From assembly GCA_017625565.1 (NCBI GenBank), contig JAGAKN010000004.1, positions 1 through 64,000 on the forward strand: 64,000 nucleotides of DNA. The letters are read 5' to 3'. The translations under genes and the position numbers were made by a program. Numbering within the stretch: position 1 is the first letter of the stretch; each line of letters begins with the position of its first letter. The notes under the pieces are model-generated. The model was not told the DNA's origin and made no database searches. It worked only from the letters and a program-made list of their open reading frames with translations. This stretch comes from Clostridia bacterium. GTDB taxonomy: Bacteria > Bacillota > Clostridia > Christensenellales > Borkfalkiaceae. Of the stretch, positions 1 through 64,000 are shown in pieces.

Positions 1-65
1 AATTTGCTATTCGGCGGGCGGACACGCCGAATGACGCAATATACTGCAAGCGGTATGCGCACGCG

Positions 66-179
66 ATGAAATCCCGCTTTTGCGGGGTGATGAGAGGCGG
101 ATTTGATTTCATCTGAGGTGGCACACCGAAGATTTCATCCGAGTTCACTCGGATTTCATCCTGCAAAGCAGGATTTCAT
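66..179. repeat. Array of small hairpins separated by GATTTCATC units
   Basis: GATTTCATC occurs at about 105, 131 and 151, with a GATTTCATT variant at 171. The last three copies are spaced exactly 20 bp apart. The spacers are short palindromes, such as CGAGTTCACTCG and CTGCAAAGCAG. Further left, a CCCGC/GCGGG hairpin and an inverse ATGAAATC unit continue the pattern. No ORF fits it. The function is unknown; a recombination or insertion remnant next to the imported chromate genes is an inference. Confidence 0.7.
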
Positions 180-190
180 TAAAATTGTAT

Positions 191-230
191 GGCTTGCCGG
201 GATAATTTCCATCTTTGCAAGCCTTTTTAT
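191..230 (+). terminator. Terminator of a gene left of the window
   Basis: GGCTTGC and GCAAGCC arms enclose a 19-nt loop and are followed by a T-rich tail on the plus strand. It would end a plus-strand gene lying outside the window. Confidence 0.55.
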
Positions 231-250
231 TTTTATTTGTAAAATGTAAA

Positions 251-305
251 TCGTTCATTTTATATCCCTTTCGTTCAATTTATGCGGTATCGTTCAATTA
301 TTGAA
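251..305 (+). promoter_or_regulatory. Three TCGTTCA(A/T)TT direct repeats upstream of the chromate operon
   Basis: Copies start at 251, 271 and 290, about two helical turns apart on one face of the DNA. The last merges into the palindrome TTCAATTATTGAA (293-305). The block ends just upstream of the -35 element at 322, so it is a plausible operator or activator site. No regulator gene is adjacent. Confidence 0.45.
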
Positions 306-321
306 TTACCGAAGGAACTCC

Positions 322-350
322 TTGATTTTAGTTATATATTATGCTATAAT
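322..350 (+). promoter_or_regulatory. Vegetative promoter of the chromate transporter operon
   Basis: TTGATT at 322 and TATAAT at 345-350 are separated by 17 bp, with an extended -10 TGC. The start codon follows at 388. Confidence 0.7.
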
Positions 351-387
351 AAACTCATAGATAAATAAAAATTTGTAAGTGAGATAA

Positions 388-978
388 ATGGAGGCTCTTG
401 TGGGGAAAATAAAAAGCTATCTCTGGCTTTTTTTGACAATGCTGAAAATAGGGTTATTCACCTTTGGTGGTGGATATGCCATGATCGCTCTGCTTGAAAA
501 TGAGTTCGTAGAAAAAAAGAAATGGCTTGAAAAAGATGAATTTTTGGATGTTGCGGCGATTGCCGAATCCACGCCCGGTCCTATTGCCATTAATGCAGCA
601 ACTTACATAGGATACAAAAATTCTGGAATGATCGGCTCAATGATTGCTACGCTTGGCATTTGTATTCCGTCTTTTGTTATTATCTATGCTATATCGCTGT
701 TTTTTGATGCCTTTCTTTCATTAACATTGGTGGCGTACGCTTTCAAAGGGATTCAGATATGTGTGGTATATCTAATCCTTACAGCAGGGCTGAAGATGCT
801 GAAGCAGATGAAGAAAACCACATTTAACATGATCATTATTTCGATAACACTTATCTGTATGATCGTATTTTCATTATTTGCTGTAAAGTTCTCAACGATA
901 TTTTACATACTGATTAGCGGAGTCTGCGGTGTAGCGGTATATCTTCTCGGCAAAATCAGGAAGAAGGAAAAGCAATGA
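388..978 (+). CDS. Chromate transporter, half-size subunit (CHR family)
   Basis: A 196-residue integral membrane protein of the short-chain CHR family. Short CHR proteins correspond to one half of the classical ChrA transporter and work in pairs, usually exporting chromate by proton antiport. The family signature GLFTFGGGYAMI lies near residue 22, and the second signature ESTPGPIAINAATYIGY near residue 60. Five or six hydrophobic segments follow. The stop overlaps the start of the second half-transporter by ATGA (975-978), so the two are translationally coupled. The gene is AT-richer and its codon use differs from the genes beginning at 1.7 kb, which suggests transfer. The family is firm; the true substrate is not shown by sequence. 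Confidence 0.88.
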   Translation: MEALVGKIKSYLWLFLTMLKIGLFTFGGGYAMIALLENEFVEKKKWLEKDEFLDVAAIAESTPGPIAINAATYIGYKNSGMIGSMIATLGICIPSFVIIYAISLFFDAFLSLTLVAYAFKGIQICVVYLILTAGLKMLKQMKKTTFNMIIISITLICMIVFSLFAVKFSTIFYILISGVCGVAVYLLGKIRKKEKQ

Positions 979-1547
979 TATATCTCGAATTGTTCTTAAC
1001 CTTCCTTCAAATCGGTGCGTTTTCCTTTGGCGGCGGATACGGGATGATCTCTCTGATACGAGAAAAGGTTTTGATGCACGGTTGGCTTACCGAGGAAGAA
1101 ATGCTCAATATGATTGCCATAGCTGAATCCACTCCCGGACCGATCGCGGTTAATATGGCGACCTTCGTTGGCTCGTCACAAGGCGGTTTTCTCGGTGCGA
1201 TCCTTGCTACGCTGGGTGTGGTATTGCCGTCATTTATTATCATTCTCATAATTGTAGCCCTGATACGCAACTTTATGAAATATGCGGGAGTAAAAGCGTT
1301 TCTCGGCGGTATCCGTCCGTGTGTTGTTGGCTTGATACTCGCAACGGCAATCACGATGTTTATGAGTACGGCAATCGGATTCAGTGGTATAGGAGATACA
1401 CTTGCCATAGATTTTAATGGCATTATCATATTCGCCATATTGATATTAATCAGCATCGTAGCAAAGCTTGCATTTAAGAAAAAACCAACTCCGATACTGA
1501 TGATACTCATATCGGCAGGTCTTGGTATGCTGATGTATTCATTATAA
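975..1547 (+). CDS. Chromate transporter, second half-size subunit (CHR family)
   Basis: A 190-residue membrane protein homologous to the preceding gene. It carries GAFSFGGGYGMI near residue 13 and ESTPGPIAVNMATFVG near residue 51, followed by several membrane spans. Paired short CHR genes are thought to form antiparallel heterodimers that together equal one full-length ChrA. Coupling through a 4-bp overlap with the first gene and a shared terminator at 1665-1696 support a two-gene operon. It shares the AT-rich composition of its partner. The family assignment is secure; chromate resistance is inferred only from the family. Confidence 0.88.
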   Translation: MIYLELFLTFLQIGAFSFGGGYGMISLIREKVLMHGWLTEEEMLNMIAIAESTPGPIAVNMATFVGSSQGGFLGAILATLGVVLPSFIIILIIVALIRNFMKYAGVKAFLGGIRPCVVGLILATAITMFMSTAIGFSGIGDTLAIDFNGIIIFAILILISIVAKLAFKKKPTPILMILISAGLGMLMYSL

Positions 1548-1664
1548 AGATTTTGATAAACAAATTCCAATTTATCGAGTTTCTGACTTTGTAGCAACAA
1601 TCTTTGTAGGTATAACACACCATATTTTGAAAACAAAGTCGTGTATTTTACAGAACAAAAAAGT

Positions 1665-1696
1665 AAAGGATAGCAAAATTTTTGCTATCCTTTTTC
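1665..1696 (+). terminator. Rho-independent terminator of the chromate operon
   Basis: A strong AAAGGATAGCAAAA stem with an immediate T run lies about 120 bp after the second chromate gene. The preceding 1548-1664 holds no recognisable gene. Confidence 0.85.
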
Positions 1697-1759
1697 ATTG
1701 TTCCAAAAAAATTCCTAAGAGAAGAGCTCTTATGACGGTCTTTTTGTATTCTATCTTCT

Positions 1760-1957
1760 TTAACGGCAACCGCTACACGTTTTGCAGTTCCCCGAGCATT
1801 TTTTCGTCGGTTTCCCCGTCGCCGAAAACATATCCCCTGAATAATCGCGCGTGGTTTCTCCACCGCAATCAGGGCACTTGACTTCGTCTAAATAGCTTTT
1901 CACTAGCTCGTCAAAGCGCTTTCCGCATTTTTGGCATTTGTACTGCAATAAAGGCAT
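1760..1957 (-). CDS. FmdB-family zinc-ribbon protein
   Basis: A 65-residue protein beginning MPLLQYKCQKCGKRF. The CxxC pair near residues 8-11 and a second pair CPDCGG near residue 28 make a zinc ribbon typical of the FmdB family of putative regulatory proteins. The C-terminus adds further cysteines (CSGNCKTCSGC). The start at 1957 is chosen because GGGTGA lies a few bases upstream and the family begins at this methionine; an ATG further upstream would add 20 unrelated residues. The gene has its own promoter (1989-2017) between it and the M1 peptidase gene. Its biochemical role is unknown. Confidence 0.8.
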   Translation of the reverse strand: MPLLQYKCQKCGKRFDELVKSYLDEVKCPDCGGETTRDYSGDMFSATGKPTKKCSGNCKTCSGCR

Positions 1958-1988
1958 ATTTTTCACCCGTTCCGATTTATTTGTACTC

Positions 1989-2017
1989 ATTATACCGCAA
2001 CGAACGTTTTTTGGCAA
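1989..2017 (-). promoter_or_regulatory. Promoter of the FmdB-like gene
   Basis: On the minus strand TTGCCA (2012-2017) and TATAAT (1989-1994) are separated by 17 bp. It lies between the M1 peptidase stop and the fmdB-like start. Confidence 0.7.
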
Positions 2018-2027
2018 GCATTTCCCC

Positions 2028-3482
2028 TTACAAAACCCCTTTTCCGTTTAAAAAACTCTCGAAAAATCCCCGAGTGTCTACCCCAGCTTTTTCAAACGCC
2101 CCGATCAGCTCTCCACAGCCAACCGTTTGGAATATATTCGCTTGGTAATACTTCGCAAGCGCAGACAAAAACTTCTTATCCCCGACGCTTTTGCGCAAGG
2201 TATCAAACATCACGACCGCCTTATCGTACGACAAACACCGATATTCGTATTCGTTTAAATAGTCCTTTAAGTTTCTCGTCATACGCGTATCCGTGCGCCC
2301 CAACACACTACCATAGACGTCGTAATAGGAGCGGTATTCCCTTAAAGCCTGCGTGACGAGCTCGTCACGAGTAAGCTCGTATTTTTCGTAGTTCTCAAAG
2401 AAGAGCACGGCGGAATACTCCGACAAGCCTTCGTCTTGCCAAGCGTTTTCGACTTGGTCGCTCCCCACGACGGCATACCACCATTGATGCGCAGTTTCAT
2501 GCGCGAGCGTACGCACTTTCTCTTCCCCCGTCAATTTGTCGGATAGCATGGTCAAGCACGGGTATTCCGCGCCCGCAAAACAAAGCCCCGTTTCTACAAC
2601 CGAATACCCGTCGTAAGGATACGCCCCGAACGCCGTCACGTAGAACGTAAAGCTCTCCCGTACAACTTCCAACGTTTTTTCAGGCGTTAAATCTGCGTAA
2701 TAGTAGTACGCAATCCGCGTCCCAGAAAGGTACGTTTCCAAAACGCGAAAATCTTTCGATATCACTAACGCAAAATCCCGCACGTTGGATGCGGACACGC
2801 TGTATACCTTTTTGCTTTCGAGTATATCTTCTTCCCCGTCCGCGCCTGTCGACGCCACCACGTACTCCTTGGGCAACGTCAAGTTGAGCTTATAATCCGC
2901 GCAATCAGAATAAAACGGATCGCCGTCCGCATAGTAATTACACTCGTAAAACCCACCGTCTTTCTCCCCGCATAAAATCGGGAAGCAGTTCCCCAAGTTT
3001 ACGGTGCGTTTGGCAATCCCCGTGCGGTGTTCCACGCAAGCGAGTTTGGTCATAAACCCGACGTCCACCACCGTTTTCTCCCCAGGATATAACGTTTGCG
3101 GTAAATACACGTACAAAATATTCTCGTCCTCCCCTGCAACTTCCCAGCCCTTTGAACCGTTTACGCTGGAAATCACCATTTCCCCATAGCTTTCGCCTGC
3201 ATAATAGGCTTCGTTTTGATAGGTGAGCGACACGGGTTTGTACTTGGCGTCTTTCCTGTAAGCGTTCGGGTAGAGTTGGAATTTTAAAACCGAGAGCGCG
3301 TTCTCGCCACCGTTTTCATACGTCACTTTTACCACCCCTGCAAGCGTCTTGTTTTCGGGGGCGTACTCTGCAGTAATCTCGTATTTTGCATACGACTTTC
3401 CCACCGATTTACACGCGGAAACCGCGGGAATCAACATTGCCAACATCCCCAACAATACGCAAAACGCAACCCATCTTTTCAT
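2028..3482 (-). CDS. M1-family (gluzincin) metallopeptidase lipoprotein
   Basis: A 484-residue secreted aminopeptidase-like protein. The N-terminus MKRWVAFCVLLGMLAMLIP with VSAC is a lipoprotein signal peptide, so the product should be anchored outside the membrane. The zinc site HETAHQWW and the downstream glutamate in ENAWQDEGLSEY form the HExxH-(x)18-E signature of family M1. The usual GxMEN exopeptidase motif appears degenerate (GAEYPCLT), so an aminopeptidase specificity is not certain. The start at 3482 is preferred because AAAGGTGGG lies just upstream; the longer reading lacks the signal peptide at its N-terminus. A hairpin (3484-3516) covers this RBS. It follows the SpoIIQ-like gene. 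Confidence 0.85.
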   Translation of the reverse strand: MKRWVAFCVLLGMLAMLIPAVSACKSVGKSYAKYEITAEYAPENKTLAGVVKVTYENGGENALSVLKFQLYPNAYRKDAKYKPVSLTYQNEAYYAGESYGEMVISSVNGSKGWEVAGEDENILYVYLPQTLYPGEKTVVDVGFMTKLACVEHRTGIAKRTVNLGNCFPILCGEKDGGFYECNYYADGDPFYSDCADYKLNLTLPKEYVVASTGADGEEDILESKKVYSVSASNVRDFALVISKDFRVLETYLSGTRIAYYYYADLTPEKTLEVVRESFTFYVTAFGAYPYDGYSVVETGLCFAGAEYPCLTMLSDKLTGEEKVRTLAHETAHQWWYAVVGSDQVENAWQDEGLSEYSAVLFFENYEKYELTRDELVTQALREYRSYYDVYGSVLGRTDTRMTRNLKDYLNEYEYRCLSYDKAVVMFDTLRKSVGDKKFLSALAKYYQANIFQTVGCGELIGAFEKAGVDTRGFFESFLNGKGVL

Positions 3483-3483
3483 A

Positions 3484-3516
3484 AAAATATCCCACCTTTT
3501 TTCGGTAGGATATTTT
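3484..3516 (-). promoter_or_regulatory. Hairpin sequestering the RBS of the M1 peptidase gene
   Basis: A 13-bp stem (one G-T pair) with a seven-base loop ends directly before the ATG. The RBS lies in its loop and 3' arm, and a short T run follows the stem. It could reduce translation or act as a terminator of the upstream gene. Confidence 0.6.
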
Positions 3517-3547
3517 ATGCTGATTGTCATTTTTTTATGCTTTTTAC

Positions 3548-4225
3548 TTACTTCTCCGCCAAAGTCAAATGCACGGCAGGATCGACGTGTTTCCCGTTTT
3601 GTAAAATTTCAAAATGCAAATGCGCGCCGTCCTTGTATTCGTCCCCGTTCGCTTCCGCAACGGTAGCGATTTGCTGACCTTTCTCCACCTTATCGCCCAC
3701 TTTCAAGCCTTCTACTTCCGCCACGAAACGGTATACCGACTTTAAATTATTGCCGTGGTCGACAACAATTTCCGTGCCCGAAAGCAAATCGTCTTTATAA
3801 ATACTCTCTATCACCCCAGCTTCGACGGCGAAAACTTCCGTACCTACGGGCGCGACAAAATCCACGCCTTGGTGTTCGTAGTAAAAATTTAACGTTTGGT
3901 TGTGATAAAACCCGTAATCGTTTGAAACGGACACCGTTTCCAAGGGCATTACCATGCCTTCCACTCCGCCAACGGGTTCTTCCACGGGCTTGTCGTCGGG
4001 CTTTTCATCGGGCTTTTCGTTCGGTTTTTCGTCGTCGGGTTGTTCGATTACAGAGCTCGACGTCGGATTTTTCAACCCTTCGTTTACCTTGCTGTTATTC
4101 GTGACCGCGACCGCCACGATAATGACCGCGAGCAATACCGCTGCGCACCCAAGTGCCGTAAACAAGTAGAATTTCTTCTCGCCGTTCATACGGAACTTCT
4201 TCTCATTGTCTTTTTTTTCTTTCAT
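3548..4225 (-). CDS. M23 endopeptidase, SpoIIQ-like engulfment protein
   Basis: A 225-residue membrane-anchored M23 (LytM) protein. A short cytoplasmic N-terminus is followed by one membrane span near residues 18-44, a Pro/Asp/Glu-rich linker (about 60-85), and the LytM domain. The HxxxD motif HQGVDF near residue 121 and HLHFE near 203 are both intact. SpoIIQ of Bacillus lacks one catalytic residue, whereas many clostridial SpoIIQ proteins keep them, so this copy may be an active endopeptidase. In the forespore SpoIIQ binds SpoIIIAH across the septum. Support for the assignment comes from the neighbouring YwmB-like gene and a sigma-F-like promoter at 4255-4283. GGAGG precedes the start. A vegetative M23 protein is the alternative. 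Confidence 0.7.
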   Translation of the reverse strand: MKEKKDNEKKFRMNGEKKFYLFTALGCAAVLLAVIIVAVAVTNNSKVNEGLKNPTSSSVIEQPDDEKPNEKPDEKPDDKPVEEPVGGVEGMVMPLETVSVSNDYGFYHNQTLNFYYEHQGVDFVAPVGTEVFAVEAGVIESIYKDDLLSGTEIVVDHGNNLKSVYRFVAEVEGLKVGDKVEKGQQIATVAEANGDEYKDGAHLHFEILQNGKHVDPAVHLTLAEK

Positions 4226-4254
4226 TTTACCATCCTCCGAAATCTTTGTATGTA

Positions 4255-4283
4255 AATTGTTCCCGACTTCGGCTGTTTTATAC
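4255..4283 (-). promoter_or_regulatory. Candidate sigma-F (forespore) promoter
   Basis: On the minus strand GTATA (4279-4283) is followed after 14 bp by GGGAACAATT (4255-4264). This fits the sigma-F pattern GYATA / GGnnAnAnT, although the spacer is 1-2 bp shorter than usual. It sits between the YwmB-like stop and the SpoIIQ-like start. Confidence 0.45.
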
Positions 4284-4300
4284 CTTTCTTACGGTAATTT

Positions 4301-4741
4301 TTAATACCCGTCGAAAATCATCGGTGTGCCTACGCTACATACCCCCGTTCCGTAGGCAATATGCAAATTCACCCGTTCGCCGTATAACGAAACACCTTGT
4401 TTCCATTCCGCAACGTAGCCGTATACGCAAATTTTCTCTCCGCAACGTTCGGTGAACAAAATCTTCGCGCCGTATTCACTAAAAATCGCGCGAGCGAGCG
4501 CTCCCCCGTCCCCGTCGTAGAAAAACCGCACGCTTTCGCCACGTACTTCCCCGATATCTCGCAACCGCAACCGTTCCACTCTCGTCCCTTGCGACGACGC
4601 GGAATATAAATAAAACGTTCTCTCCCCGTCAATCGCGGACAATTGACAAACGCTACCCACCTTTACCGCCAAACCGACGGCGAGCGCCAACACCAACGCA
4701 AACACGGTAGCCAATACGCCTTTCAGTCTACAAAAAAACAT
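4301..4741 (-). CDS. Small exported/membrane-anchored protein, tentatively YwmB-like
   Basis: A 146-residue protein with an N-terminal hydrophobic segment (about residues 5-28) and an extracytoplasmic remainder. The C-terminal part, with LFTERCGEKICVYGY and VNLHIAYGTG and an ending VGTPMIFDGY, resembles what I recall of clostridial YwmB-type sporulation-locus proteins. In Bacillus, ywmB lies near murA, spoIID and spoIIQ, and here the next gene is SpoIIQ-like. This is an inference from context and memory, not a firm family call. The ATG at 4741 has a strong GGAGGGG RBS; a TTG at 4780 is the alternative. The RBS and start are embedded in a terminator-like hairpin. Confidence 0.5.
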   Translation of the reverse strand: MFFCRLKGVLATVFALVLALAVGLAVKVGSVCQLSAIDGERTFYLYSASSQGTRVERLRLRDIGEVRGESVRFFYDGDGGALARAIFSEYGAKILFTERCGEKICVYGYVAEWKQGVSLYGERVNLHIAYGTGVCSVGTPMIFDGY

Positions 4742-4771
4742 ACTCCCCTCCGAAACCGATCGGAAGGGAGT
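4732..4771 (-). terminator. Terminator-like hairpin overlapping an RBS and start codon
   Basis: A 12-bp stem with one mismatch (4742-4771) is followed on the minus strand by ATG and then seven T residues (4738-4732), which encode the first Phe codons of the downstream gene. It looks like the HIT-gene terminator fused onto the next gene's translation start. Confidence 0.65.
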
Positions 4772-4802
4772 ATTGCCCAAACGTCAAGCGTTTAAACCTA
4801 TT

Positions 4803-5135
4803 TTAGAAATCTTTTAATTTTTCACCGCCAAGCAAATGGATATGCAGGTGCGCAACCGCTTGTCCACCGTTTTCACCTTGGTTGATAACGACGCGATATC
4901 CGTCCCCAAGCCCGAGCGTTTCCACGAGCGTCGGAATTTTTGCAAAACAACGTTTTACCGCTTCCACCTTTTCTTCATCCGCAGAGAGCAGGGGAAAATG
5001 CGTCTTGGGAATACACAAATAATGCAACTTTGCTTTCGGCTCGATATCCCGAATGACGATCATATTTTCGTCTTCGTACAATCTCGGCGACGGGATTTCC
5101 CCAGCGATAATTTTACAAAAAATACAGTTTTCCAT
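4803..5135 (-). CDS. HIT family protein (HinT-like nucleotide hydrolase)
   Basis: A 110-residue protein. It begins with the HinT-type zinc-site motif CIFCKIIAGEIPS and ends with the histidine triad HLHIHLLGG near residues 97-105. HinT proteins hydrolyse adenosine phosphoramidates and acyl-AMPs in the cytoplasm. It is the last gene of the prmA-rsmE-mtaB-HIT series, only about 15 bp after mtaB. Length matches the family. The exact physiological substrate cannot be read from sequence. Confidence 0.9.
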   Translation of the reverse strand: MENCIFCKIIAGEIPSPRLYEDENMIVIRDIEPKAKLHYLCIPKTHFPLLSADEEKVEAVKRCFAKIPTLVETLGLGDGYRVVINQGENGGQAVAHLHIHLLGGEKLKDF

Positions 5136-5149
5136 ACCAATTTTCTCCT

Positions 5150-6406
5150 TTATTTTTGTACGGCGAGTACGCCGTCTTTATACAATTGTTTTGCAACGAC
5201 CAAGGTCGGCGCTTTGCCGATATCCCCCTTGACGTATACGCGAATATAATTCTCGGAATACCCTTCCGTGATCCCGTCAAAGCAGTTTTCGGGCACAAGC
5301 TCCAATTCCCTGCCGAGAAATTTCCGCAAATATTTCTCCTTTTCTGCCTGTCCCTTTGCAATCAAACGTTCCACGCGTTCTTTTTTGAGAGCGAAAGGCA
5401 ATTCCTTATATTTCTTATAGGCGTTCGTGCCTTCTCTCGGAGAATATGGGAACGCGTGAATTTGCAAAAAGCCCGCTTCTTCCACGATCCGCAAGGTATC
5501 TTGAAAGGCTTCTTCCGTTTCCGTCGGATAGCCTACGATGATGTCCGTCGTAATCGACGCGTTCGGAAACGCACGATAAATCATCTCGCATTTCTCTAAA
5601 TACTCCGCGCGTGTATACCGCCGATTCATACTCCGAAGCACTGCATCCGAACCGCTTTGCAAGGACAAATGAAATTGCGGAGCAAACCGCCGTACCTGTT
5701 TCAACGCCGACAAAAACCTTTCCGTAATCAAACTGACTTCCATCGAACCAAGCCGTATCCGTGTCTTTGCATTCTTGACCGCGAGCAGTAAATCGGCAAG
5801 ATCGTTGCCCTGTTCGTCCTTGTACGCGGAGATATCAATGCCGGTGATCACCGTTTCTTCCGCAACGCTTTCCAAAATTTCTTTGGACGCACTCTCTAAA
5901 CTTCTCGATCGACTTCGACCACGCAAATAGGGAATGACGCAATAACTACAAAACCGATTGCAACCGTCCTGAATTTTGACGAAATTTCTCGTCTTTAAAC
6001 ACTCGGGCACGGGCAAGTTTTCATACGTTCCATTCCCGTCGTCCACGACGATCCCCAGCGGAGTTTGGTAATCCCCCAAAGCAATTTCCAATACTTTTTT
6101 CTTATTTTTTGCGCCCGTGACCGCGAAAATATTCTCCCCTTTTTCCAAAAAAGCCGTCGGGCTTTTCTCGGACGCGCAACCGCAAACAAGCACTTTCGCT
6201 TTCGAATTGTATTTCAAAGCTTTACCAACCGTTTGCCTACTTTTTCGTTCCGCCTCCGCCGTCACCGCGCAGGTATTGACGATATACAAATCGGCAAACT
6301 CCATCTCACGCGAAACGGTGTACCCACTCTCTTCTAAGCCTCGGATAATCGATCCACTTTCCACGTCGTTGACTTTGCAACCGAGCGTAAACACCACCGC
6401 TTTCAT
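5150..6406 (-). CDS. mtaB: tRNA t6A37 methylthiotransferase MtaB
   Basis: A 418-residue radical-SAM methylthiotransferase that converts t6A37 to ms2t6A37 in ANN-decoding tRNAs. The N-terminal UPF0004 domain supplies three cysteines for the auxiliary Fe-S cluster (TLGCKVN, VNTCAVT, VCGCASE). The radical-SAM site CNRFCSYC is near residue 148, and a TRAM-like end follows. The TLGCKVN opening distinguishes MtaB from MiaB and RimO. The ATG at 6406 is preferred over 6412 because GGAGA then has proper spacing; this start forms an ATGA overlap with the rsmE stop. TsaB and TsaE, also encoded here, make the t6A substrate. Confidence 0.93.
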   Translation of the reverse strand: MKAVVFTLGCKVNDVESGSIIRGLEESGYTVSREMEFADLYIVNTCAVTAEAERKSRQTVGKALKYNSKAKVLVCGCASEKSPTAFLEKGENIFAVTGAKNKKKVLEIALGDYQTPLGIVVDDGNGTYENLPVPECLKTRNFVKIQDGCNRFCSYCVIPYLRGRSRSRSLESASKEILESVAEETVITGIDISAYKDEQGNDLADLLLAVKNAKTRIRLGSMEVSLITERFLSALKQVRRFAPQFHLSLQSGSDAVLRSMNRRYTRAEYLEKCEMIYRAFPNASITTDIIVGYPTETEEAFQDTLRIVEEAGFLQIHAFPYSPREGTNAYKKYKELPFALKKERVERLIAKGQAEKEKYLRKFLGRELELVPENCFDGITEGYSENYIRVYVKGDIGKAPTLVVAKQLYKDGVLAVQK

Positions 6407-7122
6407 TGCCATTCTCCAAGCGAAAACGCCACAACCGCCGTCAAAGCCACCGCCGCCGTCTCCGCGCGTAAAATGCGTTTCCCGAGTGTGACTGATGCAA
6501 ACCCAAGACCGTTTGCGAGTTCTTCTTCCTTTCTCGAAAAACCGCCTTCGCTACCCACGACCATTGCGGTACTACCGCAAAGCTCGGCAAGGTCGACGCT
6601 ACTTTTCGTCGCAAACTCACACGCAAACAACTTGTTTGCGTACTCGGTAGCCGAGCGCAACGCGCTCTCTAAATTCTCGTAATACACAATCTCGGGCGCG
6701 ACCGCGCGCAAGCATTGTTTTGTCGCTTCTTTGGCAACTTTATTCAATCGTTCCAGCTTGTTCTCGCTCATGTACGCGGAAGAAAACTCCGACGAGAACA
6801 CACCGATTTTATTCACGCCGAGCTCCACGGCTTTTTGCACGATAAACTCGTTTTTGTCCGCGTTTTTCAAATATCCGAACAGGAGCATCATATCCGTTTT
6901 CGCTTCTCTTTTTCCCACTTCTTCGCGCACGAGATTGAGTAGCATACGTTTTTTTTCGACGGACGCAACGACGGCGGTATATTCTATACCGCTGTTATCC
7001 AACAATACAACCTCCGCGCCTACGCCCAAGCGCAGGACGTTCTTCGCGTGTTCGAATTCTTCCCCGTCTAACACCGTTTCCGCACCCACGGACGGGACGA
7101 AAAATCTTTTCAATCCAGACAT
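6403..7122 (-). CDS. rsmE: 16S rRNA (uracil1498-N3)-methyltransferase RsmE
   Basis: A 239-residue SPOUT-fold methyltransferase that methylates U1498 of 16S rRNA with SAM. The N-terminal PUA-like part starts MSGLKRFFVPS. The C-terminal SPOUT knot has the hallmarks VGSEGGFSRKEEE (about residue 190) and LGKRILRAETAAVAL (about 214). It lies between prmA and mtaB with an 11-bp gap and a 4-bp overlap, the conserved clostridial order prmA-rsmE-mtaB. Length is typical. Confidence 0.95.
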   Translation of the reverse strand: MSGLKRFFVPSVGAETVLDGEEFEHAKNVLRLGVGAEVVLLDNSGIEYTAVVASVEKKRMLLNLVREEVGKREAKTDMMLLFGYLKNADKNEFIVQKAVELGVNKIGVFSSEFSSAYMSENKLERLNKVAKEATKQCLRAVAPEIVYYENLESALRSATEYANKLFACEFATKSSVDLAELCGSTAMVVGSEGGFSRKEEELANGLGFASVTLGKRILRAETAAVALTAVVAFSLGEWQ

Positions 7123-7133
7123 GGCACTCTCCT

Positions 7134-8087
7134 TTACCCGCGCTTATGCCGTAAAACCAAAGCAAACCACTCGCCTTTTTGCACCTGCGAAAGCACTTCT
7201 AACCCCACTTCTTCATACGCCGTTTTGACCATTTCCAATCGGCTTTCGATAATTCCACTCAAAATCAAAACCCCGTCTTTCTTCAAGTTTTTAGGCATGG
7301 ACGGCGCGAGCAATTTCAACACTTCGCCCGTAATATTCGCGAACACGACGTCCCCTTGCACGTCGGTATCGTCGAGCAAATTCGAGTGCGCTACCACCGT
7401 TTTATCGGCAACGCCGTTTAGCTGACTGTTATGCAAAGCGCTATCCACCGCAATCGGATCGATATCCGTCAAATACGCTTTGGGTGCGCCGAGTTTGATC
7501 GCGGAGATTCCCAAGATCCCACTACCGCAACCGACGTCGATACATACGGTTTCAGGCGAAACGTATTCCTGCATCAATTCCACGCACATCGAAGTCGTTT
7601 CATGTTCCCCCGTGCCAAAAGCCATATTCGAATCGAGTAATACCACTTTCTCGTCCGCACTCGGCGTATATTCGATCCATTCCGGCACGACCACGATTTT
7701 TCCCAAGTGAATGGGACGGAAATGCTTTTTCCAAACGTTGATCCAATCGTCCCCGTCCACCGTGCGCTTGGTTTCTTCCAACGTCCCGAACGGGATTGCG
7801 CCTTGGCTACGTTCCTTGGCGTCTTGAATATCCCTTAAAATGTCCGCGATCATTTTCGGAGCATCCGTTTCCGCGATATAGCATTTGACGAGCACGTCAC
7901 AGTTCTTCTCTTCCGTCAACTCGTCGTCGATATAGTCCCAAAACGTCGTTTCTTTTGCCGTTTGCAAAGCGATAATGTCCGCGCGATCGCAAATCGTCAC
8001 TCCGTAATCGGTATAATTCCACATAATATCCGAGATAATTTCACTCGCTTCCGTCGTCGTATGGATGGTTAATTCTACGTATTGCAT
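7134..8087 (-). CDS. prmA: Ribosomal protein L11 methyltransferase PrmA
   Basis: A 317-residue class I SAM methyltransferase that trimethylates ribosomal protein L11. The N-terminal substrate-recognition domain is followed by the SAM domain, with the PrmA-specific motif MAFGTGEHETTSMC (about residue 155) and the SAM loop IDVGCGSGILGI (about 182). FANIT near 252 is the usual NxxxPPY-type position. It is the first gene of the operon, preceded by promoter 8109-8137. Confidence 0.95.
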   Translation of the reverse strand: MQYVELTIHTTTEASEIISDIMWNYTDYGVTICDRADIIALQTAKETTFWDYIDDELTEEKNCDVLVKCYIAETDAPKMIADILRDIQDAKERSQGAIPFGTLEETKRTVDGDDWINVWKKHFRPIHLGKIVVVPEWIEYTPSADEKVVLLDSNMAFGTGEHETTSMCVELMQEYVSPETVCIDVGCGSGILGISAIKLGAPKAYLTDIDPIAVDSALHNSQLNGVADKTVVAHSNLLDDTDVQGDVVFANITGEVLKLLAPSMPKNLKKDGVLILSGIIESRLEMVKTAYEEVGLEVLSQVQKGEWFALVLRHKRG

Positions 8088-8108
8088 ATTCTTTTTCTCC
8101 TATCCCTT

Positions 8109-8137
8109 ATTATACCACGCCGTCGTCTATTTTGCAA
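8109..8137 (-). promoter_or_regulatory. Promoter of the prmA operon
   Basis: Minus-strand TTGCAA (8132-8137), 17 bp, TATAAT (8109-8114) with extended TGG. The short leader includes TAGGAG before prmA. Confidence 0.75.
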
Positions 8138-8156
8138 GTATTTGAAAGCCGAGTTT

Positions 8157-8187
8157 AAAGGGCTATGCGTTGTGCATAGCCCTTTTT
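8157..8187. terminator. Intergenic hairpin downstream of fucI
   Basis: AAAGGGCTATGC / GCATAGCCCTTT form a 12-bp stem. The strong T tract is on the plus strand, with a weaker TTT on the fucI side. It probably separates fucI from prmA. Confidence 0.65.
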
Positions 8188-8200
8188 TTGTCTTTTTCAA

Positions 8201-10003
8201 TTATTTAACGTTCTTATACAAAGGTCCGTACGCTTGACAAGCCCTGAAATCTTGTCCTTCCTTATCCATTCCGAACGCATTCCAGCTAGCAGGGCGGTAG
8301 ATCTTTTCTTCGTCTACGTTGTGCATACATACGGGGATACGGAGCATCGAACACATCGTAATCAAGTCCGCACCGATATGCCCGTAGGAAATCGCGCCGT
8401 GGTTCGCGCCCCAATTGTTCATTACGTCGTACGCTGTCTTAAACGCGCCCTTACCCGTAATTCTCGGAGCAAACCAAGTACAAGGCCAGGTATAGTCCGT
8501 TCTCTTCCAAAGTTTATGCGTGACTTCGTCGGGGATTGCCACCGTCCAACCTTCGGCGATTTGCATCACCGGGCCAAGCCCTTTTACCATGTTCAATCGC
8601 ATCATGGTCACAGGCATTTCCGCGCGCGTGACAAAACGGGAAGAATATCCACCACCACGGAAATATCCAAGGTCGGCATACGGCCAAGTCGTTGCGCCCA
8701 TACATGCGTCGATATCCTTATCCGTCATTTCCCACCATTTCTTCATCACGGCGTTGCCTTGTTCGTCCTTGACTTCGCCACACGCATCCACGCAAGCCGC
8801 GCCCGAGTTTATTAAGTGAATAAACCCATCCGCTTCTTTGGCTTTGCCGTCGATGTCATAGCCCGTCACGCGTTTGATCGCGTCACCCGACCAATACGTT
8901 CTAACGTCCGCGAAGATTTGCGCTCTGCCCGTCAAAAGTTTCCCGAACAACATACAAACACCGTTGAGCGTATCGTTTTCCGTCGCCAAAATATACGGTT
9001 CTCTCGCGCCGTTCCAATCGAACGAAGAATTGAGTATACTTTCAGGGAAATCGCAGTTGGGATAGAAATCCGTCCATTGTCTTTGCCCTTGGAACCCTGC
9101 CGCAATCGCGTTATGTCCCACCATTTCTTCTTCCGCGCCCTTGGGAAGATTTTTGTTTCCGTTCATCAAATCTTTGATGATGCACGCCATTTTTGCCGTG
9201 AACTCCCAATCCTTTTCCTTTTGCTGGGGAGTTCTTTGTAATTCAGGCGGATTTTTATCAAAGTCGGCATTACACTTCGCCTTTACCCAAGCGAGCGCTT
9301 TTTGGTATTCCGCTTCGTCGTAAACGCCTTCACTCATTCGACGGATAATTTCCACTTCGTCCACACTCTCTACGCGCATACCCAGGTATTCTTCAAACAA
9401 TTCCACGCTCACGATCGAGCCTGCAATCCCCATACAAATCGAGCCGATTTGCAGGTAGGATTTCCCGCGCATCGTCGCTACTGCAACCGCCGCGCGCGCA
9501 AACCGCAAAATCTTTTCCGCTACGTCGCAAGGAATGTTCGTATCGTCCAAATCTTGTACGTCGTGGCCGTAAATACCAAACGCAGGCAAGCCCTTTTGCG
9601 CATGGCCTGCAAGCACCGCCGCCAAATACACCGCACCGGGGCGTTCCGTACCGTTAAACCCCCAAACCGCCTTAATCGTCATAGGATCCATATCCATCGT
9701 TTCCGAGCCGTAGCACCAGCAAGGGGTGACCGTAAGCGTAATATCTACCCCTTCTTTTTTAAATTTGTCCGCGCAAGCCGCCGCTTCGGCTACTCTACCG
9801 ATCGTCGTATCGGCAATGACCACCTTAACCGGCTCGCCATTCGAATAGAACACGTTCTCTTGAATGAGTTTTTGCGCGTTCTTCGCCATGTTCATCGTTT
9901 GCACTTCCAAGCTTTCGCGCACCTTCAACAGCCCGCGTCTACCATCGATGGTCGGTCTAATCCCGATGACAGGATAATCCCCAATTAATCTACTGTTTGC
10001 CAT
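8201..10003 (-). CDS. fucI: L-fucose isomerase
   Basis: A 600-residue cytoplasmic isomerase that converts L-fucose to L-fuculose and also acts on D-arabinose. It is full length for the FucI family. It begins [22 protein letters not shown] and carries the conserved catalytic stretch containing ATENDTLNG near residue 340, which supplies a metal-binding aspartate, with the partner glutamate motif [14 protein letters not shown] near 305. A divergently transcribed AraC regulator begins 131 bp away. No fuculokinase, aldolase or fucose transporter lies in the window, so the rest of the pathway must be elsewhere. It has a recognisable -10 but no -35, as expected for an activator-dependent promoter. 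Confidence 0.95.
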
Positions 10004-10037
10004 AATCTTCTCTCCCTTTTAATATTGCTTGAAAATC

Positions 10038-10049
10038 CGTAAATTTACG
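10038..10049. promoter_or_regulatory. Perfect 12-bp palindrome in the fucI-araC intergenic region
   Basis: CGTAAATTTACG lies between fucI and the AraC gene, just downstream of a minus-strand TATAAT (10061-10066) that has no -35 partner. It is a candidate operator for the adjacent regulator. Confidence 0.4.
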
Positions 10050-10069
10050 TCTTTACCATAATTATATAC

Positions 10070-10099
10070 TTGCTATTCAAAGAATACTTGTGGTATAAT
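10070..10099 (+). promoter_or_regulatory. Promoter of the AraC-type regulator
   Basis: TTGCTA (10070-10075), 18 bp, TATAAT (10094-10099) with extended TGG. The start codon is at 10135. Confidence 0.65.
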
Positions 10100-10134
10100 A
10101 GTAAAAAGTATAAATATTTTCACATTGGGTAAAA

Positions 10135-10980
10135 ATGATGATTGTCAACGAACTCAAACAACACGGCACGGCGGATTTCCCTTTTGAATTATACAAGGTC
10201 GACCGCCTGCACCCCCGCTACGTCATGACCTTCCATTGGCACGTTTCCGTCGAGCTAATCCGCGTTATCAGTGGGGAGCTTTCTCTCACGCTCGACCACC
10301 GTTCCTACCGTTTACGTGCAGGGGAATTCGCGCTCGTCAACAGCGAAACCGTCCACGGTGCAACTCCGCACGATTGCATTTACGAAGTGATCGTTTTCAA
10401 TTTGGCATTTTTAAAAACGGGCAATCCCGTTTGCGACGGATTTATCGACGACCTACTCTCCCACGTTTCCTTTTTGAAGGAACGCCCCGAAAACGAAGAC
10501 GTAGCGCGCGCATTCCACAACGTATTTGAACAAATGGACGACGTTCAAACGACGGGCGCTCCGCCCTTTAAAGCTTTGGGCGCATTCTTAAATCTTTTAG
10601 GCGAAATCGAGCGCAACGTTTCGTTCACGTCCAACGTCAACGCCACGCTTTACGACGAAAAACGCATCGGCAAATTGAAAGCTGTTTTGGAATTTTTACA
10701 TGGCCACTACGCCGAAGAACTGACGTTAGACGATCTATCCAACGTAGCAAACCTTTCCCGAAAATATTTTTGCAAATTCTTCAAGGACATGACGGGAACA
10801 ACTCCCTTTCAATACCTTACCACCTACCGCGTGGAAAAGGCGGCGCGACAACTGCTCATCACAAAACTCCCGGTGACGGAAATCGCGCTCGATTGCGGTT
10901 TTAACGATTTAAGTTATTTCATCAAAACCTTTAAAGCGCGCAAGGGAATTTCCCCCAACCAATACCGTAAATCTTTCTAA
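10135..10980 (+). CDS. AraC-family transcriptional regulator, probable fucI regulator
   Basis: A 281-residue regulator. An N-terminal cupin sensor (about residues 20-110, with WHVSVELIRVISGELSL and a conserved SETVHGATPH) is followed by a C-terminal double HTH (about 180-281). The second HTH carries the AraC signature ending FIKTFKARKGISPNQYRK. It is divergent from fucI, so it most likely activates fucI in response to fucose or a related sugar; that is inference from position. Its coding strand is C-rich, unlike the minus-strand genes around it. The start is the first of two adjacent ATG codons after GGGT. Confidence 0.88.
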   Translation: MMIVNELKQHGTADFPFELYKVDRLHPRYVMTFHWHVSVELIRVISGELSLTLDHRSYRLRAGEFALVNSETVHGATPHDCIYEVIVFNLAFLKTGNPVCDGFIDDLLSHVSFLKERPENEDVARAFHNVFEQMDDVQTTGAPPFKALGAFLNLLGEIERNVSFTSNVNATLYDEKRIGKLKAVLEFLHGHYAEELTLDDLSNVANLSRKYFCKFFKDMTGTTPFQYLTTYRVEKAARQLLITKLPVTEIALDCGFNDLSYFIKTFKARKGISPNQYRKSF

Positions 10981-11010
10981 AAAAATCGGGCGATTTTGCC
11001 CGATTTTTTA
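10980..11010. terminator. Bidirectional terminator between araC-type gene and pnuC
   Basis: AAAAATCGGGC / GCCCGATTTTT stem with T or A tracts on both sides, shared by the convergent genes. Confidence 0.85.
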
Positions 11011-11031
11011 TATACTGCTACTGAAAATGTC

Positions 11032-11718
11032 CTAGCACATATTTTGGCGTTTCTTCATTCTCCGCCAATTCACAAAACCATAAAGATCGTTAAAAAGAAA
11101 AGCAACAAAGCACACGACCACCGATACGTAGCTTACGTTCGTTATGCTAGCCAAAATCCATAAAACAATCAGCACGATATCGTTTGTAGCGTAAGCCAAG
11201 GCAAAATACGGATTTCTTCTAAAAGTCAGATAAACACCAAGAAAGCTCGTTGTCACAGAAATCGTACTCGGGAGAATGTTCGCCGTGTTAAAATACACTA
11301 ATATAAAATAGAAAATTAACGTGATCACACCCGTCAATATCCACATAAATACTTGTTCCACTTTTGATATACTGTTGACTTGCACTTCCGCTTTATTGCC
11401 CTTATAAGGGTTTTTGAGCCAAGAAATTAAGGCGAAAACCGCCATAGGCATCGTCATACCGAGATAGGTTATCATTTCTCCGTAATAAGCAAAGCTGTAG
11501 GATATAACTCCGTATAGAATACTGAAAAGGATCATTAACGCTTGCCCTATCGGATTGCCTTTTGCATTAAAAATTAACGACGTGACGCCAATCGTTGACG
11601 CCACCAGCGTCAAGTAATTCGTTCTATCAAACATAAAAAACGATACGGCAATCAAGACGACCGACGAACCCCAAAGCCCAAGTTCTAGTTTGGAAAAATA
11701 CGCAAACCATTTTTTCAT
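11032..11718 (-). CDS. pnuC: PnuC-family vitamin transporter
   Basis: A 228-residue membrane protein with about seven spans. PnuC proteins facilitate uptake of nicotinamide riboside (PnuN-type) or, in some relatives, thiamine or riboflavin. The conserved NAKGNPIGQALMI segment lies near residue 48, SWLKNPYK near 100, and NDIVLIVLWILA near 180. The start at 11718 has GGAGA five bases upstream; a start six codons further up lacks an RBS. Only nine bases separate the U tract of a large hairpin from the RBS, so expression may be controlled by attenuation. The substrate is not settled by sequence. Confidence 0.9.
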   Translation of the reverse strand: MKKWFAYFSKLELGLWGSSVVLIAVSFFMFDRTNYLTLVASTIGVTSLIFNAKGNPIGQALMILFSILYGVISYSFAYYGEMITYLGMTMPMAVFALISWLKNPYKGNKAEVQVNSISKVEQVFMWILTGVITLIFYFILVYFNTANILPSTISVTTSFLGVYLTFRRNPYFALAYATNDIVLIVLWILASITNVSYVSVVVCFVAFLFNDLYGFVNWRRMKKRQNMC

Positions 11719-11727
11719 ACAATCTCC

Positions 11728-11786
11728 AAAAAACAAGCATCCGTATACATATCTTCAAAGACCTAACGATATGCAAACGGATGCTT
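11728..11786 (-). promoter_or_regulatory. Terminator/attenuator hairpin immediately upstream of pnuC
   Basis: Outer 10-bp stem AAGCATCCGT / ACGGATGCTT and inner CATATC / GATATG are followed on the minus strand by GTTTTTT, and then by the pnuC RBS. Two small hairpins precede it after the dnaJ stop (about 11790-11878). It is either the dnaJ terminator or an attenuator; no known riboswitch class was recognised. Confidence 0.6.
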
Positions 11787-11878
11787 TTAACATCTCTCTA
11801 CCCGGTGGCAGTTTTTTCGTATTATTTCTTAGTAATCGCTACAGGAAAAACGCTGTTTTCCCGGTTTTCGATTTCCTT

Positions 11879-13027
11879 TTAAAACGGCTTGTCGCCGTAC
11901 AACGCTTCTACGTTGTCCGAATATCTCCGCCGTTTATCGTATTGTTTCAAGTCGAAGTTCGCGTCCAACTTCTCAATCGCTTTCTTTTGCTCCTTGGAAA
12001 GCTTGGTAGGCACTTCCACCAACACGCGAATAATCAAATTCCCCGTACCGTTCCGCGCCGATTTAATCCCTTTCCCACGCACGGTGAATACCGTACCGCT
12101 TTGCGTCCCTTCAGGAACGGTAAAATCGAACGTGTCGTCCACGGTAGGCACTTTCACCGTAGCGCCGAGCACCGCCGTCTTAAACGAAATCGGCAAATCC
12201 ACGTGTAAATCAAATCGCTCGCGCGTAAAAATCTTATGCGGTTCTACGCGGAATACGACGATCAAATCCCCTGCGACACCGCCGTTGGGCGCAGCTTGCC
12301 CCATTTGCTTTTTGCGCATATAGCTACCCGTATCCACGCCTGCAGGAATATCCAACGTCACCGTCGTTTCCTTGCGTTGCGAGCCCTTTCCCTTACATTC
12401 GGGACATTTTTCCTGAATATTCCGCCCAGAGCCACCGCAATCGGGACAAACGCCTTGGCGAATGGTACGCCCGAACATGGTATTTTGCACCTGTTGCACC
12501 ACCCCGCGACCTTGACATTTTTGACAAGTGTTGAACGCCGTACCGCCCTTTGCGCCCGTGCCTTTACACGCTCCGCACGGCTCGTTTCTCGTATACGACA
12601 CCGTCTTTTTACAACCTTTCGCCGCGTCCATGAACGAGAGCGTCATCTCCCGTTGAATATCTTCGCCGACTTCCGAACGAGCCGTTCTACTCGCTCCACC
12701 ACCGAAACCACCGCCGAAAAAGCTGGAAAAAATATCCGAAATATCTTCAAACCCGCCTGCTCCGCCACCGAAACCGCCAAATCCGCCGAAACCGCCCATG
12801 CCGGGGTGTTCCAACTCGTAATCGTACGCCGCGCGTTTTTGGGAATCGGAAAGCGTTTCGTTCGCTTCGTTGATTTCCTTAAATTTTTCCGCGGCTTCCG
12901 CGTTGCCTTGGTTGCGGTCGGGATGGTATTTCATCGCCAACTTCCGATATGCCGATTTAATTTCCGCTTCACTCGCTTTTTTGTCTACGCCGAGTATGTC
13001 GTAATAATTCTTTTTTTGTTCTGCCAT
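11879..13027 (-). CDS. dnaJ: Chaperone DnaJ (type I Hsp40)
   Basis: A 382-residue co-chaperone that delivers substrates to DnaK and stimulates its ATPase. It has a J domain (about residues 6-70 with the HPD motif in KYHPDRN) and a Gly/Phe-rich linker (about 75-115). Four zinc-binding repeats follow ([32 protein letters not shown] at about 145-210), then the C-terminal substrate domains. The start at 13027 (MAEQKK) fits the family, with GAGAAG upstream. It follows dnaK after a 133-bp gap holding a strong GC-rich hairpin. Confidence 0.96.
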
Positions 13028-13114
13028 AACGCTACTTCTCTCTATCAAGATCAGGTTTTACGCCGTCAACGTACACCTGTCTACGCCATTTTTTTATGCT
13101 TAAACGCCACTACG

Positions 13115-13139
13115 GGCTTGGCGGAAAATCCGCCAAGCC
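13115..13139 (-). other. GC-rich hairpin between dnaK and dnaJ
   Basis: Perfect 11-bp stem GGCTTGGCGGA / TCCGCCAAGCC with a three-base loop, lacking a T tract. It probably stabilises or processes the dnaK-dnaJ message, not terminates it. Confidence 0.5.
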
Positions 13140-13160
13140 ACGCGGTTTGTTTGTGATTGC

Positions 13161-14990
<1,830 letters not shown>

Positions 14991-15078
14991 TTACAGTTAT
15001 ATTTAACCACTCAAAAACCGCCTTAAACACAATTTTCAAAAAATTTTTTTCGCGGGCGAAACACTCCTGTTTCCTAGC

Positions 15079-15118
15079 AAAAAACGCCCTACCGTCCACG
15101 ATAGAGCGTCTTTTTTTT
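15079..15118. terminator. Bidirectional terminator between LTA-synthase-like gene and dnaK
   Basis: A 10-bp stem (15084-15109) with T tracts on both strands. It serves the minus-strand gene ending at 15126. The interval 14949-15078 shows only the dnaK leader, with no clear vegetative promoter. Confidence 0.75.
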
Positions 15119-15125
15119 ATCTTTT

Positions 15126-16673
15126 TTAATAGAAGTTCTTTTGATAGTATTTGGATTTTTTAGAAATTTCGGTATTCAGCGTATGATAGCCGATCTCTTC
15201 CGCTAACGTCGGTTGCGTAGAGAACACGTTCGTCCCCAAACCCAAACGTTCGCCCTTCCACACATAGCCTAAGCCTGCCATGATCGTAGGGAACATATCC
15301 ATCGTCGTAAATACCCGATTTTTCGTCCTACCTTGCGGAATGATTGCAGAATTGATAAAACAATTATACATCGTTCTATCCTTTTGCTCGACGTTTTCCA
15401 CCAAGCACGAATCCATTCGCATATGATCACCGGCGATCACAATCAGCGTATCTTCGTAAAACGGTTGCCCTTCGCACCAATCCAAGAACGCCTTAAGTTG
15501 CCGATCCGCGCAAGCGATTACGTTCCCTGCCGTTTGCGCATGCTCCGTTCCACACAAATCGCAAACGTACCCGACGGGGAAATGCGTATCCACCGTGAGC
15601 ATCGTCAAATGAAAGGGTTTCGAGCCAGCGGACAATTCCGTCAATTCTTTTTTAGCGATTTCATAGAGATAGAAATCTTCATACCCCCAAAATCCGTTGT
15701 GGTAATCGGGTGCAATCAACCCGTCTTTGCGCGCCGAATACAAATCGTAGCAACGATAGTTCCCGTGCGAAGTGAAATAGGTTTTTCTGCCCCCAAACTC
15801 CGCATCCGAACCGCACAAGAATTCCTGCGTGTAGCCCATATCCTCCAAGACGTCGCCCATTGTATACAATCCCGGCGCGAAATTTTCCCGCAAATTCATG
15901 GCGTTCGTCGTCGTCGGAAACGCAAAGGGTACGCCCGCCGTCATGGCAAGTAGCGCGCCCATCGTCCACGTCGCGCCCCATACGTTATGAAATCCGCCCA
16001 GCCTATCGCCGTCCGAAAACGAAACGTTGTTCTCGGCAAGTGTTTCCAAAGCCGGAATATAACTCACGCCGACTTGCTCTCCGCCCTTTTCCTTTGCGCC
16101 GTAGCTCGTTTCCATACTCTCTAAAACGATAAACAACAAGTTTTTCGGGGCTTCTTCACCGTCGCGCAAACGGATATCCGCCCTTTCAGGATCGACGTAA
16201 TACGTTTCGTATAAATTCGTACTCTTGCGTTGGTTTTCAATGAACGTAAACAATCCGTACTGTTTATCGGCGAGCGACAAACTGTTAAACAGCGCAAGGA
16301 AACAGCTACAAGCCGCCATAATCCGCGCAATCAACGTGATGTTGATCGACAAACGCACGTTTTTGAGTTTCATCCATACCGAAACGGATACTCTCGTCCG
16401 CCAATCGATCACGACGACGGTTATGTAAATCGCCAAAAAGATGAGAATCCGCGGTACGCAGTAGCGGATACCCGACTCCACCAAAGACGAATCCGTACCT
16501 TTTAACGGATTCATTAGCGTGAAGATAATCTCTTCGATCGTCGCGTTGAAATGCGCTTTCGCCCAAGTACATAAACAAAAAATTACGTACGCCAGCAAAT
16601 AGACGAGCCCAACGAAAACGTAAACCGAAATCCGTAGTCCCTTATTTTTTCTCGGTGGTTTGTTCTGTTTCAT
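15126..16673 (-). CDS. LTA-synthase-like membrane sulfatase-fold phosphotransferase
   Basis: A 515-residue polytopic membrane protein with an extracellular alkaline-phosphatase-fold domain, as in lipoteichoic acid synthases. Membrane spans occupy about residues 10-160. The catalytic domain then shows the metal-binding VLESMETSYG (about 200), the nucleophile threonine in GATWTMGALLAMTAG (about 260), TVDTHFP (about 380) and the metal-binding GDHMRMD (about 438). These are all positions of the LtaS/EptA superfamily. It would transfer glycerophosphate or phosphoethanolamine groups to envelope polymers. The start at 16673 overlaps the upstream gene by 32 bp; a longer frame reads back through that gene and is not preferred. 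Confidence 0.82.
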   Translation of the reverse strand: MKQNKPPRKNKGLRISVYVFVGLVYLLAYVIFCLCTWAKAHFNATIEEIIFTLMNPLKGTDSSLVESGIRYCVPRILIFLAIYITVVVIDWRTRVSVSVWMKLKNVRLSINITLIARIMAACSCFLALFNSLSLADKQYGLFTFIENQRKSTNLYETYYVDPERADIRLRDGEEAPKNLLFIVLESMETSYGAKEKGGEQVGVSYIPALETLAENNVSFSDGDRLGGFHNVWGATWTMGALLAMTAGVPFAFPTTTNAMNLRENFAPGLYTMGDVLEDMGYTQEFLCGSDAEFGGRKTYFTSHGNYRCYDLYSARKDGLIAPDYHNGFWGYEDFYLYEIAKKELTELSAGSKPFHLTMLTVDTHFPVGYVCDLCGTEHAQTAGNVIACADRQLKAFLDWCEGQPFYEDTLIVIAGDHMRMDSCLVENVEQKDRTMYNCFINSAIIPQGRTKNRVFTTMDMFPTIMAGLGYVWKGERLGLGTNVFSTQPTLAEEIGYHTLNTEISKKSKYYQKNFY

Positions 16674-16995
16674 TCTCTTTCGTTGTTCCCTTGTCTTTTT
16701 TCCCAAGCTTAACCCCGAAACGGTTGGTGCTCGCAAAATACCCGAACAAAACCGCAAACGCAACCGCAATCACCGTATAATACGATCCGTACGCATTGAT
16801 TTCTCTATCAAATAAATACCCCGCGACGGTTGCCACCGCCTCCGAACAAAGCGCAACAAACACCGTTATAACGGCGTATTTCATCACGATCTCCAAACGC
16901 GAAACCCGTTCCCGATCCTTTTTATACAATAGAAACAACGTTATAAACGGCGTGAAAAATACGTTTATTAGCATCGTCACTTGTTCGATTGTCAT
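16642..16995 (-). CDS. Small membrane protein upstream of LTA-synthase-like gene
   Basis: A 117-residue protein with an N-terminal hydrophobic segment, a charged linker (KKDRERVSRLEI), two further membrane spans (about residues 35-58 and 65-88) and a highly charged Lys/Glu/Thr tail. I do not recognise the family. It overlaps the LTA-synthase-like gene by 32 bp and has a clear RBS (GGGAGTG) and promoter, so the two are probably co-expressed; it may be an accessory subunit. The start at 16995 is chosen for its RBS. Confidence 0.7.
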   Translation of the reverse strand: MTIEQVTMLINVFFTPFITLFLLYKKDRERVSRLEIVMKYAVITVFVALCSEAVATVAGYLFDREINAYGSYYTVIAVAFAVLFGYFASTNRFGVKLGKKDKGTTKENETEQTTEKK

Positions 16996-17025
16996 ACTTA
17001 CACTCCCTTTCATTTCTTATTTTTA

Positions 17026-17055
17026 AGTATAGCATAATCCGTCGAAATATGTCAA
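17026..17055 (-). promoter_or_regulatory. Promoter of the LTA-synthase-like operon
   Basis: TTGACA (17050-17055, minus), 18 bp, TATACT (17026-17031) with extended TGC. Confidence 0.8.
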
Positions 17056-17102
17056 GTATTTTTGTAGCAAGCATAAACCGACGAAAATGTGCATGCAAAA
17101 TC

Positions 17103-17131
17103 TTGACAAATCCTTACAAAAAATGTATACT
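17103..17131 (+). promoter_or_regulatory. Promoter of the SDR gene
   Basis: TTGACA (17103-17108), 17 bp, TATACT (17126-17131). It is divergent from the preceding promoter. Confidence 0.8.
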
Positions 17132-17171
17132 AAACGTATAGAACGTTTTATTTTTAAAGGAGAAAAGTATT

Positions 17172-17933
17172 ATGATTTCATTACAAGATAAAGTCGTCAT
17201 CATCACGGGCGGCGGACGCGGTATCGGTTTCGGGCTTTCCACGGCGTTTGCGAAAGCCGGTGCAAAGCTCGTTTTGACGGGTAGAACGGAAAGCACGTTG
17301 TTGCAAGCGAAAGAACAATTAGAGAGCGCGTACGGGACGGAAGTACTTCCCGTGACGGCGGACGGCGCAGATGAAGCAGCCATCCAAAACGTTATCGATA
17401 AAACAGTGGAACGTTTCGGACGGATCGACGCCGTCATTAATAACGCCCAAGCTTCGGCGTCGGGAAAAATGCTCGTAGATCACACGAAAGAAGATCTCGA
17501 TTTGGCAATCTATTCGGGTTTATACGCAACCTTCTTCTATATGCAAAAAGCCTTCCCCCACTTAAAGCAGACGAAAGGCTGTGTCATTAACTTTGCAAGT
17601 GGCGCGGGATTATTCGGACGTATCGCACAATCGTCCTACGCGGCGGCAAAAGAAGGAATTCGTGGGCTCTCTAGAGTTGCCGCAACCGAATGGGCGCCCG
17701 ACGGAGTACGTGTCAACGTCATTTGCCCGCTTGCGATGACGGAAGGTTTGAAAAAATTCAAGGAAGAATACCCCGAACGCTATGAACAAACAATCAAAGG
17801 CGTACCGATGGGTAGATTTGCCGATCCTGAAAAGGACGTCGGCGCGGTTTGCGTATTCCTTTGTTCGGAAGAAGCAAGTTTTGTCACCGGCGAAACGATC
17901 ACCTTGCAAGGTGGTAGCGGTTTAAGACCGTAA
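17172..17933 (+). CDS. SDR-family NAD(P)-dependent oxidoreductase
   Basis: A 253-residue classical short-chain dehydrogenase. The cofactor loop GGGRGIGFG is at residues 13-21, NNAQ (variant of NNAG) near 90, and the catalytic Ser-Tyr-Lys triad is in FASGAGLFGRIAQSSYAAAKE (about 142-163). The C-terminal TGETITLQGG is typical. It resembles FabG-like enzymes, but it lies alone, outside any fatty acid cluster, so the substrate is unknown. It forms a single-gene unit with its own promoter, RBS (AAAGGAG) and terminator. Confidence 0.9.
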   Translation: MISLQDKVVIITGGGRGIGFGLSTAFAKAGAKLVLTGRTESTLLQAKEQLESAYGTEVLPVTADGADEAAIQNVIDKTVERFGRIDAVINNAQASASGKMLVDHTKEDLDLAIYSGLYATFFYMQKAFPHLKQTKGCVINFASGAGLFGRIAQSSYAAAKEGIRGLSRVAATEWAPDGVRVNVICPLAMTEGLKKFKEEYPERYEQTIKGVPMGRFADPEKDVGAVCVFLCSEEASFVTGETITLQGGSGLRP

Positions 17934-17957
17934 GCCCAAGATCCTTACAAACACAAT

Positions 17958-17988
17958 AAAAAAGTCGATCTCCAGATCGACTTTTTTG
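17958..17988. terminator. Bidirectional terminator, SDR / zinc-ribbon genes
   Basis: AAAAGTCGATCT / AGATCGACTTTT stem with T tracts on both sides. Confidence 0.85.
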
Positions 17989-18004
17989 TTTCCCGTTTTT
18001 TTTC

Positions 18005-18277
18005 TTATAATATAGACAACGCCACGACAAAATTCACCGTTGCAATCGCAATCGCCGCGATAGAAAAGCCTTTTCCTTTTCCTTTACGTTTGCTCGCTCT
18101 CGCCAAACCAACTCCGCCAAATACCCAACCTAAAATCGGCATGAAAAACGAACAAACAAACCCCGCAATCGCCATACCGTTGCCCTTTTGTTCCGCCTGT
18201 TCTTGGATTGCCACCCCACAATGTGGACAAATCACCGCTTGATCGCATACCGATTGACCGCAATTTTTACAAAACAT
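18005..18277 (-). CDS. Zinc-ribbon membrane protein (DUF4190-like)
   Basis: A 90-residue protein. An N-terminal zinc ribbon (MFCKNCGQSV with CPHCG) is followed by two hydrophobic segments. The middle GMAIAGFVCSFFMPILGWVFGGVGL and the basic KRKGKGKGFS loop are typical of small zinc-ribbon/DUF4190 membrane proteins. The function is unknown. The start at 18277 is chosen because GGAGG then has six bases of spacing; other ATGs upstream would lack an RBS. It is transcribed divergently from a Cro/CI-type regulator through a consensus promoter whose spacer contains a palindromic operator. Confidence 0.75.
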   Translation of the reverse strand: MFCKNCGQSVCDQAVICPHCGVAIQEQAEQKGNGMAIAGFVCSFFMPILGWVFGGVGLARASKRKGKGKGFSIAAIAIATVNFVVALSIL

Positions 18278-18316
18278 AACCATCCTCCAAAAAATTTTTT
18301 TCATTTGCGTATACTT

Positions 18317-18345
18317 ATTATAAGGCACAATGTGCCTTTTGTCAA
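18317..18345 (-). promoter_or_regulatory. Promoter of the zinc-ribbon gene
   Basis: Minus-strand TTGACA (18340-18345), exactly 17 bp, TATAAT (18317-18322): a full consensus promoter. The spacer carries the palindrome at 18324-18336, so repressor binding there would block it. Confidence 0.8.
18324..18336. promoter_or_regulatory. Operator O1 for the XRE regulator (predicted)
   Basis: GGCACAATGTGCC is a near-perfect palindrome inside the zinc-ribbon promoter. A second copy in inverse orientation lies 31 bp away. Confidence 0.55.
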
Positions 18346-18354
18346 GTAAAAATT

Positions 18355-18371
18355 GTACATTGTGCTATTAT
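18355..18371 (+). promoter_or_regulatory. Operator O2 overlapping a leaderless extended -10 promoter
   Basis: GTACATTGTGCTA (18355-18367) shares the core GCACAATGTnC with O1 when read on the other strand. It overlaps TGC-TATTAT (-10 at 18366-18371), which ends six bases before the XRE start codon. No SD sequence exists, so the transcript should begin at or next to the ATG. Confidence 0.5.
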
Positions 18372-18377
18372 TTTTAT

Positions 18378-18587
18378 ATGATTACCATTTTTGAAATTCA
18401 AAAACGTTTACGCGAAGCAATACAATATGGAAATATAACGCAAAAAGAGTTAGCGGAAAAGTTGGGGATTAATCCTTCTACCGTCAGCAAGTATATGCGT
18501 TTGGACAAATACCCGTCGTTAGACACTTTTGCCAATATTTGTGAAATACTCGACGTTTCCGCCGATGAAATCCTTGGATTGAAGTAA
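18378..18587 (+). CDS. XRE (Cro/CI)-family HTH regulator
   Basis: A 69-residue single-domain regulator. The HTH reads ITQKELAEKLGINPSTVSKYMR (about residues 20-41) and the tail SADEILGLK is the usual XRE ending. The start at 18378 (MITIFEIQKRL) fits the family; a frame extending 16 codons upstream would run through the promoter and operators. There is no Shine-Dalgarno sequence, and a -10 element lies six bases upstream, which suggests a leaderless message. Twin palindromes in the divergent intergenic region suggest it represses itself and the zinc-ribbon gene. Confidence 0.82.
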   Translation: MITIFEIQKRLREAIQYGNITQKELAEKLGINPSTVSKYMRLDKYPSLDTFANICEILDVSADEILGLK

Positions 18588-18593
18588 TAAACC

Positions 18594-18633
18594 AACACCC
18601 CTGCTCAATCTCGAGCAGGGGTGTTCTCTTTCG
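18594..18633. terminator. Terminator between XRE gene and grpE
   Basis: AACACCCCTGCTC / GAGCAGGGGTGTT stem (18594-18625) followed on the plus strand by a T-rich tail; the convergent genes share it. Confidence 0.85.
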
Positions 18634-18640
18634 TTTTTTT

Positions 18641-19174
18641 TTATTGCGTGACGATCACTTGCGCGTACCGCAATACTTTTTCGCCTTTTTTATAGCCCTT
18701 TACGTACACTTGTTTGACAATACCGCTCTCTTCGCCGTCCGTAGCAGGCATTGCCATAATCGCTTCCGCGTACGTCGCGTCAAACGGCTCGCCTACGGGA
18801 TTGATTTCTTCCACGCCTTCGCCATCAAGGACCTTTTTAAAGCTCTTCAAAATCATATCCAAGCCCTGTTTGGTTTGTTCGTCCACGCAAGTGCCCATGG
18901 CCCGTTCCAAATTGTCGCCGATTTCAAACAACGACGAGATGACGTCGTTTCTACCGTCTTGGTAGCGTTGCGCCGACTGGTTTTGCGTACGCCGACGGTA
19001 ATTTTCATATTCCGCCGTCACCGCATACCACTTGCGTTTGCTTTCTTCCGCTTCCGCGAGCGCTTTATCTAATTCTTCCTGCCATTTCTTGCCGTTCTTT
19101 TTCTTCGGATTTTTTTCTTCCGTATTTTCCGCAGTCGTTTGCGTTTCTAAATCTTTTAATTCTTCGTTTTCCAT
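18641..19174 (-). CDS. grpE: Nucleotide exchange factor GrpE
   Basis: A 177-residue cytoplasmic nucleotide exchange factor for DnaK. The acidic, low-complexity N-terminus precedes the long coiled-coil (about residues 40-100, YENYRRRTQNQ) and the beta-wing head, with GVEEINPVGEPFDATYAEAIM near 120. It lies about 3.7 kb from dnaK and is transcribed from the same strand, separated by unrelated genes, so the heat-shock operon is split in this genome. RBS AAGGAAG. Confidence 0.95.
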   Translation of the reverse strand: MENEELKDLETQTTAENTEEKNPKKKNGKKWQEELDKALAEAEESKRKWYAVTAEYENYRRRTQNQSAQRYQDGRNDVISSLFEIGDNLERAMGTCVDEQTKQGLDMILKSFKKVLDGEGVEEINPVGEPFDATYAEAIMAMPATDGEESGIVKQVYVKGYKKGEKVLRYAQVIVTQ

Positions 19175-19253
19175 AATCTACTTCCTTGCAAGCTTTCTAT
19201 CATTTATAACGCCTTACGCGCGTTTTTAAACACGCTTTGAGAAAAATCACGCT

Positions 19254-19565
19254 TTAAATTTCCAAATGCGCAAATTTTTCTCTACGGGAATAACGATAAA
19301 AAATCGCCTTTCTGCCGATCACGGCAACCGCAATCGCGTCCAAGAGTTCCGCAACGTTTTCCGCCAAATTTCTCGCGTCGTCGTCCGCCGTTTCCAAGAT
19401 ATTCACCTTGATAAGTTCGTGCGCGTCGAGCGCGTCCGACAACGTTTTTAACAAATTGTCGGTAATTCCGCCCTTACCGATTTGCGTAATGGGCGAAAGT
19501 TTCGCCGCGATGGATTTCATTTTACTTCTTTGTTTGCTTGTAATATTCTCACTTGTTATCATCAT
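19254..19565 (-). CDS. yhbY: YhbY/CRM-domain RNA-binding protein
   Basis: A 103-residue CRM-domain protein, a family that binds pre-50S ribosomes and assists assembly. The domain reads TSKQRSKMKSIAAKLSPITQIGKGGIT, includes the GxxG-type loop, and ends RKAIFYRYSRREK. It follows obgE after 14 bp; both act in large-subunit assembly, a conserved pairing in Firmicutes. RBS GAAGGA. Confidence 0.92.
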   Translation of the reverse strand: MMITSENITSKQRSKMKSIAAKLSPITQIGKGGITDNLLKTLSDALDAHELIKVNILETADDDARNLAENVAELLDAIAVAVIGRKAIFYRYSRREKFAHLEI

Positions 19566-19579
19566 CGTCTATTCCTTCT

Positions 19580-20860
19580 TTACGGGATAAAATCAAATTC
19601 TACGTCGCCGATGGATACGGTATCCCCTTCCTTACAGCCCATTTTCGCGAGCGCTTTGATAACGCCCCGCAAGCGCAAAACTTTTTGGAAATATTGCATC
19701 GAATCGGGATTGTTGAGCACAACGTTGCGACAGAGCATATCAATCAAACCGCCGATCACCACGTACACGCCGTCGTCGTCTTGATAAATCTCGAAATCGA
19801 GATCTTCGTTCGCCTTATATTCGAATTCTTCATCGGGGAGTACGGGTTCTACAGGTGGCAACGTTTCCAAAACACTGAAGATCCCTTCCAACAACTCCCT
19901 TGTGCCGTCGCCCGTCAATGCGGTAATCGGGAAAATTTTGTATTTCCTACCGTACTTTTTCTTGAACGCTTTCAAGTTCTCTTCCGCGCCGTAAATATCG
20001 CATTTATTGCAAACGATAATTTGTGGTAATTGTGCCAAGACTTCGCTGTATTCTTTCAATTCCTCGTTGATTTTCTTGAAATCTTCGATGGGATCTCGAC
20101 CTTCGCACCCCGAAATATCGACGACGTGACAGAGCATTCTCGTCCGCTCGATATGTCGTAAGAAATCGTGTCCCAGCCCTGCGCCCTGCGCCGCGCCTTC
20201 GATAAGCCCGGGGATATCCGCCGCTACGAACGATCGCTCGTAATAGCGCACGACGCCGAGATTCGGTGATAACGTAGTGAAATGATAATTCGCGATCTTG
20301 GGTTTTGCAGCCGAAATCTTGGAAAGGAGCGTACTTTTCCCCACGTTTGGAAAGCCCACAAATCCTACGTCCGCGATCACTTTCATTTCCAAAACGACCG
20401 TATGCGCCTTGACTTTTTCGCCTTTTTGCGCGAAGTTGGGCGCGTGCCGTCTTGCCGTCGTAAAGCGTACGTTCCCTTTTCCGCCGTTTCCACCGCGCGC
20501 AACCAACACTTCCTGTCCGTCTTCAAACACGTCGCAAATCAGTTTGCCCGTTTCTTCGTCGCGCACCAACGTCCCCAAAGGCACTTTGATATACACGCTT
20601 TTTCCGCTTTTTCCAAAACAGCGGTTCGTACCGCCGACTTCACCGTTTTCCGCTAAAAAACGGGAAGTAAAACGGAACGAGAACAAATCGTTCATATCCT
20701 TGTCGCCGACGAAATACACGTCCCCGCCTTTTCCGCCGTCGCCACCGTCCGGTCCGCAAGCAGGCTTGCCTTTAAACGCCTTGAACGAATTCATTCCGTC
20801 CCCACCGTCGCCCGCTTTGATTAAAATCTTCACTTTATCGGTAAATTCACCGTTCGCCAT
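19580..20860 (-). CDS. obgE: GTPase ObgE/CgtA
   Basis: A 426-residue essential GTPase of 50S maturation and stress control. The glycine-rich OBG domain (1-158) is followed by the G domain with G1 GFPNVGKST, G3 DIPGLIEG and G4 NKCD, and a C-terminal OCT domain (about 345-426). Length and domain order match the family. It sits between the UDP-GlcNAc 2-epimerase (15 bp upstream) and yhbY, in one apparent transcript starting at 22098-22126. Confidence 0.97.
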   Translation of the reverse strand: MANGEFTDKVKILIKAGDGGDGMNSFKAFKGKPACGPDGGDGGKGGDVYFVGDKDMNDLFSFRFTSRFLAENGEVGGTNRCFGKSGKSVYIKVPLGTLVRDEETGKLICDVFEDGQEVLVARGGNGGKGNVRFTTARRHAPNFAQKGEKVKAHTVVLEMKVIADVGFVGFPNVGKSTLLSKISAAKPKIANYHFTTLSPNLGVVRYYERSFVAADIPGLIEGAAQGAGLGHDFLRHIERTRMLCHVVDISGCEGRDPIEDFKKINEELKEYSEVLAQLPQIIVCNKCDIYGAEENLKAFKKKYGRKYKIFPITALTGDGTRELLEGIFSVLETLPPVEPVLPDEEFEYKANEDLDFEIYQDDDGVYVVIGGLIDMLCRNVVLNNPDSMQYFQKVLRLRGVIKALAKMGCKEGDTVSIGDVEFDFIP

Positions 20861-20875
20861 ACTTCCTACCTATTT

Positions 20876-22060
20876 TTAATACTTTCTCCAAACCATTTTG
20901 TCCACAATCCCCGTGTACGATTGAATGATTTTTACTACTTTCGTCGAAACGTTTTCGTCCACGTAATCGGGGACGGGAATCCCGTGATTGCCATCGTTTG
21001 TCAAATCTACCGCCGTTTCCACCGCTTGTAAAAGGTGTTTTTCATCGATCCCAGCAAGCACAAAGCACGCCTTGTCCAACGCTTCGGGGCGTTCCGTGCT
21101 CGTACGGATACAAACCGCAGGGAAGGGCTTTCCGATGCTGGTAAAGAAACTGCTTTCTTCGGGCAACGTACCACTATCCGATACCACCGTGTACGCGTTC
21201 ATTTGCAGTTTATTGTAATCGTGGAAACCCAAGGGCTCTTGCCGAATTACCCGTTTATCCAGCTGGAATCCGCTCGCCTCCAAGCGTTTTTTACTTCTCG
21301 GATGACAGGAATATAAAATGGGCATATCGTACTTTTCCGCAAGCTTATTAATCGCCGTAAACAGGGAAAGAAAGTTCTTTTCCGTATCGATATTTTCTTC
21401 TCGGTGCGCGGAGAGCAAAATGTATTTTTTAGGTTGTAAGCCCAACCGTTCCAAGACGTCGGATTTTTCAATCTCTGCCAAATTATTATGCAATACTTCC
21501 GCCATCGGCGAACCCGTCACGTAGGTGCGTTCCTTAGGCAAACCGCAATCCGCCAAGTACCGACGAGCGTGTTCGGAATACGCCAAGTTGACGTCGGAAA
21601 TAACGTCTACGATACGACGGTTGGTTTCTTCGGGCAAACACTCGTCCTTGCATCGATTCCCTGCTTCCATATGGAAAATGGGAATATGCAAACGCTTTGC
21701 CGAAATCGCCGAAAGACAACTATTCGTGTCTCCTAAAATCAACAACGCGTCGGGTTTGCAAGCCACCATCAGCTTGTACGAGCAGTTGATAATATTCCCT
21801 ACCGTCGCGCCCAAATCGTCGCCGACCGCGTTCATATACACTTCGGGATCGGCAAGTTTTAAATCCTTAAAGAACACGCCGTTCAAATTATAGTCGTAAT
21901 TTTGTCCCGTATGCGCCAAAATACAATCGAAATATTGACGGCATTTGTTGATAACCGCCGCCAAGCGAATGATTTCCGGACGCGTACCCACGATAATGAG
22001 CAACTTCAATTTTCCGTTGTCTTGAAACTTTACGTTAGAATAATCTACTTGCATTTCCAT
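20876..22060 (-). CDS. UDP-N-acetylglucosamine 2-epimerase, non-hydrolysing (WecB/CapG type)
   Basis: A 394-residue sugar-nucleotide epimerase. It shows VGTRPEIIRLA at the N-terminus, DTNS, EAGNRC, PEETNRRIVD and CHPRSKKRLE, and a C-terminal SDSGTLPEES. The EAGNRC...NRRIVD...ISD pattern resembles the CapG/FnlC branch that epimerises UDP-N-acetyl-L-talosamine at C2 more than plain WecB, but this is tentative. It has no other sugar-nucleotide genes near it and shares a transcript with obgE, an unusual arrangement. Two close ATGs exist; the first is used. Confidence 0.85.
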   Translation of the reverse strand: MEMQVDYSNVKFQDNGKLKLLIIVGTRPEIIRLAAVINKCRQYFDCILAHTGQNYDYNLNGVFFKDLKLADPEVYMNAVGDDLGATVGNIINCSYKLMVACKPDALLILGDTNSCLSAISAKRLHIPIFHMEAGNRCKDECLPEETNRRIVDVISDVNLAYSEHARRYLADCGLPKERTYVTGSPMAEVLHNNLAEIEKSDVLERLGLQPKKYILLSAHREENIDTEKNFLSLFTAINKLAEKYDMPILYSCHPRSKKRLEASGFQLDKRVIRQEPLGFHDYNKLQMNAYTVVSDSGTLPEESSFFTSIGKPFPAVCIRTSTERPEALDKACFVLAGIDEKHLLQAVETAVDLTNDGNHGIPVPDYVDENVSTKVVKIIQSYTGIVDKMVWRKY

Positions 22061-22097
22061 ATGATTTACCGCCTATGTATTCTTTTCCAGCCTATAT

Positions 22098-22126
22098 ATT
22101 ATAGCAAACCACGCTTTTTATGTCAA
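22098..22126 (-). promoter_or_regulatory. Promoter of the epimerase-obgE-yhbY-grpE series
   Basis: TTGACA (22121-22126, minus), 17 bp, TATAAT (22098-22103) with extended TGC. Confidence 0.8.
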
Positions 22127-22226
22127 GAATTCTACTCCCATACGCAGATTTCTTTACGAATTTTTCCTAATTTTTATTGTTTAGAAAATTCACTTTTTGT
22201 ATTTTTCGGATTTGTTATGTAAGCGA

Positions 22227-22255
22227 TTGACAAAAATTTTTTTTAATATTATAAT
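22227..22255 (+). promoter_or_regulatory. Promoter of the YjdF-like gene
   Basis: TTGACA (22227-22232), 17 bp, TATAAT (22250-22255). The intervening 22127-22226 shows nothing else. Confidence 0.82.
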
Positions 22256-22291
22256 AAATTTGTATGCAACTTTCGAAAAGGAGATTTTGCT

Positions 22292-23089
22292 ATGCAAAGC
22301 AAAACGTTTGCACATCTTACGAAAACCCAAATATTCCGATTGATTATTTTAATGACGGCGTATGCTTTTTGTTTATTTACCGCAGTCTTTTTTGCCGTGC
22401 AAGAAGAATGGTCTAAGGTAGTAATGGCTTTGGTGTCCCTGCTTTATGCATCCATTCCCGAAATCGCGCAAAAGCTTTTTAAATTCCGCATCCAAACGCC
22501 GTTATACGTCGTCGTAATGTTCTATACGATCTGCCCCTTGTTAGGCTATTCGTATCACTTCTATTACGTCGTGCCCTATTGGGATAAGATTTTACATACG
22601 TTCGGCGGATTGATTTTTGCAATGCTCGGCGTCTATTTGCCGACCGTGTTAAGCAAAGATAAAACGTGCAACGTCTTGCTGTGCGCTGTGTTCGGGTTCG
22701 CATTCTCCGTAGCCATCTCCGGCTTGTGGGAGTTTTGTGAATACGGCATGGACACCCTTTTCCACACCGATATGCAAAAGGACCGTTGGATTACGGAAAT
22801 CCGCTCTTACCTGCTCGGCGTGGACGTGGGAGAAATCGGGGTTGTCGAAGGTATTCAAACGGTAATCGTCAACGGGCAACCTTTGGAAGGTTATTTGGAT
22901 ATCGGTTTGGTGGATACCATGTGGGATATGTTGTTAGAAACCATAGGCGCGGCGATTTATATCACCGTTTACGCAATCGGCAAAGGCAAACATTTCACTT
23001 TTGAAGCCGTTCGCCCCAAAACGGAATTAGAAGAACAACCGCCCCTTTTACAAACGGAAGCTGCCGTCAGCCAAACGCAAGCGGAATAA
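22292..23089 (+). CDS. Polytopic membrane protein, YjdF (DUF2238)-like
   Basis: A 265-residue protein with about six membrane spans and a hydrophilic C-terminal tail. The conserved polar motifs WDKILHTFGGLIFAMLG (about residue 95) and GLWEFCEYGMD (about 145), together with DTMWDMLLETIGA (about 212), match the pattern of YjdF-type membrane proteins, whose function is unknown. An acidic insert (YLLGVDVGEIGVVEG) lies between spans. It is a single-gene unit with a consensus promoter, RBS (AAAGGAG) and terminator. Confidence 0.7.
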   Translation: MQSKTFAHLTKTQIFRLIILMTAYAFCLFTAVFFAVQEEWSKVVMALVSLLYASIPEIAQKLFKFRIQTPLYVVVMFYTICPLLGYSYHFYYVVPYWDKILHTFGGLIFAMLGVYLPTVLSKDKTCNVLLCAVFGFAFSVAISGLWEFCEYGMDTLFHTDMQKDRWITEIRSYLLGVDVGEIGVVEGIQTVIVNGQPLEGYLDIGLVDTMWDMLLETIGAAIYITVYAIGKGKHFTFEAVRPKTELEEQPPLLQTEAAVSQTQAE

Positions 23090-23102
23090 TCGAAAAACAT
23101 TT

Positions 23103-23135
23103 ACCCCTGCTATGCAACCGCGTAGCAGGGGTTTT
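23103..23135. terminator. Bidirectional terminator, YjdF-like / ddl
   Basis: ACCCCTGCTA / TAGCAGGGGT stem with T-rich flank; the convergent genes end on either side. Confidence 0.85.
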
Positions 23136-23138
23136 ATT

Positions 23139-24263
23139 TTATTTTCTTCGCCAACGTACGTTCTTTAAAATCCCCGTAGAAAGGATTTGTTTGTTTGTTT
23201 TCTGTTGACGTAAAGCTTCTTCCAACAAATCCCCGAAGAACCGTCTCGCGTCAACCACCCTTTCGCAAAATAAATAATAAGCAAGCGATCCCGGTACGGT
23301 ATTGACTTCGCAAAGATATGCTTTGCCGTCGTTAACAAGAAAATCCAAACGCACGACGCCTTGTAAATTCATTCGCTTATAAACCGTCTTGGTATACGCG
23401 CGGATTTTTTCCCGTAATTCCCCACTCAACGCATCCCTGCTACCCCCTTTCCCAAGTAATCTTCCGCCGTCCGTATCCCGTTTTAAGTATTTTTCTTCAA
23501 ACGAATACACCCCCGTTCCGTACGCCGTTTCAGGTTCGGAAACGAAAATCTCTCCGTCCATAGCGTACGCGGCGCAGTTGACATCCTGTTTGTTTTCTAA
23601 GTACTTTTCAATGATCACCCGATCGTCCAAAGCAAACCCGTTTTCTATCCCCGTTTTGGCTTCGTCTTCGTTTCTCGCAACCGTAATCCCGATGGACGAA
23701 CCCAAATGCGCAGGCTTGATTACGACGGGGTATTTCAAACGGCTTTCAATGCTCCGTAGCAAAAACGCGCCGCGCTTTTCATAATCCTTTTCGTTGACGC
23801 GGATATAATCTAGCGTGGGGATTTTCAACGCGCGCATTACAAATTTCGTCAAACATTTATCCATAAAAATCCCCGACGCCGTTAAATCGGGGGACGCCAA
23901 CGGAATTCCGTTCCATTCCGCGAGCGCGGAAACTCCGCCCCCTTCCCCTAATCCGCCGTGGCAACAATTTAGCACAACGTCTACTTTGCAAAGCGCCCGA
24001 ATTTTTCTTTTGGAAGAATGTACCGCGTACGCTGTTCCGCCGTCAAAAAGCACCCGTTCAAACGAACGGACGTCGAGATTTTGAAAGGCTTTTACGTCCA
24101 TCATCTTCGGCGACGTGTACGTTTCCCCGTTGGTATGCACGTACACGGGCAATACCGCGTACTTTTCCCCGTCCAAAACGTTGATAACGAATATCCCCGT
24201 CAATACGGAAATCTCGTTTTCACACGACCGCCCGCCAAAAAACACCGCTACCGTCTTGCGCAT
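23139..24263 (-). CDS. ddl: D-alanine--D-alanine ligase
   Basis: A 374-residue ATP-grasp ligase that makes D-Ala-D-Ala for the peptidoglycan stem. It begins KTVAVFFGGRSCENEISV. ATP-grasp lysine and loop residues lie in YPVVIKPAHLGSSIGI, and the C-terminal metal and substrate motif is CEVNTVPGS (about 320). A 40-residue extension follows. The active-site tyrosine/phenylalanine that separates D-Ala from D-Lac ligases cannot be called with confidence by eye. It is the last gene of the tsaE-murF-ddl series, 58 bp after murF. The start at 24263 has GGAGGTG; a longer frame adds only six residues. Confidence 0.92.
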   Translation of the reverse strand: MRKTVAVFFGGRSCENEISVLTGIFVINVLDGEKYAVLPVYVHTNGETYTSPKMMDVKAFQNLDVRSFERVLFDGGTAYAVHSSKRKIRALCKVDVVLNCCHGGLGEGGGVSALAEWNGIPLASPDLTASGIFMDKCLTKFVMRALKIPTLDYIRVNEKDYEKRGAFLLRSIESRLKYPVVIKPAHLGSSIGITVARNEDEAKTGIENGFALDDRVIIEKYLENKQDVNCAAYAMDGEIFVSEPETAYGTGVYSFEEKYLKRDTDGGRLLGKGGSRDALSGELREKIRAYTKTVYKRMNLQGVVRLDFLVNDGKAYLCEVNTVPGSLAYYLFCERVVDARRFFGDLLEEALRQQKTNKQILSTGILKNVRWRRK

Positions 24264-24321
24264 AAAAAAACACCTCCGCAATATTTCTTTGCTTTGGTGT
24301 TTCTTTCGTTTTCAATTCTTC

Positions 24322-25926
24322 TTAATACACGTCGGGCAAATCGTTTAAAAACAGTACCGCATCTCCCGTCGAAATCCACGTTTTGAGAACTTCCTGCGCT
24401 TCTTTTAACGTTTTGACGACACGCAAATTGTCCTTGTCGCCACCCGCTTGTAAATACCCGTCTTTTACCGTCCCTACCAGCGTTTCTCCCACGAGTATTA
24501 CCTTATCCAACCCAGCCTTCGCAATCCGTTCGCCCAAGCGCGCGTTGACGCGTTCTTCCAAAATTCCGCATTCGACGATCCCAGGCGTGACGATACACTT
24601 CCGTCCCGAAAACCGTTGGAGCGCCGAAATCCCTTCGTCTGCACCACGCGGATTGCAGTTGTATCCGTCGTCCAAAATATACGCACCACCGCTTTCGATC
24701 AGTTGTAAACGGTGTGCGATCGGCGAAACTTTCCTAAGCCCTGCGCCGATTTGTTCGGGCGTTAAACCAAGCTCCAAGGCAAGCGTCGCAACGAGTTGCA
24801 TATTCTCTACCGCTACGTTTCCAAGCAACGGCGTTTCTACCTGAATTTTTTCTCCGCCAAGCGCCAACGTGAACGACGTTTTCGTCGCGCCCAAGCATAC
24901 GTTCTCCACCGCCGTAGCGTCGGCGATCGCAATCGTTTCCGCGTCTAAAAACTCCTTATCAATCAGGGGTTTCAAGCTCGCGCCACAAACGACTTTTTTC
25001 GCTCCGCAACGTAAAATTTCTTTTTTCTCGTTCCAAACCCCGTCTATCGATCCAAACGTTTGCACGTGTTGTTCGCAAACACCTGTAAAAATCGCGTAAT
25101 CGGGTTGGACGATTCCGCAAAGTTCACGGATATCCCCTGCCTTGCGCGCACCCATTTCCGCGATAAAAATTTGTTTATTTTGAAATTCGTCGCTTGTAAT
25201 CGTCTTTGCAATCCCTATCGGCGTATTGTAGGATGACGGCGTTTCGACCACCGTATATTTCTCTTCGAGTACGCTCTTCAAAATATGCTTTACCGAAGTC
25301 TTGCCATAGCTCCCCACAACGCCGATACGCGTGATTTCCGTCGCCGATAATCTTTTTTGCGCGCGACAGACGAATTTACGGTTTCGACAATTTTCGAAAG
25401 GCGCGGTGATTGCGTTCGCCAAGCAAAGCAGGCAGGGCAACGTCAACGGCAATACCGCAAACGGTACGTACGCGAGCAACGCGTATAATTCCGAGCCGTT
25501 CTTCTCCGATAAAAATCCAAGCAAAGCGATCGCCACGTCGGCAAGCACGGCAACGAGCAATAAATAGACGACGAATAGCCTACGCAGTCTACCCGTACGA
25601 ACCGTAGGCACTTTTAAAGCGAACTTCCCGTCCGCGTATAAGAAGAATAAGCAAATCACGAAAAACGGGATTACCGAAAGCGCCAACGCCCAGCGCACGC
25701 CTAAAAAGGAAAAACACAACGATACCACCGCGACGGATAACGCCAAACAAAGCGCCCAAACCCACAAGCGGTTAAAATACAAATTGTCTTTCCTTTTCAG
25801 CCATCGCCAAAACACGCCGTTTTTGTACCCAGATTGTTGCATCGCCCCCGTGCTTTGAAAGGTTGCGAAACAGAACAAACAAGCGACTACGACGCTTGCG
25901 ACTACCCTGACGATTAAATCACTCAT
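24322..25926 (-). CDS. murF: MurF-type Mur ligase with N-terminal multi-span membrane domain
   Basis: A 534-residue Mur ligase. The ATPase domain starts near residue 198 (GVVGSYGKTSVKHILK), with ETPSSYNTPIGIAK, AEMGARKAGDIREL and VCEQHVQTFG; DDGYNCNPRG opens the C-terminal domain, as in MurF. The usual soluble N-terminal domain of MurF, which binds UDP-MurNAc-tripeptide, is absent. In its place residues 1-190 form about five membrane spans separated by basic loops. Pairing with ddl supports the D-Ala-D-Ala-adding role, but the substrate may be presented at the membrane. It overlaps the upstream hydrolase gene by 8 bp. Confidence 0.85.
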   Translation of the reverse strand: MSDLIVRVVASVVVACLFCFATFQSTGAMQQSGYKNGVFWRWLKRKDNLYFNRLWVWALCLALSVAVVSLCFSFLGVRWALALSVIPFFVICLFFLYADGKFALKVPTVRTGRLRRLFVVYLLLVAVLADVAIALLGFLSEKNGSELYALLAYVPFAVLPLTLPCLLCLANAITAPFENCRNRKFVCRAQKRLSATEITRIGVVGSYGKTSVKHILKSVLEEKYTVVETPSSYNTPIGIAKTITSDEFQNKQIFIAEMGARKAGDIRELCGIVQPDYAIFTGVCEQHVQTFGSIDGVWNEKKEILRCGAKKVVCGASLKPLIDKEFLDAETIAIADATAVENVCLGATKTSFTLALGGEKIQVETPLLGNVAVENMQLVATLALELGLTPEQIGAGLRKVSPIAHRLQLIESGGAYILDDGYNCNPRGADEGISALQRFSGRKCIVTPGIVECGILEERVNARLGERIAKAGLDKVILVGETLVGTVKDGYLQAGGDKDNLRVVKTLKEAQEVLKTWISTGDAVLFLNDLPDVY

Positions 25927-26623
25927 ATAAAAATTCCTCTACGATGAGATTAAAGAGTACGGGATTTTCCACGAACGCGAAATGCCCGCCCGACATCGTT
26001 TTTAGTTGACCATTTTGTAAACAATCGGCGTAAATTTTCGCCTGCGACAACGGAGTAGTACGATCGTTCTCCCCTTCGATAATCAAAGTCGGATTGACAA
26101 TCTTCCTTGCGTCGGAGCGCAAATCTTCGTTGACGATTTTTTTATAGCTTTCCTTCATGATCGGCGAAAGAGTACGGTATTCCGCGCTACCGAACCGTTT
26201 TTCCGCGAACTTTGGCGCAAACTTTTTTACTATCCGATAACTTTTGACTTTCCAAGCGTAAGAAAATCCGCGTTTTTCGATAATCCCAGCCGGGCCCGTC
26301 AAAACGATTTTGTCGAAATTTGCGCCCAAAGACGCCATTTTCACCGCCACCCTACACCCGAACGAGTGCGCGATTATATGCGGTTTTTCCACGCCTAAGT
26401 TTTGCAAAACCGCCTGCGTCCATTCCGCGTAATCGGAAACGGAAAAAGCAGATGAAAGCGGTGGGCTCTGCCCAAATCCTAAAAAATCCAACGCAATCAC
26501 TCGGAAATACCTCGAAAAATATTCCGTTTGCGCCGTGAACGCTTCCTTGGAAGAAAGGTAGCCGTGCAAAAACACCAAATCCTTTCCTTTGCCCTTTTGT
26601 AAAAACGAAACGTCGGACACCAA
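25919..26623 (-). CDS. Alpha/beta-hydrolase
   Basis: A 234-residue single-domain alpha/beta hydrolase. The oxyanion-loop motif VFLHGYLSSKEAF is near residue 17, the nucleophile elbow AHSFGCRVA near 85, the acid IIEGENDRTTP near 187 and the histidine GGHFAFVENP near 214. It resembles MhpC/BioH-type esterases. It overlaps murF by 8 bp, so it is tightly coupled to cell-wall synthesis, although the substrate is unknown. The first codon is TTG (a GTG follows directly), and no good RBS is visible, so the start is uncertain. Confidence 0.85.
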   Translation of the reverse strand: MVSDVSFLQKGKGKDLVFLHGYLSSKEAFTAQTEYFSRYFRVIALDFLGFGQSPPLSSAFSVSDYAEWTQAVLQNLGVEKPHIIAHSFGCRVAVKMASLGANFDKIVLTGPAGIIEKRGFSYAWKVKSYRIVKKFAPKFAEKRFGSAEYRTLSPIMKESYKKIVNEDLRSDARKIVNPTLIIEGENDRTTPLSQAKIYADCLQNGQLKTMSGGHFAFVENPVLFNLIVEEFLYE

Positions 26624-26645
26624 ATCTGCCGTTGCGATTTCCCCC

Positions 26646-27080
26646 TTACAAATCCTTTTTCATCTCCAAAGCGTCTTCGCCGTCCGCGTAATAACGCTTC
26701 CTTTCCCGCGTCCTTTCAAACCCACGCGATTGATATAACCCGATCGCCGAACGGTTTCCGACGCGCACTTCTAAAAACGTCCGCGTCGCGCCACGCTCCT
26801 TTGCCGTTTGCAACAAAGCGTCCGTCAACGCACCGCCAAGCCCTTTACTGCGCTCGCTTTCCGCGACGGCAACTTTCCAAATTTCCGAATCTTCAAACAA
26901 CGCCGTTCCGCATGAAAACCCTACGACTTTCCCGTCCCTTTCCGCGACGTAGCCGAAAACGTCCGCGCGAGCAAATTCCGCCGTCCAGGCTTCTTCCGTC
27001 CAAGCGTCGGGGAAACATTCCCGTTCCAGCCCCGCAATCGCGGAAATATCGAATTTCGTCCAAGCCCTGATCGTAAACAC
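26646..27080 (-). CDS. rimI: Ribosomal protein S18-alanine N-acetyltransferase RimI
   Basis: A 144-residue GNAT acetyltransferase that acetylates the N-terminus of ribosomal protein S18. The acetyl-CoA loop VAVAESERSKGLGGALTDAL is near residue 70, and the downstream LEVRVGNRSAIGLYQSRGF near 98 matches RimI. It abuts tsaB with no gap, the conserved bacterial order tsaE-tsaB-rimI. Confidence 0.93.
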   Translation of the reverse strand: MFTIRAWTKFDISAIAGLERECFPDAWTEEAWTAEFARADVFGYVAERDGKVVGFSCGTALFEDSEIWKVAVAESERSKGLGGALTDALLQTAKERGATRTFLEVRVGNRSAIGLYQSRGFERTRERKRYYADGEDALEMKKDL

Positions 27081-27716
27081 TTACTTACCGCCTTGGTTAA
27101 GCTCTGCGGAGCTTTTGCGAATATACAGCGCCGTCAACTCCCCGAAATTCCCTTTTTCGCTAAGCGCGAGCGTTGCGTTTTTCAAACCTTCGACGGGATC
27201 AACCGTTTGTATGTTTGCCTTTTCCGACAAGGGCAAGCTCGTCGACGAAAGCAAGGCATAGCCGTTTGCGTGTAAATCCAAGACTTCCGTTTCGCTCACG
27301 TAAGCAGGGGGAAAAACGATTTTTCCTGTTTCGTCATAACCGCAAGCGTAATAATACCCGTGACCTGCGTCTATCAAACAGAGTTTTTTTCCGTCGCGAT
27401 CTAACGTATTATATGCCAAAACGTCAAAAGAAGTGACGGGCAACGCAGGCTTTCCTAATGCCGAACAAAACCCCTTAACCGCCGAAATACCGATCCTGAT
27501 CCCCGTGAACGATCCCGCGCCGACGACGGACGCGAAGAAATCGCAATCTTCTAAACGCAAGTTTGCGCGTAAAAGCAATTCGTCGATAGCAGGCAACAAG
27601 GAAACGGAATGTTGCATAGCGCAATCAGAAATATAGGACGTGAAAATTTCCCCGTCCTTGCTTGCAACTGCAGTAAAATAATTTCCGCTGGTATCGATCG
27701 CTAAAAAGTTTTTCAA
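27081..27716 (-). CDS. tsaB: tRNA t6A synthesis protein TsaB
   Basis: A 211-residue ASKHA-fold protein. It dimerises with TsaD and, with TsaE, transfers threonylcarbamoyl to A37 of ANN-reading tRNAs. It begins AIDTSGNYFTA and contains GAGSFTGIRIGISAVKGF near residue 66, the typical TsaB signature. It overlaps tsaE by 4 bp and abuts rimI. TsaD is not in this window. Confidence 0.94.
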   Translation of the reverse strand: MKNFLAIDTSGNYFTAVASKDGEIFTSYISDCAMQHSVSLLPAIDELLLRANLRLEDCDFFASVVGAGSFTGIRIGISAVKGFCSALGKPALPVTSFDVLAYNTLDRDGKKLCLIDAGHGYYYACGYDETGKIVFPPAYVSETEVLDLHANGYALLSSTSLPLSEKANIQTVDPVEGLKNATLALSEKGNFGELTALYIRKSSAELNQGGK

Positions 27717-28114
27717 TATTCTATCTCTCTTTCGGTTTCGCTAATTTTCCGTATGCGCACCCGTTTACAATCTGTCGGCAATAACGGCGCGATATTTTGC
27801 GACCATTCGATCAGGCAAATTCCGCCCATATCGAAATAATCCGCAAGCCCTAACTGTTCCGCTTGTTCTACACTCTCGATCCGATAACAGTCGTAATGAA
27901 ACAACCTACCGTCGTAATCGTTCATATACGCGTACGTGGGGCTCGTCACCTCTTCTTGAATACCCAAGCCCTTGGCTACGCCTTTGGAAAAGACCGTTTT
28001 CCCCGCGCCCATTTCACCGTCTAATAACACGACGTCGCCTGGACGGAGCGTCTTTGCATACGCGCAAGCAAACGTTTCCGTCTCCGCGCTTGTTGTCGTA
28101 ATTACCTTTGCCAT
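27713..28114 (-). CDS. tsaE: tRNA t6A synthesis ATPase TsaE
   Basis: A 133-residue ATPase of the t6A complex. Walker A is GEMGAGKTVFSKG near residue 33, followed by SPTYAYMNDY and FHYDCYRIE near 75. The start at 28114 (MAKVITTTSAETE) matches the family; a longer frame reads back through the promoter. A TATAAT element ends only six bases before this ATG and no SD sequence is present, so the message is probably leaderless. It heads the series tsaE-tsaB-rimI-hydrolase-murF-ddl. Confidence 0.93.
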   Translation of the reverse strand: MAKVITTTSAETETFACAYAKTLRPGDVVLLDGEMGAGKTVFSKGVAKGLGIQEEVTSPTYAYMNDYDGRLFHYDCYRIESVEQAEQLGLADYFDMGGICLIEWSQNIAPLLPTDCKRVRIRKISETEREIEY

Positions 28115-28120
28115 AATTCT

Positions 28121-28149
28121 ATTATAATACGAACGCAAAAATTTTGCAA
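28121..28149 (-). promoter_or_regulatory. Promoter of the tsaE operon (predicted leaderless start)
   Basis: Minus-strand TTGCAA (28144-28149), exactly 17 bp, TATAAT (28121-28126). Six bases separate the -10 from the tsaE ATG at 28114, so the expected transcription start falls on the start codon. Confidence 0.75.
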
Positions 28150-28167
28150 TCGTTTGAGCGTAAACTA

Positions 28168-28740
28168 CTAAATTTTCATCTTTTTTAGGAAATTCGACAA
28201 ACGTTTATAAAGGAGCACCGTCAACACCCCGATCGCTACGCTCTTAATTAAATTGAAAACGAGCAACGCCACCCAAAACTCTTCAAACATCGCGCTCGCG
28301 CCCGATTGAAAATAGAATGGGAAGACGATCAAGCGGTTGGCAAGTAGCGCCGTTCCCGTCGCGATCAAACACGCCACGCAAAGCGTCGAAATCACGACTG
28401 TAAAGCCTTTTCGATAGCAATAGACAATGGACGGGAGCAATAAGTACGAGCTCGTCACCAAAAAATTCGCAATTTCCCCAGCTCCGCCAGACGAAGAAGA
28501 TAACAGGCGCAAACTCTCTTTCAACAGACAAACGATTACCCCTTCGACAGGCCCTAACAAAAAGGATATGAGTATGATGAATACGTTTCCAAAATCCAGC
28601 TTTAAAAAGCTTGCCCCAAAAAGTGGCATCGGGATTTCCAAAAAGCTAACTACGTAGGAAAGCGCGACGAATACCGCCATCAGCGCGATACGTTTCGCCG
28701 AAAAACGTTGTTTGAGTGTTTTTTTGTTCGATTCTTGCAT
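28168..28740 (-). CDS. ribU: Riboflavin ECF transporter S component RibU
   Basis: A 190-residue S component with six membrane spans that binds riboflavin and joins the shared EcfAAT module. The N-terminal RFSAKRIALMAVFVALSYVVS contains the ECF AxxxA-like first span, and KLDFGNVFIILISFLLGP near residue 47 is typical of RibU. The FMN riboswitch and its terminator directly upstream confirm a riboflavin role. The RBS AGGAGG is adjacent to the terminator. The ECF ATPases are not in this window. Confidence 0.95.
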   Translation of the reverse strand: MQESNKKTLKQRFSAKRIALMAVFVALSYVVSFLEIPMPLFGASFLKLDFGNVFIILISFLLGPVEGVIVCLLKESLRLLSSSSGGAGEIANFLVTSSYLLLPSIVYCYRKGFTVVISTLCVACLIATGTALLANRLIVFPFYFQSGASAMFEEFWVALLVFNLIKSVAIGVLTVLLYKRLSNFLKKMKI

Positions 28741-28750
28741 AATACCTCCT

Positions 28751-28777
28751 AAAAAAATACGCCCTAAAAGGGCGTAT
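28751..28777 (-). terminator. FMN-controlled terminator upstream of ribU
   Basis: ATACGCCCT / AGGGCGTAT stem and a run of T on the minus strand immediately before the ribU RBS. It is the expression platform of the riboswitch. Confidence 0.9.
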
Positions 28778-28800
28778 CAAGGCATATTTCACCTATCTTT

Positions 28801-28911
28801 CTTTTCACATCCGGACTATTACCGTCGGTATCGGAATTCCACCGATTCGGGTGCAAGCGCACTTCGCAGACTATACTGCCGGTGGGGAATTACACCCCGC
28901 CCCAAAGAAAC
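28801..28911 (-). promoter_or_regulatory. FMN (RFN) riboswitch aptamer
   Basis: Read on the minus strand it has the conserved blocks GGGGCGGGGTG, AATTCCCCACCGGC, GGTGGAATTCCGAT, CCGACGGTAATAGTCCGGATG in order, the RFN element. FMN binding should favour the terminator at 28751-28777 and lower ribU expression. Confidence 0.95.
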
Positions 28912-28934
28912 CGTATGCAGTTGTTCTTTTCTTT

Positions 28935-28963
28935 ATTATAACGCTCCAAACGAAAACTGTCAA
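28935..28963 (-). promoter_or_regulatory. Promoter of the ribU transcript
   Basis: TTGACA (28958-28963, minus), 17 bp, TATAAT (28935-28940), immediately upstream of the FMN aptamer. Confidence 0.85.
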
Positions 28964-28973
28964 GCGAATGACT

Positions 28974-30503
28974 CTACACTTTCGGATTTTTTTCGTCAAT
29001 GCCTGCGATCGGGAATACCACGAAGAACGTACTGCCCTTCCCCACTTCGCTTTCCGCACCGAAAGCAAGCCCGTGTCTTTGGAAAATGGCTTTGACAATC
29101 GACAAACCCAAGCCCGTACCTTTGACGGGACGCTTGTGTGTTTCTTTCGCGCGGTAGTACCGATCCCAAATCGCCGAAATTTCTTCAGGAGCAATCCCTG
29201 CACCCGTATCCCGCACCTGAAAACGGAATTTTTTATCGTCTACTCGTTTTAAGGAAACGAAAATTTTCTTATCGTCGCCCGTGTAGTTGACGGCGTTCCC
29301 GATCAGGTTATACACCGCTTGCCCGATCAGACGTTCATCTACTTCCGCGTACAAATCCCCGTCGATATCGACAACCAACTCGTACCCCTGAGAATCCTGT
29401 AAATATCCAAAACGGGACACGATTTCTTCCACGTATTCCGACATATTCACTTCTCTGAATTTCACGACGTCTAGCGACGCCTGCATTTTGGAAAGATTTA
29501 ATACGTCGTCGACAAGCGACGCCAAGCGATCGGCTTCATCCACGATAATCTGCGCATGTTTGTTGCGTTTTTCAGGGATCGCCCCCGAAATCTCCATAAT
29601 CATCGACGCATATCCTTTAATCATCGTCAACGGCGTTTTAAAATCATGCGAAACGTTGGCGATTAACTCCTTTTGCATTCGATCCGTTTTCGATAACTCG
29701 TCACGCGCGAAATTGAGCGAGTCCGCAAGCTCCACCATCTCTTTCCCGTAATCCGAGCCGTGGAAGTCCACGGAAAAATCCCCTTCCGCAAGCCTTCTTG
29801 CCTTTTTCGTCATCGCGTCGATCGGTTTGACGATCCACCCGGCAACGGCGCTGGACACGGCAAACGACGCAATAAAAATGAAAAACGAAACGGATACCGT
29901 TCTCCCCAACATTTTGGTGGCAACCGCTTCGGCGAACTCCATCGACCGCCCGACGTACAGGTAAGCATCCGTTTGTCCAAACAACGGCAAATTCGCGCCG
30001 TAAACGTACTCCCCGTCGCCTTGATAAACAACGAAGTCTACGTCTTTGTTTTGGAGTTTATTATAAAGCGTCGCAAATTCTTTCGAATAATCCAACATCT
30101 CTTCGTACTCGGGCGCGTTGGGATCGAAATTGACTTCTTTTGGGAATAACACTTCCCCGTCGGCGTTAAGTATCGCAAGCCGTACGTTATGCGTTTGCGC
30201 CAAGTATCGCAAATATCCAGCGTAGTTATCGTTGATCCATTCTGGCGGACCTGCGTGGATTGCCGTTTCAATCTTTTTTCCTGCTTCGCTGACGTCTTTT
30301 CTCGCTTGATCTTTATACGAGCGTTCTAAAAGCATTTGTTGCGAAATCCCCAACGTGATTACGACAAAAAGCGACAACGTTGCGAAAATTGCCCAAATTA
30401 GGAAATATACGCTAGTACTACGTTGCCGTTTTTGATAATGACGCGGAGGTTTTCGTCCAACGTATTTGTCCTTGCGCCGTACGCGCTTTTTCCCTTTTCC
30501 CAT
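28974..30503 (-). CDS. Membrane sensor histidine kinase
   Basis: A 509-residue kinase. A basic N-terminus precedes TM1 (about residues 37-58); an extracellular sensor of about 130 residues and TM2 (about 185-205) follow. Then come a HAMP domain beginning WIVKPIDAMTKKARRLAEGDF, the HisKA box VSHDFKTPLTMIKGY (phosphorylated His near 299), and a HATPase with N box, DTGAGIAPEEI and GTGLGLSIVKAI. The partner response regulator lies directly upstream; its TAA is 4 bp before this ATG. The signal is unknown. The start at 30503 is chosen for position relative to that stop; a frame 11 codons longer would overlap the regulator. Confidence 0.92.
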   Translation of the reverse strand: MGKGKKRVRRKDKYVGRKPPRHYQKRQRSTSVYFLIWAIFATLSLFVVITLGISQQMLLERSYKDQARKDVSEAGKKIETAIHAGPPEWINDNYAGYLRYLAQTHNVRLAILNADGEVLFPKEVNFDPNAPEYEEMLDYSKEFATLYNKLQNKDVDFVVYQGDGEYVYGANLPLFGQTDAYLYVGRSMEFAEAVATKMLGRTVSVSFFIFIASFAVSSAVAGWIVKPIDAMTKKARRLAEGDFSVDFHGSDYGKEMVELADSLNFARDELSKTDRMQKELIANVSHDFKTPLTMIKGYASMIMEISGAIPEKRNKHAQIIVDEADRLASLVDDVLNLSKMQASLDVVKFREVNMSEYVEEIVSRFGYLQDSQGYELVVDIDGDLYAEVDERLIGQAVYNLIGNAVNYTGDDKKIFVSLKRVDDKKFRFQVRDTGAGIAPEEISAIWDRYYRAKETHKRPVKGTGLGLSIVKAIFQRHGLAFGAESEVGKGSTFFVVFPIAGIDEKNPKV

Positions 30504-30507
30504 AGCC

Positions 30508-31173
30508 TTATTCTTCGAATTTATACCCAAGACCACGAAGCGTGACGATAAACTTCCGATAATCTTTCAAGTTCCCACGGAGCATTTTTATATGCGTGTC
30601 CACCGTGCGGTCGTCGCCGTAAAAATCAAACCCCCACACGTCGCATAACAGCTTTTCCCTCGTCAAAGCGATCCCTTTATTGCGGACGAGATAAAAAAGA
30701 AGTTCGTATTCTTTCGGGGTGAGCTCGGCTTTCACTCCGTCGACGTAAACGTTTCTGCCAGCCATATCGATTTCCAAGCCTTCGAATTTCAAAATTTCAT
30801 TCCCCGACGGCTTGGCGTTGTGACGTTTGGTGACGACGTTGATACGCGCCATTACTTCCTTGGGTGAAAAAGGTTTGGTGACGTAATCGTCTACCCCGAG
30901 TTCGAACGCAAACAGTTTGTCGTATTCTTCTCCGCGCGCAGACAACATAATCACGGGAATATCCTTGGTTTTCTTAATCTCTTTTACCGCGGAAAACCCG
31001 TCCAAATAAGGCATCATCACGTCCATTAAAATAAGATCGTAATCGTTTTCACGGCACAAGCGTACCGCTTCTCTTCCATCCGAAGCTTCGTAGGCTTCGT
31101 TGCCTTCAAACTCCACGTATTCCCGTAAGACGTTGCGGATCATTTCTTCGTCGTCGACAATCAAAATTTTCAT
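30508..31173 (-). CDS. OmpR/PhoB-family response regulator
   Basis: A 221-residue regulator. The receiver domain (1-115) has acidic residues IVDDEE, the phosphoacceptor Asp in DLILMDVMMP (about 51) and the conserved Lys in DYVTKPFSP (about 100). A winged-helix DNA-binding domain (about 125-221) ends RTVDTHIKMLRGNL ... TLRGLGYKFEE. It forms a two-component pair with the downstream kinase. The target genes cannot be told from the sequence. Confidence 0.95.
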   Translation of the reverse strand: MKILIVDDEEMIRNVLREYVEFEGNEAYEASDGREAVRLCRENDYDLILMDVMMPYLDGFSAVKEIKKTKDIPVIMLSARGEEYDKLFAFELGVDDYVTKPFSPKEVMARINVVTKRHNAKPSGNEILKFEGLEIDMAGRNVYVDGVKAELTPKEYELLFYLVRNKGIALTREKLLCDVWGFDFYGDDRTVDTHIKMLRGNLKDYRKFIVTLRGLGYKFEE

Positions 31174-31216
31174 AAGTACCTTCCCCTAACGTTGTTTTTT
31201 TATCCTGATATATATA

Positions 31217-31245
31217 TTTATAACCAAATTTTGTTAAATCTACAA
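31217..31245 (-). promoter_or_regulatory. Candidate promoter of the two-component operon
   Basis: TTGTAG (31240-31245, minus), 17 bp, TATAAA (31217-31222). Confidence 0.5.
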
Positions 31246-31306
31246 CGCAAAACCGTGAAAGATTGATGAAAAATTATTTTTTCATCCTTTTTTTGCAAAA
31301 TCACAA

Positions 31307-31340
31307 AGAGAAACGGGCTTGCGTGCAAGCCCGTTTCTCT
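31307..31340. terminator. Hairpin downstream of ymxH
   Basis: A perfect stem of about 15 bp (AGAGAAACGGGCTTG and its complement) right after the ymxH stop, with only a weak T-rich tail on the minus strand. Confidence 0.6.
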
Positions 31341-31342
31341 GT

Positions 31343-31660
31343 TTATTCAAAATCCTCATACGTTCTTTCCCGTGGTGGATCGTTCGGCGGACAATTCTTT
31401 CCGCCCTTATTTCCCCCGTTTTGCCGTTTAGGAAGCCCGACGTCGACGAGTATAACGTCTTCACCGATCTTGACAATGCGTCGCAAATCGATAAACAACT
31501 CGCTTTTCTTAAACGCAAAGCCACGCCCCCCGGGCACAACGATCCCGATCCATTTATTCTCGGGATAACAAAGCGCAACGTCGCACACTCTCCCAAGCTT
31601 TTTTCCGTCTTGCGTATTGACTACCTCTTTCGCGCGAAGTTCCGAGAATGATAACTCCAT
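31343..31660 (-). CDS. YlmC/YmxH-family PRC-barrel protein
   Basis: A 105-residue protein with an N-terminal PRC-barrel (MELSFSELRAKEVVNTQDGKKLGRVCDVAL) and a Gly/Asn/Pro-rich tail. This family is almost restricted to endospore formers and lies next to sigG in clostridia, as here. Its role is unknown but tied to sporulation by context. The start at 31660 has AAGGAG at correct spacing; an upstream ATG would add 15 unrelated residues. Confidence 0.87.
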   Translation of the reverse strand: MELSFSELRAKEVVNTQDGKKLGRVCDVALCYPENKWIGIVVPGGRGFAFKKSELFIDLRRIVKIGEDVILVDVGLPKRQNGGNKGGKNCPPNDPPRERTYEDFE

Positions 31661-31729
31661 AACATACTCCTTGCAAAAAAAACGTTCCACTAATACTATA
31701 TGCAAGGAGCAGGAAAAATGTGTCGTTTT

Positions 31730-32497
31730 TTAAGAAATATTCAATCGAATGTTGTTTAACGCGTTCTTTTCCAGACGGGAAACTTGCGCTTGGGAAATCC
31801 CGACTTCTTCGGAAATTTCCGTTTGCGTCTTGCCTTCGTAGTACCGCAAAAACAGGATTTTCTTTTCCCGATCGCCCAACCTGGACATCGCTTCGCTTAA
31901 AGCAACGTGTTCCGTCCAAATCTCGTCCGTGTTTTTCTCGTCGCAAAGCTGATCCATTAAAAGTAGCGTATCCCCCGCTTTGTTGTATACGGGTTCATAT
32001 AACGACACGGGATCGGAAATCGCGTCGAGCGCGTACACCACTTCCCGTTCTGCGACTTTTAAACTCTCGGCGATCCGTTCGATCGTCGCTTCTTCGTCGC
32101 GCGCTTCGATTTCTTCGCGCGCTTTCAACACCTTATACGCCATATCCCGAATGGAACGGGAAACACGGAGCGAGTTCCCGTCACGCAAATACCGCTTGAT
32201 TTCCCCAACGATCATCGGTACGGCGTAGGTGGAGAATTTCACGCCCACACGCGTATCAAACCCGTCGATCGCCTTGATCAAGCCCACGCACCCGGCTTGG
32301 AATACGTCGTCCGCGCCAAGATGTTTGATACGGAAACGCTTGACAAGCGATAACACAAGTCGCATATTCCCAATGATAAACCGATCGCGGGCTTCCTTGT
32401 CGCCGTTTTTTAACTTGAGCATCAGTTCTTCGTTTTCTTTGGCGGTTAAACGGGGTAATCCCGTCGTATCCACACCGCAAATTTCCACTTTTTGCAT
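31730..32497 (-). CDS. sigG: Sporulation sigma factor SigG
   Basis: A 255-residue late-forespore sigma factor. The N-terminus QKVEICGVDTTGLPRL is the SigG-specific segment. Region 2 (FIIGNMRLVLSLVKRF, DDVFQAGCVGLIKAIDGFD, FSTYAVPMIVGEIKRYLRD), region 3, and region 4 (ILFLRYYEGKTQTEISEEVGISQAQVSRLEKN) are complete. It follows sigE after 84 bp, as in Bacillus and most clostridia. No convincing sigma-F promoter was found directly upstream, so it may also depend on read-through from spoIIG. Confidence 0.97.
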   Translation of the reverse strand: MQKVEICGVDTTGLPRLTAKENEELMLKLKNGDKEARDRFIIGNMRLVLSLVKRFRIKHLGADDVFQAGCVGLIKAIDGFDTRVGVKFSTYAVPMIVGEIKRYLRDGNSLRVSRSIRDMAYKVLKAREEIEARDEEATIERIAESLKVAEREVVYALDAISDPVSLYEPVYNKAGDTLLLMDQLCDEKNTDEIWTEHVALSEAMSRLGDREKKILFLRYYEGKTQTEISEEVGISQAQVSRLEKNALNNIRLNIS

Positions 32498-32581
32498 ACC
32501 GTTTCACTCTCCTTGTCGTATGTAGCCAAGACAAAAAAACAAGGGCAGGTATGCGTTGAGTATGCGCAAGTTTGAAAATTT

Positions 32582-33295
32582 TTATTCCATTTTTGCAATT
32601 TCCTTTTTCAAACGCAGGATAATTTTTTTCTCCAAACGGGATATGTAGCTTTGAGAAATCCCCAAAAGATCCGCCACGTCCTTTTGCGTCATTTCTTCTC
32701 CACCGCCCAGCCCGAACCGCAAAAACATAATCTTCCGTTCCCGTTCGGACAATCGCCTTAACGCTTCTTTCAGTTGTTCTTTTTCCGCATTGGATTCGAT
32801 ATCCCCGTAAACGCTCTCCGCAGGCGTGCCAAGTACGTCCGAAAGCAACAACTCGTTTCCTTCAAAATCGGTATTCAATGGCTCGTCAAAAGAAACTTCG
32901 CTCTTTAAACGCGCCGTACGCCGTAAATACATCAAAATCTCGTTTTCAATGCAACGGGACGCGTAAGTCGCTAGCTTAATATTCTTGTCCGTTTTAAAGG
33001 AATTGATCGCCTTGATAAGCCCGATCGTGCCGATAGAAATCAAGTCGTCGTTTTCCACGCCCGTGTTATCGAATTTCCGCGCAATATAGACAACCAACCG
33101 CAAATTGTGTTGGATGAGCGCCGATTTCGCGCGTTCTTTCTCCCCTTCTTCTGCTAGCAAAATAAGCATTTTGCTTTCTTCTTCCGCCGAGAGTGGCAAG
33201 GGCAAGGCTTCCCCGTTTCCGCAAACGTAATCCACGTCCACCGTTTTCCCCAACATCTTTCGTATAAGCTTTTCCAAGAATGCATACATTTTCAT
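32582..33295 (-). CDS. sigE: Sporulation sigma factor SigE (pro-form)
   Basis: A 237-residue mother-cell sigma factor. Regions 2-4 are clear ([67 protein letters not shown]). The N-terminal ~25 residues, beginning [16 protein letters not shown], form the hydrophobic/basic pro-sequence cleaved by SpoIIGA, which is encoded just upstream. SigE acts in the mother cell after asymmetric division. RBS GGTGAGAG. Confidence 0.97.
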
Positions 33296-33306
33296 CTCTC
33301 ACCATC

Positions 33307-34110
33307 CTACACCGTGCGACCGTTCAACAGTACTTTATATTCTCTCGATAACATATTCGCCGAAACGGCAAAATATACCGCCTTTTCGGAATTTTCCACA
33401 CCTGCACCGTACACTTGCACTTCCCCACGGTACAGGGGAACGCGTTTCTTCCCGCCGAGCGTATTAATTTCCGTATATGCTTCGGGAACGCCGTAAAGCG
33501 AAAGCTCGCCAAATAGCTCGTAGGCAATTTCCGGCGAAAGAAAACACACGGGCAAGCCGTCTTTTTCTGCTCGGTTTCCCGTATCTAAAAACCCGTTTGC
33601 ATAAACGATATTCCCCCGAAACGTCAGCCTGCATTCGTAAATAAACCCGTACAACCTTTTTCTTTGGTAAAGTTTCTCCACCGACCAAAGCGTAATGCAA
33701 GTAAGTAGCGCGAATGCGAGTAGGGTTACCCAAGTGGGTAGGCGCGACGTCGAAAATCCGTTCGCATAGGAAAACCGTTGACTAACGCCGAGCAAAACTC
33801 CACCAAAACCAAAACTAAACGCAAAGAAAAAGAATGCCGTCAACGCATACCTGCCCCATTCCTTTTTCGTTTTTACCCGATCGACGACAAGCAAACTGAG
33901 CAAAAACCCCATCGAAAACTTCAAAACGAAACGCCAACCGTTCGCAAGGGTAAGTAGTGGAAAAATCAAGGCGAAAACTCCACCGAGCGTTGCGGAAAGA
34001 AGCACTCGTTTCCAAACGATTTTGACTTTCGTCGCCTTGAGCGATAGAACGAGCAATACGCCGTCCAACAAAAAATTCTCCAAAAACGCGTATTCGATAT
34101 AAATTTCCAT
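33307..34110 (-). CDS. spoIIGA: Sigma-E processing peptidase SpoIIGA
   Basis: A 267-residue membrane aspartic protease that cleaves pro-SigE. Five N-terminal spans (about residues 1-145, starting MEIYIEYAFLENFLLDG) precede the cytoplasmic protease domain. Its catalytic motif FLDTGNRAE is near residue 170, and PVCFLSPE follows. The start at 34110 has GGGAG; an upstream start adds an unrelated 13 residues. It is followed by sigE after 12 bp, the classical spoIIG operon. Transcription is probably Spo0A-dependent (box at 34169-34176). Confidence 0.95.
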   Translation of the reverse strand: MEIYIEYAFLENFLLDGVLLVLSLKATKVKIVWKRVLLSATLGGVFALIFPLLTLANGWRFVLKFSMGFLLSLLVVDRVKTKKEWGRYALTAFFFFAFSFGFGGVLLGVSQRFSYANGFSTSRLPTWVTLLAFALLTCITLWSVEKLYQRKRLYGFIYECRLTFRGNIVYANGFLDTGNRAEKDGLPVCFLSPEIAYELFGELSLYGVPEAYTEINTLGGKKRVPLYRGEVQVYGAGVENSEKAVYFAVSANMLSREYKVLLNGRTV

Positions 34111-34131
34111 CACGCTTCTCCCTTGCCTTTG

Positions 34132-34176
34132 AGTATACAGGTTTGGCAAAGCAAAATAAAAACGCCTTTTGTCGAA
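34132..34176 (-). promoter_or_regulatory. spoIIG promoter with Spo0A box
   Basis: Minus-strand TATACT with TG upstream (34132-34137) has no good -35 at 17 bp. A perfect TTGTCGAA (plus strand, 34169-34176) lies at about -44 to -51. In Bacillus the spoIIG promoter likewise has a poor -35 arrangement and depends on Spo0A boxes in this region. Confidence 0.6.
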
Positions 34177-34188
34177 AGGCGTTTTTTA
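34156..34188. terminator. Bidirectional terminator of the smc-phosphatase series
   Basis: AACGCCTTT / AAAGGCGTT stem with T tracts on both sides, lying between the phosphatase stop and the spoIIG promoter; its loop and arm overlap the Spo0A box. Confidence 0.8.
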
Positions 34189-34209
34189 TCGTCATTTTGG
34201 TTTCAAGCG

Positions 34210-34845
34210 TTAATATAAATTTTTTGCAGGTACGGTTTTATAATCGGCTAAAAACTCGTCGATGCCGAGCGCTACAATCGCAAACCGTCCGTTTTCGTAG
34301 GCAATTTCCGTGACGGAGTTGTTGGATACGACGGGTAGCGTAGCAATCTTTTCGATCGGGATTTGTTTCCATGCGCAAATTAGCGTCCGCAAAACTCCGC
34401 CGTGCGTTGCAATAAACACCGTTTGCCCGTCGTGTTTTTTCGCAATCTCTTCCACTGCGGCAAGCGCACGGATTTGCACGTCGAAAAAACTCTCGCCACC
34501 GTCGATTTTTCCGCCCTTTTGATAGCTGGCGTAGGCTTCGGGATATTCTTTCACGACGTCGGCTATGTATTGATCTTCCCATACCCCCACGTCAATTTCC
34601 CGCAAGCGTTTTTCGGGGGAAATAGGCAAACCCAAAGCGTTCGCCAAAGGCATAGCCGTATCCATCGCCCGACGTAAATCACTGGAATAGATCGCGTCTA
34701 CCGCGTAGGTTTTTGCAACGTACTCCGCCGTGCGCAACGCTTGTTCCTTGCCCAAAGGCGTCAACGGAATATCCTTGTGTCCCGTGAGTTTTTTTAAATG
34801 ATTATATTCGCTGTATCCGTGACGGACGATTAATAATTTCGTCAT
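34210..34845 (-). CDS. Histidine phosphatase (phosphoglycerate mutase-like)
   Basis: A 211-residue histidine phosphatase. The phosphoacceptor motif LIVRHGYSEYN is at residues 4-14, followed by SDLRRAMDTA (about 57), the glutamate in REIDVGVWE (about 87) and the second His in IATHGGVLRTLI (about 148). The family includes broad-specificity phosphatases and CobC-like enzymes; the substrate is not evident. It follows yraN after 9 bp. Confidence 0.9.
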   Translation of the reverse strand: MTKLLIVRHGYSEYNHLKKLTGHKDIPLTPLGKEQALRTAEYVAKTYAVDAIYSSDLRRAMDTAMPLANALGLPISPEKRLREIDVGVWEDQYIADVVKEYPEAYASYQKGGKIDGGESFFDVQIRALAAVEEIAKKHDGQTVFIATHGGVLRTLICAWKQIPIEKIATLPVVSNNSVTEIAYENGRFAIVALGIDEFLADYKTVPAKNLY

Positions 34846-34854
34846 ATATTCTTC

Positions 34855-35214
34855 CTAAAAGGCGTTTTTGATGTATTCTATTCTGCCGTCTGCCCAAACT
34901 TCGGCAACGTCAAACCGCGCGTTGGGTTCTTCGCCCTGTTGCAACCAAAAAAATTTCGCTATTTTTTGATAGCGTTGCCGTTTTGCCAAGACGACGGCTT
35001 CTTTGGGCGAGCCGTACCCGTCCGACGTGCGCGTTTTTACTTCGATAAACGCAATTTCGTCGCCGTCTTGCGCGATCAAATCGGCTTCCCCAAACGGCGT
35101 GCGATAATTCTTTTTCAGGATTTTATATCCTTGCTTTTTCAGGTACTTTTCTACAAGCTTTTCGCCCTTGCTACCTAAAACTTTTTTGTAAACGTCCTGC
35201 GGTGAATCGGACAT
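34855..35214 (-). CDS. yraN: YraN-family nuclease-fold protein
   Basis: A 119-residue UPF0102/YraN protein with a PD-(D/E)XK-like core: GEKLVEKYLKKQGYKILKKNYRTPFGEADLIA, then IAFIEVKTRT. The family is often found after rnhB, as here, where the two genes overlap by 40 bp in different frames. Its biological role is not well established. Confidence 0.9.
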   Translation of the reverse strand: MSDSPQDVYKKVLGSKGEKLVEKYLKKQGYKILKKNYRTPFGEADLIAQDGDEIAFIEVKTRTSDGYGSPKEAVVLAKRQRYQKIAKFFWLQQGEEPNARFDVAEVWADGRIEYIKNAF

Positions 35215-35795
35215 AACCCTTGCTCCTTAATCGCTTGTATATGTTTCGCCGTGCCGTAGCCCTTGTTCTTTTCAAAATCGTACGCAGGATACACTTTCGC
35301 GTATTCATCCATCCGTTTATCCCGATACACCTTGGCGATAATACTCGCCGCGCCGATCGAATAGGACAACGCGTCGCCATGGACAATACTTTGTTGCGGC
35401 GCTTGAATATCAATCGTCATATTCCCGTCCGTGAGTACGATTTCCGGGGAAATGGCAAGCGCTTCAATCGCGCGTTTCATTCCGAGTTTTGTGGCTTCTA
35501 AAATATTGATTTCGTCAATCGTTTTCTCGTCGATTTCCACAATCGTATACGCCAAAGCCCGCTCTTTGATCCGCTGGGAGAGTTCTTCCCGTTTCTTTTC
35601 GGAAAGTTTTTTGCTATCGTCCACCCCGACGACGAGCATTTCGTCTTCGATCGGCATGATCACCGCCGCACAAACGACAGGACCAGCCAACGGGCCCCTA
35701 CCCACTTCATCTACGCCTGCAATATACCGATACCCCTTTGCGCGCAACGCGCGTTCGTACTGGAGTTTTTCATCCACATCCCAAACTTTTGCCAT
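35175..35795 (-). CDS. rnhB: Ribonuclease HII
   Basis: A 206-residue RNase HII that cuts RNA in RNA-DNA hybrids and at single ribonucleotides. The acidic residues are in AGVDEVGRGPLAGPV (Asp-Glu near residue 25) and VGVDDSKKLSEKKRE (about 57); the C-terminal HRRTF and KVYRDKRM are conserved. It lies between ylqF (11 bp upstream) and yraN (40-bp overlap). Confidence 0.95.
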   Translation of the reverse strand: MAKVWDVDEKLQYERALRAKGYRYIAGVDEVGRGPLAGPVVCAAVIMPIEDEMLVVGVDDSKKLSEKKREELSQRIKERALAYTIVEIDEKTIDEINILEATKLGMKRAIEALAISPEIVLTDGNMTIDIQAPQQSIVHGDALSYSIGAASIIAKVYRDKRMDEYAKVYPAYDFEKNKGYGTAKHIQAIKEQGLCPIHRRTFTKKF

Positions 35796-35806
35796 CTACG
35801 TGTACC

Positions 35807-36664
35807 TTAAAACTCAAAATCCGCATAATCGGTAGGATCTTCCAAGCAAAGCCGACCGATCCGACCTTTTCTAAAGTCGTCTATCAGCGCTTTTGCGCCA
35901 CGTTCATAATCAAATTCTCCGCCCCGTAAAATAAATCCGCGACGCTTGCATAACGCTTCGTACATGCCGAGCTTTTCGGAAAAATCGGTGATCCCGTAGC
36001 GTTCCGTCAAGTACGACGGGTATTTTTCGGCGAGCTCACCCAAAAGCTCCAACGCAATATCGTCCATATCCAAAATGTCGTCGTTGATACTGCCGATATA
36101 CGCCAAATGGCGGGCATGATATTGATTTTCAAAGGACGGGGGCATCGTCCCCGGCGTATCCAACAAATCGAATGCACCGCATTTGAGCCAACGAACGTCC
36201 CGCGTCACCCCGGCTTTATCCCCTGTTTTCGCGCGTTTTTGGCCACTCAAAAGGTTGACGATCGTGCTTTTTCCCGTGTTGGGAATGCCTGCTACCATAA
36301 ACCGAAAGGTACGATTTAACCCCTTTGCCTGCGCGCGTTGGCGTTTTTCTTCCGTGATCGCGTTCAAACGTTGCAACAAAATACGTTTCGTCGAGATATT
36401 CGTAGAATCACATTTCACGCAATCCTTGCCCTTGCTTTCAAAATATTTCAAAAACGCGTCCGCTTTCCCGTCCGCGAGATCGGCTTTGTTTAAAACGTAC
36501 AAGACGGGCTTTTCGCCAAAGATTTTTTTGAAATTTTTATTGACCGTAGCAATCGGCGCGCGCGCGTCAAGCACACAAATTACACCGTCGCAAAGATCCC
36601 GTTTTTTCTCCATGTCCCGCATGGCTTTCGTCATATGCCCGGGAAACCATTGTATATTCTTCAT
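35807..36664 (-). CDS. rbgA: Ribosome biogenesis GTPase YlqF/RbgA
   Basis: A 285-residue circularly permuted GTPase of late 50S assembly. It begins IQWFPGHMTKAMRDM; the G4 motif LNKADLAD precedes G1 GIPNTGKSTIVN, and G3 reads DTPGTMPP. The C-terminal helical domain is complete. It sits between trmD (3 bp upstream) and rnhB, the usual Firmicute neighbourhood. Confidence 0.95.
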   Translation of the reverse strand: MKNIQWFPGHMTKAMRDMEKKRDLCDGVICVLDARAPIATVNKNFKKIFGEKPVLYVLNKADLADGKADAFLKYFESKGKDCVKCDSTNISTKRILLQRLNAITEEKRQRAQAKGLNRTFRFMVAGIPNTGKSTIVNLLSGQKRAKTGDKAGVTRDVRWLKCGAFDLLDTPGTMPPSFENQYHARHLAYIGSINDDILDMDDIALELLGELAEKYPSYLTERYGITDFSEKLGMYEALCKRRGFILRGGEFDYERGAKALIDDFRKGRIGRLCLEDPTDYADFEF

Positions 36665-36667
36665 AAC

Positions 36668-37333
36668 TCACCTTAATAAATCCGGACGTTTCTTCTTCGT
36701 TAGCTCGATCGCTTGTTCCCGTCGCCAAGCGTCGATTTTCGCATGATCCCCACTCCGCAAGATTTCAGGAACGCCAAGTCCGCGGTATTCCTGCGGACGG
36801 GTGTATTGCGGATATTCTAACAAGTTTTCCGAAAAACTCTCGTCAACGAGCGACGAATGGCTAATCACCCCGTCCACGTAGCGGGAAACGCAGTCGGCAA
36901 CCACCATCGCTGGCAGTTCCCCACCTGTCAAAACGTAATCCCCGATGGAAATTTCTTCGTCGATAAATAAATCGATTGCCCGTTGATCCACCCCTTCGTA
37001 ATGTCCGCAAAGCAAGATCAAATGCTCGTATTCCAGCAATTCGAATACCTTTTGTTGCTTGAACGTTTCGCCTTTGGGGGACATATAAATCCGACGCGCT
37101 TTATGCTCGGGATCTAACGCTTCGATCGCATTCCCGATCGGCGGAGCCATCATCACCATTCCTGCACCACCACCGAACGGGTAATCGTCGCATTTTAAAT
37201 GCTTCTCTTCGGTATAATCGCGGATATTGACGATATTGATTTGTATCTTCCCGTCCCGTTGCGCTCTACCCAAGATGCTTTCTTGCATCGCGGAGAACAT
37301 TTCAGGGAATAGGGTAAGGATATCGATTTTCAT
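36668..37333 (-). CDS. trmD: tRNA (guanine37-N1)-methyltransferase TrmD
   Basis: A 221-residue SPOUT methyltransferase that makes m1G37. It begins KIDILTLFPEMFSAM. The knot motifs LLCGHYEGVDQRAI (about 113) and SIGDYVLTGGELPAM (about 132) are present. The usual neighbours rpsP, rimM and rplS are absent, and ffh is missing beside ftsY, so this is a rearranged form of the rpsP-trmD region. Confidence 0.96.
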   Translation of the reverse strand: MKIDILTLFPEMFSAMQESILGRAQRDGKIQINIVNIRDYTEEKHLKCDDYPFGGGAGMVMMAPPIGNAIEALDPEHKARRIYMSPKGETFKQQKVFELLEYEHLILLCGHYEGVDQRAIDLFIDEEISIGDYVLTGGELPAMVVADCVSRYVDGVISHSSLVDESFSENLLEYPQYTRPQEYRGLGVPEILRSGDHAKIDAWRREQAIELTKKKRPDLLR

Positions 37334-37378
37334 GCATTTTTCTCCATTCGCCTAATACACGGTAGGCTTGTTTTGCTT

Positions 37379-38275
37379 TTAAAGGATTGCTTCCACAAAG
37401 CCCTTGCTGTCGAATTCTTCCAAGTCGGACATCTTTTCGCCCACCCCTGCGAAGAGTACGGGCAACGAAAGTTCGGCGGATAACGAAAATACGAACCCGC
37501 CCTTTGCCGTGCCGTCTAATTTCGTGAGTACGATCCCGTCGAGTTCCACCGCTTCGTCGAATACGCGCGCTTGATTGACGGCATTTTGTCCCGTCGTTGC
37601 GTCTAACACGAGCAATTTTAAGAAATCCGCTTCGGGGAATTCTCTTGAAACCACCCTGTCCATCTTCCGAAGTTCGTTCATTAAATTTTCTTTGACGTGT
37701 AATCTTCCTGCCGTATCGACAATAACGACGTCCGTGCCTTTTGCTTTCGCCGACGAAACGGCGTCGTAGATGACTGCCGACGGATCGCTACCTTCTTCGT
37801 GCTTGACGATCCTTACTTTCGCGCGTTCTGCCCAAACGGAGAGTTGTTCGCTTGCAGCCGCGCGGAAGGTATCCGCCGCCGCCACCGTCACCGTCTTGCC
37901 CTGCGAAAGGAAGTAATGCGCAAGTTTACCTACCGTCGTCGTCTTGCCTACGCCGTTTACCCCGACGAGCATAATCACGCAAGGATAGGACGGCGGTTCT
38001 ACTTCCGATTCTTCCAAAATATCGGTCAAAATCCCACGCAGTAATTCCGTCACGTACGTTTCGTCGCGTAATTTTTCCGAAATTGCTTGTTTTTTTACAC
38101 GTTCGACGACTTCTTCCGCCGTCGCAACCGATACGTCGGAAGAAATCAAAAGCTCTTCTAATTCTTCATAAAATTCGTTGCCGAGTTTATTTTTGGAAAA
38201 GAGTACGCGCAATTTTTCCGAAAGGTTGTCCTTCGTCTTTTTTAACGCGCCGAAAAGTTTCCCGAATAATCCCAT
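37379..38275 (-). CDS. ftsY: SRP receptor GTPase FtsY
   Basis: A 298-residue SRP receptor with NG domains only; the long acidic A domain of enterics is absent, as is common in Firmicutes. The N-terminus begins MGLFGKLFGALKKT, the P loop is VGVNGVGKTTTVGKLA (about 107), then AAADTFRAAASEQL, VDTAGRLH and LTKLDGTAKGG. It targets ribosomes with signal peptides to the membrane. It follows smc with a 59-bp gap that contains a hairpin. Confidence 0.96.
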   Translation of the reverse strand: MGLFGKLFGALKKTKDNLSEKLRVLFSKNKLGNEFYEELEELLISSDVSVATAEEVVERVKKQAISEKLRDETYVTELLRGILTDILEESEVEPPSYPCVIMLVGVNGVGKTTTVGKLAHYFLSQGKTVTVAAADTFRAAASEQLSVWAERAKVRIVKHEEGSDPSAVIYDAVSSAKAKGTDVVIVDTAGRLHVKENLMNELRKMDRVVSREFPEADFLKLLVLDATTGQNAVNQARVFDEAVELDGIVLTKLDGTAKGGFVFSLSAELSLPVLFAGVGEKMSDLEEFDSKGFVEAIL

Positions 38276-38302
38276 ATGCTTTTCCTACCTTTTTTGCTAC
38301 AA

Positions 38303-38327
38303 TACCCCCTTAACGCGTAAGGGGGTA
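38303..38327. other. Hairpin between smc and ftsY
   Basis: TACCCCCTTA / TAAGGGGGTA stem with a CGC-type loop. It lacks a T tract on the minus strand, so it is not a normal terminator of smc; it may aid mRNA processing. Confidence 0.45.
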
Positions 38328-38334
38328 CTTTTTA

Positions 38335-41300
38335 TTATTCTACCGTTCCTGCGCCCAAGCGACTTTCCACTTCCGCAAGTTTTACGGAAACGATCTTGGA
38401 AACGCCTTTTTCTTGCATGGTCACGCCAAACAACGTATCCGCTTGGTTCATCGTCGGCTTTCTGTGCGTAATGACGATGAATTGCGTTTCTTCTGCAAAC
38501 CGTTTCAAATACGTCGCAAATCTATCCACGTTCGCGTCGTCCAGCGCCGCTTCGATTTCGTCGAGTATACAGAACGGCATCGGTCTTGCACGGAGAATTG
38601 CGAACAAAATCGCAATCGCCGTCAAAGCGCGTTCACCACCCGAAAGCAAAGAGATTTTCGTCAATTTCTTGCCCGGCGGACACGCGACGATTTCCACACC
38701 TGCGTTCAACGGATCTTCTACGCCGTCGTAATCGATTTGGAGTTCCGCCTTGCCACCGCCGAAGAGCTCCTTAAACGTAATTTTAAAGCTTTCGTTGATT
38801 TGTTCAAAGCCTTCGTTGAAGATGCGCAACATTTCCCCACGGATTTCGTCGAGCGCTGATTGCAAATCGTCGATGGCTTTTTGTAAGTCGTCGCGTTGCG
38901 TGATCATTTCATCACAATGCGCTTTTTCGTCCACGTATTCTTCTTCCGCGTGCAAATTGATCCCGTCGTTTTCGAGTACGGTAATCTTTCTACGCAACGC
39001 CGTGATGAGCGTCGACGCTTCGTCCATATTAAAATCTTCCCGACGGAGCGGTAAACACGTTTCGTAATCCAAGCCGTATACTTCGTCGATACGTTGACGC
39101 ATATTCTCCAAATTGGTGTCGATTTTACTGATTTCAATTTCGCATTTATACCGCTTGTCCGATTGTTTCGTCAACGTTTCTTGTAAGCCCGTTTTTTCTT
39201 CTTCTAAACCAAGTTGTGCCGCGTTGACTTCTTCCTTTTGCTTGGTAAGCGCAGCGATCTCGTCGACAATTTCTTGTACGGCAGCTTTTTCTTCTTCCGT
39301 AAGCTCTTTTTCTTCCGCTTCTTCTTCCAAAATCGCAAGCTTTTCTTCCGTTTCCGCCTTTTCGTTTTCTATCTCGACGGTACGCTTGATCAATTCTTCC
39401 TTTTCTTGCGTCAAGCGGTCGATTGCGTCTTTTTGCGCTTCGAGTTGGGAGTTAAGCGTCGTGTATTCCATTTCCAAATCCCGCAACGTCTTACTCTTTT
39501 CCGCGCGTTCTTCTTTGAATTTTTCGCATTGATCGCGTTGATCCGCCATTTGTTTCGCGGCGTCTTGGCGACGGGAAGTAAGCTGTTCTTCGCTCAAGAA
39601 CGAGTTTGCTTCTTCCGATTCCAATTCCGCCAACTTCAATTTGTGGAATTCCAACGCTTGCGCGTACGTTTCGATGTCCGTTTCCGCTTCTTCGATTTGT
39701 TGTACAAGCGCCGTTTCGCGTTGCGTCAAGCCTGCAATTTCGCTGTTTGCGCCCTGATATTTTTCACGCAAAGCATCTACCGCCGCTTCCGCTTCCTGTC
39801 TTGCGCGTTCGCTGTTCGCAATCGCCGCGCGCAGTTTTTCGATATATTTTTGCTTACGAGCGATATTTTCTTTACATTCCTGAATTTTCCGTTCGTTGGA
39901 AAGCAAGGACGCCGAATCTTTCCGACGGCTACCACCCGTCATCGCGCCACTCGTCGCAATGATATCCCCGTCGAGCGTGACGATTTTAAACAGATTGCCG
40001 TATTTCTTGGCAATCGCCGTCGCGTTTGCGATATTGTCGCAAATCAACGTGTTCCCCAACAAATTGCTGATGACGTTGTAGTAATATTCGTCGTATTGTA
40101 CAAGCTCGGTCGCAAGTCCCATAGCGCCACGTTCTTCAAGCGCCCTACGGATCTCCCGAGAATCGGGACGGGGGCGCATGTTCGCTACGGGCAAGAACGT
40201 GACAATACCGCCGTTGCTACGTCTTAAATATTCGATCAAATACTTCCCGTCGTCCGCCGAAGGCACGACGATGTTTTGCATATTTCCGCTGAACGCCGTT
40301 TCGATTGCGACTTCGTATCTTTGTTCCGTGAACACGATGTCCGCCAACGCGCCCTTGATGTGTTTGCTAATCTCGGGGTTGGTTTTCGCCACCGAAAGCA
40401 ACCGACGCACGGATTCCTTATAGCCTTCGTACCGGTTCTTTAAACCGATATACATTTCCAAATTTTCCCGCAAAGACGCGATCTGCCCGTTTGCGTTGAA
40501 CAATTCTTGGTTGAAATCGTTGATCGTCAACTGCATTTCGCGCGCTTCTTCTTGCTTTTCTTCAAATTCCTTGCTACCGTTTGCCGTTAAATTCCGCAAA
40601 TCCTGCAAGTCCTTGCGCACCGATTGCAACTCATCCGACAACCGATCCTTTCTATCTTGTGCTTTTTGCAACGCGGAAACCAATTCGTTGAGTTTTTCCT
40701 TGGTCGCTTCCATGCGCGCGGTAAGCGTACCCAAGTTCTTCTTCAACTCCGACAAGTCGTCTGCAGACGACAACTGATCCATACGCGTTTCGTCCGAAAG
40801 TTTTTCAAAGACGTCAATCTTTTTATCGAGCGCGGACACCGCCGAACGCAACACTTCCGTTTGCGTTTCGATCGAAGCAATACGCGCCGTGCCGTCTTGA
40901 TTCTTCTTGGTCGTCAACGCAATTTCGTCGTCGATTTCCCCGATCCGTATTTTGCTCGATTGCAACCATTCCACCGCCGTATGGATTTGTTGACGGTACG
41001 TTTTGATACGTTCTCTTGCGAGTTTCAACTCCCCGTCTTTACGCTCGTTGCCGACGGAAAGCACCAACCGACGGTCGTTCAGCTCCGTCAACCGTAAATC
41101 CGCCGAGCTTATCTTTCCGCGGTTTTCTTCCAAACGACGGTTGATGAGTTCGATCTTCGTATTTAAATCAATGATTTTTTCAGAAATAACGACGATATCT
41201 TTTTTATACTTGCTCTTTTCGCCTTCCGCGTTTTCGTAGCGGTATATGTACGCGTTGACTTCGTTATCTTTGAGTTTTTGCGAATATTCCTTATATTCCT

Positions 41301-41937
41301 TGGCTTTTTCCGCTTGTTTGCTCAACGGCCCTAATCTACGTTCCGCTTCGTCGATCCGTTGACGGTAGATGAACAAGTTGGAATTTGCGTCCGCGATCTT
41401 GCGCTCGATTTCGTTCTTGCGAGATTTATAGACCATAAGCCCCGTCGCTTCTTCAAAGATCAAACGACGGTCTTCTGGACGGGCGTTCATAATTTGTTCT
41501 ACTTTGCCTTGCCCGATAATCGAATACCCTTCTTTCCCGAGCCCAATACCGTGAAATAGCGCTACGATATCCTTTAATCGGCTAGGTTGGTTATTGATGA
41601 GATATTTACTCTCGCCCGTGCGGTATAAACGACGAGTCATCGACACTTCCGACGTATCCAAATTGAAAATACGTTTTTCGTTGTCGAATACCAACGTGAC
41701 TTCGCAGAACGAATGGGGTTTTCTCTCTAACGTTCCGCCGAAAATAACGTCCTGCATGTTCGAACCACGCAACGATTTCGCCGACTGCTCGCCAAGCACC
41801 CAACGTACCGCGTCGGCAACGTTGCTCTTTCCGCAACCGTTCGGCCCGACTATACACGTGACGCCTTCTTCGAACCGAATCGTCGTTTTGTCGGCAAACG
41901 ATTTAAACCCGACCAAGTGTATTTCTTTTAAATCCAA
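38335..41937 (-). CDS. smc: Chromosome segregation ATPase Smc
   Basis: A 1200-residue Smc, full length. The N-terminal ATP-binding part begins MDLKEIHLVGFKSFADKTTI with Walker A GPNGCGKSN. Two long coiled coils flank a globular hinge (about residues 490-680). The C-terminal part has the signature LLSGGERALTAIA and Walker B ILDEIEAALDD. It compacts and segregates chromosomes with ScpA and ScpB. It is preceded by rnc and followed by ftsY, the standard Firmicute order rnc-smc-ftsY. RBS AAAAGGAG. Confidence 0.97.
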   Translation of the reverse strand: MDLKEIHLVGFKSFADKTTIRFEEGVTCIVGPNGCGKSNVADAVRWVLGEQSAKSLRGSNMQDVIFGGTLERKPHSFCEVTLVFDNEKRIFNLDTSEVSMTRRLYRTGESKYLINNQPSRLKDIVALFHGIGLGKEGYSIIGQGKVEQIMNARPEDRRLIFEEATGLMVYKSRKNEIERKIADANSNLFIYRQRIDEAERRLGPLSKQAEKAKEYKEYSQKLKDNEVNAYIYRYENAEGEKSKYKKDIVVISEKIIDLNTKIELINRRLEENRGKISSADLRLTELNDRRLVLSVGNERKDGELKLARERIKTYRQQIHTAVEWLQSSKIRIGEIDDEIALTTKKNQDGTARIASIETQTEVLRSAVSALDKKIDVFEKLSDETRMDQLSSADDLSELKKNLGTLTARMEATKEKLNELVSALQKAQDRKDRLSDELQSVRKDLQDLRNLTANGSKEFEEKQEEAREMQLTINDFNQELFNANGQIASLRENLEMYIGLKNRYEGYKESVRRLLSVAKTNPEISKHIKGALADIVFTEQRYEVAIETAFSGNMQNIVVPSADDGKYLIEYLRRSNGGIVTFLPVANMRPRPDSREIRRALEERGAMGLATELVQYDEYYYNVISNLLGNTLICDNIANATAIAKKYGNLFKIVTLDGDIIATSGAMTGGSRRKDSASLLSNERKIQECKENIARKQKYIEKLRAAIANSERARQEAEAAVDALREKYQGANSEIAGLTQRETALVQQIEEAETDIETYAQALEFHKLKLAELESEEANSFLSEEQLTSRRQDAAKQMADQRDQCEKFKEERAEKSKTLRDLEMEYTTLNSQLEAQKDAIDRLTQEKEELIKRTVEIENEKAETEEKLAILEEEAEEKELTEEEKAAVQEIVDEIAALTKQKEEVNAAQLGLEEEKTGLQETLTKQSDKRYKCEIEISKIDTNLENMRQRIDEVYGLDYETCLPLRREDFNMDEASTLITALRRKITVLENDGINLHAEEEYVDEKAHCDEMITQRDDLQKAIDDLQSALDEIRGEMLRIFNEGFEQINESFKITFKELFGGGKAELQIDYDGVEDPLNAGVEIVACPPGKKLTKISLLSGGERALTAIAILFAILRARPMPFCILDEIEAALDDANVDRFATYLKRFAEETQFIVITHRKPTMNQADTLFGVTMQEKGVSKIVSVKLAEVESRLGAGTVE

Positions 41938-42003
41938 TGTAAGCTCCTTTTGATATGATTATATCCGTAATTTTTTCAAAATCCATCGCAATACTACGTC
42001 GCA

Positions 42004-42660
42004 TCAGCGCGTAGGCTTACGTAAAATTTCCAACAGCTCTTTTGCGGATCGCTGTTCCGCCTCCCGTTTGCTCTTACCTTGTCCCGTCGCGCTTTTCCCA
42101 AGCGCCGTCACCTTTGCCACAAACCAAGGATCGTTGTCTTTTCCCGTTTTGTTTGTTTGGTAGATCGGGCGAGTTTCGTTTCGCGCCTGAACAAACTCCT
42201 GCAAAGCGCCCTTATAATTTTTCGTGGTTTCCCCTGCGCTTAAAATCGCTTTCTTTAACACGAACTTTTTCGCAGGCGCGTATCCGCCGTCCAAAAAAAT
42301 CGCCGCCACCACCGTTTCGAATAAACTAGACAGCGTTTTCTTGCCGACGTTTTCCTTGCTCCCTTCAAAGAGCAAATACTGTTCGATCCCCAGGTTTTCC
42401 ACTGCGTGCAACAAGCCTTTTTCGCAAACGATTTTTTGCCGTTCGCGCGTCATCTTGCCTTCGCCGTCCGTTTTGCCCGTGTACTGCCATTCGGTAATCG
42501 CAAGCTGTAAAACCGCGTCGCCTAAATACTCCATTCTCTCGTTGTCTTCGCCACCGCGCGCATTTGCATACGTCGAATGCCGAAAGGCTTGTTCTAACAA
42601 CGATTTATTCCGAAAGGTGTACCCGATCTTTTTTTCTATCTCCGCGTAAGGAAACGCCAC
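42004..42660 (-). CDS. rnc: Ribonuclease III
   Basis: A 218-residue RNase III that cleaves double-stranded RNA in rRNA and mRNA processing. The catalytic signature ERMEYLGDAVLQLAI is near residue 40, with conserved acidic residues later in SLFETVVAAIFLDGGY (about 110). The C-terminal dsRBD (about 150-215) contains GKSKREAEQRSAKELLE. It begins 2 bp after plsX; the usual acpP between plsX and rnc is missing. Confidence 0.96.
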   Translation of the reverse strand: MAFPYAEIEKKIGYTFRNKSLLEQAFRHSTYANARGGEDNERMEYLGDAVLQLAITEWQYTGKTDGEGKMTRERQKIVCEKGLLHAVENLGIEQYLLFEGSKENVGKKTLSSLFETVVAAIFLDGGYAPAKKFVLKKAILSAGETTKNYKGALQEFVQARNETRPIYQTNKTGKDNDPWFVAKVTALGKSATGQGKSKREAEQRSAKELLEILRKPTR

Positions 42661-42662
42661 GC

Positions 42663-43694
42663 TTATGCCTCCGTCGTATTCGCTTGGACAATTTCCGTCT
42701 TATCCAACATTTCGCGAATGTTTTCTACCATATTTCCACGCACCGCGTTCGCCGCTTGCGCAATACAGATCGAGAACCCTTTCGCTTTGGAGTTTCCGTG
42801 TCCCTTAACGACCGTCTTATTCAACCCCAAGAACATCGCTCCGCCTAAGCCTTCGTAGTCCATACCTTTCTTGATGCGTTTCAAGATCCCACCGCACATA
42901 ACCGCGCGGAGTTTGGTAAAGAGATTGCGTTTGAATTCCCGTTTCATCATCGTGCTAACGGCTTTTCCACAGCCTTCCACCGCTTTCATCGCGATATTCC
43001 CCGTGAACCCGTCCGCAACCATGACGTCGATATCCCCGTACATCAAATCGCGTGCTTCGACGTTGCCGACGTAATCAATACACGAGAGTGTTTTCAAAAG
43101 CGCGTTGGCTTCCTGTTGCAACGCAAGCCCTTTATGATCTTCCGTGCCGTTGTTTAAAAGCCCGACTTTCGGGTTTTTAATCCCGTACGCCGCCTGCGCG
43201 TACGCCGTTGCCATCATCGCGAAATGCGCAAGATACAAGGGTTTGCATTCCAAGTTTGCCCCGCAATCGCAAAGGAACGTCGCCTTGCCTTTGTGGTTGG
43301 GGATCAACGGACAAAGCGCAGGTCTGGATACCCCTTTTAATCTACCCAAAACAAGTACCCCTGCCGTCAAAACTGCACCCGTAGACCCCGAAGTGACAAG
43401 CCCGTCCGCTTTCCCTTCTTTTAACATTCTAAACGCCACGACGAGAGAAGAATCCTTTTTCGTTTTTACGGCTTTCGTCGGAACTTCTTCCATCGTGATG
43501 ACTTCCGTCGTATGTACGATTTCCAAACGGCGTTCGTCGTGGGGCAACGTCAACAATTCCGCGCGAATTTGCGGTTCATCACCCACCAAAATCACGTATA
43601 ACTGCTTGTCCAAGCGCAGGGCTTCTACTGCACCGATCACTTGTTGTTTCGGGGCAAAATCCCCACCCATCGCGTCTACTACGATTCTCGTCAT
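42663..43694 (-). CDS. plsX: Phosphate acyltransferase PlsX
   Basis: A 343-residue acyltransferase that makes acyl-phosphate from acyl-ACP for phospholipid synthesis. It begins RIVVDAMGGDFAPKQQVIGA, and VTSGSTGAVLTAG (about residue 98), DCGANLECKP (about 145) and VGLLNNGTE are characteristic. It lies between asnS and rnc. AcpP is not adjacent. Confidence 0.95.
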   Translation of the reverse strand: MTRIVVDAMGGDFAPKQQVIGAVEALRLDKQLYVILVGDEPQIRAELLTLPHDERRLEIVHTTEVITMEEVPTKAVKTKKDSSLVVAFRMLKEGKADGLVTSGSTGAVLTAGVLVLGRLKGVSRPALCPLIPNHKGKATFLCDCGANLECKPLYLAHFAMMATAYAQAAYGIKNPKVGLLNNGTEDHKGLALQQEANALLKTLSCIDYVGNVEARDLMYGDIDVMVADGFTGNIAMKAVEGCGKAVSTMMKREFKRNLFTKLRAVMCGGILKRIKKGMDYEGLGGAMFLGLNKTVVKGHGNSKAKGFSICIAQAANAVRGNMVENIREMLDKTEIVQANTTEA

Positions 43695-43715
43695 ATTTCC
43701 TATTTACCTGCCTAA

Positions 43716-45107
43716 TTAATATTCCAAATTGTAAACCGTACGGGGATACGGCAATACGTCGCGAATATTCGAAATACCCGTCAAGTACATCACCATACGT
43801 TCGAACCCGAGCCCGAATCCGCTATGCGTCGTACCGCCGTATTTACGCAAATTTAAATACCACCAATAGTCTTCGGGGTTCATACCCAATTCCTTAATGC
43901 GGTTGTAAAGCTTGTCGTAATCTTCTTCTCTTTGCGATCCGCCGACCAACTCCCCGATCCCGGGCACGAGCAAATCCGCCGCCGCAACCGTCTTTCCGTC
44001 GGGGTTTTGTTTCATATAAAACGCTTTAATTTCCTTGGGGTAATCAGTCAAGAATACGGGTTTTTGGAATACCGTTTCCGTCAAGAACCGTTCGTGTTCG
44101 CTTTGCAAATCCTTGCCCCAGAAAATATTCTTATCGTCGAACTTGTCCGCGTTTTGTTTGAGTATTTCAATCGCTTCGGTGTACGTCAACCGCACGAACG
44201 CGTTTTCGGAAACGTTTTTCAAACGTTCCAACAAGCCCTTGTCCACGAATTGATTTAAAAACTCCAATTCGTCTTTACAGGTTTCGCTAACGTAATCGAT
44301 GATGTATTTTACCATCGCTTCGGCTACGTCCATATCCCCCGCCAAATCGCAAAACGCCATTTCCGGCTCGATCATCCAAAACTCCGCCGCGTGGCGCGCC
44401 GTGTTGGAGTGTTCCGCGCGGAAAGTCGGCCCGAACGTATACACGTTGCCGAACGCCATCGCGTACGTTTCCGCATTCAGTTGCCCCGAAACGGTGAGTG
44501 CCGCTTTCTTGCCGAAGAAATCGTCTTTGTAATCAACCTTCTTGCCTTTTGCCACTTCGTCCATATCCAAGGTCGTCACTTGGAACATAGCGCCCGCGCC
44601 TTCGCAGTCACTACCCGTGATGATGGGCGTATGCACGTACACGAACCCACGATCGTTGAAGAATTTATGCACGGCGATTGCCGCTTCGCTACGAATGCGG
44701 AACGCCGCGCCGAATAAATTCGTACGCGGACGAAGATAGGCGATTTCCCGTAAAAATTCTACCGAATGCCGTTTCTTTTGCAAGGGGTATTCGGGAGAAG
44801 ATTCCCCTTCCACCGTAATTTCCGTCGCCTTGATTTCATAGGGCTGTTTGTTTTCAGGGGTTGCGACAAGCACCCCTTTTACAATCAACGCACAACCGAC
44901 GTTTTGTTTTGCGATTTCGTCGTAATTTGTAAGATTTTCGCGTTCGAAAACAATTTGCGTATTCTTAAAACAACCGCCATCGTTCAATTCGATAAACCCA
45001 AACGCTTTAGAATCGCGGATGGTTCTCGCCCAACCCGCTACCGTCACTTCTTTCCCGTCGTATTCGAGATATTTCACTTGGAGTTCTTTCAACGAAATTC
45101 TATCCAT
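43716..45107 (-). CDS. asnS: Asparaginyl-tRNA synthetase
   Basis: A 463-residue class IIb synthetase. The N-terminal OB-fold anticodon domain ([24 protein letters not shown]) is followed by the catalytic core, with motif 2 [19 protein letters not shown] (about 215) and motif 3 [15 protein letters not shown] near the end. The AsnS-specific spacing and the lack of an AspS insertion support asparagine. The start at 45107 (MDRISLKEL) is used; a longer frame adds seven residues without an RBS. No T-box leader is present in the short 5' region. Its promoter at 45181-45209 probably drives asnS-plsX-rnc-smc and on. Confidence 0.95.
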
Positions 45108-45180
45108 TTCAACCTGCCTTTTTATCAAGAAAAGCCTGATTTTCGTCTTGCGACGCTCTTCTCATTTGCATATTTTTTTT

Positions 45181-45209
45181 ATTATACCATTTTTTCCAAA
45201 AAAACACAA
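45181..45209 (-). promoter_or_regulatory. Promoter of the asnS-plsX-rnc-smc series
   Basis: TTGTGT (45204-45209, minus), 17 bp, TATAAT (45181-45186) with extended TGG. Confidence 0.75.
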
Positions 45210-45223
45210 GCGTTGAACGCTAT

Positions 45224-46024
45224 TTAATTTGTCGGTTTGTCGATTTTTTTAGCGACGATCCCTTGGATCGGGCGGTATTCGTCCGTACGCAAACGCTTTT
45301 TAAAAAGCAACTGTTCGCCCTGGTAGCACTCGATATACAATTCGCTTTTTAATCCGTTTTTCGGCGAGCGTAAAATCTCGTCTTTCTCCCCTTCTTTGAC
45401 GATGGGCGCAGGCGGGGGAATTTCTTCCAAAGTACGGGAAGACAGCTCGTATCTTCGCCCCGTTTTTTTCCCGAAAACGCAAATGCGTAAACCGCCCGAA
45501 AACACCTGCGCGGAAATTTGCACGGGGGTATCGTAAGGATTGAAAAACCGCAAATCGCTCTCCGTCGACACCATCGCGTCCCTGGACGGCGCAACGTAGC
45601 CAACACGCAAGGAATGTGGATGAAATTCCGTTATCGTCAGCCCTGCTTTTAAAGCGGAGTTGTATAACGTCGTACTCACTTGACAAACACCACCGCCAAC
45701 CCCCAAGACGTACTCCCCGTTTACGATAATTTTCGCCTGTTGAAACCCTGCGTCCTGCGTTCTACGCCCCACCGTGCCGTTGAAAGAAAACTCCCCGTAA
45801 GCCTGAACGGTGATACCGTCGATTAACGACGCTGCAATGGCAATATTCTCGCACCTGCCCCTGTCTTTTTCGTCGTAATAGGTGGTGTACGACGCGATTT
45901 TATCCCAACCGTAGGGGTTGATTTCCGCTAACACCAGGCGCGGAGCGCGAACCCCAAACCCCAAACAGGCGAGAACAAAAAAAACGCCCGTTAGAAGGAG
46001 CGTTTTTCTATGTGTTTTTTGCAT
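45224..46024 (-). CDS. VanW-family exported protein
   Basis: A 266-residue protein with an N-terminal signal peptide or anchor (about residues 8-26) and a VanW domain. The domain shows ASYTTYYDEKDRGRCENIAIAAS, FSFNGTVGRRTQDAGFQ and VLGVGGGVCQVSTTLYNSAL, and then HSLRVGYVAPSRDAMVS. VanW proteins occur in clostridial cell-wall and glycopeptide contexts, but their activity is unknown. A C-terminal charged region follows. It lies downstream of recF; a terminator-like hairpin falls inside its first 16 codons. Confidence 0.85.
   Translation of the reverse strand: MQKTHRKTLLLTGVFFVLACLGFGVRAPRLVLAEINPYGWDKIASYTTYYDEKDRGRCENIAIAASLIDGITVQAYGEFSFNGTVGRRTQDAGFQQAKIIVNGEYVLGVGGGVCQVSTTLYNSALKAGLTITEFHPHSLRVGYVAPSRDAMVSTESDLRFFNPYDTPVQISAQVFSGGLRICVFGKKTGRRYELSSRTLEEIPPPAPIVKEGEKDEILRSPKNGLKSELYIECYQGEQLLFKKRLRTDEYRPIQGIVAKKIDKPTN
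45977..46007 (-). terminator. Terminator-like hairpin inside the vanW-like start region
   Basis: AAAACGC / GCGTTTT arms (45981-45987 and 46000-46006) with an eight-T run on the minus strand, within codons 6-16 of the gene at 45224-46024. It is probably the recF terminator embedded in the next coding sequence. Confidence 0.5.
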
Positions 46025-46085
46025 GCTCGTCCTTCCCTTTCTACCTTTCGTACAGTATGCTTAAAAAGGGAAGGGTTTATGTCCG

Positions 46086-47171
46086 TTAGCCTTTTATTTT
46101 TCCGTTTTCAATACGGATTTTTTTACTCTCTGCGCCGTAAAGCACTCGTTCCGCATGCGTACAAGTCAAAATCGTTTGCATGCCTGCGATACATTGTACC
46201 AACTTCTTGCGACGGGGCAAGTCCAGCTCGCTCATCACGTCGTCCAAAACAAGCACGGGATATTCCCCCGAAAGTTCCTTAAAAATTTGTACTTCGGCGA
46301 GCTTTAACGCGAGCGCCGCTGTACGCGTTTGTCCTTGAGAGGCGTAGGCTTTCGCGTCCACTCCGCCGATGGAAACGTCCAAATCGTCGCGATGCGGACC
46401 GACCGTTGTAAAGCCTAATCGTAAATCCTTGTCGTAATGATTTTCTAATCGTCGAAGTAAGGTTTTCGCAATCTCCGTTTCGTCACCGTCGTAATGTTTG
46501 TCGGGCGCAACGACAAGTTCTTCTCGCCCGTCCGTCAAAAACGCGTGAAACTCCTTAGCAAACGGCGCAAGTTTTTCCAAAAATTCCCTGCGTTTTTTCA
46601 AGATCACCGCGGCATATTTACAAAGCTGTTCGTCCCAAACAGGCAAAGTGTCCAAAACCATAGAAACGTCGTGATTTTTGAGCAATACGTTGCGTTGATC
46701 GAGTATTTTATTGTAGCGGAGTAGCGCCGTATAGTAAGCGGACGACGTTTGGGAAATGGACAAATTCATAAACCGGCGACGTTCGTCCGGGCCGTCCTGT
46801 ATCAAGCGCAACTCCCCAGGAGAAAAGAATACGCTGTTGATATGCCCCATCAAATCGGCGTTCTTGGAAATTTTACTGCCGTTGACGCGGATTTCGCGCT
46901 TATTTTCGTAGATATCCGCTTGAATGGTCACCATCCCATAGCGATTTTCCGCTTCCGCAATAATCCTTGCCGATTCCGCGCCTATACGAATGAGTTGTTT
47001 GTCGTGACGAATTCTCAACGACGCGCCCGTACAAAGATAAAAAACCGCTTCGGCGCAGTTCGTTTTGCCTTGCGCGTTCTTGCCGAACAAGACGTTTAAA
47101 CCGTCCGAAAAATCGAATTTTTCATTCTCGTAATTTCTGAAATTTTGAAGAAATAATTTTTTTATTTGCAT
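46086..47171 (-). CDS. recF: DNA replication and repair protein RecF
   Basis: A 361-residue SMC-like ATPase that loads RecA at gaps with RecO and RecR. It begins MQIKKLFLQNFRNYENEKFDF; Walker A is LFGKNAQGKTNCAEAV, the signature is YASQGQTRTAALALKL (about 285), and Walker B is PVLVLDDVMSELD. It is divergent from dnaA, and dnaN is not between them, unlike the usual dnaA-dnaN-yaaA-recF order. Confidence 0.95.
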   Translation of the reverse strand: MQIKKLFLQNFRNYENEKFDFSDGLNVLFGKNAQGKTNCAEAVFYLCTGASLRIRHDKQLIRIGAESARIIAEAENRYGMVTIQADIYENKREIRVNGSKISKNADLMGHINSVFFSPGELRLIQDGPDERRRFMNLSISQTSSAYYTALLRYNKILDQRNVLLKNHDVSMVLDTLPVWDEQLCKYAAVILKKRREFLEKLAPFAKEFHAFLTDGREELVVAPDKHYDGDETEIAKTLLRRLENHYDKDLRLGFTTVGPHRDDLDVSIGGVDAKAYASQGQTRTAALALKLAEVQIFKELSGEYPVLVLDDVMSELDLPRRKKLVQCIAGMQTILTCTHAERVLYGAESKKIRIENGKIKG

Positions 47172-47225
47172 AATCCCAAAAAAACCGTCGAAAATCGCTT
47201 TCTTTTCGTCGCGATTTGTATTATA

Positions 47226-47254
47226 ATTATATCAAATAATTTTGAAAAACACAA
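47226..47254 (-). promoter_or_regulatory. Promoter of recF; overlaps a -10 for dnaA
   Basis: TTGTGT (47249-47254, minus), 17 bp, TATAAT (47226-47231). A plus-strand TATAAT at 47222-47227 overlaps it and may serve dnaA, though without a good -35. One imperfect DnaA box, TGCGGATAA, lies at 47270-47278. Confidence 0.6.
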
Positions 47255-47309
47255 CTTCTCGAACGGGAATGCGGATAAGTATAGGGAAAAATTTTTAGGG
47301 AGCAAGGCT

Positions 47310-48644
47310 ATGGCGGAAAATGCACATTTACAATTCTTATGGAAACAAATTAGCGAACGGGCGGAAAATCTCATCAGTCCGTCGTCGTATAATACGTTTA
47401 TCAAAACGTTAGAACCGATCGATCTCGTTGGACAAGTACTCGTACTCCGCGCGGTGTCCGCTTTGGGCGCGCGTACGGTTATGAATAAGCATGCGGACAA
47501 AATTATCGACGCCATGGAAAAATGCGATCTCGGCGTGAAGAATTTCCGCCTTGTCGTAGACGGCTGCGCGGAATTTCCACTCAACGTCGAAGAAGAAGAA
47601 ACGGATTTCTTCCAAAACTCCCCGATTAATAAAAATTTCACCTTCGAATCGTTCGTGACGGGTTCGGGTAGTAAATTCGTATACGCGGCGGCTAAATCGG
47701 TTGCGGAAGCCCCCGGCGAAACGTTCAACCCCCTGTTCATTTACGGGGAATCAGGGCTCGGGAAAACCCACCTGATGCACGCGATCGCGAACTATATCGA
47801 AAAGCATTCCCCCGAAAAACGCGTCGTATACACGACTTCGGAAAATTTCTTGAACGAGTTTATCAACTCGATCGCGCAAAAGAGTGGTGCAAAATTCCGC
47901 AACCACTACCGCAACGTCGACGTTTTGATGATCGACGACATTCAATTCTTAAAGAGCAAAATGCAGGTTCAAGAAGAATTCTTCCATACTTTTAACGAAT
48001 TGACGGCGCAAAACAAGCAAATTATTTTAACGTCCGACCGTCCGCCTAAGGAATTAGAAGCCTTGGAAGAACGTTTGCGTACCCGCTTTGAAGGGGGTAT
48101 GCTCGCGGACGTGCAACCGCCCGATCCTGAAACTAAAGTCGCAATTTTAAAGCGCAAAGCGCTCGATCGGAAATGCCCGATGACCGACGACGTGTTAGAG
48201 TTCTTGGCACGCGATTCCGGGCACGACGTGCGTACGCTGGAGGGGCGCTTGAATAAGGTTATTTTTGCAAGCAAACTCCACGAAGAGCCTATTTCGTTGA
48301 GCCTTGCAAAGCTCGCTTTAAGCGAATCTGTGAACGAATCTTTGGAAGAAGAAGACGTCACCCCCGAAAAGGTCATTTCAGCGGTTTGCGGATACTTCAA
48401 ACAAACGAAGGAAGATTTGCTTGGCAAAACCAAGAAAGCCGAAGTGGTAAAAGCGCGTCAAATTTGCGCGTATCTCATTTGTGAAATGCTCTCTCTTCCC
48501 TTGGTTTCCGTCGGGAATATTTTGGGCGGTAGAGATCATACGACGATTATGTACGCGCGGGACAAGATGGAAAAACTCTCGTCCTTGAACGATCGAATCG
48601 CCAAAGAAATCGACGATATCAAGAATATCATATTAAAAAAATAA
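47310..48644 (+). CDS. dnaA: Chromosomal replication initiator DnaA
   Basis: A 444-residue initiator. Domain I starts AHLQFLWKQISERAENL; the AAA+ domain has Walker A GESGLGKTHLMHAIANY (about 147) and Walker B VLMIDDIQFL (about 208). Domain IV carries the DnaA-box binding helix RDHTTIMYARDKM. The start at 47310 follows AGGGAG and matches the family; a longer frame adds 48 unrelated residues. It is followed by mnmG, not dnaN, and stands divergent to recF. Confidence 0.97.
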   Translation: MAENAHLQFLWKQISERAENLISPSSYNTFIKTLEPIDLVGQVLVLRAVSALGARTVMNKHADKIIDAMEKCDLGVKNFRLVVDGCAEFPLNVEEEETDFFQNSPINKNFTFESFVTGSGSKFVYAAAKSVAEAPGETFNPLFIYGESGLGKTHLMHAIANYIEKHSPEKRVVYTTSENFLNEFINSIAQKSGAKFRNHYRNVDVLMIDDIQFLKSKMQVQEEFFHTFNELTAQNKQIILTSDRPPKELEALEERLRTRFEGGMLADVQPPDPETKVAILKRKALDRKCPMTDDVLEFLARDSGHDVRTLEGRLNKVIFASKLHEEPISLSLAKLALSESVNESLEEEDVTPEKVISAVCGYFKQTKEDLLGKTKKAEVVKARQICAYLICEMLSLPLVSVGNILGGRDHTTIMYARDKMEKLSSLNDRIAKEIDDIKNIILKK

Positions 48645-48654
48645 CTTGTCAATT

Positions 48655-50538
48655 ATGGAATTTTCAAACGGTACGTTTTTAGAATACGCCGCAGACGCGG
48701 TAGTTGTCGGAGCGGGGCACGCAGGTTGCGAAGCCTCGCTTGCTTTGGCGCGTACGGGGATTAAAACGGCACTACTCACGTTAAATCTCGATAGTATTGC
48801 GTTTTTGCCATGCAACCCGTCCATCGGCGGTACGGCAAAAGGACATCTCGTCCGCGAAATCGACGCGCTCGGCGGAGAAATGGGGATTGTTGCAGACGAC
48901 ACCGCCCTGCAAATCCGCATGCTCAACGTCGGCAAGGGCGCTGCCGTACAAAGCTTGCGCGCGCAATCGGATAAAAACGCCTACCATCGCGCAATGAAAC
49001 AAACCTTGGAAAACACCGAGAATTTGCGGATTTTTCAAGCTGAAGCCACCGAAATTTTAACCGAGAACGGAAAATGCGTCGGCGTAAAAACCCATTATAA
49101 CGGCGTGATCACTTGCAAAGTCGTTATTCTTTGTACGGGGGTGTATTTGAACGGCGAAACCATCACCGGCAACGTCGTGGCAAAATCCGGTCCGAACGGG
49201 TTTGCTCCTGCAAACAATGGTTTGACCGAGAGTTTGATCCGTTTAGGATTTAACGTCCGTCGGTTTAAAACGGGTACGCCTGCGCGCGTGGACGGACGCA
49301 CGGTGGATTATTCCAAATGCGAAATTCAAAACGGGGATACGGATATTTATCCCTTCTCGTTCATGCACGACAAAGCCCCCGAAAACAAACGTCCTTGTTA
49401 TCTCACGTACACAAACTTGGATACGCACGCGATTATTATGGACAATTTGGATCGCTCGCCATTATACAACGGCGTCATTCAATCCACGGGCCCTAGATAT
49501 TGCCCGTCCATTGAAACCAAAGTCGTACGGTTTAAGGATAAAGAACGGCATCAGCTCTTTTTAGAACCCGAAGGCGCGGACACGCACGAAGTCTACGTGC
49601 AGGGCATGTCCACGTCTATGCCCCACGACGTACAACGGGCAATGTACGCGTCCGTCGTCGGTTTGGAACACGCGGACATTATGCGCTACGGCTATGCAAT
49701 CGAATACGACTGTATCGATACGTTGGACGTATTGCCGACGCTCGAATTTAAAAAAGTGGAAGGCGTGTACACAGCGGGGCAAATCAACGGCACGTCGGGG
49801 TATGAAGAAGCCGCCGCGCAAGGCTTAATCGCAGGCTTGAACGCGTCCTTGAAACTGCGCGGACTCCCCCCTTTAGTTTTGCGTCGCGACGAAGCGTATA
49901 TCGGCGTCCTCATCGACGATTTGGTCACCAAAGGCACGGACGAGCCCTATCGAATGATGACTTCGCGCGCCGAACACCGCATTTGCTTGCGCCAAGACAA
50001 CGCCGATTTCCGCTTGACGGAAAAGGGCTACGCTTGCGGTTTGGTCAAATCCGACCGCTACGAACGCTACTTGGAAAGAAAAGCGCAATACGAAAAGCTC
50101 TTGGAAGAATTACAAACCCGCATCCTGCCCAAGGACGCGGTAGCATTTTTAGAAAAATACGGCTACGGAATGCCGAGCAAAGGCGTTTCGTACGCGGAAA
50201 TGTTAAAACGCTCGATCCCCTTAAAGGACGTGATGGAATATTTCGGCGTGTTTAAAGAATACCCGAAAAACGTCTTGGAAACGGCGGAAATCACCGTCCG
50301 CTACGAAGGGTATTTAAAGCAGGGTTTGGAAATGATCGAACGGGCAAAACGCTTGGAAGACAAACTCCTGCCGGCGGATATCCGTTATGAAGAAATCAAG
50401 GGGTTGCGTTTGGAAGCGCAGGAAAAACTAAACCGTATCCGTCCGTTCAATCTCGGACAAGCTGGCAGAATTTCGGGGGTTAACCCCGCCGACGTATCGG
50501 TGCTGATGGTCTATTTAGCGTCGAGAAATGAAAAATAA
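48655..50538 (+). CDS. mnmG: tRNA uridine-5-carboxymethylaminomethyl synthesis protein MnmG
   Basis: A 627-residue FAD protein that, with MnmE, modifies the wobble uridine of tRNAs. The FAD loop VVVGAGHAGCEASLALAR is near residue 16, with NPSIGGTAKGHLVREIDALGG near 55 and GYEEAAAQG near 380. The ATG at 48655 lies 10 bp after the dnaA stop with no clear SD, so translation may be coupled to dnaA; a TTG at 48646 is the alternative. mnmG commonly lies near the origin beside mnmE and rsmG, which are not present here. Confidence 0.96.
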   Translation: MEFSNGTFLEYAADAVVVGAGHAGCEASLALARTGIKTALLTLNLDSIAFLPCNPSIGGTAKGHLVREIDALGGEMGIVADDTALQIRMLNVGKGAAVQSLRAQSDKNAYHRAMKQTLENTENLRIFQAEATEILTENGKCVGVKTHYNGVITCKVVILCTGVYLNGETITGNVVAKSGPNGFAPANNGLTESLIRLGFNVRRFKTGTPARVDGRTVDYSKCEIQNGDTDIYPFSFMHDKAPENKRPCYLTYTNLDTHAIIMDNLDRSPLYNGVIQSTGPRYCPSIETKVVRFKDKERHQLFLEPEGADTHEVYVQGMSTSMPHDVQRAMYASVVGLEHADIMRYGYAIEYDCIDTLDVLPTLEFKKVEGVYTAGQINGTSGYEEAAAQGLIAGLNASLKLRGLPPLVLRRDEAYIGVLIDDLVTKGTDEPYRMMTSRAEHRICLRQDNADFRLTEKGYACGLVKSDRYERYLERKAQYEKLLEELQTRILPKDAVAFLEKYGYGMPSKGVSYAEMLKRSIPLKDVMEYFGVFKEYPKNVLETAEITVRYEGYLKQGLEMIERAKRLEDKLLPADIRYEEIKGLRLEAQEKLNRIRPFNLGQAGRISGVNPADVSVLMVYLASRNEK

Positions 50539-50545
50539 AAAACTC

Positions 50546-50577
50546 TCCACTGTCATAGCCAGTGGATTTTACTTTTT
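50546..50577 (+). terminator. Terminator of the dnaA-mnmG unit
   Basis: TCCACTG / CAGTGGA stem with a TTTTACTTTTT tail just after the mnmG stop. Confidence 0.7.
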
Positions 50578-50588
50578 GGGCATAGCCT

Positions 50589-50789
50589 TGTCATACCAAG
50601 CGTAGGCCTTAGCCGTAGTCAAACATATCGCAGCTCTGTCATTTCGAGCGTAGCAGCTTTGCTGCGAAGTCGAGAGTATCTCGGCTTTGTCATTTCGAGC
50701 GTAGTCGAGAAATCTCTTAGATACGCTCCATTCGCTTCGCTCAGTCGGTATGACAAAAGGGACGATTTCTTCGCTCAGTCGGTATGACA
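50589..50789. repeat. Interspersed palindromic repeat cluster (TGTCATTTCGAGCG family)
   Basis: TGTCATTTCGAGCGTAG occurs exactly at 50637 and 50688. The opposite end TCGCTCAGTCGGTATGACA occurs exactly at 50737-50755 and 50771-50789. The units are imperfect inverted repeats with TGTCAT and ATGACA ends, and the right-hand end is duplicated. A minus-strand reading of this stretch is an artefact of the repeat. Such elements are scattered in many uncultured genomes; no transposase is present, so they are probably non-autonomous. Confidence 0.8.
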
Positions 50790-50833
50790 TTCCTGCCCAT
50801 CGTGCCGATCGCGTGGGTTTACTATACAACATA

Positions 50834-50870
50834 GCGGGCGAGCCGAATCGGCTCGCCCGCGTTTTATTTT
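50834..50870 (+). terminator. Strong hairpin between repeat cluster and SHOCT gene
   Basis: GCGGGCGAGCCG / CGGCTCGCCCGC stem (50834-50860) followed on the plus strand by GTTTTATTTTG. Confidence 0.7.
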
Positions 50871-50879
50871 GTCTTTTCG

Positions 50880-51485
50880 TCAGTTCAAAAGCTCCGTTTT
50901 CTTTTTATCGTACTCTTCTTGCGTAATCCCGTCTTGATCCAACAAGGACTTGTATTTTAAAAGCAACTCGACGATTTCCGCTTCTTTTAGACATATAACG
51001 GTGGGTTCAAACGTTTCTTTTGTGTTCTTCTCAATTGCAAAATATACAATTGCCTCTGCCACCATCAAAAGAAAAGGCCAATACGTTTTCGTGGTGAATT
51101 CGCGGTCGCTGTACCCATAGTAGTCAGTTATCTCTCGACTCAATATAAATCCGTTTATCATATAGACTGTTACCAAAATAACATTTATGATTACGCAAGT
51201 CGTGAGCAGATATTGTAATTTTTCGTGCTTGTTATATGTCAGATATCCCACGACTGCAATCTCGCCAACCCCTACAAGCAGCATCAAAATATTGAAAATT
51301 CTCAACCATTCCGAGCAATAAATTCTCTCATCAAGTTTCCACCCGTTCATTATTTCAAAGCCGTTTAATTTCAAGCTATAACCACTATCTTTCCTATATT
51401 CAAACATATTAAAGCACAATGCCAAGACAACAAGGATCGCCGTTGCCAAAGCTATAAGTAAGGTTGCTATTCTTTTTTTTGCCAT
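50880..51485 (-). CDS. Four-span membrane protein with C-terminal SHOCT domain
   Basis: A 201-residue protein. About four membrane spans occupy residues 5-160, with a short extracellular loop (YRKDSGYSLKLNG) after the first. The C-terminal stretch LLKYKSLLDQDGITQEEYDKKK is a SHOCT domain, a short helical oligomerisation module. No function is known. The start at 51485 (MAKKRIATLL) has AGGAG upstream and removes a 59-residue, poorly conserved extension of the longer frame. It is AT-rich and has its own promoter at 51522-51550. Confidence 0.7.
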   Translation of the reverse strand: MAKKRIATLLIALATAILVVLALCFNMFEYRKDSGYSLKLNGFEIMNGWKLDERIYCSEWLRIFNILMLLVGVGEIAVVGYLTYNKHEKLQYLLTTCVIINVILVTVYMINGFILSREITDYYGYSDREFTTKTYWPFLLMVAEAIVYFAIEKNTKETFEPTVICLKEAEIVELLLKYKSLLDQDGITQEEYDKKKTELLN

Positions 51486-51521
51486 AATTTTTCTCCTATT
51501 GCCTATCTCTATATGATGATT

Positions 51522-51550
51522 ATTATATATTTTCTCTAAATATAAGCCAA
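51522..51550 (-). promoter_or_regulatory. Promoter of the SHOCT-domain gene
   Basis: TTGGCT (51545-51550, minus), 17 bp, TATAAT (51522-51527). Confidence 0.65.
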
Positions 51551-51568
51551 GTGTTTTATAAAAATTGC

Positions 51569-51602
51569 GTATAGATCTCGACGCAACATTCACGATGACA
51601 AA
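51569..51602. repeat. Degenerate single copy of the TGTCAT-type repeat
   Basis: The stretch reads AGATCTCGACGC and ends CACGATGACA, a decayed relative of the element at 50589-50789 in the opposite orientation. Confidence 0.45.
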
Positions 51603-51616
51603 ACAGTATGGCAATT

Positions 51617-51655
51617 CACTCAAAACCGCGTTGCAAAACAATGCGGTTTTGAGTG
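51617..51655. terminator. Hairpin downstream of the duplicated lipoprotein gene
   Basis: CACTCAAAACCGC / GCGGTTTTGAGTG stem of 13 bp close after the lipoprotein stop; the T tail is weak. Confidence 0.5.
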
Positions 51656-51663
51656 TACTCATT

Positions 51664-53085
51664 TTATTTACCTTCTACCGCATTTCCGCCTTGCACGTTG
51701 TTAGGCAAATCAATCGAGCCCGTACCGTACGTAAACGTAAGTGCAACGGCTACCGCCATCGTGTCCCCGGGCATTTGATACTCCATATCGAAAGTGATGC
51801 CCGTAATCTTTTTATCCGCATTGAATTTAATGACGATATTCGAATACGTCGCTTCGATCATACCGCCGTAGAGTTCCACCTTTAACCCGCTACAGGTATA
51901 CTCGTCTTTATCCGCATTATACGTATAATTTTTCGCATCCCGTACAGCTTCTACCAACGCCATTGCGTCATACAAATCATTCATAAATTCATCAAAATGC
52001 GCAGAGTTGACAGCCTTATCGTATCCGATCAGCGTCATATTTTCCATGTCCACCATCGGCGAATAAAGATTATACGTATCTTCTCCCGTCCATTCGTAAT
52101 AACGAGGATAGTTGCCAGGTTCTTCTACCCCTGCCGCGTCAAATTCCGTTCCCGTGCGTTTCCAAATATTTCCGCAACGTTGATTGGTATACTGTTCATA
52201 GCTTGTGTCCGCATACGTCATCGTTTGCACAACCGTAAATTCCGCACCGAAGCTGAAGCCTTTCTCAAATTCCCCTGCCGTCATACTGCCAATGTTCGTA
52301 TCCGCTCCGAATACGTTCGTCGGAAGCGTTATCGTCGTCGTGCCGTAAGTAATCGTAAAGGTATAACTAAGCACCAGCGTTGCCGCAGCCGCCGTAGGTG
52401 CTACCGCTTCTTGGCTGACCGAGCCTCCACCGCTAGTCTTTCTCATTTCATAGGACAATTCCGCGAGCTTTTTACCATCCGTCGTAAACCCGAGCTTTAC
52501 GTTATAAATCTTACTCGAATATACAGAAAGTTCGCTAGCTTCGTATCTTTCCGTTTCCGTGTTGTACGTGAAATCGGACATTGTTCTCGCCGTCTCGGGA
52601 TACCATTCCGCAAGCGGGAACTCCGCAAAATCTTCCACTTCATAATACTCGCTCGCTTCTTTCGTCCAATACGTATCATTCTTTTCGTATTCGTACACCG
52701 TTTCCCCGTCGATCTCATAATAATAGCTATCGTCCGTTTCTAATACGTTTCCTTGCGCGTCCTTAACGTAGCTTAACGTTTCAAACAAATTGCCCGCGCG
52801 TTTTCCAACTTGTTCTTCATATTCGTGTTCCGCGTCCCCCGCAATAGCTTCCTTGGCAATTACCGTAAAGTTTGTACCCAAGTTCCAAGCAGCCGCCCAT
52901 TCCGTTTCGCTAACTTCCCCGCCAACTTCAACGGGTTCGCCAGGCGTTTGTCCCGGAAGCGTCGAAGAACTGTTCGAGTTGCTTTGCCCGTCGTTTTTCG
53001 AGCTATCGTCATCCTTGCCACCACCACAAGCAACAACGCCAGCGCACATAGTAAGCGCCATCAAAAGTGCCAAAAGTTTTTTCAT
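51664..53085 (-). CDS. Lipoprotein with internal tandem domain duplication
   Basis: A 473-residue secreted protein. The signal peptide MKKLLALLMALTMCAGVVAC gives a lipid-modified cysteine at residue 20, followed by an Asp/Ser/Asn-rich linker (about 22-55). Two related halves follow, about 56-245 and 266-470. Each carries F(T)VIAK/F(T)VVQT, a GNxxxTxx block, a YxAxxxxY segment and a TFTYGT-TITLP / TFTYGT-SIDLP ending (NVFGA / NVQGG). I do not recognise the family; a surface sensor or binding protein is plausible. RBS AAAGGAG. It follows the GT2 gene after 44 bp on the minus strand and probably shares its promoter. Confidence 0.75.
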   Translation of the reverse strand: MKKLLALLMALTMCAGVVACGGGKDDDSSKNDGQSNSNSSSTLPGQTPGEPVEVGGEVSETEWAAAWNLGTNFTVIAKEAIAGDAEHEYEEQVGKRAGNLFETLSYVKDAQGNVLETDDSYYYEIDGETVYEYEKNDTYWTKEASEYYEVEDFAEFPLAEWYPETARTMSDFTYNTETERYEASELSVYSSKIYNVKLGFTTDGKKLAELSYEMRKTSGGGSVSQEAVAPTAAAATLVLSYTFTITYGTTTITLPTNVFGADTNIGSMTAGEFEKGFSFGAEFTVVQTMTYADTSYEQYTNQRCGNIWKRTGTEFDAAGVEEPGNYPRYYEWTGEDTYNLYSPMVDMENMTLIGYDKAVNSAHFDEFMNDLYDAMALVEAVRDAKNYTYNADKDEYTCSGLKVELYGGMIEATYSNIVIKFNADKKITGITFDMEYQMPGDTMAVAVALTFTYGTGSIDLPNNVQGGNAVEGK

Positions 53086-53129
53086 GATTTTTCTCCTTTT
53101 ATCTCTACCGTACGTATACGGTTTTTTAT

Positions 53130-54062
53130 TTATTCGTCAAAATTATACTTTTCGGAAAGTACGTATTTGGGACGGTTTTGTACTTCGCGATAGATCATCG
53201 CCGTGTGCATATTCGCCAAACCTTGGCACACGAGCAGGATCGCCCCCAACATTCCCACCGTCGGGAACAACCAAGCCACCAAGCCCCCAAACCATACGTT
53301 TAAGCACGATAAGACGATGAACGTTATCAAGCACGCAAAACTGCAAAATCCCAAAAGCAAGCCAAGTTTTATCGGCAAAGTCAACGTATAATCGGTGTTC
53401 GGGAAAATCCCCGATTCCGCGAGTTTGACCATCTTCTTCAAGGTATAATGCGTTTCCCCAGCCACCCGTTCGGGACGGTCAAATTCCACCTGTGTTTGCT
53501 TAAAGCCTACCCAAGCGACTTGCGCACGCAACAAACGGTCGTGTTCGTTCATGGAAAGCAACACGTCCACGACCTTGCGATCATAGAGTTTAAAATCCCC
53601 CGAATCCGCCAAGATTTCCATACCCGTTATTTTACGGGTAAAGCGGTAAAACAGCCTTGCCGTCGCTTTTTTAAACCACGTCTCGCCCTTTCTCTTACGG
53701 CGTTTACCGTGGACGACTTCATAGCCTTCTTTCCATTTTTCAATCATTTCCATCGCAACTTCAGGCGGATCTTGCAAATCGGCGTCCATGGCAATCACGG
53801 CGTCGCCACTTGCTTCCTTCAACCCGCAAAGTAGCGCGGCTTGTTGCCCGAAATTACGAGAAAAATGGCAAACTTTTACCCGTTTATCTTTCTTCGCCAA
53901 CGCAAGCAAAACGTCTTTCGTCGCATCCCTGCTACCGTCGTTTATAAATATCAGCTCGTAATCTTCCTGCAAACTTTCCATCATCGGCGTGACGGCGTCG
54001 TAAAAAAGCCCCAAGCTCTTTTCTTCATTATATGCAGGTACGATAATCGAATATTTCGCCAT
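53130..54062 (-). CDS. GT2 glycosyltransferase, DPM1/GtrB-like
   Basis: A 310-residue membrane glycosyltransferase. The GT-A domain (about 1-230) shows SIIVPAYNEEKSLG, FINDGSRDATKDVLLALA and the metal DxD-type site AMDADLQDPPE (about 92), and FKLYDRKVVD near 165. Two C-terminal spans (about 225-295) are typical of GtrB/DPM1 enzymes that transfer a sugar from NDP-sugar to undecaprenyl phosphate. The start at 54062 (MAKYSII) fits the family; an upstream ATG adds four residues. It is followed by the duplicated lipoprotein gene. Confidence 0.9.
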   Translation of the reverse strand: MAKYSIIVPAYNEEKSLGLFYDAVTPMMESLQEDYELIFINDGSRDATKDVLLALAKKDKRVKVCHFSRNFGQQAALLCGLKEASGDAVIAMDADLQDPPEVAMEMIEKWKEGYEVVHGKRRKRKGETWFKKATARLFYRFTRKITGMEILADSGDFKLYDRKVVDVLLSMNEHDRLLRAQVAWVGFKQTQVEFDRPERVAGETHYTLKKMVKLAESGIFPNTDYTLTLPIKLGLLLGFCSFACLITFIVLSCLNVWFGGLVAWLFPTVGMLGAILLVCQGLANMHTAMIYREVQNRPKYVLSEKYNFDE

Positions 54063-54092
54063 ACTTTTTCTCAACTTTGTGATATTTTCTTT

Positions 54093-54121
54093 ATTATACT
54101 ATATTTTTGTTTTCTTGTCAA
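54093..54121 (-). promoter_or_regulatory. Promoter of the GT2-lipoprotein pair
   Basis: TTGACA (54116-54121, minus), 17 bp, TATAAT (54093-54098). Confidence 0.8.
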
Positions 54122-54153
54122 CTGCAAAGAGAATGTTTTAGCGAGAATGCGAA

Positions 54154-54190
54154 CCCGCCCTGCCGAAAAACGGCAGGGCGGGGAAGTTTT
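54154..54190. repeat. 37-bp direct repeat, copy 1 (terminator hairpin)
   Basis: A CCCGCCCTGCCG / CGGCAGGGCGGG hairpin identical over 37 bp to 56870-56906. It lies after the lipoprotein gene 54230-54955. Unlike copy 2 it has no T tract on the minus strand, so it is a poor terminator for that gene. Confidence 0.85.
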
Positions 54191-54229
54191 TATTACGTTT
54201 ATCTTCTACTTTTAGACCTTTCAATGCTC

Positions 54230-54955
54230 TCAATACCAATAAGGATTTTTTTCTTGTTTTTTCTGTTCTTGTAGGAAATCAGAATATTCGGGCGAAATTA
54301 AAATATAATCCTTAAAGCCATGCGCATAATACATGTGCAAATCGCCCACAAATCCTACCGTTTTATAAGCTTCGCGAGATAAAATTTTTTGCTCGCACGC
54401 TTTCTCGTAATTCTCTACATCATTTAAAGGATCTTTGACCATATATGCGTTATATATTTGGAGTAATTCTCCATTCTCCGTTTCCACGGCAAGAATACCC
54501 CACCCGAAATATTTTTTCGCCTTCACGTATCCCAAAGTCCAAACCGGACTTCTAATCAAATGGCAGTCTAAGCTTTCGTAACTATGAGCTCCAAAATAAT
54601 ATTCATCGTTTAATATTACCCCAATGATATGTTGATAACGTAATCGCGGATCTTTAAACGACAAAGTATAATCCACCAAGAAATATCTCGGTTGATCGTA
54701 ATCGAACGAATAGAGTATTTCTACGTCGATATCCAATAAAACTCCGTGCTCTATCATATCCGCGCGCTTTTCTTTTATCCGTTCTTCAATCCGAAATCGA
54801 TGCTCCGTTTCCGTATACTTCGATATATCATTCTCAAAATCATAGCGTTCACCAATAACCCTACTTTCCTCTGATTTCGCCGTACAGGAAAAGGTAATCA
54901 AAAGACTACAAACGCTTAAACAAGCCAAAACCAATTTTTGAAACACCTTTTTCAT
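54230..54955 (-). CDS. Lipoprotein partner of the secreted protease
   Basis: A 241-residue exported protein with a lipoprotein signal (MKKVFQKLVLACLSVCSLLI, ending ITFSC; lipidated Cys near 24). The mature part is hydrophilic, Tyr- and Asp-rich, and matches no family I know. It starts 19 bp after the protease stop, which indicates an operon, and it shares that gene's AT-rich composition. By analogy with streptopain and its adjacent inhibitor it could protect the producer or help the protease fold; that is inference only. Confidence 0.65.
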   Translation of the reverse strand: MKKVFQKLVLACLSVCSLLITFSCTAKSEESRVIGERYDFENDISKYTETEHRFRIEERIKEKRADMIEHGVLLDIDVEILYSFDYDQPRYFLVDYTLSFKDPRLRYQHIIGVILNDEYYFGAHSYESLDCHLIRSPVWTLGYVKAKKYFGWGILAVETENGELLQIYNAYMVKDPLNDVENYEKACEQKILSREAYKTVGFVGDLHMYYAHGFKDYILISPEYSDFLQEQKKQEKNPYWY

Positions 54956-54974
54956 TCTTGCCCTCCTTTTATTC

Positions 54975-56762
54975 TCATTTCGTTTCTAAAACTTCCTCCC
55001 CTGTATTTAAAATGATAAACTCACAGTCCACCTGTCCACATAAAGCACAATACGTTGTCCCTGGCTTTTGTACGTGATCTTCAGGTTCTTCATATCCACA
55101 TTCAAGACATATTTTGCGGTGTTGTCTCGATGAAAGGGGCAAACGCCCAAAACGATGAAAATCTACAACTTGATACCCACAACTGCATGTTTCATAATGA
55201 TAAATAGTATCTCCCGCTCCTTCATTTTCTTCTGATTTTTTTACTCCCCATAAAACCGCCATATGAGCCGATGTAGTTCTTGTTCTTTGACAAATTGAAC
55301 ATTGTAGTACATGCGGATTATTACGATAAGGTATTTCATTGCTATGTATATGAGAAGTTGTTAAGATTAAGCAATCGTTTACCCAAGCTTCGTTCACCCA
55401 ATAATGCGTACTACTAGATTTCCAACCATAATGTCCTATAAAACCATCAATGATTTGCCCGTTATAATTGATTGTCTGTGTGCCATAAACAACTATCTGG
55501 TGCCCACCCGGCGCATAATAAGCATTTCCATTTTCATCTTCTTTTAAGCTATATGTAGTAATACTTGTTAACACAGGATAATCATTAACAATTGCTTCAG
55601 CAATCTTTTGTTTTGCTTCCGTGGAATTTGAATAGTATTCCATTGTTATCTGATCTATTACACTATCGTCCACATAATCATCAAAATACATTTCAAGGCC
55701 TAACCACAAATCTTGAGCATTTGCTCCTGCCCCGTCGGGATCTATATATTCTAACATTTTCCCATAAAACGTGCCTGTTTGATCCACGAGTGTTAGCATT
55801 CCATGAGGTTGGGGAATATACGTAGTGCTCATTGTTTCATGAGCATACGGCGTTTCCAACCAATCCGCACGGCTTTTGGTTTCATCTTGGAAAAGAAAGT
55901 CCGAATGCGTAATCAAACGCCCGTCCTTCGCCCAATTCATATACCCTAACAATAACGTTGCTGCAACGGTAACACACGTTCCTTCCACATTATCCGCATG
56001 ATCTTCTAAATCGATAAAATACTCCTTATCTTCAATATATTGTCTACTTACTACTGTAAGTTCGTCTGCGTCAATTGCATCTGCACCCGTTGGACCAGGA
56101 TCGCCAACAATTATCACTGAATTATCTCCCACGCTATTCGACAAAGCATTAATCATTAAATCGGAGCTTGTTGCACTTACCGTTTTAATTGCTTGTTCTT
56201 CTTTTTGAAGCCGTTCCTGTTCTTGTCGTTCTAACCGTTCGGCTTTGTCTTGTTGTATCTTGATTTGCAGTTTTGGAGCAATTTGCGCCGCTACTTCTTT
56301 GTCAAAGGCTTTTCCTGTATAGATATTTTCTACTTGTTCGCCTTGTTTACGATAATAATTTGTCGGTCCACCATAATATACGTAAGGATTATCTCTTATG
56401 TTTCCAAACGGCGACGAATTGTATTGGCTAAATTCGATAAGTTCTAAATCCTCCTTTTGAAAAACCGCGTAACCATTTACCCCACGTGTTACCAAAACAT
56501 AATCGGCTGCCCCATCTAACCCCATTAAATCATACGCTTTTATCGTCTTATTAAGGGATTCTAATTTTTCAGCATCTTCTTTCTGTTCTTTTTCCGTTTT
56601 ATCTCTGGAAACTGCTTCATAGGAAAACAGTTGTTCCGCATACTTTTCCGCAAGTGCAAGTTGCGGATCTTTTTTTACGGCAGAGCCGATTACTACCGTA
56701 AAACCCAACGTCAAAATGCTGCTTAACACCAACGCTACTGTTCTTCTTGTTCTTTTCATCAT
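54975..56762 (-). CDS. Secreted papain-like cysteine protease with Cys/His-rich C-terminus
   Basis: A 595-residue protein with an N-terminal signal peptide or anchor (about residues 6-28). A propeptide-like region follows (about 100-130, GVNGYAVFQKEDLELIEFSQ and NSSPFG, as in streptopain-type precursors), then a Glu/Gln-rich coiled coil (about 165-195). The catalytic domain shows GTCVTVAATLLLGYMNW (nucleophile Cys near 262) and GGHQIVVYG with IDGFIGHYGW (His near 418), in the style of C10/C39-like peptidases. The C-terminal 120 residues hold HIHS, CSIC, CSCG, CLECGYEE and CALCG motifs, a possible metal-binding module. The family assignment is tentative. A strong AGGAGG RBS and a consensus promoter precede it. 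Confidence 0.68.
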   Translation of the reverse strand: MMKRTRRTVALVLSSILTLGFTVVIGSAVKKDPQLALAEKYAEQLFSYEAVSRDKTEKEQKEDAEKLESLNKTIKAYDLMGLDGAADYVLVTRGVNGYAVFQKEDLELIEFSQYNSSPFGNIRDNPYVYYGGPTNYYRKQGEQVENIYTGKAFDKEVAAQIAPKLQIKIQQDKAERLERQEQERLQKEEQAIKTVSATSSDLMINALSNSVGDNSVIIVGDPGPTGADAIDADELTVVSRQYIEDKEYFIDLEDHADNVEGTCVTVAATLLLGYMNWAKDGRLITHSDFLFQDETKSRADWLETPYAHETMSTTYIPQPHGMLTLVDQTGTFYGKMLEYIDPDGAGANAQDLWLGLEMYFDDYVDDSVIDQITMEYYSNSTEAKQKIAEAIVNDYPVLTSITTYSLKEDENGNAYYAPGGHQIVVYGTQTINYNGQIIDGFIGHYGWKSSSTHYWVNEAWVNDCLILTTSHIHSNEIPYRNNPHVLQCSICQRTRTTSAHMAVLWGVKKSEENEGAGDTIYHYETCSCGYQVVDFHRFGRLPLSSRQHRKICLECGYEEPEDHVQKPGTTYCALCGQVDCEFIILNTGEEVLETK

Positions 56763-56802
56763 TAAAACCTCCTAATATTTTCCAAGTGCTACTTGTGATC
56801 GG

Positions 56803-56831
56803 ATTATATCACAGGTTTTACCATTTGTCAA
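56803..56831 (-). promoter_or_regulatory. Promoter of the protease-lipoprotein pair
   Basis: TTGACA (56826-56831, minus), exactly 17 bp, TATAAT (56803-56808) with extended TGA. Expression should be strong. Confidence 0.85.
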
Positions 56832-56869
56832 TAGGTAAAAATAAAAAACTTTCATAGGTACAACAAAAC

Positions 56870-56906
56870 CCCGCCCTGCCGAAAAACGGCAGGGCGGGGA
56901 AGTTTT
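56870..56906 (-). terminator. pnp terminator; 37-bp direct repeat, copy 2
   Basis: The same 37 bp as 54154-54190. Here the minus-strand stem is followed by TTTTGTTG, just after the pnp stop, so it is a true terminator. Confidence 0.85.
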
Positions 56907-56914
56907 GTATTCGA

Positions 56915-59014
56915 TTAGTCCATCTTTTCAAGCAATTTCAGGTCGATACCCTTTTCGCCGATCTTGATGATTTCTACCTTGACTTTGTCGCCAATATTGA
57001 GCACGTCTTCTACTTGGTTAACGCGTTGTTCGGAAAGTTTGGAAATGTGTACCATACCGTCTTTACCGGGCGCAAATTCTACAAATGCACCGATCTTGGA
57101 AAGGATACGTACGACTACGCCAACGAACATATCGCCAACTTCGGGATCGTGCGCGATGGATTGAACGATTGCTTTCGCGCGTTCCGCGTTTGCAACGTCG
57201 CCGTAGCAAGCGATACAAACCGTTCCGTCTTCTTCGATGTCGATCTTCGTACCCGTTTGTTCGATGATCTTATTGATCACTTTTCCTTGCTTACCAACAA
57301 CATCGCCGATCTTTTCAGGATTGATCTTGAACGTGATGATCTTGGGCGCGTATTTGGAGAGTTGGGAATTGACTTCAGGGATACATTCGAGCATCTTACC
57401 CAAAATAAATCTTCTACCTTCTTGCGCTTGCGCAATCGCGTCGAGCATGATTTGTTCGGAAATACCTTTAATCTTGATATCCATTTGGATTGCCGTGATA
57501 CCCTTTTCCGTACCTGCAACCTTAAAGTCCATATCGCCAAGGAAGTCTTCCAAGCCTTGAATGTCCGTCATGATCACGTACTTGCCCGTTTCGGGATCTT
57601 TGATAAGCCCCATCGCACAACCTGCAACCGGCGCTTTGATAGGCACGCCCGCGTCCATGAGCGCCATCGTCGAACCGCAAACGGACGCCATCGACGACGA
57701 GCCGTTGGACGACATAATGTCGGATACCACGCGGAGCGCGTACGGGAATTCGTCCGGGGACGGAATTACGGGAACAAGCGCGCGTTCTGCCAACGCGCCG
57801 TGGCCGATTTCACGACGACCGGGGCTTCTCAACGCCTTCGCTTCGCCCGTGCAGTAGCCAGGGAAGTTGTATTGATGCATATATCTCTTTTCTTCTTCTT
57901 CGTCAAGACCTTCCATGCGTTGCGCTTCGCCAAGCATACCGAGCGTACAAGTCGTCAACGCTTGCGTTTGACCACGGGTGAATACAGCCGAGCCGTGTAC
58001 GCGGGGCAATACGCCGTGTTCGCACCAGATCGGACGTACTTCTTTCAAACCACGGCCGTCGGGACGAATGCCTTTATCGAAAATCTTCGCGCGAACGATT
58101 CCTTTTACGATATAGTAAATGGAGTCCTTCACTTCGCGCATTTGATCGGGATAAATTTCCGAGAAATGTTCGATGATTTCCGCTTCCGCTTGCGCTTGTC
58201 TATCTTGACGTTCTTGACGATCGAACGTGTCGAGTGCCGCGTAGAGTTTGTCGTAACCGTATGCTTTTACCGCTGCGTCCAATTCTTCAGGAATATGGTA
58301 CAATTCCATTTCCTTCTTGGGTTTACCCGCAACTTTTGCGATTTCTTCAATAAACGCGCAAACTTTTTTGATTTCTTCGTGACCGTACATAATCGCGCCG
58401 ACCATTTCCGCGTCGGTCACTTCGTTCGCGCCTGCTTCGATCATCAAAATCGCGTCTTTCGTACCTGCCAAGGAAAGGTGAATCGCACTCTTCGCTTTTT
58501 CTTCCACGGTAGGGTTGATGATATACTTGCCGTCGATCATACCGACGATAACCGAACCCGTAGGCCCTGCCCAAGGAATATCCGAAATCGAAAGTGCTAC
58601 GGACGAACCGATCATTGCAAGGGGCTCAGGCGCGATATCAGGATCTACCGACAAAGCCGTTGCAACGACGACTACGTCGTTGAAAATTCCCTTCGGGAAC
58701 AACGGACGAATAGGACGGTCGATCAAACGGCTAACCAAAATCGCCTTGTCAGACGCGCGACCTTCTCTCTTTTTAAATCCACCAGGGATCTTCCCTACGG
58801 CGAACATCTTTTCTTCATAGTCTACCGACAACGGGAAGAAATCCATACCTTCTCTTGCTTTTTCCGACATACATACCGTCACGTTTACGGCAGTATCACC
58901 GCAACGTACCAAGCACGCGCCGTTGGCTTGTTCGGCGTATTTGCCGATTTCGATAACGAGTTCTTTCCCCGCATAGTCTGTTTTGAATACTTTAAAATTT
59001 TCTAACGCTGGCAT
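56915..59014 (-). CDS. pnp: Polyribonucleotide nucleotidyltransferase (PNPase)
   Basis: A 699-residue exoribonuclease that degrades RNA phosphorolytically. Two RNase PH-like domains flank an alpha-helical linker; PLSVDYEEKMFAVGKIPGGF and SRLIDRPIRPLFPKG are in the first, and VCGSTMALMDAGVPIKAPVAG in the second. A KH domain (about 560-615, GKQGKVINKIIEQTGTKID) and an S1 domain (about 630-695) end the protein. It follows rpsO, the conserved rpsO-pnp order. A long plus-strand reading frame covers the same DNA and is a shadow. Confidence 0.97.
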   Translation of the reverse strand: MPALENFKVFKTDYAGKELVIEIGKYAEQANGACLVRCGDTAVNVTVCMSEKAREGMDFFPLSVDYEEKMFAVGKIPGGFKKREGRASDKAILVSRLIDRPIRPLFPKGIFNDVVVVATALSVDPDIAPEPLAMIGSSVALSISDIPWAGPTGSVIVGMIDGKYIINPTVEEKAKSAIHLSLAGTKDAILMIEAGANEVTDAEMVGAIMYGHEEIKKVCAFIEEIAKVAGKPKKEMELYHIPEELDAAVKAYGYDKLYAALDTFDRQERQDRQAQAEAEIIEHFSEIYPDQMREVKDSIYYIVKGIVRAKIFDKGIRPDGRGLKEVRPIWCEHGVLPRVHGSAVFTRGQTQALTTCTLGMLGEAQRMEGLDEEEEKRYMHQYNFPGYCTGEAKALRSPGRREIGHGALAERALVPVIPSPDEFPYALRVVSDIMSSNGSSSMASVCGSTMALMDAGVPIKAPVAGCAMGLIKDPETGKYVIMTDIQGLEDFLGDMDFKVAGTEKGITAIQMDIKIKGISEQIMLDAIAQAQEGRRFILGKMLECIPEVNSQLSKYAPKIITFKINPEKIGDVVGKQGKVINKIIEQTGTKIDIEEDGTVCIACYGDVANAERAKAIVQSIAHDPEVGDMFVGVVVRILSKIGAFVEFAPGKDGMVHISKLSEQRVNQVEDVLNIGDKVKVEIIKIGEKGIDLKLLEKMD

Positions 59015-59137
59015 TGTAAAATTCTCCTTTTCTCTAATTCTTTTTTTGTTCTTGTCCGTTTGCGTCGCCCGACGGCAAACGGGTATTTTTACGGATTTCG
59101 CTTATGCCAAGGCTTGTCCGTTTTTTCCTTGTCTACA

Positions 59138-59167
59138 CAAAAAGAGCGAGTTAAAATAACCCGCCCT
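59138..59167 (-). terminator. Terminator of rpsO
   Basis: GGGCGGGTTA / TAACTCGCTC stem (10 pairs with G-T) and TTTTTG on the minus strand, between rpsO and pnp. It may be partial, allowing read-through into pnp. Confidence 0.75.
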
Positions 59168-59179
59168 TTCGTGCTTGCA

Positions 59180-59434
59180 TTATTTTCTGAGCCCCAACGC
59201 TTCGATAACAGCCCGATATCTTTCGATATCTTTCGCTTTAAGATAGTCAAGCAAACCACGACGCTTACCTACCATCTTCAAAAGCCCACGACGAGAGTGG
59301 TTATCAAGCTTGTGGGTTTTCAAATGCTCGTTGAGGTGGTTAATTCTTTCCGTCAACAATGCGATTTGTACTTCAGGCGAACCCGTGTCGCCTTCGTGTG
59401 CTGCAAATTTTGCAATAATTTCGTTCTTTTCCAT
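59180..59434 (-). CDS. rpsO: 30S ribosomal protein S15
   Basis: An 84-residue S15, slightly shorter than the usual 88-89. [29 protein letters not shown] and [23 protein letters not shown] are conserved rRNA-binding segments. It binds 16S rRNA in the platform. RBS AGGAGG. Confidence 0.97.
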
Positions 59435-59438
59435 TTCT

Positions 59439-59510
59439 TTTTATCCTCCTATGGAACGTATCTCGTACTGCTAAGCGCAACGTGGAGAATCGATCCGCCT
59501 GGCAGCCGTT
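59439..59510 (-). promoter_or_regulatory. Structured leader of rpsO, possible S15 autoregulation
   Basis: About 72 nt between the predicted transcription start and the RBS. It can pair GCTGCC-type segments and holds several GC-rich inverted stretches. S15 autoregulatory leaders are known in Firmicutes; the present structure has not been shown to fit. Confidence 0.3.
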
Positions 59511-59516
59511 ATTACT

Positions 59517-59545
59517 ATTTTAACACATTCTTTCAAGAATGTAAA
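59517..59545 (-). promoter_or_regulatory. Promoter of rpsO-pnp
   Basis: TTTACA (59540-59545, minus), 17 bp, TAAAAT (59517-59522) with extended TGT. Confidence 0.6.
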
Positions 59546-59582
59546 TTGAATTTGCGTCGTTTTTCTCTTTTTTTTCGGAAAA

Positions 59583-60956
59583 TCACCCGAAAAACCGCCT
59601 TTTTTTAGCGATACTCCCGTCGATTCCGTCGATATAGGTTTTCAAGTCTTTCGGGGTAGCCAAACGCTCGATCAATCCTTTCTCGTGGAAAACGCGTTTG
59701 GATACGGCGTTTGCGCCCACCGCCAAGTTGTTGGTAATTTCTTCCATAATATCCACGTTATACACGCACGCCTTATCCGGTTTCGTCCAACCGACGTTTT
59801 CATTATTCCCCACTTGATATTTTTGCCTATACATATAATAAGGAACGTATCCCTTTTCTTGTAAAATATTGCGAGAAGAGAGCACCATCTCCGAAATACG
59901 ATCGTTTTCCAAATACGCCGTTTCTTCTTTGAGTTTTGCACCCGATTTTAACGACAAACAATGCACCGTAATATTCTCCGCGCCCGTTTCCACGGCACAT
60001 TCTACCCCCCGAGTAAACACTTCCGCGGTTTCGTCCGCAAGCCCTGCGATCAAATCCACGTTGACGGTAAACCCGTATTTTGCAGACATCTCATAGGCGC
60101 GGTAAAAATCCGCCACCGTATGTTTGCGTCCGATTTGCCGTAAGGTTTCGTCGGAAAACGTTTGCGGATTAATACAAATACGATTTACCCCATACTCTTT
60201 TAAAAGCGCCAACTTTTCTTCTGTGAACACGTCAGGACGCCCTGCTTCTACGGTATATTCGCAAGTAGGCTTGTCCGCAAATATCGGCGCAATGCTTTCA
60301 AGCACCGTTGCTAGCTCCTTTTCTTCCAAGGCAAACGGCGTGCCACCGCCTACGTACACGCTACGCAAATTCCCGATGAGTTCGGGGGCGACGGCTAATT
60401 CCCGTTGTAAACACTCTAAATACGTCGGTAAAAACACCCGAGTTTTATCGATCGGCGCGGTAATAAACGAACAGTAGGCGCATTTCGTCGGACAAAAGGG
60501 CAGGGACACGAACAAATCCGTATTCCCGTCCACTTTCTCGTAAATCCCGTTTTGCGCCTGTAAAATATCCGCCACCAAACGAATATTCCCATCGTTAACG
60601 CCCATTTCGCGGAATAATTCCGCAAAATCCCGTCCGTTTTCGCGTTCCATATACGCAAGTTTGGTCGGACGAATACCCGTCAACGCACCCCAAGGCATTC
60701 TTTCGCCGTATTTTTCACTCAAAATACGATATAAACCAAGCTTCGCAAATCGACGTTCTAAACGCTTAAATTCCAACTCGTCGCATACCTGCCCCGTATT
60801 TTCGAACGAAAACGCGCGTCCGTCCACCACGAAACGATTGAAAAAAACACCCTTTTCGAACGAAAAAGAGTGTTCGATACTCTCAGGGCGGTTTTTAAAC
60901 AACCGCGCCACGTCCAAGAGTTCGTTTTCCAAAAAAGCGCAATCCGTCGTAAACAT
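59583..60956 (-). CDS. hemZ: Coproporphyrinogen dehydrogenase HemZ (radical SAM)
   Basis: A 457-residue HemZ-type radical-SAM enzyme of the anaerobic coproporphyrinogen III oxidase family. The N-terminal HemZ-specific domain contains RMPWGALTGIRPTKLAYM (about 100). The Fe-S motif CPTKCAYC lies in LPFCPTKCAYCSFIT (about 155), and YVGGGTPFALEEKEL follows. In clostridia HemZ lies after relA and an MBL-fold gene, as here. Whether it makes haem in an anaerobe is unproven. It starts 12 bp after the MBL gene. Confidence 0.93.
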   Translation of the reverse strand: MFTTDCAFLENELLDVARLFKNRPESIEHSFSFEKGVFFNRFVVDGRAFSFENTGQVCDELEFKRLERRFAKLGLYRILSEKYGERMPWGALTGIRPTKLAYMERENGRDFAELFREMGVNDGNIRLVADILQAQNGIYEKVDGNTDLFVSLPFCPTKCAYCSFITAPIDKTRVFLPTYLECLQRELAVAPELIGNLRSVYVGGGTPFALEEKELATVLESIAPIFADKPTCEYTVEAGRPDVFTEEKLALLKEYGVNRICINPQTFSDETLRQIGRKHTVADFYRAYEMSAKYGFTVNVDLIAGLADETAEVFTRGVECAVETGAENITVHCLSLKSGAKLKEETAYLENDRISEMVLSSRNILQEKGYVPYYMYRQKYQVGNNENVGWTKPDKACVYNVDIMEEITNNLAVGANAVSKRVFHEKGLIERLATPKDLKTYIDGIDGSIAKKRRFFG

Positions 60957-60967
60957 AGTTTTTCCTT

Positions 60968-61597
60968 TTACACGTCGATCATAAACGGGTTGGTTTTCCG
61001 TTCGCGATCGAGCGAAGTATCTTCTTCGTGTCCTGCGTACACGGGCATATCTCCGTCGAGCGCGGACAATTTTTTTAAACTCTGCCGTAAAGCGGACAAA
61101 TCCCCCGTCGGAAAATCCGTCCTACCAATCGAGCCTGCAAACAGCGTATCCCCCGTGAACAAGTATTTCTTGCCCTGCTCGTCCGTTATAAGATAACAAA
61201 CGCTACCCTGGGTATGCCCTGCCGTCAACAACGTCGTTATGGAAATTCCGCAAAATTCCCGTGTTTCTCCGTCCGAGAGCGTGCCGTCCACGCGGTAAAA
61301 ACTTCTCGGCGCGCCGAACGCGTCAAACAAATCCGCGAAAGTTCCGACGAGCGGTTTTTCCTGCTCCGAGCAAAATACTTTCGCACCCTGTTCCTGCAAA
61401 ACGCGTACTCCGCCGACGTGATCGAAATGACAATGCGTCAATAGAACGTATTCCGCGCGCAACCCGAGCTTGATGAGTTCCCCGTCGATCCGCGATTGCG
61501 CCGGATCGATAACAACGGCTGTCTTGCCGTCCGCGGTCAACACGTACGTATTCGCCCCGAACGCGCGTGGCGTGATTTTGATAATTTGCATACCCAC
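60968..61597 (-). CDS. MBL-fold metallohydrolase (glyoxalase II-like)
   Basis: A 209-residue metallo-beta-lactamase-fold enzyme. The zinc ligands are in THCHFDHVGGV (about 55), TAGHTQGSVCYLI (about 133) and LFTGDTLFAGSIGRTD (about 152), with the last His in YAGHEEDTS (about 193). The family includes hydroxyacylglutathione hydrolase-like and persulfide enzymes. It is part of the conserved relA-MBL-hemZ order, and starts 9 bp after relA. Confidence 0.92.
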   Translation of the reverse strand: MGMQIIKITPRAFGANTYVLTADGKTAVVIDPAQSRIDGELIKLGLRAEYVLLTHCHFDHVGGVRVLQEQGAKVFCSEQEKPLVGTFADLFDAFGAPRSFYRVDGTLSDGETREFCGISITTLLTAGHTQGSVCYLITDEQGKKYLFTGDTLFAGSIGRTDFPTGDLSALRQSLKKLSALDGDMPVYAGHEEDTSLDRERKTNPFMIDV

Positions 61598-61605
61598 AAC
61601 CTTGA

Positions 61606-63741
61606 TTAGGACAAAGACGTGATACGATGCACCTCGTAAATGCGCTTGTCCGCCTGTAATTTTTTAATGAGCATATCCATTTCCGAGATATCCGTTAAGG
61701 AAATGGACGCTTCCAACACCGCGTCGTGATTCTTATCAATTCTGCCGTTGATCGACGTAATGGAAAGTTTCAATTCCGCAACGACGAGCGAGAGCACGGA
61801 AAGCGCCGCACCTTGATCGGTTGCACGGATCGCGATATTCGCGTTGTATCGTTGTTTTGTTCCCGCTTCGATTTGCCAAGTCGCCGGCAATAAACGCTCC
61901 TTGTCCACGCCACCGATATTCGGACAATCACCACGGTGAATGACCACTCCGCGTCCACGGGACGTATACCCGACGATTTTATCCCCAGGCACGGGCGAAC
62001 AACACCCTGCAAACCGCACGAGCATCCCTGCCTGTCCGTTGACAAGCACCCCACCGGGTGTTTTCCGACCGCCGTCGCTTGTGCGAATTTCAAACGCTTG
62101 CGGAGATTTCTTGCGATAGAAATCAATCAGCTTAAAAAGAATTTGGTTTACGGAAATCGAACCGTAGCCCACCGCCGCAAACATTTCGTCCGTTTCGTTG
62201 AACGAGAACCGTTCGGAAATACGTTGAAAACTCTCATCTGTGAGCAACGTCGAGAGCGTAAATCCACGTTTTTTCGCTTCTTCTTCCAGCTTGTCTTGAC
62301 CGATACGGATATTTTCTTCTTTTAACTCGTTCTTATAGAACTGCCGTATCTTGGCTTTTGCGCTGGACGATTTGATAAATTTCAACCAATCCCGCGACGG
62401 GCCTTTGGAGTTCGGCGACGTAATAATTTCTACCACGTCCCCCACCTGCAACGTCGTCGTCAGGGGCACGATCTTTGAATTGACTCTTGCTCCCGTACAA
62501 CGGTTGCCGACTTCCGAGTGAATGGCATACGCAAAATCCACGGGCGTCGCTTCAGGCGGCAAGGAAATGACCTTACCGCGTGGTGTGAACACCAACAACT
62601 CGTGGCTGTAAAGCTCGGTTTTGAGGGCGCTAATGAACTCTTTAGAGTCCTTCAAATCGCCCTGCCATTCCATCACTTCGCGAAGCCAAGTGAGTTTGCT
62701 TTCCACTTGCCCGTTGTTGCCTTCTTTGTATTTCCAATGCGCCGCGATCCCGAATTCTGCAATCCTGTGCATTTCTTCGGTACGGATTTGGATTTCAAAC
62801 GGTTGCCCAAACCGCGTCATAACCGTCGTATGCAGGGATTGATATTTGTTGGGTTTTGGCGTTGCGATATAGTCTTTAATCCGCCCGGGTATGGGTTTCC
62901 ACTTTTCGTGAATTGCGCCAAGTACGGTATAGCAAGCCTTGACGTCTTCAACGATTACCCGCACCGCCGTCAAATCGTAAATTTGATCCAGCGTTTTTTC
63001 TTTCGTGATCATTTTTTTATAGATGGAATAGAAATGTTTGGGTCTACCGAATACTTCGCCTTCCACCCCGTCGTCTTTCATCAGTTCCTTGATTTCCTCG
63101 ACGATTTTGTTAACGAATTCCTTGCGTTCCGAAAGCCGTTCGCGAATATTGACAACCAACGTTTCGTAGGCTTCGGGATCGAGATATTTCAAGCACAAGT
63201 CTTCCAACTCGCACTTGATTTGCGAAATACCCAACCGCCCGGCAAGCGGCGCGTAAATTTCCAACGTTTCGTTCGCCATACGTTGTTGGCGTTCCTGCGA
63301 AAGGAAGTTTAACGAACGCATATTGTGCAACCTGTCCGCAAGCTTGATAATGATAACGCGCACGTCTTTCGCCATCGCCACAAAAATCTTGCGAAAGTTC
63401 TCCGCCTCCGCGTCTTCTTGGGACTTGAATACGATTTTTTCAAGCTTTGTCACTCCGCTTACCAAGTCCAAAACTTCATCGCCGAATTCCCGTTTGATAT
63501 CTTCGGCGGTGGAATCGGTATCTTCGATAACGTCGTGCAAAAGCGCCGCGGCTATCGTCGCGGAATCCAACCCCAAATCCATCAAAATATCCGCTACTGC
63601 ACACGGATGGATAAAATAGGGCTCTCCCGAGGCGCGTTTTTGGTTGGCGTGCGCCCTTTCGGCATAATCGTACGCCTTGACGAGCATTTCGCTGTCCGTC
63701 AAGGAATATACCTGTTTAATTTTCTCCAAAGTCTTTTGCAT
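61606..63741 (-). CDS. relA: Bifunctional (p)ppGpp synthetase/hydrolase Rel
   Basis: A 711-residue stringent-response enzyme. The HD hydrolase domain has ALLHDVIEDTDSTAED (about 72) and is intact. The synthetase domain includes GRPKHFYSIYKKM and DLTAVRVIVEDVKACYTVLGAIHEKW (about 250-290). A TGS domain (about 385-445, VFTPRGKVISLPPEATPVDFAY) and a C-terminal ACT domain follow. The intact HD site supports bifunctionality. The start at 63741 (MQKTLEKIKQ) has AAGGAAGG; the longer frame overlaps recJ. Confidence 0.97.
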   Translation of the reverse strand: MQKTLEKIKQVYSLTDSEMLVKAYDYAERAHANQKRASGEPYFIHPCAVADILMDLGLDSATIAAALLHDVIEDTDSTAEDIKREFGDEVLDLVSGVTKLEKIVFKSQEDAEAENFRKIFVAMAKDVRVIIIKLADRLHNMRSLNFLSQERQQRMANETLEIYAPLAGRLGISQIKCELEDLCLKYLDPEAYETLVVNIRERLSERKEFVNKIVEEIKELMKDDGVEGEVFGRPKHFYSIYKKMITKEKTLDQIYDLTAVRVIVEDVKACYTVLGAIHEKWKPIPGRIKDYIATPKPNKYQSLHTTVMTRFGQPFEIQIRTEEMHRIAEFGIAAHWKYKEGNNGQVESKLTWLREVMEWQGDLKDSKEFISALKTELYSHELLVFTPRGKVISLPPEATPVDFAYAIHSEVGNRCTGARVNSKIVPLTTTLQVGDVVEIITSPNSKGPSRDWLKFIKSSSAKAKIRQFYKNELKEENIRIGQDKLEEEAKKRGFTLSTLLTDESFQRISERFSFNETDEMFAAVGYGSISVNQILFKLIDFYRKKSPQAFEIRTSDGGRKTPGGVLVNGQAGMLVRFAGCCSPVPGDKIVGYTSRGRGVVIHRGDCPNIGGVDKERLLPATWQIEAGTKQRYNANIAIRATDQGAALSVLSLVVAELKLSITSINGRIDKNHDAVLEASISLTDISEMDMLIKKLQADKRIYEVHRITSLS

Positions 63742-63749
63742 AACCTTCC

Positions 63750-64000
63750 TTAAGCCTGTTGCAAGGCGCACACTCTTTTGTAAATTTTTGAATTGTTCAG
63801 CTTGGCTTTAACGCCACGGTATACTGTCAAACGCCCGTTTTCAAACGCGATCAAACCGAGTTCTTCAAATACGTGCAAGGCGAATATAAACTCTTTATGG
63901 TCAAATCCCAAGCCGTCGCATGCGTAAGTCAATTTTTCTGCCGTATCGCCAACAAGCGAGTAAAATTCCCGTCGGATTGCCGCGAAAATATCCAACAGTC
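63750..64000 (-). CDS. recJ: RecJ single-strand exonuclease, C-terminal fragment (cut by window edge)
   Basis: The last ~83 residues of a protein whose start lies right of the window; the frame stays open to position 64000. The segment EFIFALHVFEELGLIAFENGRL and the ending VKAKLNNSKIYKRVC match the C-terminal domain of Firmicute RecJ. The stop at 63750 lies 9 bp before the relA start, the usual recJ-relA order. RecJ degrades 5' ends of single-stranded DNA in recombination. The call rests on a short segment and context. Confidence 0.7.
   Translation of the reverse strand, partial: LLDIFAAIRREFYSLVGDTAEKLTYACDGLGFDHKEFIFALHVFEELGLIAFENGRLTVYRGVKAKLNNSKIYKRVCALQQA

Follow-up and report, generated by a model that had tools for sequence, protein, structure and literature searches.

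This locus raises the question of what a MurF-type ligase does when membrane helices stand where the domain that binds the UDP-linked substrate is expected. The gene, whose product we call TM-MurF, lies in a window of 64,000 nucleotides from a Clostridia bacterium of the family Borkfalkiaceae. To our knowledge, MurF has so far been regarded as a soluble step that all such pathways share and as a drug target. A literature search, with most subscription journals outside its scope, found no paper describing a membrane MurF and nothing on the cell wall of Sedimentibacter; the accessible parts of PMC9377095 and PMC4153887 deal with unrelated subjects.

Domain layout and ligase core

The first-pass annotation had described a MurF-type ligase with about five membrane helices in place of the UDP-substrate domain, and Pfam, TIGR01143, and AlphaFold agree with it; its coordinates were right and the strand is minus (Table 1), the plus-strand reading of the same interval containing 19 stops. 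Pfam places Mur_ligase_M at residues 203-382 and Mur_ligase_C at 405-526 and finds no N-terminal Mur domain, the first 200 residues giving no match with a useful E value; a UPF0715 match at residues 59-158 (E 0.29) was set aside as chance. The best NCBIfam model is TIGR01143 (murF), with 200.9 bits for the protein and 201.4 bits in the genome search, a match that spans only profile positions 67-403 of 418 and stays below the cut-off of 288.6 bits. The murE model TIGR01085 is much weaker (35 bits). A search for a viral origin returned 75 pattern hits, none of them a relative.

Table 1. Features of the TM-MurF locus, in window coordinates
Feature	Position	Strand	Description
TM-MurF gene, 534 aa	24322..25926	minus	Membrane domain followed by central and C-terminal ligase domains of MurF type
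Membrane domain, codons 1-195	25342..25926	minus	Five predicted helices; without Mur_ligase N domain (Pfam, model)
P-loop G-x-x-G-S-Y-G-K-T, codons 202-210	25297..25323	minus	G205, S206, K209, T210 invariant in 52/52 rows
Basic loop, predicted cytosolic, codons 100-116	25579..25629	minus	Near-invariant T111, invariant R113 and R116 (conservation, charges)
D-D-x-[YF]-N motif, codons 419-423	24658..24672	minus	Common to canonical MurF (D420, N423)
N-D-L-P-D tail, codons 528-532	24331..24345	minus	Stands at the canonical G-S-R-G-M columns
Alpha/beta hydrolase gene	25919..26623	minus	Pfam; catalytic triad S87-D187-H214
ddl, D-alanine--D-alanine ligase	23139..24281	minus	Directly downstream of the TM-MurF gene

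Structure prediction of the N-terminal part, which the first-pass annotation had recommended, gave membrane helices instead of a soluble domain. The AlphaFold2 model of the whole protein, built from a 52-row alignment (pLDDT 93.6, pTM 0.89), has helices at 2-21/23-31, 49-71, 77-99, 112-143, and 154-195, the last of which continues straight into the ligase; modeled alone, the membrane part reaches a pLDDT of 95.6 and a pTM of 0.88. Across 51 rows, the predicted cytosolic stretches 32-48, 100-116, and 177-195 carry on average 3.7, 6.6, and 5.0 lysines or arginines, and the two outer loops 0.3 and 0.5; these charges follow the positive-inside rule and therefore point to an N-out/C-in topology. 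Foldseek gave 0 hits to the membrane domain at E ≤ 0.001 and VIA a best Z of 5.2, so that no close solved fold was found, although this does not by itself prove a new fold.

Conservation in the membrane domain is concentrated on a few positions. Mean column identity is 27%, and besides the start, only Q30, Y34, R113, R116, and E178 are invariant in the 51 rows, with T111 conserved at 90% or more. All six lie in or beside predicted cytosolic stretches, and their location at the predicted cytoplasmic face is as expected of a substrate site. We propose that loop 100-116, with T111, R113, and R116, may bind the pyrophosphate of the substrate, the arginines being candidate phosphate ligands.

The ligase core was compared with that of canonical MurF in a tree built on 353 columns of the ligase part, comprising 52 TM-MurF rows, the murC, murD, and murE of the window's genome, and 26 canonical MurF rows, which come from the class and order only, the motif filter having missed 7 of the loci L041-L070, L011, L012, and L195. 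The TM-MurF clade has a UFBoot value of 89 and the canonical clade one of 100, and both are joined at 99 against murC, murD, and murE. In this tree, TM-MurF is the sister clade of canonical MurF and lies outside it. The conserved catalytic columns of canonical MurF (P-loop lysine, acceptor asparagine, histidine, lysine, and the D-D-x-Y-N motif) are retained in TM-MurF, and the columns common to both groups at 90% or more include K209 and T210 of the P-loop, N234, H287, K301, D420, and N423. By its position, we take N234 to be the asparagine that contacts the acceptor carboxylate. Such a contact is described for the conserved asparagine of MurD and MurF in the accessible part of PMC6085368. Among the columns that separate the groups, TM-MurF has T235 for N, H405 for M, TPG447-449 for LGD, and NDLPD528-532 for GSRGM. 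A structure search with the whole model returned MurF first, the top MurF structures having Z scores of 40.1 (4qf5; rmsd 5.0, 378 aligned) and 38.2 (rmsd 4.0, 364 aligned). Given that it stays under the family cut-off, has no Mur N domain, and is not nested in the MurF clade, TM-MurF was not filed as canonical MurF.

Occurrence of TM-MurF and canonical murF

The window's own genome (G000; 1.379 Mb, 23 contigs, 96.2% complete) contains four genes with a Mur ligase middle domain, three of them clustered and passing the murE, murD, and murC cut-offs, the fourth being TM-MurF. We looked for a second, canonical murF, a check that the first-pass annotation had advised and whose success would have told against its reading, and the whole-genome profile search of this 96.2% complete assembly gave no match over the murF cut-off; nor is there an orphan UDP-binding domain in G000, PF01225 occurring only in its murC and murE genes. 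The genome's murE, murD, murC, mraY, ftsW, and murA pass their cut-offs, murG lies just under its own (228.5 versus 250.25 bits) and outside the cluster, and there are three transpeptidase matches. Except for canonical MurF, every step searched for on the way to lipid II is present; murB and others lie outside the search set. The cluster reads transpeptidase fragment-murE-mraY-murD-ftsW-murA-divIB-like-ftsA-like-ftsZ-murC, with no murF between murE and mraY, where the divIB, ftsA, and ftsZ names are our assignments from the sequence by eye. In this cluster (L040, G000:C16:66000-79872), murA occupies the usual place of murG, which is on another contig (C18).

Relatives with the same architecture, which had also been suggested as a check, were found across the genus, order, class, and phylum. 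Among the 41 genomes from the genus and order, G000 included, only 2 have a murF over the cut-off. Simple hydropathy detected 2 to 5 N-terminal hydrophobic segments in the TM-type ORFs of the order (27 of 28 scored, L018 being missed by the motif filter) and none in the two canonical ORFs. In a class survey of 293 genomes with a completeness of at least 90%, the TM-MurF profile yielded 45 full-strength matches (496-668 bits); among the matches listed, the next ones are canonical MurF, which score no higher than 275 bits and begin near position 169-194. The profile start in the 45 lies at position 9 or lower in 27, at 50-55 in 4, and at 94-104 in 14, so that in these 14 the first helices fall outside the alignment, though the ORFs are 473-546 aa long. 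Canonical murF is over the cut-off in 243 of the 293 genomes but in only one of the 45 with TM-MurF (G236, which has both), leaving 44 without it; compared with 242 of 248 genomes, this gives a p of about 1.6e-44 in a Fisher test that ignores relatedness. One genome, G065, carries the TM-MurF gene in two contig-edge pieces, and G205, G230, and G278 have only canonical-like partial matches. Neither form was clearly found in G102, G188, G268, and G313, which belong to the class and are >90% complete.

Beyond the class, the phylum survey detected TM-MurF in 18 of 299 genomes, 14 of these outside the class. Among named loci, of which 80 were kept from 570 candidates, the hosts include Candidatus Gallimonas, Candidatus Borkfalkia, a Christensenellaceae MAG, [Clostridium] ultunense, Sedimentibacter acidaminivorans, and Bacilli MAGs, as well as MAGs labeled Poribacteria and Rhodothermus, for which mis-binning is possible. 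Ten genomes behind named loci were searched for canonical murF: it is over the cut-off in S. acidaminivorans and [C.] ultunense and in none of the other eight. In S. acidaminivorans (G620:C7, L213, L216) and [C.] ultunense (G621:C6, L212, L217), canonical murF adjoins a second gene that we take, from its sequence by eye, to be ddl, and this pair exists besides the hydrolase-TM-MurF-ddl module. With G236, three genomes thus hold both forms, showing that exclusive replacement of murF is not universal, and the presence of a canonical murF with its own ddl in the two named strains suggests that, at least there, the membrane form may differ in role. Proteins with the TM-MurF architecture form a widespread clade and take the place of canonical murF, though not in every genome.

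Gene neighborhood

The adjacent ddl reported by the first-pass annotation is indeed present, and on its other side the TM-MurF gene overlaps with the alpha/beta hydrolase gene, which ends 8 bases inside it and does not appear in that annotation. This arrangement is conserved: among the order loci L013-L039, a homologous hydrolase gene stands beside TM-MurF in 27 of 27 and ddl in 26 of 27, the exception (L017) being near a contig end. The automatic ORF caller recovered the center gene in 70 of the 80 named loci, and of these, 61 have the hydrolase immediately upstream, 47 have ddl nearby, and 45 have both. Contig ends and antisense ORFs depress these counts; in some lineages, a different gene occupies the place of ddl, and L135 and L147 are without the hydrolase gene. 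The hydrolase triad (Ser87, Asp187, and His214) is kept in 68 of 68 aligned rows, and the best NCBIfam match of the protein is EstV lipase (134 bits versus a cut-off of 300). The TM-linked Ddl proteins keep K264-Y265 in 52 of 52 aligned sequences; a K-Y pair of this kind is characteristic of enzymes that make D-Ala-D-Ala, as opposed to D-Ala-D-Lac.

In one locus (L143, from the MAG labeled Poribacteria), the gene order is PBP-murE-hydrolase-TM-MurF-ddl-mraY-murD-ftsW, and the module stands exactly where murF belongs, between murE and mraY. Other cell-wall genes near TM-MurF occur only in L143, L116 (murG), L120 (murC), and L128 (the edge of ftsZ). Weak murE, murD, and murC tblastn matches near several loci were disregarded because they overlap the TM-MurF gene itself.

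Two further genes of the window lie on the far side of ddl. Positions 22292-23089 (plus strand) encode a 265-aa multi-helix protein without a Pfam match, a homologue of which is found beside ddl in L071 too, and positions 20876-22060 (minus strand) hold a UDP-GlcNAc 2-epimerase family gene adjoining what we take, from the sequence by eye, to be an obg-like GTPase gene.

Candidate substrate and relation to known ligases

Although it lies outside canonical MurF, TM-MurF very probably works like MurF and is the working MurF of those genomes that have only this form. We infer both catalysis and a lipid-linked substrate, and we give about an even chance to the fuller statement that it is a working MurF that most likely adds D-Ala-D-Ala to lipid-linked MurNAc-tripeptide. 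The neighboring Ddl would make D-Ala-D-Ala, which TM-MurF would join to MurNAc-tripeptide at the cost of ATP; while the core of the ligase is retained, recognition at the far end of the substrate would fall to the five-helix membrane domain instead of a soluble UDP-binding domain. The acceptor would be the MurNAc-tripeptide of lipid I or lipid II, with the dipeptide added after MraY and not before. Our preferred reading in its most detailed form, held tentatively and at slightly under an even chance, is that MraY first loads MurNAc-tripeptide on the lipid carrier and the membrane-embedded MurF then adds D-Ala-D-Ala on lipid I/II; the membrane domain would be a new fold in which the pyrophosphate of the lipid is bound, and the dedicated serine hydrolase would assist.

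A lipid-linked substrate appears most likely because the last helix runs into the ligase and invariant residues sit at the predicted cytoplasmic face of the membrane; a ligase without a UDP site but with conserved membrane-face arginines would fit such an acceptor best. There is a precedent in MurT/GatD, which acts on the bactoprenol-linked precursors lipid I and II and not on UDP precursors, according to the accessible parts of PMC6085368 and PMC3266927. The first-pass annotation had proposed ligation at the membrane, perhaps on a lipid-linked precursor. Its first part is now well motivated by the replacement of murF and by the cluster position in L143, and the lipid-linked acceptor is what we infer from the invariant residues at the predicted face together with the MurT precedent. 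Two points speak against this reading, namely, the presence of both forms in three genomes and the divergence of the ligase core, C-terminal tail included, at columns that are conserved otherwise.

That TM-MurF replaces murF and stands ahead of mraY in L143 would fit equally well if the enzyme still used UDP-MurNAc-tripeptide, with the membrane domain placing it beside MraY or MurG and the core and basic loop binding the nucleotide sugar; loop 100-116 could bind a UDP pyrophosphate too. We consider this unlikely, though worth keeping in view, given that neither TM-MurF nor, as an orphan, G000 has a UDP-binding domain left, and that Q30, Y34, R113, R116, and E178 are invariant in 51-52 rows against the much lower domain mean, which speaks against a mere anchor since an anchor would need no invariant polar residues. 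Less probable still is a specialized module in which the hydrolase, TM-MurF, and Ddl yield an altered or extra precursor (a different dipeptide, a different polymer, or a repair step) and not the main stem peptide. The three genomes with both forms would suit such a role, as would a hydrolase that is a constant partner here and absent from canonical murF loci (0 of 32, 1.5-kb flanks). However, since 44 of 45 class genomes have no canonical murF over the cut-off, the main step must come from the module in those genomes. In addition, the K-Y pair of the D-Ala-D-Ala type is retained in the linked Ddl proteins, and in L143 the module lies inside a cell-wall cluster. Finally, a separate membrane-protein gene merged with a murF fragment by assembly error, which the first-pass annotation had named as a caveat, or a decayed murF paralogue has almost no probability, since independent assemblies at every level from the genus through order and class to the phylum show this architecture, the catalytic residues are invariant, the model has a high pTM, and nothing was found in favor.

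If the preferred lipid-linked reading holds, a step that textbooks place in the cytoplasm may take place on the membrane in a gut-type bacterium and many of its relatives. The clade is common among animal-gut genomes, extends over several classes and, it appears, beyond a single phylum, and seems to manage without soluble MurF. Were the dipeptide ligated on the lipid carrier, the pathway would not follow its textbook order everywhere, organisms with only TM-MurF would have no UDP-MurNAc-pentapeptide, and compounds that block the UDP-binding site would have no target in them; the conserved hydrolase would then hint at an activity in cell-wall synthesis that has yet to be described. The two strain-named genomes with both forms open the way to a direct comparison.

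Among known systems, MurE has the Mur ligase fold in common with TM-MurF (Z about 29), but TM-MurF matches the murE profile far less than the murF profile, and the genome has its own murE. MurT of the lipid II isoglutaminyl synthase MurT/GatD resembles it in having a Mur ligase core that makes no use of a UDP-binding domain. In contrast to MurT/GatD, TM-MurF has a membrane domain and is partnered by Ddl and the hydrolase; no NCBIfam MurT model matched it at E ≤ 1, and no GatD was seen adjoining it, the neighbors being the hydrolase and ddl genes. From canonical MurF, it differs by the five-helix membrane domain in place of the UDP-binding N domain, the N-D-L-P-D tail for G-S-R-G-M, the constant hydrolase neighbor, the separate clade, and a score under the family cut-off. 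It is like MurF (TIGR01143) in its central and C-terminal ligase domains, P-loop, catalytic columns, adjoining ddl, cluster position in L143, and best structural match.

Follow-up and report, generated by a model that had tools for sequence, protein, structure and literature searches.

The intergenic region between pnp and a GT2-family glycosyltransferase gene appears, from the comparison of genomes, to be a site of cargo turnover without mobility genes in a genus of animal-gut Clostridia. In the genome described here the site holds what may be a two-gene operon driven by a strong promoter of its own, encoding a secreted peptidase-like protein and a lipoprotein-like partner. The operon lies between two copies of a 37-bp hairpin, one of which is probably the native pnp terminator and the other a secondary copy of it. 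We give about an even chance to this explanation as a whole, i.e. an exchange site, an operon with its own promoter, a copied terminator, and a peptidase with a surface inhibitor or partner. If true, the locus is a small and clear case in which genes come and go between core genes with no mobility gene present.

Accessory genes between pnp and the glycosyltransferase gene

The window, i.e. the whole stretch of DNA that was analysed, spans 64,000 nucleotides of contig JAGAKN010000004.1. The features at the junction are as follows.

53130-54074, minus strand: GT2-family glycosyltransferase, the conserved right neighbour (Glycos_transf_2, 5.8e-36)
54093-54121, minus strand: consensus promoter TTGACA-17-TATAAT of the GT2 gene, kept in the sister species G044 and at most empty sites
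54129-56849, no strand: segment without DNA similarity to G044 at the locus (blastn), which holds both genes and copy 1 of the repeat, not copy 2
54154-54190, minus strand: repeat copy 1, a second hairpin that follows the lipoprotein gene and belongs to the stretch that G044 lacks
54230-54955, minus strand: lipoprotein-like partner, 241 aa, with a near-invariant Cys24; it matches no known family
54975-56762, minus strand: secreted peptidase-like protein, 595 aa, named from the Pfam matches of its homologues and the invariant Cys263 and His421
56803-56831, minus strand: predicted sigma-70-type promoter upstream of the peptidase gene, TTGACA-17-TATAAT, matching the consensus at 12/12 positions
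56870-56906, minus strand: repeat copy 2, the probable native pnp terminator hairpin, with flanking sequence on either side that aligns to the region downstream of pnp in G044
56915-59014, minus strand: pnp (polynucleotide phosphorylase), the conserved left neighbour, present in nearly all of 57 congeneric genomes

The two core genes are well conserved, pnp being 99% identical between the window and G044, and the GT2 orthologues that adjoin pnp in congeners being 65-89% identical. The first-pass annotation had proposed to look for relatives in which pnp is followed directly by the GT2 gene, and this arrangement is seen in at least nine congeneric genomes (G041, G037, G049, G032, G005, G053, G030, G048 and G020), with a gap between the two genes of 67-247 bp that in most cases holds just a terminator and the GT2 promoter. 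A further genome, G024, has a fragment that is empty-like judging by coordinates. The site is filled in eight genomes including that of the window, and the other seven carry unrelated genes in the pnp-GT2 gap, which we named by reading translations and not by profile-based family assignment:

G044: Gfo/Idh-type oxidoreductase and AraC-type regulator
G019: 246-aa ORF
G017: leucine-rich-repeat-like protein
G029, G001, G055 and G056: membrane proteins of one recognisable type

The shared cargo of the last four congeners suggests one older, partly inherited insertion. A membrane protein of ~245-270 aa lies on the opposite strand at the junction of four congeners (L064-L067), and in G001 the membrane-protein cargo occurs twice in tandem.

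Variable and unrelated cargo between the same core genes, with nine empty and eight filled sites, is what is expected of a hotspot of horizontal transfer. Hotspots are often devoid of mobile elements, with recombination in the core genes that flank them (Oliveira et al. 2017, PMC5635113), and by analogy the pnp-GT2 locus fits this description: differing accessory genes lie between two core genes with no integrase or transposase. It differs from the published hotspots in that the cargo is small (1-3 kb) and varies across the species of one genus, not across strains. The records of these relatives are Clostridia MAGs, many of them from deer and sheep gut. In the tree of pnp and GT2 the window genome stands beside G044, and both are filled, with different cargo. 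Since the tree neighbour is itself filled, the replacement of an older cargo and insertion into an empty site are indistinguishable, and we regard the two histories as equally possible.

The two genes of the window also stand out by composition. The lipoprotein ORF has a GC content of 0.368 and a GC3 of 0.369, the second lowest among the 55 ORFs of the window, and the peptidase ORF, with a GC content of 0.389 and a GC3 of 0.296 (z -4.2), has the lowest GC3 and the most atypical codon usage. The first-pass annotation had described two co-oriented AT-rich genes between the repeats and suggested the comparison of GC and codon bias, which on these 55 ORFs makes outliers of both. Its statement that they match no neighbour in composition goes too far, because an ORF at 50880-51662 is as AT-rich overall (GC 0.364, GC3 0.431; GC 0.356 in its sister-species homologue; no NCBIfam match). 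Close to this ORF, downstream of mnmG, a cluster of short repeats at 50590-50790 contains GTCATTTCGAGCGTAG motifs, including two 40-nt copies that are 80% identical; an ORF at 50569-50832 arises from the cluster and is probably spurious.

Origin of the 37-bp repeat

The repeat reported by the first-pass annotation is exact (37/37): CCCGCCCTGCCGAAAAACGGCAGGGCGGGGAAGTTTT occurs at 54154-54190 and at 56870-56906 and is the longest direct repeat within 15 kb in the window. The hairpin of copy 2 has a 13-bp stem and a TTTTT loop, and RNA folding of the two hairpins gives -32.4 and -29.2 kcal/mol. Read on the strand of the genes, copy 2 runs into the T tail TTTTGTTGTA and copy 1 into TTCGCATTCT, without a T tract, which agrees with the original description; the right flank of copy 1 is TTCGCATTCTCGC. 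No tRNA or Rfam feature was found near the repeats, and the junction sequence beside copy 1 (54130-54153) is unique in the genome and not a repeat family. The hairpin core occurs at these two sites only in the whole genome (1,378,810 bp) when 3 mismatches are tolerated, and elsewhere in the 57 congeneric genomes we found only scattered two-mismatch matches, one per genome in 6 of them. Being present just twice in this genome and without a close counterpart in congeners, the 37-mer cannot be called a common genome-wide terminator, a reading that the first-pass annotation had named as fatal to its insertion model.

Comparison with the sister species indicates which of the copies is native. The DNA around pnp is 90.7% identical to G044. 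Past the final codon of pnp the blastn alignment runs on for 68 nt, takes in copy 2 with its T tail and stops at 56850; it restarts at 54128, immediately upstream of the promoter of the GT2 gene. Aligned pairwise, the hairpin of G044 retains CGGCAGGGCGGG as its 3' arm and TTTTGTTATAC as its tail. Because homology to G044 passes through copy 2 and ends only at 56850, copy 2 is native and copy 1 lies within the foreign segment; copy 2 is thus, as judged against this one close relative, the pnp terminator itself. These alignments show, at the level of sequence, that the segment is foreign relative to the conserved pnp-GT2 junction. The terminator at 56869-56899 is a perfect palindrome in the window and an imperfect one in G044 (L132:7395-7452), where the 3' arm is kept and the 5' arm altered, as would be expected from palindrome correction.

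The first-pass annotation had proposed an insertion that used or duplicated the pnp terminator, and the foreign segment supports the first half of this idea. The repeat as a footprint of insertion is not supported, because the flanks of copy 2 are native by comparison with G044. A site-specific or target-duplicating insertion into the terminator, in which the hairpin would be an att core or a target-site duplication and the recombinase would be lost or act in trans, might seem the natural explanation of a segment flanked by exact 37-bp copies. It also fits the position of copy 1, 32 nt upstream of the -35 box of the GT2 promoter and approximately where the terminator lies in the empty site of G030, and the weak resemblance between the 3' end of pnp and the sequence upstream of copy 1. 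Yet native sequence, not element sequence, directly follows copy 2 in the comparison with G044, which disfavours both a target-site duplication and a pair of att sites. The usual target duplications of transposons are far shorter than 37 bp. Moreover, there are only two ORFs between the repeats, neither of which matches a recombinase or transposase, no direct repeats longer than 11 bp flank the other occurrences of the gene pair that we examined, and the other cargos at the site lack such repeats too. The repeats are thus probably not the ends of a mobile element, and we consider insertion of this kind unlikely. The term cargo cassette, used by the first-pass annotation with the remark that no transposase is present, remains apt for a gene-turnover site without a mobility gene.

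Homologous recombination is a stronger competitor, although we would still bet against it. Incoming DNA that already carried the operon beside the same terminator could have recombined with the chromosome, pnp with its terminator and the GT2 flank providing the homology. The repeated exchange of cargo at one junction of core genes, with no mobility gene there, speaks for it, as do the published hotspots that often lack mobile elements and recombine in their flanking core genes (PMC5635113). The upstream flank of copy 1 weakly resembles the 3' end of pnp (13/1000 under one null and 24/1000 under the other), which would suit a donor-derived copy; the downstream flank showed no such resemblance in the same comparison, and the idea that the repeat reaches further into the end of pnp is suggestive only. 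Against this mechanism, we found no donor genome with such an arrangement. Finally, two genomic contexts could have been misjoined at a shared hairpin, given an exact repeat in a multi-contig draft assembly that is apparently a MAG. Such an artefact is very improbable: the repeat is short and the contig long (102,887 bp), contamination is 0.04%, the native T tail of copy 2 runs straight into the operon promoter, and a misjoin would still require a hairpin-flanked operon elsewhere.

The explanation that we favour is that copy 1 is a secondary copy of the terminator placed behind the lipoprotein gene. It may have arisen by local copying at the hairpin, whether by recombination or by a template switch during replication, or may have come from a donor of the same clade. 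The simplest view is that the second terminator was either made during the acquisition or came along with the acquired DNA. If so, the locus also cautions against taking the direct repeats that bracket an island for att sites, since they can stem from the copying of a terminator.

A recurrent peptidase-lipoprotein module

Homologues of the peptidase were found in 25 of 398 genomes of the family, weak matches included, and homologues of the lipoprotein in 4 of the 57 genomes of the genus, counting that of the window. The pair recurs in four congeners and in several other genera. The two genes are adjacent, 3-92 nt apart, in six genomes (G051, G033, G004, G344, G357 and G298), and a lipoprotein-like ORF lies beside the peptidase in G190/G132 and G055. 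In G004 the reading frame of the peptidase is broken into two ORFs. A scan of the contig collection genome_contigs with the peptidase gave no match.

The genomic location of the pair varies. It lies within ~5 kb of ispG in G051 and G004, and on another contig than ispG in the window genome (ispG on C10, the pair on C19) and in G033 (C17 and C6). The pair thus appears to occupy several loci across genomes, and its repeated co-occurrence shows, as far as gene order can, a recurrent module. Between congeners the peptidase is only 36-39% identical, against ~92% for pnp. The GC content of the pair is ~0.31-0.42 in every case, even in G190/G132, where the flanking genes exceed 0.5. Since the pair is AT-rich even among such neighbours, low GC characterises the module itself and, alone, is no proof of recent import. 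If these observations are right, the accessory genes of uncultured gut Clostridia include an uncharacterised but recurrent protease-lipoprotein pair. A phage origin was rejected, as no relatives were found in viral contigs, and so was a defence system, for which there was no PADLOC match.

Putative function of the pair

The peptidase has an N-terminal hydrophobic signal, a conserved prodomain-like region, a C39/C10-like domain and a C-terminal region rich in Cys and His. Cys263 and His421, invariant in 9 homologues, are the residues expected to be catalytic in a C39/C10-type peptidase. The best members of the family match Peptidase_C39_2 (2.6e-8) and Peptidase_C10 (6.1e-5) in Pfam, and members also match weakly the family of the Spi inhibitor and prodomain (0.039); the protein of the window itself scores 16.7 bits (0.011), under the Pfam cut-off of 24. 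The lipoprotein matched no Pfam, NCBIfam or PDB profile, including those of the staphostatin and Spi inhibitor folds. PDB profile searches returned chance matches only, and single-sequence structure predictions were unusable (pLDDT 41, for the lipoprotein, and 35).

As to function, the likeliest would be that the lipoprotein serves the peptidase as its own inhibitor or partner at the cell surface, because the gene order and domain type resemble those of co-transcribed pairs of Streptococcus, Staphylococcus and Bacteroides. On this view the peptidase would leave the cell as a zymogen, and the lipoprotein transcribed with it would act on the outside of the cell as a dedicated inhibitor for self-protection, or as a partner, as in SpeB-Spi and Bfp-Bfi. 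As expected of a protease-inhibitor pair, adjacency is kept in six other genomes of the family, and three more have lipoprotein-like neighbours. In SpeB-Spi of Streptococcus pyogenes and in staphopain-staphostatin, too, the gene of a secreted papain-fold cysteine protease lies beside that of a small partner and is probably co-transcribed with it, but here the partner is a 241-aa lipoprotein of no known family, its inhibitory role is putative, and the peptidase is C39/C10-like, below the Pfam cut-off. The Bfp/Btp C10 proteases of Bacteroides and their Bfi/Bti inhibitors are encoded by adjacent genes with the same close spacing, within ~35 bp; some of the inhibitors are predicted lipoproteins and some of the protease genes lie on genomic insertions (PMC2873492, PMC3462683). 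In contrast to the pair described here, which has no recognisable mobile element, Bfi and Bti are staphostatin-like proteins of 116-138 aa from a different phylum.

One may go further and suppose a family of exchangeable pairs of secreted peptidase and surface lipoprotein in gut Clostridia, in which the lipoprotein would be the cognate inhibitor or immunity protein and exchange would take place at terminator-bounded intergenic sites without mobility genes. This extension is tentative, and we think it rather doubtful in its full form. Solo and tandem copies of the lipoprotein without a peptidase occur in G033 and G004, which speaks against a dedicated inhibitor or partner but on the extended reading would resemble orphan immunity genes. 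G033 has five lipoprotein homologues in two places on one contig (L127:3574-5093 and L126:109-4271), and its tandem, peptidase-free copies resemble arrays of orphan immunity or inhibitor genes.
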